Source: a virus
IMG/VR virus record: IMGVR_UViG_3300032163_000055
Span: 1-37,421 of that record
Length of the DNA: 37,421 nucleotides
Direction: 5' to 3' (one strand)
In this document: piece by piece, positions 1 to 37,421 of the stretch
Layout of the letters: each line of letters starts with the position of its first letter
Numbering within the stretch: the first letter of the stretch is position 1
Program-made: the position numbers and the translations under genes
Notes under the pieces: generated by a model
Databases searched by the model: none
What the model saw: the letters and a program-made list of their open reading frames with translations, nothing else
What the model was told of the DNA's origin: nothing

Positions 1-207
1 AGGTCGGCCCCGGACAGGTTGGCCCCGCACAGGTCGGCCCCGGACAGGTTGGCCCTGGACAGGTTGGCCCCGCACAGGTCGGCCCCGGACAGGTTGGCCC
101 CGCACAGGTCGGCCCCGGACAGGTCGGCCCCGGACAGGTTGGCCCCGGACAGGTTGGCCCCGCACAGGTCGGCCCCGGACAGGTCGGCCCCTGACAAGTT
201 GGCCTTA
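1..207 (-). repeat. 15-bp tandem repeat array (left part)
   Basis: Near-identical 15-bp units, mainly GGCCCCGGACAGGTT and GGCCCCGCACAGGTC on the plus strand, encode the pentapeptides on the minus strand. The same units resume at about 37297-37421. Near identity at silent positions points to recent duplication or slippage. Any change by whole units keeps the reading frame. Confidence 0.9.
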
Positions 208-305
208 GCCTTCACAGCCGCACTAACGAGCGTATAAAATGACTCAGCCTCGTCAGCGTATAGAATCTTCCCATCCCATCGGCTCTTAATTTCAAGTAGT
301 GACAT
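1..305 (-). CDS. Pentapeptide-repeat protein, N-terminal part (gene crosses the window ends)
   Basis: The ATG at 305 follows a GGAGG-like site. About 34 non-repeat residues (start [13 protein letters not shown]) lead into A(N/D)L(S/C)G pentapeptides that run off the window at base 1. The frame and 15-bp phase continue exactly at base 37421, giving a protein of about 231 residues if the ends join directly. Pentapeptide repeats fold as a right-handed quadrilateral beta-helix. Some members (MfpA, Qnr) mimic DNA and bind gyrase, but nothing here shows that role. The repeat count is uncertain because the units are nearly identical and could have been collapsed in assembly. Confidence 0.85.
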
Positions 306-361
306 TTTGATTCCCTCCTATTTATCGTCAGATGAAGTGGCCCCATGCTCGGGGGATATCA

Positions 362-574
362 TCACAACGCTTCCCAGCAATCGGCGCAGATTATTCTCGA
401 TCTTACGACGACCAGCCCCCAAATCTCATTAAGTTCTTCAATCTCGTACGCGCACCCGGTACACGTCGGCTTATGACAGTCGGGGCATCGGAAGCTGGCG
501 TATCCCGAACACCCGTTCGACTTGCAAAATGCCGCCCAGCCGGGCGGGTGCGGCCACGCTGTTCGTATAGTCAT
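362..574 (-). CDS. Small Cys-rich (putative zinc-binding) protein, 70 aa
   Basis: The family is not recognised. The protein has paired cysteines (CPDCHKPTCTGC in the middle and CADC near the C-terminus), the pattern of a zinc ribbon or treble-clef finger. Its ATG overlaps the stop of the upstream gene in an ATGA junction at 571-574, implying translational coupling. It lies just upstream of the pentapeptide gene, so it belongs to the same run of small accessory genes. Its partner and function are unknown. Confidence 0.7.
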   Translation of the reverse strand: MTIRTAWPHPPGWAAFCKSNGCSGYASFRCPDCHKPTCTGCAYEIEELNEIWGLVVVRSRIICADCWEAL

Positions 575-861
575 AATGGTTTAGGTCTGACGCTCCACTC
601 GACGACGTACCAGCCCCTTCTCTGAACGACACGCCAAATATACTGCATCCGATTCTCGCATAGCGATTTATGCCCGCGCGCATCGAGTTCGCTTCGAAAC
701 ATCGCGTCTTGATGCCACACGACCTTCTTGCTCCCATCACGACGCATGTTCGGGTTGCGCGGGCATGTACATAAATCTTCTTCATTCCAAAAAATAAGTC
801 GCGGGCATTTTGAATTATGATCCATTCGACCCTTGCGCCAATGACTCATAATCTTAACCAC
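571..861 (-). CDS. Hypothetical protein, up to 96 aa
   Basis: Basic, Trp-rich protein with cysteines in LCTCPRNPN and SLCENR. The longest form starts with GTG at 861 and overlaps the previous gene's stop at 854-856. An ATG at 849 is an alternative start. Neither has a strong Shine-Dalgarno site. It ends in an ATGA overlap with the next small zinc-like protein. No family is recognised. Confidence 0.6.
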   Translation of the reverse strand: MVKIMSHWRKGRMDHNSKCPRLIFWNEEDLCTCPRNPNMRRDGSKKVVWHQDAMFRSELDARGHKSLCENRMQYIWRVVQRRGWYVVEWSVRPKPL

Positions 862-1162
862 CAGCGGCTCTTGACGCCTTTGCCCGGAGTTCGGCCATCT
901 TCGCTTGGTTCAAATCCTCTCGCCTTGGTTTGATCCCGCTTTCGTAAATCGCCAAGTCCATTTCGTGCATCTCAATCGCCTCCAAAAGCACAGGCTGTTT
1001 TGACGCCTCGGCCACGCTCATCTTCTCGTTTGCCTCCCTTCCGCGCTCGGTGATCCCACGCCATATCGGGAAGATGGCCCGTTCAAACTCCGTCATGCTG
1101 GCGTACTGAGCCCCCCCATCCATACCTTTCGGCCAGTACCCGTTAGGAAAAATCCTCCCCAT
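854..1162 (-). CDS. Hypothetical protein downstream of the replication initiator
   Basis: The frame is open from 1336, but that would overlap the initiator gene by 194 bp. The ATG at 1162 has GGAGG just upstream and overlaps by only 20 bp, so I prefer it (102 aa). The spacing to GGAGG is short (2 nt), so the start is uncertain. The sequence is helical and charged, with MTEFERAIFPIWRGITERG near the start and a Lys/Arg/Ala-rich end. Its position after the initiator suggests a replication accessory role, which is inference only. Confidence 0.55.
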   Translation of the reverse strand: MGRIFPNGYWPKGMDGGAQYASMTEFERAIFPIWRGITERGREANEKMSVAEASKQPVLLEAIEMHEMDLAIYESGIKPRREDLNQAKMAELRAKASRAAGG

Positions 1163-2081
1163 CGCCTCCAAAAGTATCCAATCCCCCCGCCACGTTCCCA
1201 GGTTCTTTTCTTGAAACTTGGGTCTGTTCAATGGCCCGGAGCGCGTCGCCAGCAAGCGCTCGCGATGTTGTAGCGCGTCCACCTCGTCCCGGTCCATCCA
1301 AACGAGCATTGACCACCTCGCTGTCTTTTCGTCCATGTTCCCCCCCGATTCGGTTATACTCGCGCCCCGCCGCCTTCACGACGGCTTCCAGCCCCCAATC
1401 CGACAGATGCTCCCACTCGACGCTTTTTGCCAGCACATAAGCGATAGCCGCCAAGGGGTCGTCATTAAACGCCGTCAGAAGTTCCTTCGCCGGGCGCGTC
1501 TGCCTTGCAAAAAACTTCCGGTCCCAATCCTTGTTATCGGCGTCGATCCCTTTGGCCTCTTTGAAGCCGCGAATCACTTTTTGGATAGCCGTCAGTTCGG
1601 TTGACTTTGAGATTATGGGGTTCAGTACCCCCTCCTGTGCCGAAGGCACTATACTCATTTCCCTTACTTTCCCTTCCTTTCCTTTCCCTTCCCTTCCCTT
1701 CCCGTCCCCCCGGGTTTGCCCGGGCGTGCCCGGGCGTGCCCGGGTTATGTCGTCTGACGTGGGTGCCGGGATGGTGCTGTCTTGCTCCCGATGATTCGGT
1801 CGTTGGTGTTTTTCCCAATTCCTGATTGAGAAATATCGTCTTTCACCTACCGCGTAACGGATTACGAACTTTGGGTATAGCGACGACATGATCGCTTCTG
1901 CGTCAATTTCCGGTTCGTACGGGAAAATTAACGCCCTGAGTCGTCCGGGGGAGTCCTCCCCCCTTCCCGACTTGTCGGATTGCGTCCACAGCAGGATAAA
2001 AAATAATCTTGCGACGTGTGGCAATTTTGCGAGTTCTTCATCGAACGCAAAATCAGGCTTTATGGTTCTGATCCGCGACAT
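1143..2081 (-). CDS. Phage replication initiator-like protein (winged-helix N-terminus), 312 aa
   Basis: The N-terminus (MSRIRTIKPDFAFDEELAKL, then ARLFFILLWTQSDKSGRGED) matches the opening typical of phage replication or replisome-organiser proteins with an N-terminal winged helix. A low-complexity Arg/Gly/Lys/Pro linker spans about residues 108-145, followed by an alpha-helical domain of about 100 residues resembling DnaD-type C-termini. The start is supported by GGAGG 6 nt before ATG. The protein probably binds the origin and loads host replication factors. The linker DNA carries phased CCCGGG repeats and a G-tract, a candidate origin inside the gene as in lambda O. No separate helicase or loader gene is seen. 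Confidence 0.65.
   Translation of the reverse strand: MSRIRTIKPDFAFDEELAKLPHVARLFFILLWTQSDKSGRGEDSPGRLRALIFPYEPEIDAEAIMSSLYPKFVIRYAVGERRYFSIRNWEKHQRPNHREQDSTIPAPTSDDITRARPGTPGQTRGDGKGREGKGKEGKVREMSIVPSAQEGVLNPIISKSTELTAIQKVIRGFKEAKGIDADNKDWDRKFFARQTRPAKELLTAFNDDPLAAIAYVLAKSVEWEHLSDWGLEAVVKAAGREYNRIGGEHGRKDSEVVNARLDGPGRGGRATTSRALAGDALRAIEQTQVSRKEPGNVAGGLDTFGGDGEDFS
1686..1745. repeat. Phased CCCGGG repeats beside a G-tract: candidate replication origin
   Basis: Four CCCGGG hexamers begin at 1709, 1719, 1729 and 1739, an exact 10-bp spacing. Next to them, five CCC runs separated by 2 nt (1686-1710) make a GGG-N2 G-quadruplex motif on the minus strand, extended by more polypurine to about 1658. 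The array lies inside the initiator gene, where lambdoid phages keep their origin iterons. Origin function is inferred. Confidence 0.45.
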
Positions 2082-2103
2082 ACTTCCTCCACTTTGTTAA
2101 AGG

Positions 2104-2131
2104 GCTCCCCCGACCCGACCCACGGGGGAGC
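2104..2131 (-). promoter_or_regulatory. Hairpin before the replication initiator gene
   Basis: An 8-bp perfect stem (GCTCCCCC pairing with GGGGGAGC) with a 12-nt loop lies in the gap 2082-2182, about 22 nt upstream of the initiator start. No T-run follows on the minus strand. It may be an attenuator or processing site rather than a classical terminator. Confidence 0.45.
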
Positions 2132-2182
2132 AACGTCGGCGGTAACAGGTTGAGAGAATAACCCTGTCGGGACCGCATATAA

Positions 2183-2590
2183 TCAAGACCCCACTCCCGA
2201 TCCAAGGCCACGACGTTCAGACTCATGTTGTTTTAACAGCGACATCCCCAGCATGAGCCTTAGATTTATAGCACGCGCTACCCCGTCAAGTCTATCTCGG
2301 AAGGCTCTCACGTGCGCTATGGCCGCGACCTGTGCTGTTTTGCGGTCCAGTTCCGTTCCCGATCCCTTGGGAGGGAGCGCCGCGCCTTCTCCCACGTCGA
2401 GGAACCCATTCGCGTCCGATAACATCCGGGTCACGTTTGAGTAGAACGACTCGGCCCTTCTCAGTTGGTAGGTCAACTGCTCGGGATTGTCGGGGAGCAT
2501 CGCTGAGAGGATGTCCTCGATTTCAAACATCTGTTCAGCGTTGTCTTGAACGAATTTATTGAACGTTCCCGGCGAGTAGTTATAACTCAT
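2183..2590 (-). CDS. Hypothetical protein of the recombination module, 135 aa
   Basis: Mostly helical, acidic N-terminal half (QMFEIEDILSAMLPDNPEQL) followed by a basic helical half (AIAHVRAFRDRLDGVARAI). The start has AGGAGGGG just upstream and shares an ATGA junction with the preceding gene. No family is recognised. The co-transcribed order Bet, exonuclease, coiled-coil protein, this protein, then initiator suggests a DNA metabolism accessory role. Confidence 0.7.
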   Translation of the reverse strand: MSYNYSPGTFNKFVQDNAEQMFEIEDILSAMLPDNPEQLTYQLRRAESFYSNVTRMLSDANGFLDVGEGAALPPKGSGTELDRKTAQVAAIAHVRAFRDRLDGVARAINLRLMLGMSLLKQHESERRGLGSGVGS

Positions 2591-3180
2591 GATCCCCTCC
2601 TGGCTGATACGACGGTTTCCTCGTAAACCTCGATGCCTGGGATATTCGTGGACTTCCCCTTCAGCCTTACTTCGCCTCCGATCAGGGGCTCGTTCAGCAT
2701 CCAGTAGTCGTCAGGAATTTTCTTGCTGTCCACAACTCGGTATTTGAACACCGTCCTGGTGCTGACCCCTTCAACCTTCGGCCTCTCGACATTTACGTTG
2801 CTGTTCAGTACGGCGTTCGCCATTTCCGTACAACCATCGTCCTCCATTTGTTGTGCAAGGACAAGCTTCGCGTCCTCCTGGCGCTTTCTCTCTGCCGCTT
2901 CACGCGCCGCCATGTATGCCCCAACCTTCGGTTTGACGATGGCCTCGGCTTTCTCCAGCGGCTCTAGATGCTTTTTCTCAGCGGCCAGCACGGCTTTGTG
3001 AGCGTCGTGTGCCGCCTTCTTCGGTGCGTCGAACGTGGATTTGATTTCCCCCATCAGACCTTTCAGTAATACGAGGTACTTTCCAGCGGCTTCTAACTCA
3101 GCATCGTTCGACACCCGGATTTTGTTCGCCCACTCCATCGCTTCCGTTGCGCGCTTCTCCATCTCCGTCATTTCGTTCAT
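2587..3180 (-). CDS. Coiled-coil protein of the phage recombination module, 197 aa
   Basis: The frame is open to 3225, but the ATG at 3180 follows GGGGGGAGC and overlaps the exonuclease stop by ATGA, so it is the likely start. A long Ala/Glu/Lys-rich helical region (about residues 5-115, including KKHLEPLEKAEAIVKPKV) precedes a beta-rich end with the KYRVVDSKKIPDDYWMLNE and IPGIEVYEE motifs. That end is typical of a conserved phage protein found beside RecT/Bet and exonuclease genes. Its biochemical role is not established. It probably assists strand annealing or modulates the exonuclease. Confidence 0.7.
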   Translation of the reverse strand: MNEMTEMEKRATEAMEWANKIRVSNDAELEAAGKYLVLLKGLMGEIKSTFDAPKKAAHDAHKAVLAAEKKHLEPLEKAEAIVKPKVGAYMAAREAAERKRQEDAKLVLAQQMEDDGCTEMANAVLNSNVNVERPKVEGVSTRTVFKYRVVDSKKIPDDYWMLNEPLIGGEVRLKGKSTNIPGIEVYEETVVSARRGS

Positions 3181-3770
3181 GCTCCCCCCTTTCCAAAATT
3201 GAACACTTTCAACGCCGCCATCCAAACGTCGTAGTCGTTTCTGAACTGGAATTCAACGATCTTATACGTCCCGTCCTTTCTCAATTCCAGGCCGAGTCGT
3301 AGGGAGTTCGACACTCCGAATGACCCGCGCAAGATGTCGTACCCGGCAAGCTGTACTCCGGTCCACCTCATGCACTTCCCGGTCTTGATGTCGAGGCACA
3401 CCTCGCCTCCCTTCCAGCGTACGAGCCTGTCCATCGTTCCCGCGTACCCGAGGGCTTCGGACACCATCTTTCGCTCGGTCCACTCGGGGATAACCTCCAC
3501 CCCAGCCTCTTTTTTGAACGCTCTCCACGCCTGGAGATATGGGAGCAACCTGGGGTCAAGCTGGGTTTCGTCCAGCCTCCCCTGGTCGTCAAGTTCACAA
3601 GCTTCGTGCGCGTAGGACCCGCGCATCATCGCGGCCTCCATGATGGCGGCGGGGATGGACGAATAATTAACCATCCCCACCGCCTTTAGGATTTGCGTGA
3701 CGCTCGGATACTCGACACCCCGGAAGTGGTACTTGTGTTCGCTGTCCCTCGTCGGTTCCGGGGGGAGCAT
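3177..3770 (-). CDS. PD-(D/E)XK exonuclease of the Red-type recombination pair, 197 aa
   Basis: The nuclease core is visible: a helix with GSYAHEACE, the GTMDRLV segment carrying the first acidic residue, the CLDIKTGK segment that supplies D-x-K, and the QLAGYD helix. This is the arrangement of RecB/Cas4/lambda-exonuclease folds. The chosen ATG (3770) overlaps the Bet stop as TGATG and has GAGG 7 nt upstream. The enzyme would resect 5' ends so that the Bet-like protein coded immediately upstream can coat and anneal the single strands. Its length fits the compact phage RecB-like nucleases. Confidence 0.8.
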   Translation of the reverse strand: MLPPEPTRDSEHKYHFRGVEYPSVTQILKAVGMVNYSSIPAAIMEAAMMRGSYAHEACELDDQGRLDETQLDPRLLPYLQAWRAFKKEAGVEVIPEWTERKMVSEALGYAGTMDRLVRWKGGEVCLDIKTGKCMRWTGVQLAGYDILRGSFGVSNSLRLGLELRKDGTYKIVEFQFRNDYDVWMAALKVFNFGKGGA

Positions 3771-4672
3771 CAGGCATCCTCGTTCGTTGACTTGTCGCCA
3801 GCCCACTTCACGATTTCGTCGTACATCCCGCCCTTGGCGATTTCCCGTGTGGATTTCAACCCGTAGGACTCGGCGAGGTGCTTTTTAACGAACGTGTCCG
3901 ATTTCCCAGCACCCTTCCAGATGGCGTACAACCGCTTCCCTTGGGCCTCGGATATGACAGGCTTTAGGGCGGGCTCGGGCTCTTGGGCTGTTCCATGGTC
4001 GCTATCCTCCGGGTGGTACTTCTCCACCTCATCAGAATCGCCCGCATTTGACGCCTGGCCTTCGATTGGCTCCTTTTGGGTGGGAGAGGTGGGGGGGAGA
4101 GGCTTCGCCGCAGGGCGGGCCATTTCCGGGCTGTTTTGACCCCTTGTTTCTGCCTGTTCCATCTCCTCGTTCGTATAGATTCCCGACATCTCAGCCGGGA
4201 ACGCCTTCCTGAGCGCCAGGGCTTCGGCGCATTTCCCCAACATCAGGTGGGGCATCTTTTTCCACATGAACCCCTGTGCCTCGCCAGGGAAATACTGATC
4301 CCACCGCGCCGTCGCCGTGAACGCGCACCTCTGTCCTCCGACGATTTTGTACACTGTCACGCTGGCTTTCTTGGGGTTCTTCTCGTCATCGAACACCGGA
4401 TCATCGTTCCCGGCGTACTTCCCGGTCCTGTCGGCGATGAGCCGATACCCGTCAATCGCGGTCTGGATCGCCATGCCGCCCTTCCGCTTGACGCAATGGA
4501 TTTGCTTGGCGAGTGGGTCCAGCCCCGATCTTTTCGCGGCGTGTAGGAACAGGGCGAGTTCGTCGTTCGTCGTATCCTTCGCCACCGTACGTTTGATAAG
4601 GTCCACCTGTTCTTGCGTCCACGCGGGCATCATCTCCCGCGATTCCCGAACAGTCGTTATTTCATTTTCCAT
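3770..4672 (-). CDS. bet: Bet/RecT-family single-strand annealing protein, 300 aa
   Basis: The first ~180 residues match the lambda Bet family: LFLHAAKRSGLDPLAKQIHC, the GMAIQTAIDGYRLIA strand-helix, and KCAEALALRKAFPAEMSGIY with NEEMEQAE. A charged Pro-rich linker follows. The C-terminal domain (about 230-300, EAQGKRLYAIW to IVKWAG) is the type seen on many Bet proteins and probably binds partners. AAGGAG precedes the ATG at good spacing. The protein anneals complementary single strands during recombination-dependent replication, paired with the exonuclease encoded next. Confidence 0.85.
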   Translation of the reverse strand: MENEITTVRESREMMPAWTQEQVDLIKRTVAKDTTNDELALFLHAAKRSGLDPLAKQIHCVKRKGGMAIQTAIDGYRLIADRTGKYAGNDDPVFDDEKNPKKASVTVYKIVGGQRCAFTATARWDQYFPGEAQGFMWKKMPHLMLGKCAEALALRKAFPAEMSGIYTNEEMEQAETRGQNSPEMARPAAKPLPPTSPTQKEPIEGQASNAGDSDEVEKYHPEDSDHGTAQEPEPALKPVISEAQGKRLYAIWKGAGKSDTFVKKHLAESYGLKSTREIAKGGMYDEIVKWAGDKSTNEDA

Positions 4673-4695
4673 GTTCTCTCCTTATGGGGTTGAGG

Positions 4696-5004
4696 TTACT
4701 TCGTCGCGCCAACGGCTCGCAGTTCGGCATGACGCTTCGTTTGGAACTCCCGCGCCGCCTTACAGAGTCGCCCGTGTGCTTCCGGGTCGAACGCTCGCAC
4801 GCCCTTAGGCCCTCTCACAACGAGGCATCGACTTCCGATATTCGGAATCGCCGCGCAGATGCGTTTAATTTCATCTCGCTTCAACTTGAACGGCACGAAC
4901 TCCTCGCCGCACACTCTGGCGAGAATTTTTTTGACTGTTTGCGCTGGTAGCGCGTAGTCGTTCAGCGCGCGCGTCAACATCGTCTTATTGCTCGGCCTTG
5001 ACAT
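4696..5004 (-). CDS. Hypothetical basic protein, 102 aa
   Basis: The frame is open to 5082, but the ATG at 5004 (MSRPSNKTMLTRALNDYALP) has GGGAGGAATC directly upstream. The protein is basic, with an N-terminal helical part and a middle strand (SRCLVVRGPKGVRAF). It may bind nucleic acid, but no family is recognised. It precedes bet with a 23-bp gap, so it is probably in the same transcript. Confidence 0.65.
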   Translation of the reverse strand: MSRPSNKTMLTRALNDYALPAQTVKKILARVCGEEFVPFKLKRDEIKRICAAIPNIGSRCLVVRGPKGVRAFDPEAHGRLCKAAREFQTKRHAELRAVGATK

Positions 5005-5035
5005 GATTCCTCCCTCTCGGGTTGGCCCGCTGTCC

Positions 5036-5221
5036 TCAAACAAACAGAGGACAGTCGGGGAACTTCGGATGCAACGTTTCACGAACGAACGGATGCGGCT
5101 TCACTCCGTAGCACCACTTCGACGCGGTGTTGTAGCTGACGCCAGCCTCCCGTGCGAACGACTCCACAGTTTGCTTGCGCTTCTTCAACCACAGAACGAA
5201 GTCGCTCTTTTTTGATTTCAT
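5036..5221 (-). CDS. Small helix-turn-helix DNA-binding protein, 61 aa
   Basis: The ATG at 5221 has a near-perfect GAGGAGG 5 nt upstream, which favours it over the longer frame to 5287. The core (TVESFAREAGVSYNTASKWC) reads as a helix-turn-helix of the Cro/CI type, with the second helix beginning at Val-Ser-Tyr. The protein is Cro-sized. It could regulate the recombination-replication operon that follows. No operator pair could be seen nearby. Confidence 0.7.
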   Translation of the reverse strand: MKSKKSDFVLWLKKRKQTVESFAREAGVSYNTASKWCYGVKPHPFVRETLHPKFPDCPLFV

Positions 5222-5271
5222 GGGAACCTCCTCGCCATATCTTATCAGTATGGCGTGCTGTTCCGCAAGCC

Positions 5272-5490
5272 TTATTTTCTTTGACACAACACCCCCTCCG
5301 CTTTCTTGATGGCGTTCTCGACAGACACCAAACAGCTTCCACCCGTAAGACCTCGGAGCGCCATCCTTGCTTCGACCAGGGCTTCCAACATATCCGGCGC
5401 GGCCAACTCCAACAGCCGCTTCTTCCTGGCAAAGTACACCCGCCGCTGGGCGGCGATCCGTTCCCTTCCCTTGTCGGTTGAGTATCTCAT
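5272..5490 (-). CDS. Hypothetical helical protein, 72 aa
   Basis: The ATG at 5490 follows GGAGG at 4-nt spacing. A basic N-terminus (RYSTDKGRERIAAQRRVYFA) precedes an amphipathic helix (PDMLEALVEARMALRGL). No family is recognised. It lies between the DUF932-like gene and the HTH gene. The 93 bp upstream (5491-5583) show only weak short inverted repeats. Confidence 0.65.
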   Translation of the reverse strand: MRYSTDKGRERIAAQRRVYFARKKRLLELAAPDMLEALVEARMALRGLTGGSCLVSVENAIKKAEGVLCQRK

Positions 5491-5583
5491 TCGACCTCCG
5501 TTCTGCCGTTGATAGCCTCTCTGGATTGCCAGGAGGACACCCTACGGACGGCCTGGGTGGCCTCGCTGGCCTTCGTTTGGGTG

Positions 5584-6312
5584 TTAGGGTAGGGCCAGGA
5601 CTTTCTGGACCTTATCCGCGTCCGTCATTCGAGCCGCCGTCATGAGCCGATCCCAATTCCCGTCCACCAGCTTCGCGCTTAATGTTTCCATCATCTCCTG
5701 GCCTTCAAGGTTTCCCACCTGGGCCGCGCGGGTTAATCCCTGGACAACTCCGAAGGCAGACAACAGGACGGATTTTGAGCCGGGCTTGGTGTTCGCGGCT
5801 TCGGTCTTAAACCCTTCATGCCACGCCTGGCACAGCTTGTTCGTCATGCGTTCGCGTTCTCCAACTGTCACGATGGCCTGTTGAATCTCCATCTCGGACA
5901 ACGGGATGTTCTTCAACCCAAGCACCTTTGCGATGTTCTCATGCACCAACGGAATCTGACGTTGGAGATTCAAGACAATCGCTTCGCGGAAGTCATTCCA
6001 GTTTATATCGCCCTTGTGGTACTTCCTGACCTCGATCCCGTCAGCTCGGTCCCACACGTTCCCGTTGAAGCAGATGGATCGGAACACAAATGGCCTTTGC
6101 ACGTACGGATAGCGCCCGGTTTCATTATTCAACACGCTGATCCCCCCGCCGTAGTCGCTGTCGTCCTCCTTCCGCAACGTGTCGGGGATGAGGATGTTCG
6201 CCCGGAGCGTGTCGCCGTCGTACGCAAGGTGCGATACCCGACCACCCGGAATCAACTGCGCCAACGTTTCGATCACCGGGAGGTTGTTAAGGAGCAACCC
6301 TGCTATTTTCAC
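5584..6312 (-). CDS. DUF932-like phage protein, 242 aa
   Basis: The frame is open to 6486, but that part contains a terminator hairpin and overlaps the previous gene. A GTG at 6312 preceded by a run of eight G is the likely start. Residues 25-110 (DGDTLRANILIPDTL, then GGGISVLNNETGR, then RSICFNGNVWDR) resemble the DUF932 or phage-plasmid-like pattern of a beta-rich core with an N-G motif, followed by a long helical C-terminus. DUF932 proteins are common beside replication and recombination genes. Their molecular function is not settled. The assignment is from pattern only. Confidence 0.55.
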   Translation of the reverse strand: MKIAGLLLNNLPVIETLAQLIPGGRVSHLAYDGDTLRANILIPDTLRKEDDSDYGGGISVLNNETGRYPYVQRPFVFRSICFNGNVWDRADGIEVRKYHKGDINWNDFREAIVLNLQRQIPLVHENIAKVLGLKNIPLSEMEIQQAIVTVGERERMTNKLCQAWHEGFKTEAANTKPGSKSVLLSAFGVVQGLTRAAQVGNLEGQEMMETLSAKLVDGNWDRLMTAARMTDADKVQKVLALP

Positions 6313-6357
6313 CCCCCCCTGGCGTGGTATAGGGAGGGTCAGACGGTCAAGCGCAAT
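6310..6357 (-). promoter_or_regulatory. Weak candidate promoter after the terminator
   Basis: A promoter is expected between the terminator and the DUF932-like gene. The only match is TTGACC followed by TATACC with 13-nt spacing, which is not canonical. A TTGCGC alternative gives 19 nt. Read this as a location where a promoter should lie, not an identified one. Confidence 0.25.
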
Positions 6358-6400
6358 GGGACAAACAACGCCCCGACCGACGGGGGGGCGGTCAGGGCGT
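6358..6400 (-). terminator. Rho-independent terminator after the lysis genes
   Basis: A 12-bp stem on the minus strand (ACGCCCTGACCG with CGGTCGGGGCGT, one G-U pair) spans 6368-6400 with a 9-nt loop. It is followed by a short T-rich stretch (TGTTTGT). It lies 19 bp downstream of the last lysis-region gene and separates the late operon from the replication-recombination genes. Confidence 0.75.
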
Positions 6401-6418
6401 GGGGAAAGCTGGGCGGGC

Positions 6419-6673
6419 TTACTTCGGCGGGGCTGGCTTTGAGGCGGCGACTTCCTCGTCGATCTCCTTGTCGAGCGTCTGCTCAATTTCGTCGATCATC
6501 TTTTTGAGTTGTTCCGGGTTAGATAGTACCGCCGCCCGGATGAACGGGACCTTCATCGCGGTATTGAACGCGAAGGAAACCATCTGCGGGACATGCCCCA
6601 GCGCGTAGCCGATGGCGAATCCGTACAGGTACTCCCGATGCGCCAGCACGAAATTGACGATCATGTCGGTCAT
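6419..6673 (-). CDS. Small membrane protein, 84 aa, in the lysis region
   Basis: One or two hydrophobic helices occupy about residues 5-50 (VNFVLAHREYLYGFAIGYAL, then MVSFAFNTAMKVPFI). A charged C-terminal coiled-coil-like helix follows (LKKMIDEIEQTLDKEIDEE) with a Pro/Lys end. It starts in an ATGA overlap with the previous tiny gene and sits two genes after the endolysin. It is a candidate holin, pinholin or spanin-like protein, but no family is certain. Confidence 0.65.
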   Translation of the reverse strand: MTDMIVNFVLAHREYLYGFAIGYALGHVPQMVSFAFNTAMKVPFIRAAVLSNPEQLKKMIDEIEQTLDKEIDEEVAASKPAPPK

Positions 6674-6798
6674 GGCTCCCCCTTCCTTTTCTTGGCCCGC
6701 GCCTTCGCCTTCTTGCCGTGGATGACGAACTGCTCGATGATGGCCCGGCCCAGGTCGATGAGTAAAATTTTCAAGACTTCAAGCGCGAGCAACATCAT
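6670..6798 (-). CDS. Tiny hydrophobic-plus-basic protein, 42 aa (holin-like candidate)
   Basis: It starts MMLLALEVLKILLIDL and ends in a strongly basic tail (KKAKARAKKRKGEP). The ATG overlaps the endolysin stop (ATGATG junction at 6795-6798) and its own stop overlaps the next ATG (ATGA), so it is locked into the lysis cassette. A single hydrophobic helix and a basic cytoplasmic tail fit very small holins. The helix contains Glu and Asp, so an amphipathic helix is possible. Confidence 0.6.
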   Translation of the reverse strand: MMLLALEVLKILLIDLGRAIIEQFVIHGKKAKARAKKRKGEP

Positions 6799-7280
6799 AC
6801 AATTTTTTCGATCATCTCGTATTGGCCGTCCTTCGATGTCATCACTTCGCCGCACTTGTCGATGGGACGGAATGGAGCCCCGAGCGAAACGTGGACCCAA
6901 TGCTGGCCGTTCTTTTCCTCTCGGATCAACTGGCCGAACCCATAGCTGGCCCGCTTCGCCCGGAATACGCCGCGCGTCTGTTCGAACAGACGTCCGACGC
7001 TCTCCTTCGTGCATGGCCCGTATGCGGAGATGTCGGCGGCTTGACCGATCATGTGCTGAGATTTTGCCGCGCTTCCCGGCGTCAGGCCGTTGATTTCGGC
7101 GCATCTGAACCCGGAATGGACGTACAGCGGTCCGGCGACTAGCCGTATTTCCTCCAGCATGATCGCCACCAGCTTCAGCGATGCCGTGAACTCCATCGCG
7201 ACAATTCGATTATGTTCTTGGAGCGCAACGTGCGATGTGGCGGTCAATTCGTCGAACGTAAAGTGATCGCTCAATAGCAT
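6795..7280 (-). CDS. Endolysin: peptidase M15-family (zinc DD-/endopeptidase), 161 aa
   Basis: Zinc ligands of the M15A fold are visible: His76 and Asp83 in QHMIGQAADIS, and His130 in HWVHVSLG, with the upstream SGFRCAEIN loop. The length equals a single catalytic domain without a wall-binding domain or signal peptide, so it needs a holin. GAGG precedes the ATG by 6 nt. It would cleave peptide cross-links in peptidoglycan at the end of infection. Two membrane-protein genes follow immediately in overlapping frames. Confidence 0.85.
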   Translation of the reverse strand: MLLSDHFTFDELTATSHVALQEHNRIVAMEFTASLKLVAIMLEEIRLVAGPLYVHSGFRCAEINGLTPGSAAKSQHMIGQAADISAYGPCTKESVGRLFEQTRGVFRAKRASYGFGQLIREEKNGQHWVHVSLGAPFRPIDKCGEVMTSKDGQYEMIEKIV

Positions 7281-7281
7281 T

Positions 7282-8202
7282 TTAGACCTCGACGTACAGG
7301 TCAGCCGTCAGATTGCCGGACGGGTCCTCGCCACGGCTTGCACGACGGATATCCCAATGCGCCCGGCCCCAGGCCATCGAGGTCGGTCGCATCATTCCCA
7401 TCTCGATATAATCGGGCTCATCGCCCATCGTGTAGCCGCGCGTCATGCTCCCGATATTCAGCAAGCCGATGGTTGTCGCTTTTAACGATTTTGTGACAGA
7501 ATCTCCCTTCATCGCCCTCGGTCCCAGGCGATCCAGCTTCCCGGCCACGGCCTTGCAATCGTGGGCGCGAATCAGCAAATCAGCTTCGGCCCATCGTGCG
7601 GTGAACTCCAGCTTATTCAGCGCCGACGCCAACGTCTGCCCGCCGCCCTCTCCATGCTGGATATGCACCAGCCGCCGAACGGCGTGCCTCGCTGTCCCAA
7701 CACGGAACGTCAGCCAAATCCACGCCGACATGATCCCGAAATACGGGACCGGGCGCTTCGTCAGCCGCCCAAGTTCGGCGCAAAGGTACTGCGCGGTGTT
7801 GATGTAGCGCTCGCCGTGCTGGTCCTTGATTTTGACGTGCTTCCAATGATGCCCAGCGAGAACGCCCTGAATTCCCCATTTCGTCTGCGCAAGCGGGAGC
7901 ATCAGCGGGACGACCTTGGCGTCGAGGAAAAACTTATGATCGCGGGCCTCATTGTCGAGGACTTCCTGACGGCCAGCGAATAGCGAAGCGCGCATGGTCC
8001 GGGTCGTCGGTCGATCATCGTCCGTCGTATCGCCAAGGATGACGCACGCCCCGCCGCTTGGGTCAGCCGTGACCATTTCCAACTTATGCCGCAATAGGTA
8101 GGTATCGCAGGATTTTGAGCCGTACTGGATATCGCCGATGGCGTGAAGCGTTAGTCGTCCCTCTTTCGCCATGTTGAAGATTCTTGAACCGATGTCGGCC
8201 AT
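7282..8202 (-). CDS. Calcineurin-like metallophosphoesterase, 306 aa
   Basis: The motif order fits the metallophosphoesterase fold: GDIQYGS near residue 23 (the GD-x-H/Q block), VILGDTTDDDRP at 55-64 (the GD-x-x-D block), VLAGHHW near 115 (the GNHE-like block), then HIQHGEGG and RAHDCK late in the protein (the last metal histidines). Phages often encode such an enzyme among structural genes. The substrate is unknown. AGGAG lies 5 nt before the ATG, 18 bp after the tail hub gene. Confidence 0.7.
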   Translation of the reverse strand: MADIGSRIFNMAKEGRLTLHAIGDIQYGSKSCDTYLLRHKLEMVTADPSGGACVILGDTTDDDRPTTRTMRASLFAGRQEVLDNEARDHKFFLDAKVVPLMLPLAQTKWGIQGVLAGHHWKHVKIKDQHGERYINTAQYLCAELGRLTKRPVPYFGIMSAWIWLTFRVGTARHAVRRLVHIQHGEGGGQTLASALNKLEFTARWAEADLLIRAHDCKAVAGKLDRLGPRAMKGDSVTKSLKATTIGLLNIGSMTRGYTMGDEPDYIEMGMMRPTSMAWGRAHWDIRRASRGEDPSGNLTADLYVEV

Positions 8203-8220
8203 GACCTCTCCTTGCGACGA

Positions 8221-11200
8221 CTACACGATCTTGATGAACACGGCATCCGTCCCGGCCTGGGCAGAATCGAGGCTTGCCGCCATCGTATGCCCGAGCCCTG
8301 CCACATAAAAATCGCCATTGATCCCGGTATTATCATCCACGACATTCACCCGGTCGCCAAGCTGAAGCGACCATGCCGGGCGAATCGCGTGATTCGGGAT
8401 GTACAGGATCGGCGTCTTAAAATTCGACACCAGCCGATTCGCGATGATCCCGGCGATGCCGCTGTTGATGATATAGTCGTTCTGAATGAACAGGCTCCGC
8501 TTTCCGTACAATCCCTTGCTCTGCGCGTCCGTCACAGTTGCGATGTAGGGCGTTTCCGTGGCGCTGAACTTCTTGCCGACGACTCTCAGGTCGGTGATCG
8601 TGCCGGGGCTGGTGATAGTCAACGTCAGTACTGGAAGCGTCGGGTTTATCGTCGAGAACACCCATGAGCCCGCCGCGCCGCCCGCGAACGTTACGACCGC
8701 CGCCGCAGGGCTCGCGCCGGACATCAGGCTGGTGTCCATGCCGCCGTTGACCACGCAGTTGAAAACGAGCGTTCCGACTGATACCGACAGGGGATTCGCG
8801 ACGGCGATGGCCTCGGGCGGCGTGTTCGTCGTTCCCTGCCATGCCGTATCGGCACTCGTCCCGGTCAGGATGATGGGCGATGACGCGACCTTGACCTCGT
8901 TCAGAATCGCCGTGTCGCCGCCCAGGTTATCGGCTGACTGATGCGATAGTTCCAGCCCGGTCGTGTCGTAGCGAATGAACATCGACGGCGTGGCTGAGTA
9001 TTTCGTGCGCCCGGCCCCGGTCGTCCAGTTGACCGTGATGTCATAAATATACGTCTGCCCGGTCAATTCGTACACGTGCTTATTCGGGTCCGGCGTGGCT
9101 CTGACCTTCAGCCAACGGCGCGGCGTCGAGCGAATCTGATACGGCGCGCTTGACCCACCGCCTTCTTTCGATGATCCATACGGCAACACCTGAAACCATG
9201 CGCCATAGGTGATATTGTCATCGCTGGTCGCGGTGTAGTACGCATTGATCGCCGAGCCGCCGAGAACTTCCGAGTACACGAACAGCCCTTCGTCGGTAAT
9301 GAGCGCGCCCTGGTCAATCGGCGCGGGCTCCCATGTCGCGATGGCCGTCGTCACGGAGGTCAACGGCAGGATGGGCGAGGTTGAATAATAGATATCGGTG
9401 ATCGAGAAGCTGTACGACTCCCCGGCCCCGTCGGCGATGCCGAGGAAAGTTATTTTCTGGAGCGATGAGTACCCGAAATATGTCGCATCGTTGACCGTGC
9501 CGAGAGATGCCCCGTCAAGATACACCGTGAAATTCGCGCCGCTGTCATGGCTGACGGCCCAGGTATGCTCTCCAACGGGGATTGCTCCCAGGCTGATGAG
9601 CATCGTCGGGACACCGCCAGCCCACAGATCGGTCCCGGTCCAACGCGCGAAATAAATCGACCCGCTGACGGCGTACAATCCGTATCCGGTCGGCGCGGTC
9701 GAGCCGAGGGATTCCCACAGCAGAAGATTCAGCGAACCAAGATTCGGAGCGCCGAGCGTTCCCTTCAGCGAAATCGTCCCGGTATGGAACGGGCTCAACA
9801 ACGGCCAGGGCGTTTGTATGGCGATCTTCGCGGGCGCGGAGGGGATGACGAATGATCCGGTTGACTCCAGATGCGACGATACGACGCCGATGGTCGCGTT
9901 GCCCGTCTGCCCGGCGACGGTCCATGACGGCGCGGGCGGCGCGGGCGTGTACGTCCCTCCAGAAAAATCGCTTATCAGATACCACGCCCGGCCCAAGGCT
10001 CCAGGGCTTGAAACGGTGTCGGTGTTCACCTGGACCGCGCCAGCTTCCCAATTCGCCTTCGACGTGAACACGCGCTGTTGCGGGATGGCGTTGTTCATGA
10101 ACATAAAGAACGACGCGATGCCGTTCTCGTCGAAGAAGAATGTCGCATCGCCCGATGCCTGGACAAGATTTTGGATGATCGTCAAAATAGACGCGCTCTC
10201 CGCGAAAAAATAGTCGATGGGAATGGAGGTCAGATCGACGATGCTCTCGTATGTGCTGATGCCAGCCAGGTTCAGCAAGTATTGAACGTTCGTGCCGATA
10301 TCCTGGGCCAGCTTCAGCTTCGTATTCACCACTTGGTCAATGAGCGCTTTCATGCCATCGCGGGCCACCAGCGATGCTTCGCGCGCGGTCGGCTGGATGC
10401 TCAAAGAGTCGAGCGTCCCGGTGAACGTGGTCACGACTTCCGATGTGCCGCCGAACGCGAACCCGTGCTTGATGACGAGCCCAAGGCCCGGTCGCAATTC
10501 AGGATTCACGAATCCAGAAGCGGCTTCGGCGGCGGTCGGGAAATATGCTGTCGAGAAGTATCTGTCGAGGTTATCGCACGCGACGGTCGCTTCCGTCGCC
10601 AAGTTATTGTTCAGCTTGTAGTCGCGGCTCCGGCTGATGCTGACCGATTTTACTCGGTCGCTGATGTCGATGACGCGATACGCCTCGATGGCGACGACTT
10701 GGGCGGGCTCCAGCGCCACTTCTGTATCGAGAGCGTTCAATCGAATCTGAGTCGTGGTCACGTCGGGGAAGTTTATCACGTCCAGCTTCTTCGTCGTCGT
10801 GATGCTGACAGCGGAAACAGTCGCCCCGCCATACGGGAGGTCGCCATAGCCGCCATCTCCGTACCCGCCGATGCCCGTCACGACATCGCTAGTCGCGGCG
10901 ATATACTGCCACGCCGCGCCGTCCCAATACTGAATCGAGTACGACTTGATGCCGTGGCCGTTGACGTGATACAGCTTGATGCGATTGATCGTTCGCGTGG
11001 CGTGGAAGTCGATGGTCAGAATCGCGCTCCCACCCGAGCCAGGAATGGCCGAGGACTTCCAAGAACTGCGCCCTATCCCATTTTCGGAGGTCGCCGCTGG
11101 CCCCATGTTCAGTTCGGTATGGTCGCCGTCGGTGGCCCCCAGCGCGGGGAAGTCGGCGCTGAAATCGCCGGAACTGATCGCCGTCGCCAGATACGCCGCA

Positions 11201-11301
11201 GAATGGCAATAATCGCCGATGATGAGGCTGACTTCCGCGACGGGCTGGTTTACATCAGCCTCCTGGGCCGCGAGGAAGTTCGACGATACGGGAATTCCCA
11301 C
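8221..11301 (-). CDS. Large tail tip/hub protein with carbohydrate-binding-like domains, 1026 aa
   Basis: This is the largest gene, at the tail tip position after the tape measure and distal tail genes. Residues about 60-180 resemble an F5/8-type discoidin domain (RTINRIKLYHVNGHGIKSYS, then IQYWDGAAWQYI). Residues about 200-400 look like a tail hub or baseplate core (ISRSRDYKLNNNLATEATV, TFTGTLDSLSIQP, REASLVARDGMKALIDQVV). Residues about 500-630 resemble a concanavalin/LamG-like sandwich (GEHTWAVSHDSGANFTVYLDG). The C-terminus is beta-rich (LQLGDRVNVVDDNTGINGDF). It is probably the host-contact hub. The start is a GTG without a clear Shine-Dalgarno site. Confidence 0.7.
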   Translation of the reverse strand: MGIPVSSNFLAAQEADVNQPVAEVSLIIGDYCHSAAYLATAISSGDFSADFPALGATDGDHTELNMGPAATSENGIGRSSWKSSAIPGSGGSAILTIDFHATRTINRIKLYHVNGHGIKSYSIQYWDGAAWQYIAATSDVVTGIGGYGDGGYGDLPYGGATVSAVSITTTKKLDVINFPDVTTTQIRLNALDTEVALEPAQVVAIEAYRVIDISDRVKSVSISRSRDYKLNNNLATEATVACDNLDRYFSTAYFPTAAEAASGFVNPELRPGLGLVIKHGFAFGGTSEVVTTFTGTLDSLSIQPTAREASLVARDGMKALIDQVVNTKLKLAQDIGTNVQYLLNLAGISTYESIVDLTSIPIDYFFAESASILTIIQNLVQASGDATFFFDENGIASFFMFMNNAIPQQRVFTSKANWEAGAVQVNTDTVSSPGALGRAWYLISDFSGGTYTPAPPAPSWTVAGQTGNATIGVVSSHLESTGSFVIPSAPAKIAIQTPWPLLSPFHTGTISLKGTLGAPNLGSLNLLLWESLGSTAPTGYGLYAVSGSIYFARWTGTDLWAGGVPTMLISLGAIPVGEHTWAVSHDSGANFTVYLDGASLGTVNDATYFGYSSLQKITFLGIADGAGESYSFSITDIYYSTSPILPLTSVTTAIATWEPAPIDQGALITDEGLFVYSEVLGGSAINAYYTATSDDNITYGAWFQVLPYGSSKEGGGSSAPYQIRSTPRRWLKVRATPDPNKHVYELTGQTYIYDITVNWTTGAGRTKYSATPSMFIRYDTTGLELSHQSADNLGGDTAILNEVKVASSPIILTGTSADTAWQGTTNTPPEAIAVANPLSVSVGTLVFNCVVNGGMDTSLMSGASPAAAVVTFAGGAAGSWVFSTINPTLPVLTLTITSPGTITDLRVVGKKFSATETPYIATVTDAQSKGLYGKRSLFIQNDYIINSGIAGIIANRLVSNFKTPILYIPNHAIRPAWSLQLGDRVNVVDDNTGINGDFYVAGLGHTMAASLDSAQAGTDAVFIKIV

Positions 11302-11304
11302 GGT

Positions 11305-11829
11305 TTAGAACGTGAGCGCCGCCCCTGCGAAGATGGCCAGACGCCCCTTCCATGCGTTTACCGGGAGTATGACGCCGTGTTCGATGGGCGTCAGGCCCCA
11401 GGCCGGACCAAAGGACGCCGACACGTCCGGCCCGTCGACGGGCTGGGAGCCGAGCAATCCCTTCAGCGCGACGAGCGAGTCGTCCTTGGTGACGAGATTT
11501 AGCGCCCGGAGGACTCCCAGCTTCGCCAGCGGCGTCAGGTTTACGGCTGGCCCCACGTTCAGCTTGACGCGCCCGGCGTTGACCGACAGCCCGGCCATTA
11601 GCGGCGACCACGCCTCGCAGACCACAGATGGCATGATGCACCCGTCCTTAACGCTGTGCGTGATGAGAGCAATCGACGTTCCGACGGACGTGTTGCCGGG
11701 TTCAATCGGGTCCACATAGGCCCCTGCGATCTTCTGAATATGCGCCGGGTCCATCAGCCGAAAATATGGCGAGGCGTGCGCCTTCCCGCATGAGAGCAGA
11801 AGCGCTAGCGCGAGCAAAAGTTTCGTCAT
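11305..11829 (-). CDS. Secreted or lipid-anchored protein, 174 aa
   Basis: It begins MTKLLLALALLLSCGKAHAS, a clear Sec signal peptide. Cleavage could be by signal peptidase I after AHA, or by the lipoprotein route at the Cys in LLSC. The mature part is beta-rich and ends in Phe (FAGAALTF), as outer-membrane-associated proteins often do. No family is recognised. It lies between small membrane proteins and the tail hub. It may act in the periplasm or outer membrane, for example in superinfection exclusion or lysis, which is inference. Confidence 0.65.
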   Translation of the reverse strand: MTKLLLALALLLSCGKAHASPYFRLMDPAHIQKIAGAYVDPIEPGNTSVGTSIALITHSVKDGCIMPSVVCEAWSPLMAGLSVNAGRVKLNVGPAVNLTPLAKLGVLRALNLVTKDDSLVALKGLLGSQPVDGPDVSASFGPAWGLTPIEHGVILPVNAWKGRLAIFAGAALTF

Positions 11830-11838
11830 ACGTCCTCC

Positions 11839-12114
11839 TTATTTTGGTTGGGTTCTGAACAAAGCGATGCACGCGACGATGACTCCCGACAACGACAGCA
11901 GAGCCGTGATGACCATATCCCAGCGCTTCACTTCGCCCTTCTTCTGACCGATCAATTCTTCTTTCAGCGCGACGGCGTGGGCGTCCTTGTGTGCTTCCAG
12001 CGATTGCTCCATGCGCGTCGAACGTGTTTTCAACTGCTCCAAATCGGAACGTACAGCGCCCTGAAACTCGCTGACCTTTTCGACGAAGGCGTCGAATTTT
12101 TCTTCCATGTTCAT
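11839..12114 (-). CDS. Coiled-coil protein with C-terminal membrane helix, 91 aa (XhlA-like)
   Basis: Residues 1-60 form a charged coiled coil (KVSEFQGAVRSDLEQLKTR). Residues about 67-85 form one hydrophobic helix (VITALLSLSGVIVACIALF) near the C-terminus. This topology matches the XhlA/haemolysin-type accessory lysis proteins. ATGs at 12114 and 12108 are both possible. It may be part of a second membrane-active group separate from the endolysin cassette. Confidence 0.65.
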   Translation of the reverse strand: MNMEEKFDAFVEKVSEFQGAVRSDLEQLKTRSTRMEQSLEAHKDAHAVALKEELIGQKKGEVKRWDMVITALLSLSGVIVACIALFRTQPK

Positions 12115-12115
12115 A

Positions 12116-12298
12116 CTATTTATCCCGACGATGAAGAAGGTACAATCGCCGCGCCCGTTCAGCCGCCATAAATTCGGAAATCTTCAGGCCGACGATGAAC
12201 ACAGCTTCCATCAACAGAGCGAACACGCATATCAGCACCACCGCTACCGACATCGGCAAGTTCCAGAAGTCGCAGATGGGCGCGTCCGGGCAAATCAT
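12116..12298 (-). CDS. Small membrane protein, 60 aa
   Basis: The frame is open upstream to 12463, but the ATG at 12298 overlaps the previous stop (ATGA), so this start is preferred. It has one strong membrane helix (SVAVVLICVFALLMEAVFIV) and a basic C-terminus (ERARRLYLLHRRDK), with two cysteines near the N-terminus. No family is recognised. It is one of three consecutive membrane proteins. Confidence 0.65.
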   Translation of the reverse strand: MICPDAPICDFWNLPMSVAVVLICVFALLMEAVFIVGLKISEFMAAERARRLYLLHRRDK

Positions 12299-12429
12299 TT
12301 TGACGCCGCCTCGATGGCCTTGCACGCCCGGACCATCCAGTACCCGACGTAAAAGCAGAACGGAAATAGAATGATCCCCTCGATCCAGTACCCAATGGAG
12401 GCGAACAATCGAACCTGATCGGCGCTCAT
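12295..12429 (-). CDS. Tiny membrane protein, 44 aa
   Basis: Starting at the ATG at 12429, which overlaps the previous stop (ATGA), the product has one aromatic-rich helix (IGYWIEGIILFPFCFYVGYW) and a short basic tail (ACKAIEAASK). The longer frame to 12612 is a basic, unlikely extension. Both ends share ATGA junctions, so the four small genes are translationally linked. Confidence 0.65.
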   Translation of the reverse strand: MSADQVRLFASIGYWIEGIILFPFCFYVGYWMVRACKAIEAASK

Positions 12430-12641
12430 TTGAGGGAGCCCCCCTGCGCCTCGACGGCGGCAATTACGACGCCTCCATTCGTTTCGTTTGGTTCGCTTAA
12501 TATCACTTGCAGTTCGCCGTTTTTTATGACGATGAACCCATCCGGTTCTTGATCTCCAGTTTTCTGAAGCATGACCCCATTGGCGGCGCACACATCGAGA
12601 AAAACCGAGCATAAAAATTCCTGCGGAATTGAGAATATCAT
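12426..12641 (-). CDS. Small hypothetical protein, 71 aa
   Basis: The ATG at 12641 overlaps the fibre stop (ATGA) and has GGAG 8 nt upstream. A GTG at 12650 is less likely. The sequence looks like a small alpha/beta domain (DVCAANGVMLQKTG, then DGFIVIKNGELQVILS) without a membrane helix. No family is recognised. It follows the second fibre gene directly and might be a fibre-assembly helper by position. Confidence 0.65.
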   Translation of the reverse strand: MIFSIPQEFLCSVFLDVCAANGVMLQKTGDQEPDGFIVIKNGELQVILSEPNETNGGVVIAAVEAQGGSLK

Positions 12642-14017
12642 TGCGCGCACTCCCTTACATAAAATTGGCAGTGATGCGTTGCATCACAGATCACGGCTCC
12701 AGTTCCTCCAGTTACCGCAACCGTTAAGGCAAAGCTATGACTCCCAGCCGCCAAGACGGGTTGAAGCGCATTAAAACTTAAATCAAAATCTTGGTTCAAG
12801 CCCGGCGCTCTTTGAGATACAAGCGACCTGTTGCCGAAGTCTGAAGAAAATGAGCTGTCAATCAATATCGTCGCCAGAACATTATTCGACGCAAGATTGG
12901 TTATCTGAACCGTCGAGAGCAACCCTAAAGTTACCGGGTGTCCGCGTGTCGTCATAGTAACCGTGGCGATGGCAACGCCGAAGGCCGTATTGGTAAACGC
13001 CGCGACCGCAGGAACATCTGTTTCGCTTGAACGGCAAACTCCCGTTAAGCCCGAGCCATTCCCGAAGAATCCAGAGGCATTGACCGACGACGCGACTACA
13101 AGCTGAGTCGAGATGGTGACGCCAACGGTGTCAATCTTGATCCGATTCACCCCGTTGATGAGAACGTTAACCTTGCCCGGCCCGGCCCCGAGGGGAGCGC
13201 CCGCCGATTCGATGTTGACGTTGCCGCTGATTCCAGAGGCAAGGCCCAGCCCGGCGCTGACGTGCACATCGCCGCCGTTGTAAGAGCCCTGCGCGTTGCC
13301 GCCCTTAATTCGGACCATGCCGCCGTCTGCGTTCCCGGTCGCCAGTCCTCCCGCGATGGTGACAGTATTCGACGACGCGCCGCCGTAATACCCGGATAAA
13401 ATATCAATATTCCCGGCCAGCCTCGGGTTATTGATTCCGTTGCCCGACCGAAGCAGAATCTCGCCAGCCGACCCGCCAGCGGAGGTCAGATCATTGGCGA
13501 TGAACGACAGCCCTCGACCCTCGCCAGGATAGGCGAAGAACGCCGAGGCATTGACGGACGAGGCAATCGTGGCATACCCGTTCGTCCCGGTCGTCGTGAC
13601 GGATGAGTTCGTCAGCGTGAGCGAGCCAGTCATCGTGTCGCCCGTCTTTAGAACGGCCCCCGATCCCAGCACTCCGGTCAATCCCGCGCCGTTGCCGAAG
13701 AACGCCGACGCCGTGACGGATGACACGCTCTTGATATAGCCGTTCGTCCCGGTCAAAGTGATGGACGAATTGCTCATGACCAGCCCGCCAGTCATCGTGT
13801 CGCCCAGCTTATTCACGCCGCTGGTTCCCACGATGGTCGTCGTCGCCAAGGCAACCGCGCCAAGCTGGGCGTCGATGGTGTCCATATCCCCGTTGATCTT
13901 CGGCCCCCACGAAAGCGAGCCAGTCGATGGCTTGTTGAGAAATAGATTCGTGGTGTAAGTGTCGGCGTGAAGCGGACCGACGAGGGTGAACAGCGCGAAC
14001 AGAATCTTGGTCAACAT
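12638..14017 (-). CDS. Fibre-like repeat protein with signal peptide (fibre 2), 459 aa
   Basis: The ATG at 14017 follows GGGAG at 7-nt spacing and gives MLTKILFALFTLVGPLHAD, a typical Sec signal peptide cleaved after HA. The mature part has the fibre-foot motif NLFLNKPSTGSLSW, two GDTMTG repeats, and SVTASAFFGNGAGLTG-type repeats that build trimeric beta-helical shafts, then a Gly-rich region and a beta-rich tip ending CQFYVRECAQ. Virion fibres are normally assembled in the cytoplasm without a signal peptide, so this may be an exported surface adhesin or a fibre used in an unusual way. Confidence 0.75.
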   Translation of the reverse strand: MLTKILFALFTLVGPLHADTYTTNLFLNKPSTGSLSWGPKINGDMDTIDAQLGAVALATTTIVGTSGVNKLGDTMTGGLVMSNSSITLTGTNGYIKSVSSVTASAFFGNGAGLTGVLGSGAVLKTGDTMTGSLTLTNSSVTTTGTNGYATIASSVNASAFFAYPGEGRGLSFIANDLTSAGGSAGEILLRSGNGINNPRLAGNIDILSGYYGGASSNTVTIAGGLATGNADGGMVRIKGGNAQGSYNGGDVHVSAGLGLASGISGNVNIESAGAPLGAGPGKVNVLINGVNRIKIDTVGVTISTQLVVASSVNASGFFGNGSGLTGVCRSSETDVPAVAAFTNTAFGVAIATVTMTTRGHPVTLGLLSTVQITNLASNNVLATILIDSSFSSDFGNRSLVSQRAPGLNQDFDLSFNALQPVLAAGSHSFALTVAVTGGTGAVICDATHHCQFYVRECAQ

Positions 14018-14018
14018 T

Positions 14019-14639
14019 TTACGCTCCCACAAGTTCGAAGTCGTATTGAAATCGGTCCATCCAGCCGCCCTGTATGCGATGATTCAGCGACTTTAGCATC
14101 ACCAGCCATCCGGTATAAGTGTACGTGACATAAACGGGAGCCGTGGCCGTCGGCAAGGAGGTCCCGAGCGTGATCGCGCGCGTGGCCGAATTATACGAGC
14201 CGCCCGTCCAGTAATTCGTTCCCGTCCCGGCAGGGTTCAAGAATACCCCCGTGATCGTGACGGACGGCGAAGAACCGACCGCCACCAGCGCGGCGCTCAA
14301 CTTCGTGACGCTGGTATCCTGAATGATGACGCTCGACACCGAGGCGGGAAGGTTGTACTCATACATGACCGCCCAATCATCGCGCGTCTGAAACGATAAG
14401 AATGTGTCCGAGATTCCGGCCATGCTCGCGAACAGATCGCGTTGAGTTTTCAGCAAGTACGACGAGGAAATCTTAATGGACACCGCCGATGTCTTGATGA
14501 TGGATCGCTTCATGTGACCCTTGATGTTGCGCGTCACGACATCAATGGGCTGTTCAACGATGTCCATGCCTTCCGGGTTCACATCGAACAGAACCTCGTA
14601 GCCGGGCCGACCCAGCTTGAATTGGCTTAACCAGGGCAT
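14019..14639 (-). CDS. Distal tail-like protein, 206 aa
   Basis: It follows the tape measure gene with a TAATG junction, the usual place for the distal tail protein. The sequence is beta-rich with an N-terminal strand pair (KLGRPGYEVLFDVNPEGMDI) and ends MDRFQYDFELVGA, similar to the minor or distal tail proteins that cap the tube. A helix-turn segment (SYLLKTQRDLFASMAGI) lies near residue 60. The assignment rests on position and general character. Confidence 0.6.
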   Translation of the reverse strand: MPWLSQFKLGRPGYEVLFDVNPEGMDIVEQPIDVVTRNIKGHMKRSIIKTSAVSIKISSSYLLKTQRDLFASMAGISDTFLSFQTRDDWAVMYEYNLPASVSSVIIQDTSVTKLSAALVAVGSSPSVTITGVFLNPAGTGTNYWTGGSYNSATRAITLGTSLPTATAPVYVTYTYTGWLVMLKSLNHRIQGGWMDRFQYDFELVGA

Positions 14640-16309
14640 TATGCGGTCCTCGCAAAATTCAATTCGCCCATCCCACGGATGCGCCGAATGATCTGTTGAC
14701 CGACTTGATCCGCGATGGCCTTGGCGTCTTGCACTCCGTTGACGGTCGTGGTGATCGAGCCGATGTTGATGCCACCACCACCACGCCCTCCGGTCGGCGC
14801 GCTCCCGTATGATGCGTTCAGCGGCGTGATCGTGACCTTCTCCATCCCGGCTTCTCCAGCCATGAACGTCGTCGGTCCCTGAACGACGCCCTCAAAGCCG
14901 GAAGCGTTGAAGCCGGGCAAGGGCTTCCCGCCGCCCCCGCCGCCCATCATGCCCATCCCGCCGCCCATGCCGCCCGTCATGGCTTGGAACGCCGCCCATT
15001 TTATCATCATCTCTGTCACCTGGGCGATGAACGCTCGGACCATGTTCTTCAGCCCGGCTTCGAATGACTCAAAGAAGTTTTTGCCATCGACGATCATCCC
15101 GGCCATCGAACTGCCAACGTTCGACGCGAAGCTGGCGAACGCCGTCTTGCCAAGTTCCGAGGTCGCCGACGACATCGTTTGAACCGCGCCGAAATAAGCC
15201 GCCCATTCCCCTTTGCTCTTGCCGCGAAAGGCTCCCTCTGTCGCCGAGTTCGTGGCCGTTCGCTGGGCGTCGATGCGCGCCTTCATGGCGCTGGCCGTGG
15301 CATGGTCCTTCACCGTCGCGTCAACGTGCTTTTTTGCTTCAGCCGCCGCATTGTCCGTGGCGCGAATCTCCACATCGTACGCCTTCTTGATGACGGCCAG
15401 CTTATGATTCACTCCGGTTTCAAGCGCCGCCTCAGAATCGTCAATGGCCTTCATCTGCGTCGTGCGCATCTTCTCGATGACCTTGGCGACTTCCTTTTCT
15501 TCCTTTTCGGCGGCTTCCGTACGCTTCGCCGCGCCCTCTTTGCTGGCGTCCGTGAAGCCCTTGACGGCATCTTGCGCCGACTTGTATTCCGCTTCCAGAA
15601 CTTTCAACTGCGCCAGATTTAGCGACAATTCTTGGCGCGTCTTAACATTGGCGGCGTCTGCTTTCGCGGAAGCGGAAACCTCGTCGGTGAACGCACCCTT
15701 TATCTCATCCCAGGCAACGCGAACGTCGCCGAGAATACCCTTCTCGCGCTCCATCTTCTGAAACGCCGCCGCCGTTCCATCGAGAGCCGCCGTCTGTTCG
15801 ATGATGGTATAATTCAGCTTCTCCATTTTTATCCGAATGGAGTCCATATTTACGGCGGCGACATCTCGGTCCAGCTTTGATAAAATTTCCTTTTTCTGAA
15901 TCAGAGTCATCATCGACGTTGCCAGCTTGTCGATTTCCTCGGCCTGTTTCTTCGCGGCCTCGGCGGCTTTTTCGTGACCCTCAACCACCTTAAATGCGAT
16001 GGCGGCAACGGCGGCAAGAGCCATGACGAGGAAGTAAACGCCGCCAGTCGCAACACCGAGCATCGCCGCAAATTCTTCGACGGCCAACTTCATCGCCGAA
16101 AGGATCGGGCGAGTATGCCCTGCGATGCCCTGCATTTCAAGCAACTGCGATCCGAAGGTGATGACGCCGATATGTTCGAACTTCTCGGCGAACTGTTGCT
16201 TCGCGTCGCCGTGAATTTTCTGCGTGTCCTTGAAGGCGTCATTGATCTTCTTGACCTCGCCAGCGGCGGCATCGCCACCAGCGGCGGTGATCTTGACGTT
16301 GACGGACAT
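14639..16309 (-). CDS. Tail tape measure protein, 556 aa
   Basis: It is mostly long helices: Lys/Glu/Ala coiled coils (about 10-60, 115-330), a strong hydrophobic segment at about 75-110 (GVYFLVMALAAVAAIAFKVV), and a Gly/Met-rich stretch near 455-480. Its position after the frameshifted chaperones is diagnostic. The ATG at 16309 with AGGTGG upstream is preferred over the GTG at 16318. By the usual rule of about 0.15 nm per residue, the tail would be near 80 nm. No sheath gene is present, so the tail is non-contractile. Confidence 0.85.
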   Translation of the reverse strand: MSVNVKITAAGGDAAAGEVKKINDAFKDTQKIHGDAKQQFAEKFEHIGVITFGSQLLEMQGIAGHTRPILSAMKLAVEEFAAMLGVATGGVYFLVMALAAVAAIAFKVVEGHEKAAEAAKKQAEEIDKLATSMMTLIQKKEILSKLDRDVAAVNMDSIRIKMEKLNYTIIEQTAALDGTAAAFQKMEREKGILGDVRVAWDEIKGAFTDEVSASAKADAANVKTRQELSLNLAQLKVLEAEYKSAQDAVKGFTDASKEGAAKRTEAAEKEEKEVAKVIEKMRTTQMKAIDDSEAALETGVNHKLAVIKKAYDVEIRATDNAAAEAKKHVDATVKDHATASAMKARIDAQRTATNSATEGAFRGKSKGEWAAYFGAVQTMSSATSELGKTAFASFASNVGSSMAGMIVDGKNFFESFEAGLKNMVRAFIAQVTEMMIKWAAFQAMTGGMGGGMGMMGGGGGGKPLPGFNASGFEGVVQGPTTFMAGEAGMEKVTITPLNASYGSAPTGGRGGGGINIGSITTTVNGVQDAKAIADQVGQQIIRRIRGMGELNFARTA

Positions 16310-16310
16310 A

Positions 16311-16942
16311 TCAGCCACCTGTTTCGACCTCCAGTTTCCGCTTTAACGCCGCACTCTGTTCCGCTTCTTCTCGACGAGCCCTAACCGCTTCACGCGCGCC
16401 CTCGATGACTTCGAACGCTTGCATCAACCATTCCGGCTGATCGAGGACGCCGCCCATGACCGGGAGGGTGTTTAGCGACTTGCACCGCCCCCACAGCGAC
16501 AGCAGAGCGACTTCGGCCCTCTCGATCTTCGGCATCCCGCACAGCCCGCACGGCTTTCCACCGGGACAGTCCCGGCGCTTACAGTCGAATGTTCCCGCAT
16601 CGGCGTACCATTCCGCTATGCGGGCAAGACGTTTTTTGCTTCTGCGTCCTCTTTCACGATGTCCGTCGAATTGAGGATGAAATTCCCGAGCGACAAAAGG
16701 ACATTATCCTTTCCGTTGGGGAGCATATCGAGCAACGCCGGGTTGTACGCGATGGGCTTGCCTTCCTGCGTGACCCCGCGCCAGCCGACGACCATGCGCT
16801 CAATGACGGCGCGCATGAACGAGGCGGTGTCTTTGCCCATGATGACGACGAACTTGTCTGCCGCTGACGCCTTCGGCTTGACAAGGAACGTTACGTCACC
16901 CGCGACGAACTCCAGCGGCCTTTCTGCGACCATCAGTTCCAT
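16311..16942 (-). CDS. Tail assembly chaperone GT fusion made by -1 frameshift, 210 aa
   Basis: Ribosomes reading the 108-residue chaperone meet A AAA AAC at 16637-16631 in the right phase. After a -1 slip they continue through 32 extra codons, then into the 74-codon frame ending at 16311, with no stop between. The product is residues 1-104 of G, then a linker with four cysteines (CKRRDCPGGKPCGLCG) that could bind zinc, then the T part (MPKIERAEVALLSLWGR onward). The T part has no Shine-Dalgarno site of its own. In lambda, G and GT bind the tape measure and recruit tube protein. Confidence 0.85.
16594..16637 (-). promoter_or_regulatory. -1 programmed frameshift signal: A AAA AAC, 6-nt spacer, stem-loop
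   Basis: The slippery heptamer AAAAAAC (16637-16631) is in the canonical X XXY YYZ phase with the GCA AAA AAC codons. After GTCTTG comes a perfect 7-bp stem (CCCGCAT with ATGCGGG). Its loop is 17 nt and contains a second GCG/CGC pairing. The zero-frame stop TAG lies inside the stem-loop (16618-16616). Confidence 0.9.
16616..16942 (-). CDS. Tail assembly chaperone G, 108 aa
   Basis: The ATG at 16942 has AAGGAGG at good spacing. The protein starts MELMVAERPLEFVAGDVTFL and has a helical middle (DTASFMRAVIERMVVGWRGV), matching a tail chaperone between the tube and tape measure genes. It ends four codons after the slippery site. It is the major product, with the GT form made at low frequency. It helps the tape measure fold and recruits the tail tube, and is not part of the virion. 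Confidence 0.85.
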   Translation of the reverse strand: MELMVAERPLEFVAGDVTFLVKPKASAADKFVVIMGKDTASFMRAVIERMVVGWRGVTQEGKPIAYNPALLDMLPNGKDNVLLSLGNFILNSTDIVKEDAEAKNVLPA

Positions 16943-16970
16943 AATGCCCTCCTTTTTGGTTGGGTGCGAC

Positions 16971-17939
16971 TCAGTACGCTGACGACTTGCTGTTCAGAAG
17001 CGCGATGCTCAACGTCTTGGTCCCGGCCACGTTGTAGCGGACGATCCCGGCGAACGGGATTTTGAGGACGCCAGCGGCGTTATGAAGCGGCGCGGCGCTG
17101 TAAACGACTTCCGGCATGTCGATTGTCAGAGATGCCTTCGTCCCGGGCGTAGCGCCGGGGATATCCTCGTCGGAGGTCAGCGCGATGTTGAACGACGCGC
17201 TGGTCCCGGCCAGGAACTTGTTATACTGCGCGGCATCTTCGAAGTAAAGGTCGGCGCTGATCGTCGCGCGCATACCCTCAGTCCATATCTTCGACGTATA
17301 GATAGACCCGGACAGGGCGTGTTCGGCCATGACCTTGTTGTCGATGCTGACCTTCAGATTGTCATAGTTCAGAACGGGCGAGCCGTCAACGGTGACGACC
17401 GCCTGGCTGAACTTGAAGGCGTGAAGCGGCGAGTACGACGGGGTGTGAATGATCCCGGTGTCGTCGTAGCGCAATCCGGTCCACTCGGAATCGACGGTCA
17501 CGAACTCCTTGGCCTTGATGTCGATGTCCAGCTTATGCAACATGCACCCGACGAACTGCGTGAACTTCGCGCCCTTGTCGAACCACCACGTATAAGTCGG
17601 GAGGGCGGCGCTCGCCAGCCGGGTGAACGTGTGAAGATACCCGGCAGGGGCCGAGCCCGTCAACGTGTCCGTTCCCAGCGAGGCCATCAGGACGTTGCCG
17701 CAGTTCTCGGGCTCCAATTCGAACTTTACTTTGCCGTTCTTGATGGCTCCAGGTCCCTGCGAGGTCTTGATGACGACATCGGGAAGGTGACGGATACCTT
17801 TCGATTCAAGGACCGCGATGTCGGTCGAGAAACCATCGGGCGGGATATACGGGAGGTACTCGGTCGGCGGGGTCGTGAGCGTCCCGACGGACGGTTCCTT
17901 GGCGAGTCCAGCGGCGCGAAGTATTCCAACGTAAGGCAT
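16971..17939 (-). CDS. Major tail tube protein, 322 aa
   Basis: The strong AGGAGG site upstream fits a highly expressed structural gene. The sequence is beta-rich, with GILRAAGLAKEPSVGTLTTP at the start and a tube-like segment (ENCGNVLMASLGTDTLTG, then YLHTFTRL) that is characteristic of siphophage tube proteins. It lies between the terminator protein and the chaperones, as expected. It would stack as hexameric rings around the tape measure. Confidence 0.8.
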   Translation of the reverse strand: MPYVGILRAAGLAKEPSVGTLTTPPTEYLPYIPPDGFSTDIAVLESKGIRHLPDVVIKTSQGPGAIKNGKVKFELEPENCGNVLMASLGTDTLTGSAPAGYLHTFTRLASAALPTYTWWFDKGAKFTQFVGCMLHKLDIDIKAKEFVTVDSEWTGLRYDDTGIIHTPSYSPLHAFKFSQAVVTVDGSPVLNYDNLKVSIDNKVMAEHALSGSIYTSKIWTEGMRATISADLYFEDAAQYNKFLAGTSASFNIALTSDEDIPGATPGTKASLTIDMPEVVYSAAPLHNAAGVLKIPFAGIVRYNVAGTKTLSIALLNSKSSAY

Positions 17940-17954
17940 AGTCTTGTCCTCCTT

Positions 17955-18461
17955 TTATTTTAGAACGCGATCCATCAACTCCACCGTCATCAACCCGGCT
18001 CGCGCCCATTGTGCTTTATCAGGCCGCGACCATGCGAACGTTCCCGAATAGTGAATGGCCGTCATTTCCGAATCCAGCCAGAAGCCGGGATACGTCTTGT
18101 ACTGATTCGTGTGCGTCGTCAGGGCGTCATCCAAGGCGTTGTTGCTTAACAGCTTGATGAGCGCCTCCATCACTTCCGTCTGTTTCTTCACAAGGTCGTC
18201 GCGATTCGACTCGACGAGGTAAAAGTAAATATTCACCGTCCACGATACGTCATACTTGCCCGTCGTGTACATGTGCGCCTTCGAATCCACCACGTCGATC
18301 ATCACGCACGGAAACGTGATGTCGTCCGTTCCGATGGGACGATGCCCAAGATATCCGGCGCGTATGTGACCGATTTTCAGCGTAATCAGATCGAGCAGGG
18401 CCTTGGTTCGGACATATGCCTCATCCGTGACGTTTAGCGTGGTTTCGATGCTGACGCTCAT
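17955..18461 (-). CDS. Tail terminator-like protein, 168 aa
   Basis: The ATG at 18461 overlaps the upstream stop (ATGA). The longer frame to 18662 is not used. The protein has an N-terminal helix (YVRTKALLDLITLKIGHIR) and strands containing TFPCVMIDVVDSKAHMY and VSWTVNIYFYLVES, typical of the alpha/beta fold of tail terminators that cap the tube and join it to the head. It precedes the tube gene, the usual location. Confidence 0.65.
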   Translation of the reverse strand: MSVSIETTLNVTDEAYVRTKALLDLITLKIGHIRAGYLGHRPIGTDDITFPCVMIDVVDSKAHMYTTGKYDVSWTVNIYFYLVESNRDDLVKKQTEVMEALIKLLSNNALDDALTTHTNQYKTYPGFWLDSEMTAIHYSGTFAWSRPDKAQWARAGLMTVELMDRVLK

Positions 18462-19054
18462 AATGCCCCGCCCTCGCCACGGTACATCATGGTCAGTTCG
18501 TAATCCATGGCCCACTCGGCGTCCCTGGCCTCTCTGACAGCGGCGGCACGGGCCGACCGGATGCTCTTGAAGTCGGGGCCGTCCTCGACGTATCCCTGAA
18601 CAATCTTGCGAAGCGAGTTCATGTCCCGCTGATCGAGGAAGATGGCCTGACGACGCTCCCAATTCCCCTTAACCTTCATCACGTCCTCGGGGTCCATCGG
18701 GCTCCCGAAAGTGGCATCGGTCGGCGTGACCATGCGAAAAAATGTTTCTTCGTTCGTCATCACGGCCTGAAGGTCGCCCGTTCGAACCATGAGATGATCG
18801 GCGTATCCCTCGACTTGCTTGCGATGATGGTAGGCATCTGTCAGCGGTTGCCAGGACGGCTCGGGAACGAAATCGACGCCCATCCCCTCCATCCCGGCCC
18901 CGGCCCGGAACTTATCGGCGTTATGCCTCGCCCATTCACCGATGAAGGCGTTGAACGCTGGCGACATATCGCGCAACCGGGCTTCCATGATTTCGGTCAT
19001 GTTGCCCCGCTTGGCGATGTGAATTCCGAAGGTGACGGCCCCTGTGGCTGGCAT
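18458..19054 (-). CDS. Tail completion / virion morphogenesis protein (Mu gpG/P2 gpS-like), 198 aa
   Basis: The segment WQPLTDAYHHRKQVEGYADH followed by LMVRTGDLQAVM matches the signature of the phage virion morphogenesis family: a W-x-P-L, R-K block, then T-G-x-L. The rest is helical. It starts in a TAATG junction with the connector gene and ends in an ATGA junction with the terminator gene. It helps join the tail to the filled head. Confidence 0.75.
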   Translation of the reverse strand: MPATGAVTFGIHIAKRGNMTEIMEARLRDMSPAFNAFIGEWARHNADKFRAGAGMEGMGVDFVPEPSWQPLTDAYHHRKQVEGYADHLMVRTGDLQAVMTNEETFFRMVTPTDATFGSPMDPEDVMKVKGNWERRQAIFLDQRDMNSLRKIVQGYVEDGPDFKSIRSARAAAVREARDAEWAMDYELTMMYRGEGGAL

Positions 19055-19689
19055 TATCTGATCGGAGTGTACGGGTCGATCCCGTACGACGTGACCCCGC
19101 TGGACGGATTTGCGCGACGGCCCTGCTTCTTGTAGAAATCATCTCGGAAGGAAACGGCGTCAGCCAGCGCTTTATCGGATAGCGCCTTGAAAGCCTTGGT
19201 CACGACATCGACGGAATGACCCACGGCCCCGCCACTTGAAGCGTAGCGATGGGCGTACTGCGCCGCCCGGCGCTCCCAAAAGTGATGTAGGGCGTAATGG
19301 AGCATCGACGAGATGAGGCCGACTGGAACAGTCGTCGGGTCCACACCAAAGCCGAGCGTTTCCGCGCCCCGATTCAGGAATTCCGTGTGGTCGGTGTCGC
19401 TGAACCAATAATAATTGTAGTCGGCTTCGAAGGGCTTGGCGTTGGCCGCTGGTGCGGCGGTGTATGTGATGATCCCGTTCACAAGGTCCACGGTGAACCC
19501 CGTCGCGCTCCGAAACGAGGCCGATGTGGTCATCAGCACGCTCCCGGCGACGACCGGGTAGTTTTGGAGCCGGAAATACTTATTCGACCCGTCGAGCGCG
19601 CCCAGCGGCGTTTCTTGCCGGATGGAGTTCGCGGTCGGCGTGTCATTCGCCAGCGTCCTCAACGACGTGATGATGTCGGCAAGCGCCAT
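19054..19689 (-). CDS. Head-tail connector-like protein, 211 aa
   Basis: The ATG at 19689 (MALADIITSLRTLANDTPTA) is preferred over the frame to 19749. An insert of strands (DGSNKYFRLQNYPVVAGSVL, VDLVNGIITYTAAPAA) sits between a helical N-terminus and a helical C-terminus (MLHYALHHFWERRAAQYAH). This fits adaptor proteins that bind below the portal. The call rests on position and the strand-helix pattern. Confidence 0.6.
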   Translation of the reverse strand: MALADIITSLRTLANDTPTANSIRQETPLGALDGSNKYFRLQNYPVVAGSVLMTTSASFRSATGFTVDLVNGIITYTAAPAANAKPFEADYNYYWFSDTDHTEFLNRGAETLGFGVDPTTVPVGLISSMLHYALHHFWERRAAQYAHRYASSGGAVGHSVDVVTKAFKALSDKALADAVSFRDDFYKKQGRRANPSSGVTSYGIDPYTPIR

Positions 19690-19690
19690 A

Positions 19691-20098
19691 TCAGACCCCC
19701 AGCCCTGCGGCCACGTCGGCCAGTTTCGTCGTAGGGTACAGCGCCACATATCTTATGCCGATCTTGTCGAGCGCGGCGCGCTTTATGTCCACCGTCCAGG
19801 GCTCGACTTCATCCATGGAATAAAACTTATCCACGGCCACGTTCTTGTTCGGGAAAAACTGCGTCACGAATAGCTGACGCATCCGACCACCAGGGCCTTC
19901 GACGTACAGCGAGGGCCAGGTGTAGTCGGTTACGTACACCGGGTCCGAGAGCAACTGCGCCACCTTGTCGCCCGTGGGCGCGATGGCTGGCCGCTTCTCG
20001 GCGGCTTCCTCGGCGTCCTGACGGGCGATGGCGTCCTTCGGCTCGTACTGCGGCGCGATGCTTCTCGGCTGTTTCATGCGGCTCATCGGGGCTCCCAT
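19691..20098 (-). CDS. Hypothetical head-tail region protein, 135 aa
   Basis: The ATG at 20098 has GGGAG 6 nt upstream (a second ATG follows 4 codons later). A charged N-terminal helix (PKDAIARQDAEEAAEKR) precedes a small alpha/beta domain (VYVTDYTWPSLYVEGPGGR, QLFVTQFFPNKNVAVDKFY). No family is recognised. Its place between fibre and connector genes suggests a head or neck accessory protein. Confidence 0.65.
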   Translation of the reverse strand: MGAPMSRMKQPRSIAPQYEPKDAIARQDAEEAAEKRPAIAPTGDKVAQLLSDPVYVTDYTWPSLYVEGPGGRMRQLFVTQFFPNKNVAVDKFYSMDEVEPWTVDIKRAALDKIGIRYVALYPTTKLADVAAGLGV

Positions 20099-20114
20099 AG
20101 GTTGCTCCCTGCTT

Positions 20115-21671
20115 TTATTCTCCGGTCCCGCATCCTTTCGGAACGAGAGTGCCGGGAACGACGGTATTGATCGCAGAATTGAGCGTGGCCCGAAACGATC
20201 CGAGGGATGCCGCCGTCGCCGCACAGATGTCGTACGGCACGGTGCAATCCGAGCAGAGGTACATATCCCCGAGCATAGGCGTCGTCGCGTCGAACTGCGC
20301 CTTGGTCTTGGTCCCGACTCCCATCGCCATCACGTTCGTTACGCCTGAACCGTTGCCGAAGAAGCCGGATGCGGTTACGGACGAACCAGAAGTCATAAAT
20401 CCAGCCGCGCCGGACATGGTGAAGCTGGAGCCGGATGCGGTGAATAGATAGCCCGCCGTCCCGAATCCCGACTTGTTGGTCCCGAAGGTCGCGGGGCCTT
20501 GAACATCAAGAAGGTTGATCGGCGTGATGGTACCGATGCCGACCCGTCCAGAGGGTTGAATTTGCATCCGGGTCGAGCGAGTGATCGAGCCCGTGGGCGT
20601 GGTCTGGAAGCGGATATACGCTGGAGTGCTGGTCGATGTCCACACTTCAGAGGTCAGCACTTCGAATCTCCCGCGCACAGTCGTCGTTCCCGTCGCCGGG
20701 TCGTAACTGCCGCCGCCGATAGAAAACAGCGCCGTGTCGGCAGGGCAGAACGCCGGGACGGCTGGAGTCCCGCACCCGGTTTTTCCGTTGACCGTGAAGC
20801 CATTGCTCGTCGCGCCCTGCATTGATATTGCGTCGAGCGTGACGGAGCCATTGGAACCATGCCCGAAGAAGAAGGTGTCGCGCCCGCCATTCGAATCAAG
20901 CGTAAAGCTGGAAGCCTGGACATAATATCCCGTCGCCGGGACAGTCAATAGCCCGCTGTTCAGCGTGATACTGCCAGCCGTCAGCGAGTAGGTCGCGTTC
21001 AGATTCGGCGAGGTCAGGTCGCCCGTCATCGTATCGCCCGCTTTTAGAACCTTCGTCGAGTCCGTCCCGGCCACGCCTGTCAAGCCAGCGCCATCCCCAA
21101 AGAAGCCGGATGCTGTGACGCTCGACTGAACAGTCAGCGCTCCGGTCATGGTATCGCCAGCGAGCGCCACCTTAGATGGGTCGGTCCCGGTCACGCCTGA
21201 CAGCGCGGAGCCATCACCGAAGAAAGCCGAAGCCGTCACCGAGGACTGAACGGTCAGGGCTCCGGTCATCGTATCCCCAGCCTTCAGAACGCGAGAGGCG
21301 TCGGTCCCTGTGACACCGGACAACCCGGCCCCGCTACCGAAGAAGGCGCTGGCCGTCACGGAAGAAGCGCCGACGATACGCCCGGATGGCCCGGTCAGCG
21401 TAAGGCCGACGTTCGCTATGGTCAGCGATCCCGTCATGGTATCGCCAGCCCTGAGAACCCTGGAAGAATCCGACAGCGTGGTCGAGGAACAGCTTACATA
21501 CAGCGGGTCGTTCACCGTGCCGATGGGCCTCCCCGAAAAGCCGTTCGGAGTCGGTGACGAGCATTGAACGAAAACTGGGTCTGCGTTGCTTCCGAAGGGA
21601 AGAATGGCGCACGCCGATTGAACCAAAAACAGCCCGGCGACTCCGAGCATGAGCGTCATCGTGTTTCGCAT
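20115..21671 (-). CDS. Fibre-like repeat protein with signal peptide (fibre 1), 518 aa
   Basis: The ATG at 21671 with GAGGGG upstream gives MRNTMTLMLGVAGLFLVQSA followed by CAIL: a signal peptide, possibly a lipoprotein (QSAC). Four GDTMTG and four ASAFFG/ASGFFG repeats follow, with GVTGTD spacers, then a VGIGTITPINLLDV motif often found at the end of fibre shafts. It sits between major capsid and connector genes, an odd place for a fibre. It is homologous in its repeats to the 459-residue fibre at 12638-14017, so the two probably arose by duplication of a repeat module. Confidence 0.75.
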   Translation of the reverse strand: MRNTMTLMLGVAGLFLVQSACAILPFGSNADPVFVQCSSPTPNGFSGRPIGTVNDPLYVSCSSTTLSDSSRVLRAGDTMTGSLTIANVGLTLTGPSGRIVGASSVTASAFFGSGAGLSGVTGTDASRVLKAGDTMTGALTVQSSVTASAFFGDGSALSGVTGTDPSKVALAGDTMTGALTVQSSVTASGFFGDGAGLTGVAGTDSTKVLKAGDTMTGDLTSPNLNATYSLTAGSITLNSGLLTVPATGYYVQASSFTLDSNGGRDTFFFGHGSNGSVTLDAISMQGATSNGFTVNGKTGCGTPAVPAFCPADTALFSIGGGSYDPATGTTTVRGRFEVLTSEVWTSTSTPAYIRFQTTPTGSITRSTRMQIQPSGRVGIGTITPINLLDVQGPATFGTNKSGFGTAGYLFTASGSSFTMSGAAGFMTSGSSVTASGFFGNGSGVTNVMAMGVGTKTKAQFDATTPMLGDMYLCSDCTVPYDICAATAASLGSFRATLNSAINTVVPGTLVPKGCGTGE

Positions 21672-21709
21672 AATCCCCTCGCGCGTGTTGGTCTTGCCCT
21701 GTTCCCCAT

Positions 21710-21739
21710 CCTCCCCCACGGCTTTCACCGTGAGGGAGG
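21710..21739 (-). terminator. Strong hairpin after the major capsid gene
   Basis: A 12-bp stem (CCTCCCTCACGG with CCGTGGGGGAGG, one G-U pair) with a 6-nt loop TGAAAG lies 37 nt after the capsid stop. No T-run follows, so it may be a partial terminator, attenuator or mRNA 3'-end stabiliser that lowers expression of downstream genes relative to capsid. Confidence 0.55.
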
Positions 21740-21775
21740 TCCGAGCCGCACCGAGCGACACGGAGGGAACGGGTA

Positions 21776-22930
21776 CTAGATGCTTCCGTCGGACCCGAGC
21801 GCCCAAAAGCGCGGGTCGATCCAGTCGGGCTCCCAGCGGGCGCGGGACCGGAAACGGAACTCGTCTTGCGAGAAGGCTTGCCCGGAGGCCGGGTTCTCCT
21901 GCACGACCTCCAGCGGATCGCGCCGCTGGAACATGATGCCCTTGCCCGCCTCGCCCAGCGCGTACGCCTTGCGCGGGAGGAAGCGGCTGACGACGAGGTT
22001 GTACAGGCCGTCCAGCACGTTGCGGGCGAAGGTCGTACCGACATCGGTAGTCGTTCCGGTCCCGCTGATCTTCATGGCGGCGGTTGACGGATACCACTCG
22101 CTGTTCAGCAGGGTGCGGGCCGAGAACTTATTGTCCGTACCGACAAGCAACGTATTCGGGTTGACCATCATCTTGTTGCCCAGGAGGTCCAACTGGTTCA
22201 TCAGGATAATGTCGAGCGCCTGAACGTTGCCGGAACCGAACGCCGCATACGACGCCAGCTTATTGATGCCGCCGCCCGACAGCGCAACCGACCACACGGT
22301 CGGATACGTGACGGAAGCCGGAATCGCATCGCCAGCGTACGACCCGGCAACGCCGATGAACCGGGTGAAGAACCAGGCATCCTCTAGGATGCGCATGTTC
22401 TCGCCGATGTCCTTGGCGCGCTGGGCAATCTGACCTGTCTGATCATCGTCGAACAACTCGCGTTCGAAGCCGACGATTGCACCGAACTTCTCGTTGGCGA
22501 TCTGAATGTCCAGGCCCGCCAGCTTGGTTTCGGGGAACTTCTCGCCGCGAAGGACGCGACGGGGAACCGCGCCGCGATGAAGCGGAGCGTACAACTCGAT
22601 GGCCTTGTTGCTGATGGCCGTCGCGCCGACCTGTTCGTGGTTGGTTTCGACCAACTCGTACCAGGTATTCGCGACGTTGTTGATGCCCGCGCGGAGAAGC
22701 TGGCCGAACACGGCCTCCGCATTGGCTTCCTTCAGCTTGCTCGCGAGCGCATACGCCGACTCACGGGCCTTCGTCCATGAGAAGCGCGGCGAGGCGAAGT
22801 CGAAAATCGCCTTGTCGTTTACGTCGATGTCGTACTGCGCCTTCAGCGACTCGGTAAGCCGTGCGCGGGACATCTCCTGAAGTCCCTTCGTGGCCTCCCT
22901 GTTCGCCTCCATCACATGCTTCGGGTCCAT
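21776..22930 (-). CDS. Major capsid protein, 384 aa
   Basis: The ATG at 22930 follows AAGGAGA at good spacing. The frame to 23092 is an unused extension. The order protease-scaffold, decoration, this gene, and the size match an HK97-fold capsid protein. Visible elements include a helical N-terminus (about 1-70), a spine-like region (AQRAKDIGENMRILEDAWF), and a beta-rich P-domain near LPRKAYALGEAGKGI and FRFRSRARWEPDW. It would assemble on the scaffold and be matured by the protease encoded upstream. Confidence 0.8.
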   Translation of the reverse strand: MDPKHVMEANREATKGLQEMSRARLTESLKAQYDIDVNDKAIFDFASPRFSWTKARESAYALASKLKEANAEAVFGQLLRAGINNVANTWYELVETNHEQVGATAISNKAIELYAPLHRGAVPRRVLRGEKFPETKLAGLDIQIANEKFGAIVGFERELFDDDQTGQIAQRAKDIGENMRILEDAWFFTRFIGVAGSYAGDAIPASVTYPTVWSVALSGGGINKLASYAAFGSGNVQALDIILMNQLDLLGNKMMVNPNTLLVGTDNKFSARTLLNSEWYPSTAAMKISGTGTTTDVGTTFARNVLDGLYNLVVSRFLPRKAYALGEAGKGIMFQRRDPLEVVQENPASGQAFSQDEFRFRSRARWEPDWIDPRFWALGSDGSI

Positions 22931-22955
22931 TGCTTTTCTCCTTGCGACAGGGTTT

Positions 22956-23423
22956 TTACGCCACGCCAGCGTACGGCAACTGCGGGATGATGAGAACGTC
23001 CACAAGCGAGCCAGCGACCGCCGTGAAAGCGGCCTGTCCGGCGCGGAGGACGATGTACCCGATGGCCTTGTGCGAGCCGGGGTCTGCGACAACGACGGTC
23101 TGCGCGTCTGCGCCGACGTACACGGCGGTCATGTGGGCGATGCTGTCGCCGACAGTCGCCTTCATCGAGTGAAGCTGTCCGATGATGGCGTTCATCTGCG
23201 GCTGGTACACCTTCGTACCGTAAACGTTCAGCGCGGCGCTGTCCTGCGCGACCCCGACGAACGTGGCGGCGGCTCCGTCGGTCGCGGCGACCAACTGAGT
23301 GCCATCGTAGCACAGCATGTCGCCCGCATTGAAGTCATGCGAGCCAGCCATGTCCACGGGATACGGAAGCGTCTTGTACGCGCCAACGACGCGCACCAGG
23401 TTGTTCTGCGGCGTGGTAGCCAT
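22956..23423 (-). CDS. Capsid decoration-like protein, 155 aa
   Basis: GGAGG precedes the ATG. The chain is almost all short beta strands with small residues (MLCYDGTQLVAATDGAAATF, VGDSIAHMTAVYVGAD, GYIVLRAGQAAFTAV), as in phage head decoration or DUF2190-type proteins that sit on the capsid surface. It lies directly between scaffold and major capsid genes, the usual site for such a gene. The family call is moderate. Confidence 0.65.
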   Translation of the reverse strand: MATTPQNNLVRVVGAYKTLPYPVDMAGSHDFNAGDMLCYDGTQLVAATDGAAATFVGVAQDSAALNVYGTKVYQPQMNAIIGQLHSMKATVGDSIAHMTAVYVGADAQTVVVADPGSHKAIGYIVLRAGQAAFTAVAGSLVDVLIIPQLPYAGVA

Positions 23424-23438
23424 TTTGCTATCCTCCTT

Positions 23439-24170
23439 TTATTTTCTGACCACGCCCGCGAAAAGGGCTTGGTTCGATTCGGCGGCGTTCCCCGACACAC
23501 CCTTTGACGGATGCCCGGCAGGGACTTCCAACTTGCGAACGATGGCCCGAGTCAGCGACTCGGACACTTTCTTGGTCTGCGCGATGACGGTCTTGGCGTC
23601 CTTCAGCGATCCCTTGCACAGAGCCTTCAGGTCCACCATGTCCTCGGACACGCCGGACTCTTTCAGAAGGCTCTTGATCGCAAGGCGCATCGACTCCATC
23701 TTCTCGTCAGCCTCGCCGCATCCCTCAGCCTCGGACTCGTCCTCCTTCTTGGCGGGCATGTGCGCTTCGGGAATCTTGTGGCCCATCGCGACGGCTTTCG
23801 CAACCATCGCGTGACCCTTCTCGTACATCTCGGCGGCTTCAGCGGCCTTCTCGTCGGCCTCGGCTTGCTTGACCTTCGCGACCTTCGCCTCGTCGGACTC
23901 GGCTTCTTCCTCTTTGGGCTTCGGTTCGTCGGCCTTGGGGGCTGGTTCATCGCCAGCCTTGCCGGGCTTATCGTCGGCATCGGCGTCGTCGTTCTCGCTT
24001 TCCTCGGCCTCGTCCTCTTTCTTCGCGGCGGCGACAGATTCCTTCGCCTTGGCGAGCAGGGCCATCAGGCTTTCGCGCACTTCCGCACGCGACTTCGTGG
24101 CCTTATCTCCGGTCAGCTTCTCAGCCGCCGACAGCCCGGCCAGGGCCGCTTCCAACGTCTTGATGACCAT
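23439..24170 (-). CDS. Scaffolding protein from an internal start in the protease gene, 243 aa
   Basis: An in-frame ATG at 24170 (codon 244 of the protease gene) has a perfect GGAGG 8 nt upstream. The product is rich in Ala, Glu, Lys and Asp and coiled-coil-like (KAKESVAAAKKEDEAEE onward), with no enzyme motif, which is the look of a scaffold. In lambda, Nu3 is made the same way from within gene C. Whether both forms are made is not shown by sequence alone. Confidence 0.6.
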   Translation of the reverse strand: MVIKTLEAALAGLSAAEKLTGDKATKSRAEVRESLMALLAKAKESVAAAKKEDEAEESENDDADADDKPGKAGDEPAPKADEPKPKEEEAESDEAKVAKVKQAEADEKAAEAAEMYEKGHAMVAKAVAMGHKIPEAHMPAKKEDESEAEGCGEADEKMESMRLAIKSLLKESGVSEDMVDLKALCKGSLKDAKTVIAQTKKVSESLTRAIVRKLEVPAGHPSKGVSGNAAESNQALFAGVVRK

Positions 24171-24899
24171 GCGTGTATCCTCCGTCGATGTTTTGAGGGT
24201 TCCCCGCATACTCTCGACGAGCGCGAGAAACCGACCGCCCCTTGCGGGCGTCGTCACAAGGTCGCATGAAGCGGCCTCGGTGAATTCGGTGACGTAGTTC
24301 ACGTCCATCTTTTCCCCATCGACGGACATTGACCGCTTCTCGACAGCGCCGTCGGCATTGACCGACAAGCCGACATACTCATCGCTGGATAGCGGGAACT
24401 CTTGGCGATAATGAAGGGCGGTGCGTGCTTTTTCACACGCAAGCCGCCCGGTTTCTGATAGGTCGAAATGGAGTTCTCCGATGACGGATCGACGGCCATC
24501 GCCGCCCTCGGCCACGCTGACGTTCTTAAAATAGCCGCACTTATCTTGCACCCGGCGCTCGGGGATATCCTGCTCATCGGTGACGGATGGATGATTCAGA
24601 AAACAGGGCTTGCCTTCGAATATGGCGGGGGCCGACGCGATTGCCTCGCGCCCGTAATAGTTCATGTTGCGACGATTGCCGAGCCCCTCGGAAATAAGCA
24701 CGACGCTGAACTTTATGCCTTCGGCGCCGGCGGGACCGCCTGGCATCACGGCTCCCAATTCGCCCGCCTCGGTCAATCGCTTGGTACTGAACGCACCAAG
24801 GACGACGGCGAGTTCTCTTGACTCGCGCGCCGTCCTTCGTGCTTCCTGCCGCTTGATTTTAGATGGTTTCATTTGCCCGCGCACAGCGACATCGAACAT
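23439..24899 (-). CDS. Prohead protease-scaffold fusion, up to 486 aa
   Basis: Residues about 60-225 look like a serine prohead protease of the herpes-protease fold: KFSVVLISEGLGNRRNMNYY, a His at 103 in FLNHPS and a Ser at 179 in YVGLSVNADG, a likely His/Ser pair. A long charged coiled-coil region (about 244-420) and a helical C-terminus (to 486) form the scaffold part. GTG-free starts at 24899 and 24872 are both possible and neither has a strong Shine-Dalgarno site. The enzyme would cleave the scaffold and capsid N-terminus after assembly. A strong promoter lies 47-76 bp upstream. Confidence 0.75.
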   Translation of the reverse strand: MFDVAVRGQMKPSKIKRQEARRTARESRELAVVLGAFSTKRLTEAGELGAVMPGGPAGAEGIKFSVVLISEGLGNRRNMNYYGREAIASAPAIFEGKPCFLNHPSVTDEQDIPERRVQDKCGYFKNVSVAEGGDGRRSVIGELHFDLSETGRLACEKARTALHYRQEFPLSSDEYVGLSVNADGAVEKRSMSVDGEKMDVNYVTEFTEAASCDLVTTPARGGRFLALVESMRGTLKTSTEDTRMVIKTLEAALAGLSAAEKLTGDKATKSRAEVRESLMALLAKAKESVAAAKKEDEAEESENDDADADDKPGKAGDEPAPKADEPKPKEEEAESDEAKVAKVKQAEADEKAAEAAEMYEKGHAMVAKAVAMGHKIPEAHMPAKKEDESEAEGCGEADEKMESMRLAIKSLLKESGVSEDMVDLKALCKGSLKDAKTVIAQTKKVSESLTRAIVRKLEVPAGHPSKGVSGNAAESNQALFAGVVRK

Positions 24900-24945
24900 C
24901 GCCGCTGTTTCTCAACTTGCGGGCACGACAAGACGCCTCGGCTGA

Positions 24946-24975
24946 AATATAGCACCACGCTCCCGGTTTTGTCAA
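24946..24975 (-). promoter_or_regulatory. Strong sigma70-type promoter for the capsid genes
   Basis: TTGACA (24975-24970), an 18-nt spacer, then TGC-TATATT (24951-24946) gives a consensus -35 box and an extended -10 box. It lies in the only AT-rich gap of the structural region, with AAAAAATAGGGG just upstream. It points at the protease-scaffold-capsid genes, which need the highest output. Confidence 0.75.
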
Positions 24976-24985
24976 CCCCTATTTT

Positions 24986-25168
24986 TTATGCGCGTGGAAC
25001 TTCACGAAGCGTCGATGGCAACGTTGACAGATCAACCTTATCCACCGTCCACAGCTTGACCAGCCGCCCGTCCTTGACCGACATCTCCAGATCGCCGTGA
25101 CGCTTCTCGCGCAAGCGGCGGTACTCCCGCAGGACCAACATCTCGTCTGGCTCCAGATCGTCAGCCAT
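24986..25168 (-). CDS. Small charged protein, 60 aa
   Basis: The ATG at 25168 overlaps the upstream stop as TAATG and follows GAGGGG. The product is charged and helical (DEMLVLREYRRLREKRHGDL) followed by a short strand region. The longer frame to 25294 is not used. No family is recognised. It is the last gene before the capsid promoter. Confidence 0.65.
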   Translation of the reverse strand: MADDLEPDEMLVLREYRRLREKRHGDLEMSVKDGRLVKLWTVDKVDLSTLPSTLREVPRA

Positions 25169-25632
25169 TATCCCCTCGCGAACTGCGCCACGATATCGCC
25201 GTCCTTGCTGATGAACGCCTTGGTGATCTTTAGGTCGCGATATCTCCAACCGCGCTGTCGGCACACATTGAACAGCGCGTCGAGCATTTCGCACAGCACC
25301 TTGTTGAACTGCGAGTTCTGCTTCATCGCCAGCATGAGGTATCCAGACTTGGCGGCGAGGTAGTCGTTCATGTCGCTGTACTGACTCGACAGAAAGGTCG
25401 GCGGGCGACCGATGGCAAGCGTGCTTGACCGAACCGTTGACTTCAGCGTGTCGCCTTCGATGTAAACGTCGCCGAACGTTACGCCCTCAATGGGCCTCCC
25501 GGTGTCCTGACAATCGACGACACATCGCGACAGCACGCCAAGAAAAAGGTTCGCCACGTCCTGATTCTCGCTGGCCCGCGCGGCATGACCCTCGCCCTTC
25601 TGAAGCAGGAATTTCAGTACGCTGTTGTTCAC
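25168..25632 (-). CDS. Hypothetical protein, 154 aa
   Basis: A GTG at 25632 overlaps the MuF stop as GTGA and follows a G-run, so it is preferred to the ATG at 25659. The sequence is alpha/beta, with VANLFLGVLSRCVVDC, EGVTFGDVYIEGDTLKS and a helical segment (YLMLAMKQNSQFNKVLCEML). No family is recognised. It lies in the head gene block after the MuF-like gene. Confidence 0.6.
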   Translation of the reverse strand: MNNSVLKFLLQKGEGHAARASENQDVANLFLGVLSRCVVDCQDTGRPIEGVTFGDVYIEGDTLKSTVRSSTLAIGRPPTFLSSQYSDMNDYLAAKSGYLMLAMKQNSQFNKVLCEMLDALFNVCRQRGWRYRDLKITKAFISKDGDIVAQFARG

Positions 25633-26642
25633 TTGGCCCCCACGATGTTGCCCTGCCAATCCTTAAAGTCGATCCATATGAGCCCGCCGATCTTTCCGGT
25701 TTCGGGGTCACGGAGCGCCATCGCATCGGGCGCGATACCCTTATCATCGAGCGCCCTGGCCTGTTCCGGGTCGAGCGAGCGAAGATACTCCGACCACGCC
25801 TTCGGCACGATGCGCCAATAACATCGGCAGTTCGGGTGAAGCGGGATGGTGTCACCGCCCTTCTCAGCGTCGGCGCGGGAATATCCATCGAGTTCATCGC
25901 AATCCTCGCACGTCGCTTCATCGCCTTCAGCTTGCCAGATTTCCTCGGCCAGCATATCCTCGTTCTCTGCGCCGAACATCACCGATCCCTCGGCCTCGGC
26001 ACGCTGGCGTTCGTTGCGAAATATGCTGTCGATCTTATCCCAAAAATCCATCGACCTGTTCCCGGTGCGCGCGGCGTCAACCTCCTGGGCGGCGTCGTCC
26101 GGCGTGCTGTTATTCAGGGCTCCGAGCGTGATATTTCGGTTCAGCGACTCATCGTAGCCTCGTAACCATTCCCCGAAGCGCTCCAGCCAAGACGCCTCGG
26201 CCTCGGGGCCGCTGTAAACGTGGACAGACCCGGTGACATTGGCTTCCTTCAGCCGTAGCCGCGCGCCGCCGACCTTGGGCCGGACCATTGGCGGGGAGGT
26301 CATATCGAGCATCCAGGCCAGCCGCAGGACCCTTTCCTTCTTCGCTTGGTTCAGATGGGTCGCCATGAAAGGCGCGGCGCTGGCCCCGAACAGGTCGAGG
26401 CACGCTGTCGTATGCTTCTGGATGCGAACCAGCGCCCCGGACGAACGGGCGCGTGACAAGTCCCATACGCCATGCGCGAAAGCCTTACGATATTCCTCAC
26501 GGATGCGCGACTTCATCGTGTACTTCGTCGCTTCCCACATCGTCCGAAGCCGGGCGGTTTCTCGTTCCTCGGCGATGCGAGATGAACCAATCGTGTCGCG
26601 CTCCATGCGCTTCAGCCAGGACTTCTGCTTCGGGTATGCCAT
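25629..26642 (-). CDS. MuF-like (SPP1 gp7-type) head morphogenesis protein, 337 aa
   Basis: The ATG at 26642 follows GAGG at 5 nt. Residues 245-274 carry the MuF signature: Cys245, Cys248, then GGDTIPLHPNCRC with His269, Cys272 and Cys274, likely a zinc-type cluster. The N-terminal 150 residues are helical and basic. These minor head proteins bind the portal and the capsid interior and may travel with the DNA. Position directly after the portal supports the call. Confidence 0.8.
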   Translation of the reverse strand: MAYPKQKSWLKRMERDTIGSSRIAEERETARLRTMWEATKYTMKSRIREEYRKAFAHGVWDLSRARSSGALVRIQKHTTACLDLFGASAAPFMATHLNQAKKERVLRLAWMLDMTSPPMVRPKVGGARLRLKEANVTGSVHVYSGPEAEASWLERFGEWLRGYDESLNRNITLGALNNSTPDDAAQEVDAARTGNRSMDFWDKIDSIFRNERQRAEAEGSVMFGAENEDMLAEEIWQAEGDEATCEDCDELDGYSRADAEKGGDTIPLHPNCRCYWRIVPKAWSEYLRSLDPEQARALDDKGIAPDAMALRDPETGKIGGLIWIDFKDWQGNIVGAK

Positions 26643-26749
26643 CAGGGCCTCGTCCCGAACGACCACGCAATAAACAATGAGATTCCCGCGCCCAGGAATA
26701 GCCCGCACACGAAGGCGTCGAACACATCCAGCATGGTCGGCTGGTTCAT
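26642..26749 (-). CDS. Tiny membrane protein between portal and MuF, 35 aa
   Basis: It is too short for normal gene calling. It starts at ATG 26749, which overlaps the portal stop (TAATG), and stops at TGA overlapping the MuF ATG (TGATG). The product has one membrane-type helix (FVCGLFLGAGISLFIAW) with a short basic end (GTRP). The two exact junctions make chance unlikely. Confidence 0.6.
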   Translation of the reverse strand: MNQPTMLDVFDAFVCGLFLGAGISLFIAWSFGTRP

Positions 26750-28605
26750 TACAGCGATCCCATGTCCTTCTTCAGCCCGACCTTGCCCTCGCCGTGAATC
26801 TCCGAGCCGCCTTCTGCGTCGGGGTCATCAGCGGGCTGGCGGGAGTCGGGCGGCATAACGCCGGACGCCTTGGTCAGATCATCTTTCTGAAGGTCGCCGA
26901 TGCGCTTCTGCTCGTCCTCGTAGTCGTATGTCGTGATGTTCATTTCGGCGGCGTACATTTGACCAGCGGTGTCCTTGGCGATATACCCGGATGCCTCCCC
27001 GGCCATGATGTTCTTCACCGTTTCGCTGGTCGTGTCTTTGGTCACGGACGGGAACACGAACTCGATATCGCCGTCCTCGTACGCCACGCCAGCCTGTTCC
27101 ATCGCCACTTCAGCGATGCGCGTCAGTAAATCTTCGAACTCGGCCTTGATTTCCTCGATGACCTTCGCGAAGGGCTCCGAAGCAACTAGGGCCGTCGCTC
27201 GATTGCCGCCGCCCTGAGAGAGGACGTTCAGATGATCCTTCGGGATGCCGATGGACGTCGCGATCAGCGACATAATCTCGGCGGCGGTGTCGGTCGTGCC
27301 AGCCGATGCCCCGGCCTGGGACGGGCTCATCGCCTTACGCTCGATGGCCTTGTTGTGCGCGAAGATGGAGCCGGGCGAAGGCATCCCGCTGTACTTCGAC
27401 AGATGGGCGCTGATGTCGGAGTCGGACCCGTCGATGCAATCGTCCCAAATGAACGACGAACGCAACCACTCGCCGATGACGCGAGCGTTGTACAGGTCTT
27501 TGATGCGCTTCAACCAGCCCAGGATCGGGAACAGCCACGACCGCCCGCGCTTCTCGTTGCTGACGCATTGCGACTTAATGTGAAGCACCCGGTCCCACGG
27601 AAGCTGTCGGATGATGAACTCGATGGACTTCACCTTCTCCGCGCCCGGCACGCCAGGGACTTGCTTCCCGGTAAATTGCGCGTACTGCGTCGGGTACTGC
27701 TGATGATAATAATACACGTCCTCAATATTGTCGGGGTCCGTGATGACATCCCAAACAGTCGAAGGGTCGATGCTCTGCCACAGCGCCTTATCGATCATCA
27801 GTTCGCCGTACAGCAAGAACTCGCGAATCCAGAATCGCGACACCTTCTTCTTGATGCCGTACTTCTTATCGAAGTCGTCCCAAGCCTTCTGTTGCTGATC
27901 GTTCCCCTTCTTCGCGATGGCGCTGTACCCGCGCCCCATGGAATACTGCGCCAGGATATTGATGACGCGCTTGGCGACCGGGTTGTGGTTCCACATTTCA
28001 AATGCGCGAGCGTGCATGGCGAGATAGTCGTATAGGTATAACTGCTTGAAATGCGGCCCGCCCATGATCGGCGTGTACTCGGTGTATTGCGCCGGGTCAT
28101 AATTGCCGATGGCCGTGTCGAAATCAAAGCCATCGCCCTCGACCAGCCCGGCCTCGCGCGCCTTTCGCATCGCCGCTTCACGGATCGACTGACGCTCCAG
28201 CCATCCCTTACGGTGCGCTTCCATCAGCTTTTCGGACTCAACGGCCCTCGACTTGAACGCCGCCGTGCCTTCTATCTTCTCGATAGTGTACGGGCGCTGA
28301 CCCTTCATCGACTCGATGAGCCCGGCGTCCTTCAACAGCTTCCCGTCTGGATTGTAGCGCCCAGCGAACAGGTATGCCTCGCGCACGGATGACTCGTCTT
28401 TCGACAGGGACTCCATGAACGCGACGATGGGCGCCCTGACGGGCGTGGTCGCGAGCGCTTCAAATTCGTTATCGGCGTCGTACTGCTCGGCGTGACCTTG
28501 ACCAGCGGAAGGCTTCGTCGCGGCGGGAGGCTTGGGCGTCATCCAATCACCCGGCTTGCTTCGTGTGAATCCGAGCCACGCCGCCAGCATGTCAAAAGAT
28601 TTCAT
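26749..28605 (-). CDS. Portal protein, 618 aa
   Basis: It lies after the large terminase and before the MuF-like gene. Recognisable portal features include a helical wing region (NPVAKRVINILAQYSMGRGY), a central core (FWIREFLLYGELMIDKALW, with PSTVWDVITDPDNIEDVYYY), a stem-like part (GRSWLFPILGWLKRIKDLYN), and an Ala-rich tail loop region (GGGNRATALVASEPFAKVIE). GGAGG precedes the ATG. Twelve copies would form the DNA channel at the capsid vertex. Confidence 0.85.
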   Translation of the reverse strand: MKSFDMLAAWLGFTRSKPGDWMTPKPPAATKPSAGQGHAEQYDADNEFEALATTPVRAPIVAFMESLSKDESSVREAYLFAGRYNPDGKLLKDAGLIESMKGQRPYTIEKIEGTAAFKSRAVESEKLMEAHRKGWLERQSIREAAMRKAREAGLVEGDGFDFDTAIGNYDPAQYTEYTPIMGGPHFKQLYLYDYLAMHARAFEMWNHNPVAKRVINILAQYSMGRGYSAIAKKGNDQQQKAWDDFDKKYGIKKKVSRFWIREFLLYGELMIDKALWQSIDPSTVWDVITDPDNIEDVYYYHQQYPTQYAQFTGKQVPGVPGAEKVKSIEFIIRQLPWDRVLHIKSQCVSNEKRGRSWLFPILGWLKRIKDLYNARVIGEWLRSSFIWDDCIDGSDSDISAHLSKYSGMPSPGSIFAHNKAIERKAMSPSQAGASAGTTDTAAEIMSLIATSIGIPKDHLNVLSQGGGNRATALVASEPFAKVIEEIKAEFEDLLTRIAEVAMEQAGVAYEDGDIEFVFPSVTKDTTSETVKNIMAGEASGYIAKDTAGQMYAAEMNITTYDYEDEQKRIGDLQKDDLTKASGVMPPDSRQPADDPDAEGGSEIHGEGKVGLKKDMGSL

Positions 28606-28614
28606 ACGCCTCCG

Positions 28615-30102
28615 TTACGCCCAATCCGGCCTCTGCTTCGTCGCCGTCCACGGCGCGCCGACGTTCGTACTGTACCCTGCCGCTGGCGCGCCGCTTGTCC
28701 TCGCCCGCATGTACTGAACCGCTTGCGTCATGCTGTCAACGTCGTCGTCGTGTTCGGCGTACGGAAACTCGCAAAGATTTTCACGGAAGTCCACCACCCA
28801 CGGACACGATTGCGCTTCCGGCAAGAACACCATCCCGGCTTCGATGGTCGGTGCGACCATATTAACACGAACCACCTTGTCTTTGTCAACCTTCACCGGG
28901 ACGATGGGCAACTTCAACAGCTTCAAGTCTTGAATCAACGATTGCCCGCTTGATGCGTCCTCGACGAGAAGTGCTTGCGCTGGCCTCGCCGCGAACTGTT
29001 CCATCACCTCGCGCTTCAGCGCGGGGTATTCCATCTTCCCTTTCACGCGATGCAGTAGGCAGAATCCTTCCGTCGTCGCGCTCCAGTACGTCCCTACCGA
29101 GTAATCGTTTTGCTCGCCCTCTTTAACCGCCGTGTCCCAAGACCAAATACGGAACAACTCGCCCCGCATCGGCATCGCCGGATTATAACTCCTAAACCAC
29201 GCGCGTTTCAATAGCGCTCCTTCTTCCGCGCTCGGTCTTTGGAGATATTGCGCTTGGTAGGCACGCGATCCCATCAGGATTTTGAGGGGAGCAAGTTCCG
29301 CTTCGCTGTCACGTTCAGGTGCGAGCAACTGTCCAGACTCCTTCACGATGACGCGACCGGACATGGGAAGGATGTACTCGGTACGCTCATCGTAGCTTAC
29401 TGGCATAATAAGCTGGGTCCATCCACCGCGCTTCGTGAGGTGTGCCGTCACGTCTTGGGCGTGTAGCCTCTGCTCGACAAATACCATCTTCCCGGTTCGC
29501 TTGTCGTCAAGACGGCTTGACCATGTGTGGTCGATGAAGTCCAACGTTCGTTCTCGTTCAGCAACGCTTTCGGCCATGTCGGGATTCAGAACGTCGTCAC
29601 CAATCAGCGTGTCGCCGCCCTTGCCCGTCACAGTTCCCCCGGTGCTGGTTGCGGTCATGAGGCCGCGCCGGGTGTTCTCAAACTCCGTCTTGACGTTTTG
29701 GTCCGTCGCCATACACACAAGGTTCCCCCACCTCGCCCGGAAGTCGGGGCTCTCCAATATGCGACGACGCTTTATGGAATGTTGGGTTGATAGGCCGGAT
29801 GAGTACGAACAGAACATGAAGCGCCGGGAAGGGAACTGCGTCCACTCCCACACAGGCCACATGACCGTCACGATGTTGCTCTTGCCGTATCTTGGGGGGA
29901 TGTTCACGATGAGCCGCAACAGCTTCCCATAGGTTACGGCTTCAAGGTGTTCGCATATCACGTCCAGGTACTCGCTGTCGATGAACGCTCGCCCTGGCTC
30001 AATGACAGTCCAGAAGTCCGTGACGAACTGCTTCAACCTGATCTGCTCGGCACTTACGTCCCTCGCTATCGCGAGGAGAATGTTACTCGTCAGCGGCTTC
30101 AT
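28615..30102 (-). CDS. terL: Terminase large subunit, 495 aa
   Basis: The ATPase part has a Walker A variant PPRYGKS at residues 69-75 and a Walker B region LIGDD at 166-170. The nuclease part has acidic residues in WDTAVKEG (Asp323), VEDASSG (Glu381, Asp382) and HDDDVDSM (about 452-456). It starts 20 bp inside the end of terS. The longer frame to 30162 is disfavoured. With TerS it packages DNA into the prohead through the portal. The headful or cos mode cannot be told from sequence. Confidence 0.9.
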   Translation of the reverse strand: MKPLTSNILLAIARDVSAEQIRLKQFVTDFWTVIEPGRAFIDSEYLDVICEHLEAVTYGKLLRLIVNIPPRYGKSNIVTVMWPVWEWTQFPSRRFMFCSYSSGLSTQHSIKRRRILESPDFRARWGNLVCMATDQNVKTEFENTRRGLMTATSTGGTVTGKGGDTLIGDDVLNPDMAESVAERERTLDFIDHTWSSRLDDKRTGKMVFVEQRLHAQDVTAHLTKRGGWTQLIMPVSYDERTEYILPMSGRVIVKESGQLLAPERDSEAELAPLKILMGSRAYQAQYLQRPSAEEGALLKRAWFRSYNPAMPMRGELFRIWSWDTAVKEGEQNDYSVGTYWSATTEGFCLLHRVKGKMEYPALKREVMEQFAARPAQALLVEDASSGQSLIQDLKLLKLPIVPVKVDKDKVVRVNMVAPTIEAGMVFLPEAQSCPWVVDFRENLCEFPYAEHDDDVDSMTQAVQYMRARTSGAPAAGYSTNVGAPWTATKQRPDWA

Positions 30103-30580
30103 TGGGCTTGAAGCGCTTGGCGATGGTTGCAAGGTCAGCGGCCAGCATCTTCCTGAAACCAAGCTGGTGCTGACAGGCCGGGCATACGTCGGGCATCCTT
30201 GAATGTACGATCCCCACGATGGACTTCACGACCTCTTGGGCCGACTCGTTCGTTTCCGCAGACCCAAGGTGGAGGTTATCCTTCCTTCCGAAATCCTTGC
30301 TGTGGCGGCGCTCCAGCCACCAAGCCGACGCTTGCCAGCTATTTTGCGCGGCCACCTGGACCACACCAACGTTCCGGCTGATCGCTTCGGCATCGCTCTT
30401 TTTAACACGCTCCGCGAAGTCCGGGTTGTCTGCCACGTACTCATACAGGGTGGACTCCCCGATCCCAGCTATTGCGGCGGCGTGTTTGCGGGGAACTCCG
30501 TTACGAATCTCGCGGCAAATGACCTCGATCAACTCAGGCGTTAACTTGGTTTTGCGCCCCATCTTTCGCTTTCTTTTCAT
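30083..30580 (-). CDS. terS: Terminase small subunit, 165 aa
   Basis: The N-terminal helix-turn-helix (TPELIEVICREIRNGVPRKH, then GIGESTLYEYVADNPDFAER) matches small terminases that recognise the packaging site. The middle is helical and forms the oligomer core, and a C-terminal piece has a CPAC motif. It overlaps the end of the upstream methyltransferase-like gene by 47 bp. The ATG at 30580 has only a weak Shine-Dalgarno site, and ATG 30562 is possible. Confidence 0.85.
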   Translation of the reverse strand: MKRKRKMGRKTKLTPELIEVICREIRNGVPRKHAAAIAGIGESTLYEYVADNPDFAERVKKSDAEAISRNVGVVQVAAQNSWQASAWWLERRHSKDFGRKDNLHLGSAETNESAQEVVKSIVGIVHSRMPDVCPACQHQLGFRKMLAADLATIAKRFKPNEAADE

Positions 30581-31766
30581 TGGCTTTCTTTATTTCAAGG
30601 GCATCCAACGTCAACTCACACATCCGTCCGAGGATCGTCGTGATGTTCCGAATGTTCTCCGACTTGGCTACTTTGCGCGCGGCGACCTTGAAGGCGTCAA
30701 AGGTCGGCCTATCGGCAACAAGTATGTCCGAACCACACTCCGCTGTCAAGACCTCGACGACTTCTTCGAATTTCTTACGCTGGTGGGGGAGGAACACGAT
30801 ATTGACCACCTCAAAGTCGATAGGGAGGGTGATATTCTGGAATCCAGCGGTTTCAAACTTCACTTTGAGGTCGATTTCTTCGATGGCGGCTTCGATTTTG
30901 GCTTCCACGTCACCGATCAGGTCGTACAACTCCTTCAACTTTTGTGGGTCGTCCTTGCCGTTTATTGCGTTGTGGGCCAACTGCTTCGCCATTCGGGATT
31001 CTGCGAGTTCCTCGGGCTTGGTGACGAGGAAGTATTCGTACTTGTCCTTGCCGACCTCCTCCGCGAAGAACACCTCGCCCTTTTCGAACGGCTTCAAATC
31101 CTTGCCGTAGTATGACCAAATGAAGGACGCCGGGTTGCGCCGGGACTCGTCGAACAAGTCACCGAACTCCTTCTTAAAATCGAGTTGCGCCACCCCGCTT
31201 TGCTCGGCCCCGGCCTCAACCTTGAACATCTTCTCATAGCCACGGCTGTACGCGGGGGCATGGATTATGACAACCGAATCGGCGGCGGGGGTGCTGATGA
31301 TGTCACGGAGGTCGCGCTCGACGTATGTGACCCCTGATAGGGCCGCTTTGTTCTTCGCCAACAGCGCCCCCACAGCGCCCGCGTGCTGGGCTATATTCTC
31401 CCGGTAGTGGTGCTTGTACTGAGCCTCGTAAACCACCTCATCCCGAAGCTGGGCGATTTTGAATAGGGTGATGATCCATCCCGCCTTAACCTCCTCGGGG
31501 AGCCCATCGGGAACGCCCGGATAGTCCGGCACGGGCTTTCCGGCGTAGTAGTACCCAAGCACCTTTGAGAAAAAGCTGATGTCGGACAACTCGATGTTCT
31601 CGGGCTTGTACCCCGCCGCGATGGCGACGCTTGCCAGCTTCATCGTGCCACAACACGGGATCAACAGCTTCGGCTTGGTCTTGACGAGGATGGACAGGGC
31701 ATCGTGGTAAAACGAGCATTGCACCTGTTTGGAAACACCGAGGAAAACGCTCTCGATGTTTTTCAT
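30534..31766 (-). CDS. Methyltransferase-fold protein with a degenerate catalytic motif, 410 aa
   Basis: Residues 30-70 look like the SAM-binding Rossmann core (KLLIPCCGTMKLASVAIAAG, then IELSDISFFSKVLGYY). At the place of the DPPY motif of N6-adenine DNA methyltransferases stands HAPAYSRGYEKMF, so the catalytic D/N-P-P-Y is not intact. The second half is helical and charged. It may be a DNA modification enzyme with changed chemistry, or a DNA-binding relative that lost methylation. The start at 31766 is only 5 nt from the tRNA-like element and has no clear Shine-Dalgarno site. Confidence 0.55.
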   Translation of the reverse strand: MKNIESVFLGVSKQVQCSFYHDALSILVKTKPKLLIPCCGTMKLASVAIAAGYKPENIELSDISFFSKVLGYYYAGKPVPDYPGVPDGLPEEVKAGWIITLFKIAQLRDEVVYEAQYKHHYRENIAQHAGAVGALLAKNKAALSGVTYVERDLRDIISTPAADSVVIIHAPAYSRGYEKMFKVEAGAEQSGVAQLDFKKEFGDLFDESRRNPASFIWSYYGKDLKPFEKGEVFFAEEVGKDKYEYFLVTKPEELAESRMAKQLAHNAINGKDDPQKLKELYDLIGDVEAKIEAAIEEIDLKVKFETAGFQNITLPIDFEVVNIVFLPHQRKKFEEVVEVLTAECGSDILVADRPTFDAFKVAARKVAKSENIRNITTILGRMCELTLDALEIKKANEKKAKDGAQNQVNA

Positions 31767-31770
31767 GAAA

Positions 31771-31845
31771 TGGCTGCGGGTCCAGGGATCACACCTGTAT
31801 CTTCGGAGCAGAGCCCCGACGTCCTAGTAATTAGACGACCCCGCA
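31771..31845 (-). tRNA. tRNA-like element, Gln-type sequence with altered invariant positions
   Basis: 75 nt fold as a cloverleaf: TGCGGGG pairs with ACCCGCA (6 of 7), discriminator G and encoded CCA, D-stem GTCT/GGAC, anticodon stem TCGGG/TCCGA, 4 of 5 pairs in the T-stem. The overall sequence resembles bacterial tRNA-Gln(CUG). Departures: the loop GCTCTGC lacks U33 and puts UCU, not CUG, at 34-36; D-loop AATTACTA lacks G18-G19; T-loop TGTGATC lacks T55-C56. It may be a degenerate or decoy tRNA. Confidence 0.55.
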
Positions 31846-31854
31846 ATGGAACGG

Positions 31855-32244
31855 TTAAAACAAAACGATTTGATTGTCGGGCGGCGGCGGTTCGTGGCCC
31901 CACTCGGGAACGAACACTCCTGTCTTTCGCTGAATCCAATCCGCAACCATCCGTCTGTGACACCAATCGCCCGGCTTTTCGAAACACATCATAGCCTTTC
32001 CGTCGAATCGTTTCAATAGAGTGGCCGGGTTGAACCTCGACAGCACCTCGTCCTCGTACATTTTGACCCACGCCTCTCGCCCAATGATGCTCGACGCGAA
32101 TGGACCCTTGGGCATCATCTTCCACGGCGGGGCAAGCTTGGGCTCCCAATCCTCGCAATCCACGGCCCACGACGGAACCATGTTGCTGATCGCAACGCCC
32201 GGAATATCTCGCTTCCGGTTGGAGTAATAGGAAGTGAATAACAT
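31855..32244 (-). CDS. DUF488-like protein, 129 aa
   Basis: The C-terminal CFEKPGDWCHRRMVADWIQR block is the signature of DUF488 family proteins, with MLFTSYYSNRKRDIPGVAIS at the start also typical. DUF488 function is unknown. The order DUF488-like gene, tRNA-like element, methyltransferase-fold gene suggests a nucleic acid modification or defence-evasion group. A promoter -10 box lies 7 nt before the ATG, so the mRNA may be leaderless. Confidence 0.75.
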   Translation of the reverse strand: MLFTSYYSNRKRDIPGVAISNMVPSWAVDCEDWEPKLAPPWKMMPKGPFASSIIGREAWVKMYEDEVLSRFNPATLLKRFDGKAMMCFEKPGDWCHRRMVADWIQRKTGVFVPEWGHEPPPPDNQIVLF

Positions 32245-32251
32245 TCCTCAT

Positions 32252-32280
32252 AGCATAACAGGTTTCACGCATTATTGCAA
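32252..32280 (-). promoter_or_regulatory. Promoter upstream of the DUF488-tRNA-methyltransferase-terminase genes
   Basis: TTGCAA (32280-32275), 17-nt spacer, then TGT-TATGCT (32257-32252). The extended -10 compensates for a moderate -35. The -10 ends 7 nt before the DUF488-like ATG, so transcription should begin at or near the start codon. It partly overlaps the end of the preceding tiny gene. Confidence 0.6.
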
Positions 32281-32438
32281 GCCCTATTCCATGCCTTAAT
32301 TTCTCGCCCTCTCTCCAAAACTGAGAGGTGATGCTTGCACAACTTCATGCCGCCGTGCTTTCGAACATTGTGACGCTTCTCGCATCGCGTCACAGCGGGC
32401 TTGTACGGCGTCGGCAATGTGGCGGCGTCGCATCGCAT
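32265..32438 (-). CDS. Tiny Cys/His-rich protein after RusA, 57 aa
   Basis: The ATG at 32438 overlaps the RusA stop as TGATG. The product has ordered Cys/His residues (TRCEKRHNVRKHGGMKLCKH), fitting a single zinc finger, then a helical tail. It is too short for ordinary ORF calling. Its coupling to RusA suggests a DNA-processing accessory. The family is not recognised. Confidence 0.6.
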   Translation of the reverse strand: MRCDAATLPTPYKPAVTRCEKRHNVRKHGGMKLCKHHLSVLERGREIKAWNRACNNA

Positions 32439-32917
32439 CACGAAGCGGCCCCCTCGTCAAGCAATTCGATGCCGATGAACATTCCCGGCTCGACGGAGTA
32501 CACTTTTCTTTGATGCACTTCTGACACACGTCCGTCGTCCGTAAACCAGCCGATCTTCTTCAACACGTCGAGAACTAGCTTCTCCATGTTGTCGATGTCG
32601 GGCTTGCGCCAGCAGTACGCTTTGTCGTGAATCTTGCTCGACAAAGACTTCGGGCGCGGCATCCGATACTCGATGACCATTCGAACCGGGCCGTCGTGCG
32701 GCTCGATCTGAATTGGTCGGCACGCCGTCGCGATGCTCTGAGCCCAGCCCTGCCACTTGCCCTTCGGAGTGTACACGCCGCCGAATTTCCCGCGCGAGTA
32801 ATGCTTGACGCGCGGCATCGGCTGGGGCTCGCCGGGAACGAAGAAGTGGAATGAGCGCGGGCTTGCGGTATCGCCGCCACACACGCTTCCGCGAAACTCC
32901 CCTTGGGGTTGGCCCAC
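32438..32917 (-). CDS. rusA: RusA-family Holliday junction resolvase, 159 aa
   Basis: FHFFVPGEPQPMPRVKHY begins the RusA core, and KPDIDNMEKLVLDVLKKIG followed by WFTDDGRVSEV supplies the catalytic acidic residues (Asp107, Asp109, Asp117, Asp127-128 region). It resolves four-way junctions made by Red-type recombination and clears branched DNA before packaging. The start is GTG at 32917, with another GTG at 32884. Its promoter -10 box is only 6 nt before the first. Confidence 0.85.
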   Translation of the reverse strand: MGQPQGEFRGSVCGGDTASPRSFHFFVPGEPQPMPRVKHYSRGKFGGVYTPKGKWQGWAQSIATACRPIQIEPHDGPVRMVIEYRMPRPKSLSSKIHDKAYCWRKPDIDNMEKLVLDVLKKIGWFTDDGRVSEVHQRKVYSVEPGMFIGIELLDEGAAS

Positions 32918-32923
32918 CCCGGA

Positions 32924-32952
32924 AGCATATCAGACCATCCGGGGAATGTCAA
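32924..32952 (-). promoter_or_regulatory. Strong promoter for rusA
   Basis: TTGACA (32952-32947), 17-nt spacer, TGA-TATGCT (32929-32924): consensus -35 with an extended -10. The -10 box ends 6 nt before the GTG start at 32917, so the transcript would be leaderless unless the GTG at 32884 is used. It shares TATGCT and the TG dinucleotide with the promoter at 32252-32280. Confidence 0.75.
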
Positions 32953-33023
32953 TAAAAACGGAAGTACATTCTCAGCGCGGCGTTCTTTAAGTTGTACGCG
33001 AAGTCGTCAATGCCTCGTCCGAG

Positions 33024-33458
33024 TCACAGCGGCATCCACTCCTGATCCCGGTCGCCCAACGCCTTCTCGTTTGTTAGGAAGTCGGCGCGTTCATCGACGG
33101 GCACGCTGACGTTGCCCACCCTGATCTTCGGGCCTTCAAAGGCGCGCACGTTGCCGTGATAGGTAATGACCCGGCTGTGAAGCGATAGCCGCCCGCCCAA
33201 GAACGCCTCGCCAATTCCGGTGACGTACCACGTCCCGGCATCCTCGGTCGGTTCGGCAAGCCCCCAATATCTCAACTTCTGGAAGTTCGCCGTTTCAGAA
33301 TACGTCAGGTCGGCCCCCTTCAAATGAAGCGACTCGATCCCTGCCGCCCGGTATAGCTTCCCCAGCGCCGACACCAACAGCTTCGACAACGAATGGCTGT
33401 ACTCGACCATTCTCGCATCGCACGTCGGGCATCGCTTCTTCTCTCGCGTGTATTTCAT
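33024..33458 (-). CDS. Zinc-ribbon plus winged-helix-like phage protein, 144 aa
   Basis: The ATG at 33458 follows GAGGAGG at 5-nt spacing and overlaps the HNH stop (ATGA). CPTCDARM near the start is a knuckle of a zinc ribbon, followed by a helical region (LSKLLVSALGKLYRAAGIES) and ETANFQKLRYWGLAEP with WYVTGIGEAFLGG, a winged-helix pattern. Similar proteins occur in many phages next to HNH or RusA genes. It may bind DNA. No enzymatic motif is seen. Confidence 0.7.
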   Translation of the reverse strand: MKYTREKKRCPTCDARMVEYSHSLSKLLVSALGKLYRAAGIESLHLKGADLTYSETANFQKLRYWGLAEPTEDAGTWYVTGIGEAFLGGRLSLHSRVITYHGNVRAFEGPKIRVGNVSVPVDERADFLTNEKALGDRDQEWMPL

Positions 33459-33721
33459 TCTTCCTCCTCGCTTTGACCTTCCTCTTGCCATGAGAACGTT
33501 CGCCATTTCGCCGTTCCGTGGAAATGTCGATGGATCGCTTCATGACACGACTCGCAGACGTGCGCGAGGTTAATCGACTCATTGCTCCCACCACGACTTC
33601 GGAACTTCTTATGGTGCATGTGCGAGGCGGTCCCCCGACAATCGCGCAGACCAGCCTCACAGCGTCCGGCGCTTCGCTTGTGAATTTCGGCTAGGATTTT
33701 GGCCGGGACTTCATGGCTCAT
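33455..33721 (-). CDS. HNH endonuclease, 88 aa
   Basis: The McrA-type HNH motif is present: Cys21 and Cys28, HMHHKKFRSRGGSNESIN with the His36-His37 pair and Asn residues, then CESCHEAIH with Cys56, Cys59, His60 and His64. It is compact, without an extra DNA-binding domain. Many tailed phages carry an HNH protein near the terminase genes that helps packaging. Here it is separated from terS by about 2.9 kb. It overlaps both neighbours by ATGA. Confidence 0.85.
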   Translation of the reverse strand: MSHEVPAKILAEIHKRSAGRCEAGLRDCRGTASHMHHKKFRSRGGSNESINLAHVCESCHEAIHRHFHGTAKWRTFSWQEEGQSEEEE

Positions 33722-33942
33722 GGTCTGAACGCCTTTTGACGCCGCTTGGTCATCGCGTTGTTCGCTTGCGCCTGAAGGCGATTGCCTCTCGGGTAGTCGG
33801 GGCCATAGCCCAGCACTCCCGTCTGAATCATCCCGGCCAGCGAGCGCATCCCCGCTTTAATCCCGGCGTGGTAGCCGAGCGCCATCCCAAAAAGAACGCC
33901 AGCCGCGAACCCGCCGCATCCTATCCCTATTTGCTCAATCAT
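33718..33942 (-). CDS. Small membrane protein with Gly-zipper-like helix, 74 aa
   Basis: AAGGAG precedes the ATG. Residues about 4-30 (IGIGCGGFAAGVLFGMALGY) form a Gly-rich hydrophobic helix that could insert in a membrane. A basic tail follows (AMTKRRQKAFRP). It overlaps both neighbours by ATGA. No family is recognised. Confidence 0.65.
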   Translation of the reverse strand: MIEQIGIGCGGFAAGVLFGMALGYHAGIKAGMRSLAGMIQTGVLGYGPDYPRGNRLQAQANNAMTKRRQKAFRP

Positions 33943-34142
33943 TTTTTTCTCCTTGTGCTGACCTTGACGATGCGACCAAATCTTTCGGTCGTCACCTTGA
34001 CCTCAAAATCATGTGGGAAGTATTGCGCGCACCCACAGGACTTCTCGATCTTATTCCGCTTCCAGATCGGATGCACGCAGACGTTGCCGCCCCAGCCGTG
34101 CCACACCAGCGCGTGACCGCAGACGCATCCACTATTTTTCAT
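33939..34142 (-). CDS. Small zinc-ribbon-like protein, 67 aa
   Basis: The ATG at 34142 is preferred to a TTG at 34160. Cys residues are paired (GCVCGHALVWHGWGG, CVHPIW, SCGCAQYF), with a basic beta-rich end (RFGRIVKVSTRRKK). It is the first gene after the non-coding gap at 34143-34486. No clear promoter was found for it. Confidence 0.65.
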   Translation of the reverse strand: MKNSGCVCGHALVWHGWGGNVCVHPIWKRNKIEKSCGCAQYFPHDFEVKVTTERFGRIVKVSTRRKK

Positions 34143-34195
34143 TTTATTGATCTTGCTCAATTACTGCGTTTTGCAATTTGCGATATCCTTCAGCC

Positions 34196-34297
34196 ATGAA
34201 ACTCATCCTCGCCCTCATGCTGGCCCTGCTCGCCTTCTCCGCTTCCCGCGCTCACGCGCAGTTCCGGCCCTGCGTATGGCCGTATACTTGCGGCTGA
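34196..34297 (+). CDS. Secreted micropeptide with signal sequence, 33 aa, plus strand
   Basis: This is the only convincing gene on the plus strand. It begins MKLILALMLALLAF and has a cleavage site after RAHA, leaving mature QFRPCVWPYTCG with two cysteines that could form one disulfide. No Shine-Dalgarno site is seen, but a weak -10 (TATCCT) lies 6 nt before the ATG. It lies in a 344-bp gap of a genome where all other genes run the other way. The family is unknown. Confidence 0.5.
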   Translation: MKLILALMLALLAFSASRAHAQFRPCVWPYTCG

Positions 34298-34301
34298 TCC
34301 C

Positions 34302-34329
34302 GTAAGAAGTTCGCGCACGATCTTCTTAC
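34302..34329. repeat. Hairpin after the micropeptide stop
   Basis: A perfect 8-bp stem (GTAAGAAG with CTTCTTAC) and a 12-nt loop begins 4 nt after the micropeptide stop. No T-run follows on either strand. It could end or stabilise transcripts. Confidence 0.5.
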
Positions 34330-34336
34330 TGGAATA

Positions 34337-34383
34337 GATGCCATGCGGGCCTTTCACCCGCTACCAACGCCACGCATGGCGTC
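34337..34383. repeat. 11-bp inverted repeat in the 34143-34486 gap
   Basis: GATGCCATGCG (34337-34347) and CGCATGGCGTC (34373-34383) pair over 11 positions with one G-U, around a 25-nt loop. Together with the preceding hairpin it makes the gap structured. It might be an operator, a small RNA or a replication element. None can be chosen from sequence. The remaining gap bases (34384-34486) show nothing else supportable. Confidence 0.45.
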
Positions 34384-34486
34384 ATGTCGGCCCTTTTAAT
34401 CGGGCTAGGTGTCATTTTCCACCTCGATGGCAAAATCATTTTGGTAGCAGAAGTGCTACGTTTGCGGAACGGCTTATTCTTGCGCT

Positions 34487-34945
34487 TCATGGCTTCCCGC
34501 GCAGGGCGGCGAGGCGGGAGAGGGCGTCATCGAAGGCATTGAACGAGGCGCACTCAGGGCTGTTGAATCCGACTTCGCCCTCGCACCCGCATTTCTTGAA
34601 GTCGTGGGATATCTCCGGGCCGAACTTGCGCCAGTTCTTCGCCGCCTCAATCACCTCCCTCTCAGCCCCCGCAATCTCAGCCGAGGGGGTGGAGAGCTTC
34701 CCGCCGATGTAGCAATGGACGCAGTAGACCTTGGCGTGCGCTTCACCGTGACATACGCATCGCCCGTTGTCGTAGAGATACTGAAGTGCCTCCCGCATCT
34801 CGCTCGAAGGCGGGGGAGAGGGGCGGGCTCGGAGCCGTAGTACCTCGGCGTGGAGTATCTCGCCGCAATCCGCGTCCTCTAGTCCCGAACAAGAACCGTT
34901 CCCAATGCAATCCATTGCCCTTTCGACGCCCTGTTCTTCGCTCAC
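34487..34945 (-). CDS. Cys-rich protein, paralogue of the 137-aa protein, 152 aa
   Basis: It shares an N-terminal block (AMDCIGNGSCSGLEDADC, then ILHAEVLRLRA) and a C-terminal block (KCGCEGEVGF, ECASFNAFDDALSRLAAL) with the protein at 35123-35536, so it is a duplicate. Its middle adds another Cys/His cluster (GRCVCHGEAHAKVYCVHC) that looks like a zinc site. It starts in an ATGA overlap. The function is unknown. Confidence 0.7.
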   Translation of the reverse strand: MSEEQGVERAMDCIGNGSCSGLEDADCGEILHAEVLRLRARPSPPPSSEMREALQYLYDNGRCVCHGEAHAKVYCVHCYIGGKLSTPSAEIAGAEREVIEAAKNWRKFGPEISHDFKKCGCEGEVGFNSPECASFNAFDDALSRLAALRGKP

Positions 34946-35118
34946 TTGCCACCTCCCCGAGAAGCCTTAATCTTGGCGCGAAGCACTATCCTATCCCCGC
35001 ATCCGTCCGTCTGTCGAATCGCCCCGCAATCCTCGCACCACTCGGTTCCGTTATGGTCATGGTTCTCCGTGACCCAGTACCATGTATGCTCATGCGTCAC
35101 CCTCTCCTTCTTCTTCAT
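34942..35118 (-). CDS. Small zinc-ribbon-like protein, 58 aa
   Basis: The ATG at 35118 follows GGAGGGG at 7-nt spacing. HTWYWVTENHDHNGTEWCED with CEDCGAI, then GCGDRI, gives a His/Cys pattern of a ribbon finger. The longer frame to 35187 is disfavoured. It lies between the two paralogous Cys-rich genes. Confidence 0.65.
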   Translation of the reverse strand: MKKKERVTHEHTWYWVTENHDHNGTEWCEDCGAIRQTDGCGDRIVLRAKIKASRGGGK

Positions 35119-35122
35119 GGCT

Positions 35123-35536
35123 TCACCCCTCCGACTCGCCCAGGAGTCTGCGTACAAGGGCGGCGAGGACGGACATGGCCCGCGCATTGCACTCCTGGTC
35201 CTCGTAGTCGCACCCGCACTTAGGCCAACACTTCCCGGTTTTTTCGTGTATCAACGCCTCCTTCTCCTCCTCACTCAGCACCGGGGCGCGGCGGGACAGA
35301 TCGGCCTCGGCAACCTTCAGCCTGTCTATTTTTTGGACATGGTGGTCCACCTCATTGGCCAGAACTGCGCGGAGCCTCAAGACCTCGGCGTAAAAAACAT
35401 CTCTGCATTCGGGGTCATGAGCGCAAGTATGCGGGGGATTCGTTCTGACGCACCACATGGCCTCGTCAACATCTTGCGATGATGGGTTGAAATATCGCGG
35501 CTTAAATTCTTCGCTCATCTTGTCCTGGTCGGTCAT
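35123..35536 (-). CDS. Cys-rich protein, paralogue of the 152-aa protein, 137 aa
   Basis: The blocks AMWCVRTNPPHTCAHDPECR, FYAEVLRLRAVL and CWPKCGCDYEDQECNARAMS followed by LAAL match those of the gene at 34487-34945. A charged coiled-coil-like middle (DHHVQKIDRLKVAEADLSRR) replaces the paralogue's extra Cys cluster. It starts and ends in close junctions with its neighbours. The function is unknown. Confidence 0.7.
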   Translation of the reverse strand: MTDQDKMSEEFKPRYFNPSSQDVDEAMWCVRTNPPHTCAHDPECRDVFYAEVLRLRAVLANEVDHHVQKIDRLKVAEADLSRRAPVLSEEEKEALIHEKTGKCWPKCGCDYEDQECNARAMSVLAALVRRLLGESEG

Positions 35537-35817
35537 CGGGTAGCCTCGGGCTCGTAGGTGGCTTCAAAGATGTCGGGCTTGCAAGCGTAGAACTCGCCCG
35601 CCACGCCCTTGATAATCCAGTCTCCAGGAGACACCAGGAACGAACCGCCGCCGCTTTCAAGTGTCTTAATGCGGAGTTCGCCGCACCAACCTGGACGAGT
35701 TTCGTGGCCGATGTTTCCGCACCACTTCATGCCCAGGTCCATCAGGAATCGCTTCATGCCCTCGGTTTCATCCCATAGCCAAGCGTCAATTATCACCGGC
35801 TTCTTCCTGAATTTCAT
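35533..35817 (-). CDS. Conserved phage protein (PGDWIIKG motif), 94 aa
   Basis: KFRKKPVIIDAWLWDE at the start and SPGDWIIKGVAGEFYACKPD then IFEATYE at the end are the signature of a widespread phage protein of unknown function. AAGGAG precedes the ATG. It is compact, all-beta by appearance and has no catalytic motif. It occurs in the accessory regions of unrelated siphophages. Confidence 0.8.
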   Translation of the reverse strand: MKFRKKPVIIDAWLWDETEGMKRFLMDLGMKWCGNIGHETRPGWCGELRIKTLESGGGSFLVSPGDWIIKGVAGEFYACKPDIFEATYEPEATR

Positions 35818-35972
35818 CGGGGTTTCTCCTTGGTCTTGCGGGTTCGGCGGGCGAGGCAGTTCTTACAGGTGACGCCGCGCCACGAAAGCAGACAGGACAT
35901 CTCGGGCCAGAAGCAGATGCGCTTGCACTCCGTTTTCGATCCCTCAATGCCTTTGTGTTTGTGGACCCTCAC
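35814..35972 (-). CDS. Tiny basic zinc protein, 52 aa (paralogue of 36305-36478)
   Basis: It starts with GTG at 35972 (GAGG 7 nt upstream) in a GTGA overlap and ends in an ATGA overlap. It begins MRVHKHKG, has CKRICFWPEMSC in the middle, then VTCKNCLARRTRKTKEK. The last block is nearly identical to the end of the gene at 36305-36478. A zinc knuckle with a basic tail suggests nucleic acid binding. Confidence 0.65.
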   Translation of the reverse strand: MRVHKHKGIEGSKTECKRICFWPEMSCLLSWRGVTCKNCLARRTRKTKEKPR

Positions 35973-36127
35973 GGCAAATCCTCGGAATCGTCAAGCTGTT
36001 CGTCTATCTGAGGGAACAGCTTTTTAGCGATACAGTCAGGGCCACAGAAAGGCTTTCCCGCCAAGTAAGTCATGTTCGATTCCTGCTTCGCTTCGTTGCA
36101 ACCCCAGCAGAGGACCATCTTGCTCAT
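35969..36127 (-). CDS. Tiny zinc-finger-like protein, 52 aa
   Basis: The ATG at 36127 has AAGGAG at 7-nt spacing. CWGCNEAKQESNMTYLAGKP and then FCGPDC give a C-x2-C...C-x3-C finger, with an acidic tail (PQIDEQLDDSEDLP). It is too short for ordinary calling but sits exactly between two overlapping genes. Confidence 0.65.
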   Translation of the reverse strand: MSKMVLCWGCNEAKQESNMTYLAGKPFCGPDCIAKKLFPQIDEQLDDSEDLP

Positions 36128-36128
36128 C

Positions 36129-36308
36129 TCATTTCTCCTTTCCGGCCTCGACGGTGGGGGGCTTGGGCGCGTTCATAGAACAATACGAAATCTGAAAAGA
36201 GCAAGAGGGGCAAACTATCGAATCTCCCCTCGTAGCAAAAAGCTCTTTAATCGCGCAGTAAGAGCATCGTCGGCATATGAAAAATACCGGAGTTTCTGAT
36301 ACGCTCAT
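36129..36308 (-). CDS. Tiny zinc-ribbon protein, 59 aa
   Basis: The ATG at 36308 overlaps the previous stop (ATGA). ICRRCSYCAIKEL and IVCPSCSF form the two knuckles of a zinc ribbon. The tail PPTVEAGKEK resembles the end of the protein at 36839-37030 (PTTVEAGKETDR), a sign of shuffled or duplicated ends. The function is unknown. Confidence 0.65.
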   Translation of the reverse strand: MSVSETPVFFICRRCSYCAIKELFATRGDSIVCPSCSFQISYCSMNAPKPPTVEAGKEK

Positions 36309-36478
36309 ACCCTATCCTCCTTGGTCTTGCGGGTGCGGCGGGCTAGGCAACGCTTACAGGTGACGCGCTTCCATGTGCGTGCTATCTGCTTATGACGAGG
36401 GAACCACTCACGCCCACAGGCGAATGTCCCCGGCTCCTGCAAGTATCTCTGCCTTCCATCATCGTAGTGAACCTTCAC
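36305..36478 (-). CDS. Tiny basic zinc protein, 57 aa (paralogue of 35814-35972)
   Basis: It starts with GTG at 36478 in a GTGA overlap, as does its paralogue. The MKVHYDDG start, the FACGREWFPRHK middle and the VTCKRCLARRTRKTKED end align with the paralogue. The longer frame to 36526 is disfavoured by the paralogue's start. The basic tail suggests RNA or DNA binding. Confidence 0.65.
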   Translation of the reverse strand: MKVHYDDGRQRYLQEPGTFACGREWFPRHKQIARTWKRVTCKRCLARRTRKTKEDRV

Positions 36479-36654
36479 TTGCTCCCCTTCCTCGACGCTC
36501 TGATGACAGCAAGGCATAGGCCGCAAGTGGTTGACCCCGGCTTACACTCCTGAATGCCGTCCCACCAAGCCTTATTGCACAGCGACCGCCCGCCATCATC
36601 AAATGCGTGTTTCGTAATCGCCGTCCTCTTGCTCGACTTGCGGGGGGATTTCAT
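36475..36654 (-). CDS. Small Cys-containing basic protein, 59 aa
   Basis: The ATG at 36654 overlaps the previous stop (ATGA) and is preferred to the frame to 36717. It starts MKSPRKSSKRTAITKH, with SLCNKAW, ECKPGSTTCGLC and a basic end. Four cysteines fit one zinc site. It resembles no named family. The segment before it (36655-36717) belongs to the preceding gene. Confidence 0.6.
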   Translation of the reverse strand: MKSPRKSSKRTAITKHAFDDGGRSLCNKAWWDGIQECKPGSTTCGLCLAVIRASRKGSK

Positions 36655-36842
36655 CGGGCAATCCACCGCGACAGACGCCCAAGCCAATAGCCCATCCTCC
36701 ACGACACCTGCTTCCATTTTGGATACCGATACAGGTTAGAATTGTCATGCTTCGGGAGGTAAAAAATCCCGTCTTCAAATCCCTCTTGAAATGAAGTCGG
36801 CCACAGCCAGTAGACTTCTTTCCCGCAGTATGTGTATCTCAT
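36651..36842 (-). CDS. Hypothetical aromatic-rich protein, 63 aa
   Basis: It is rich in Trp and Tyr (MRYTYCGKEVYWLWPTSFQE) with a basic C-terminal helix (YWLGRLSRWIAR). It overlaps its neighbours by ATGA at both ends. No family or motif is recognised. Confidence 0.65.
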   Translation of the reverse strand: MRYTYCGKEVYWLWPTSFQEGFEDGIFYLPKHDNSNLYRYPKWKQVSWRMGYWLGRLSRWIAR

Positions 36843-37030
36843 CGGTCAGTCTCCTTTCCGGCCTCGACGGTAGTGGGATTGCAACCGCATTCAACATAGG
36901 ACCCACGGAAGTCGTACTCATTGCCGTCCTTGTCCACTCGCCATGTCTGGTAGGCGTGGACTCGCCAGGAACCCCTGCGGTATTCGTGTTCCCACATTCC
37001 CATTTTCTTGTCGTCGATGCTTCGTCCCAT
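36839..37030 (-). CDS. Hypothetical protein, 63 aa
   Basis: The ATG at 37030 directly follows the pentapeptide stop and GAGGGGAAG. It contains WEHEYRRGSWRVHAYQTWRV, a strand-rich segment, and ends ECGCNPTTVEAGKETDR. The function is unknown. Its tail resembles that of the gene at 36129-36308. Confidence 0.65.
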   Translation of the reverse strand: MGRSIDDKKMGMWEHEYRRGSWRVHAYQTWRVDKDGNEYDFRGSYVECGCNPTTVEAGKETDR

Positions 37031-37421
37031 CTACTTCCCCTCCCCGCCTTCGGGCTTCGCGGGCGCAGTCCGTTTGTCATAGTCGGCCTTGCTGTTCTCG
37101 GCCACCAATTCCATAACCTTGATGCTGGCGGCGTACCACTTCGCGTGATAGGTGTTCTTGTGGGTCGCCTTGACGAGCGCGGCAAACTCTTTGAGCGTCA
37201 CGGTCTTGCACCCGCAATGGACCATGTAGCCTCCTTCTTCCCATCGCGCCCAGGTGTAGGAATTGCGTGAGCCTCCGGGTCCGAAGGAGTGGTAGCCGGA
37301 CAGGTTGGCCCCGGACAGGTTGGCCCCGCACAGGTCGGCCCCGGACAGGTTGGCCCCGCACAGGTCGGCCCCGGACAGGTTGGCCCCGGACAGGTTGGCC
37401 CCGGACAGGTTGGCCCTGGAC
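37031..37421 (-). CDS. Pentapeptide-repeat protein, C-terminal part (gene crosses the window ends)
   Basis: It enters from the window end in the repeat frame, gives about eight more A(N/D)LSG units, then [20 protein letters not shown] and a C-terminal domain ([40 protein letters not shown]). That end domain accompanies pentapeptide repeats in other phage proteins and is not part of the repeat helix. The gene continues at 1-305 in the same frame. Its stop at 37031 abuts the next ATG. Confidence 0.85.
37297..37421 (-). repeat. 15-bp tandem repeat array (right part)
   Basis: The same 15-bp units as at 1-207 continue in phase to the last base. No exact long overlap between the two window ends is present, only the shared repeat, so the true copy number at the join is unknown. 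Confidence 0.85.

Follow-up and report, generated by a model that had tools for sequence, protein, structure and literature searches.

The window analysed here comprises the whole 37,421 nt of an IMG/VR virus record (IMGVR_UViG_3300032163_000055). Its first 50 bases recur at position 37332, which yields direct end repeats (1-90 and 37332-37421; ~90 nt assuming that they extend to the terminus) located in a tandem-repeat stretch. Judging from these repeats, the record probably represents a complete or circular genome of ~37.3 kb. On the minus strand, a tRNA-like element takes up most of the 88 nt that separate a DUF488-like gene from a gene for a DAM-like protein, with the terminase genes located further downstream. 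The relevant features are:

31855..32244, minus strand: 129-aa DUF488-N3a protein, upstream of the element
31771..31845, minus strand: tRNA-Gln-derived tRNA-like element, 75 nt, encoded CCA at 31773-31771
31839..31845, minus strand: acceptor stem, 5' strand TGCGGGG; partner 31775-31781, 6/7 pairs, G7.A66 mismatch
31821..31836, minus strand: D arm, stem 4/4, loop AATTACTA (31825-31832) without GG
31803..31819, minus strand: anticodon arm, 6 pairs including G32-C38, 5-nt loop CTCTG (31809-31813), U33 missing
31782..31798, minus strand: T arm ACAGG/CCTGG, loop TGTGATC (31787-31793), A49.G65 mismatch adjoining G7.A66
31771..31781, minus strand: acceptor 3' strand ACCCGCA, G73 and CCA
30534..31766, minus strand: 410-aa DAM-like protein, PF22555 over aa 8-183, C-terminal part matching phrog_7405
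28615..30580, minus strand: terminase small and large subunits, downstream

The tRNA-like element

A preliminary description of this DNA had reported a 75-nt cloverleaf with encoded CCA, close to tRNA-Gln, at this position. All of this is borne out, except that plus-strand coordinates had been given with the strand unstated, while the cloverleaf folds on the minus strand only; the plus-strand reading gave no proper tRNA cloverleaf on folding. With its loops in brackets, the element reads TGCGGGG TC GTCT [AATTACTA] GGAC G TCGGGG [CTCTG] CTCCGA AGAT ACAGG [TGTGATC] CCTGG ACCCGCA GCCA. The stems are thus retained, with 19 of the 21 standard pairs present and G7.A66 and A49.G65 as the two failures, while loop letters have been lost. 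A normal tRNA-Gln of a phage (L013:8995-9068) begins with exactly the same 16 nt. From the set of tRNA-Gln determinants, i. e. U1-A72, G2-C71, G3-C70, G10, G73 and U35 G36 A37 (PMC9976931), the element carries U1-A72, G2-C71, G10 and G73; its 3-70 pair is C-G and the anticodon elements are absent. Both U33 and the 7-nt anticodon loop of decoding tRNAs are missing: position 33 is a C, and a G32-C38 pair can form that closes the loop to five nucleotides. The preliminary description was correct in noting the loss of U33 and the shift of the anticodon CUG to UCU. The element is not a normal tRNA.

Detection by standard tools is weak. The Rfam tRNA family (RF00005) scores it at 24.1 bits, so that the covariance check suggested in the preliminary description falls below the gathering cut-off of 29; the match has an E-value of 0.0046 for 221 nt and 4227 families, from which we calculate ~2e-4 for the tRNA family alone across the whole window. 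An Rfam scan of the whole window did not report it, nor did ARAGORN under default scoring, and under relaxed scoring ARAGORN called a tRNA-Arg(tct). The fold z-score is -1.7, 7 of 100 shuffled 800-nt sequences reach an equal pairing score, and a pairing-only scanner could separate neither this element nor its counterpart in Microbacterium phage ValentiniPuff (see below) from shuffled sequence. Since pairing alone is not decisive, the case rests on sequence, position and the 32-38 pair. Two further ideas were dropped or left unclaimed: an attP remnant, as no integrase occurs among the scanned proteins and a whole tRNA rather than a 3' part is present, and a 5-bp antiparallel kissing interaction of D loop and T loop (AUUAC with GUGAU), which is possible yet expected by chance in an estimated ~9% of cases.

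The ATG of the DAM-like gene follows the CCA by 4 nt rather than the 5 nt given previously, and it lacks the clear Shine-Dalgarno sequence seen on many other genes of this phage. The encoded protein matches DAM-like/GNAT-like relatives over the DAM-like part only (aa 31-236); a domain search detected no GNAT domain in it, and no ParB-like gene was recognised beside its gene. The family motif (S/N)PP(F/Y) reads HAPAY in this protein, so its methylase activity may be lost.

Elbow letters in phage cloverleafs

According to the preliminary description, G18-G19 had become AC and T55-C56 had become GT, and a normal elbow could not form. The second change is correct. The first holds in one register only, while in the common AAT-GG-CTA register GG is replaced by UA. 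For comparison, phage tRNA loci from IMG/VR were scanned with a cloverleaf finder blind to the elbow, which returned 602 unique cloverleafs vs a single one in shuffled sequence; elbow statistics refer to 598 of these, the window element and a few doubtful matches being left out. G55 occurs in 43 of the 598, 42 of which lack GG in the D loop and nearly all of which carry A18. The elbow letters covary, A18 with G55, U56 with A19 and, in one case, G56 with C19. Among the 61 cloverleafs with changed T55-C56, 46 obey a simple rule (18-55 as G.U or A.G, 19-56 as Watson-Crick pair), compared to a mean of 5 and a maximum of 15 in 2000 permutations. Such alternative elbows also exist in the cultured Aeromonas phage 4_4572, Ochrobactrum phage OC and Pseudomonas phage Astolliot, and tRNA finders under-score phage tRNAs that bear them.

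With G55 and U56, the window element satisfies one of the two elbow pairs in each register and never both: in the AAT-UA-CTA register A19-U56 fits and U18.G55 does not, while in the AATT-AC-TA register A18.G55 fits and C19xU56 does not. Hence, the element is half-compensated rather than simply destroyed, and the earlier verdict on its elbow stands for the canonical pairs, which are lost, with the reservation that one alternative pair is kept and that phage tRNAs often compensate. The nearest elbow design was found at L099:7361 (D loop ATCAACTA, T loop GGTAGCA). The alternative-elbow tRNA of Aeromonas phage 4_4572 is an unannotated tRNA-Met at 16886. Compensated-elbow tRNAs are present in L030, L037, L050, L060, L081, L099, L104, L107, L113, L128, L141 and L142, and three contigs (L037:3130, L084 and L106) share a conserved tRNA-Gln(UUG) whose T loop is GGCGGGG and whose D loop is AATGAGTA, the flanks in L106 being unlike those in L037 and L084.

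tRNA-likes upstream of related genes

Searches for relatives of the element itself were negative. Pattern scans of IMG/VR for the T arm, the D arm or both elbow halves returned only chance matches or normal tRNAs, blastn against phages and plasmids gave no match, the records of terminase relatives (36-46% identity) contained no Rfam tRNA match, and IMG/VR scans with the portal and DAM-like proteins revealed no relatives. As no close relative was found, covariation within its own lineage is absent. A genome scan for a host tRNA-Gln returned only two Hymenobacter tRNAs, and the host was therefore not assigned. As a side observation, Rfam located two adjacent Hymenobacter tRNA genes with anticodon-loop inserts of 46 and 57 nt (L017:2482-2593 and 2634-2755; the same in L018 on the minus strand), which ARAGORN missed and whose large inserts are possibly introns.

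The DAM-like gene, on the other hand, could be followed further. Its protein led by tblastn to Faecalibacterium phage FP_Brigit, and the FP_Brigit protein to Mycobacterium, Microbacterium and Gordonia phages as well as plasmids. In these relatives the DAM-like domain (PF22555) is fused to a GNAT-phage-like domain (PF22559), and a ParB-like gene usually comes after it. The sole tRNA in the 61.7 kb of FP_Brigit, a near-normal tRNA-Lys (CUU) with bulged T stem and A18, precedes the relative, and in ValentiniPuff the sole tRNA-like, which has a 6-nt anticodon loop, is found at the end of the record, immediately ahead of gene 1. A tRNA-Gly-like directly upstream of the relative is present in all eight mycobacteriophage records (Jeon and kin), where a genome-wide Rfam search did not report the Jeon-type RNA. 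Gordonia phages Clawz (L162:1547-1620) and Soos (L163:1468-1541) carry unannotated upstream tRNA-likes that ARAGORN missed, while it did find those of four plasmids (Streptomyces M54, ITFR-21 and NBC_01201, Streptomonospora phiM2), which are unlisted in the plasmid gene table, as this holds no RNA genes. Two Peribacillus plasmids and one Salmonella plasmid have no tRNA-like within 700 nt upstream of the relative; in the two Peribacillus plasmids a DUF488 gene is located upstream, as in the window.

An alignment of seven actinobacterial elements with that of the window (n=8) suggests a common design. Paired letters fill 168 of 176 cells, and double-sided changes affect 17 of 22 pairs, a value that mixes family and kin because the window sequence supplies several of them; sliding the partners as a control left 66-91 paired cells and 3-8 double-sided pairs. 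All eight elements have G-C or C-G at 32-38 vs 6 of 601 (1%) ordinary phage cloverleafs, a rule that was spotted after the fact. The 5-nt anticodon loops left by this pair are TTCCA, TTCCG, CCCCG, ACCCT and, in the window, CTCTG. Six of the eight D loops lack GG, and the window element shares with ValentiniPuff the G7.A66 and A49.G65 mismatches along with the T arm ACAGG/CCTGG. Glycine identity depends on G1-C72, C2-G71, U73 and C35 C36. The ends of the actinobacterial elements are of glycine type (GCG..., U73), and most of their anticodons are of UCC or CCC type; all seven carry both the GCG acceptor start and U73, which the window element lacks. Taken together, the latter is probably a divergent member of a positional tRNA-like family upstream of PF22555 genes. 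No description of such a family was found in the open-access papers searched, although novelty is not thereby proven.

Possible roles of the element

At this locus, a tRNA-Gln-derived cloverleaf has lost its decoding letters and kept its stems, and tRNA-likes lie beside relatives of the same gene elsewhere. Because odd tRNA-likes precede related genes in unrelated phages and plasmids, a conserved RNA with a role outside protein synthesis is probable, and we propose, with a probability of roughly 0.5, that the element is a non-decoding, tRNA-derived partner RNA of the DAM-like gene directly downstream. The RNA would be transcribed and processed like a tRNA, given its CCA end, but would serve EF-Tu and the ribosome poorly in view of its missing canonical elbow, the A49.G65 and A51-U63 positions and the closed anticodon loop. 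An enzyme of the cassette may then bind it, most likely as aminoacyl donor or as docking RNA for a base-modifying reaction. GNAT-fold Fem enzymes take amino acids from aminoacyl-tRNA; the donor or docking proposal draws on the fusion of DAM-like and GNAT-like domains in the relatives and on the glycine-type determinants of the actinobacterial RNAs. For the window itself, with its Gln-type acceptor and no detected GNAT domain, a partner role would be the weaker case. A more specific and rather doubtful version is a tRNA-dependent DNA hypermodification, in which the charged tRNA-like would hand its amino acid via the DAM-like/GNAT-like enzyme to a base of the phage DNA. Phage Mu Mom makes glycine-bearing adenines, and in the actinobacterial members the RNAs of glycine type could offer a possible route to modifications of this kind.

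Several known RNAs bear comparison. The non-proteinogenic tRNA-Gly of S. aureus, which is reserved for peptidoglycan synthesis by Fem enzymes, has lost G18G19, carries A49/A51-U63 and has stems weak for EF-Tu (PMC4052509, PMC9976931). Similarly, in the window element G18G19 is replaced, A51-U63 is present, 49-65 is altered and a CCA end is retained, while the actinobacterial relatives share the Gly-type acceptor ends and UCC/CCC-type loops. In contrast to the S. aureus RNA, however, the window element has an acceptor of Gln type and an anticodon loop closed down to five nucleotides, and it is linked to a DAM-like gene instead of cell-wall genes. The Bacillus cereus pseudo-tRNA tRNA-Other is likewise non-canonical and thought to act outside translation, being reported within a larger regulatory RNA (PMC3399842), but tRNA species and context differ. 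Mammalian, MALAT1-derived mascRNA-type tRNA-likes, whose cloverleaf is cut by tRNA enzymes (PMC9976931), also lack a proper anticodon loop; homology is not claimed.

The element could instead be a decaying phage tRNA-Gln gene devoid of present function, as the preliminary description had considered. Its single copy, the Rfam score under the cut-off, the two broken pairs, the loss of U33, the half-compensated elbow and the lack of close relatives would all agree with decay. Yet the element has lost 6 of the 16 conserved loop letters and retains 19 of 21 pairs. When 98 canonical phage tRNAs were decayed in silico by uniform mutation, no number of mutations yielded such a combination (at least 6 of 16 letters gone, at least 19 of 21 pairs intact) in more than 0.33% of runs; as the element was picked for its oddness, this is supportive only and not a p-value. 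Alternative-elbow phage tRNAs from the survey similarly have at least 5 loop letters lost with 19-21 pairs intact. Moreover, odd tRNA-likes hold the same position in unrelated relatives. The element is thus probably not a product of plain decay, and a rather low probability is given to this explanation.

The absence of a clear Shine-Dalgarno sequence at an ATG so close to the CCA would also suit a structured 5' region or processing mark, where excision of the RNA sets the mRNA 5' end or the fold controls translation. While the link to the gene implied by this earlier suggestion is supported, the RNA and the gene are separated by terminator-like hairpins in the Gordonia phages (strong), ValentiniPuff and FP_Brigit, at spacings of roughly 60-170 nt. 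The RNA there is therefore likely a separate transcript, which favours an independent small RNA over a 5' leader and renders this alternative quite improbable. Slightly less credit is given to a decoy or resistant mimic for host anticodon nucleases: the anticodon loop is changed and closed, and phage tRNAs have been reported to escape nucleases through anticodon-loop mutations (PMC10264068). Those tRNAs still decode, however, whereas the phage-borne window element has no U33 and a closed loop, and the constant place beside the DAM-like gene as well as the variety of tRNA species would be left unexplained. Least probable of all is an ordinary decoding tRNA with alternative elbow, read as Arg(UCU). 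Alternative elbows are indeed common in phage tRNAs and relaxed ARAGORN scoring favours this call, but U33 is kept in 576 of the 598 surveyed cloverleafs, G32-C38 closes the loop, and the phage seldom uses the codons AGA and AGG (3.4 and 5.8 per 1000).

If the partner-RNA reading is correct, phages and plasmids bear a dedicated non-decoding tRNA-like within a DNA-modification-like cassette, which would tie an aminoacyl-tRNA-like RNA to a GNAT/adenine-methylase-like enzyme in a concrete and testable way and provide a function for part of the seemingly "useless" phage tRNAs. Several of the cassette tRNA-likes are now annotated as ordinary tRNA-Gly or left unannotated.
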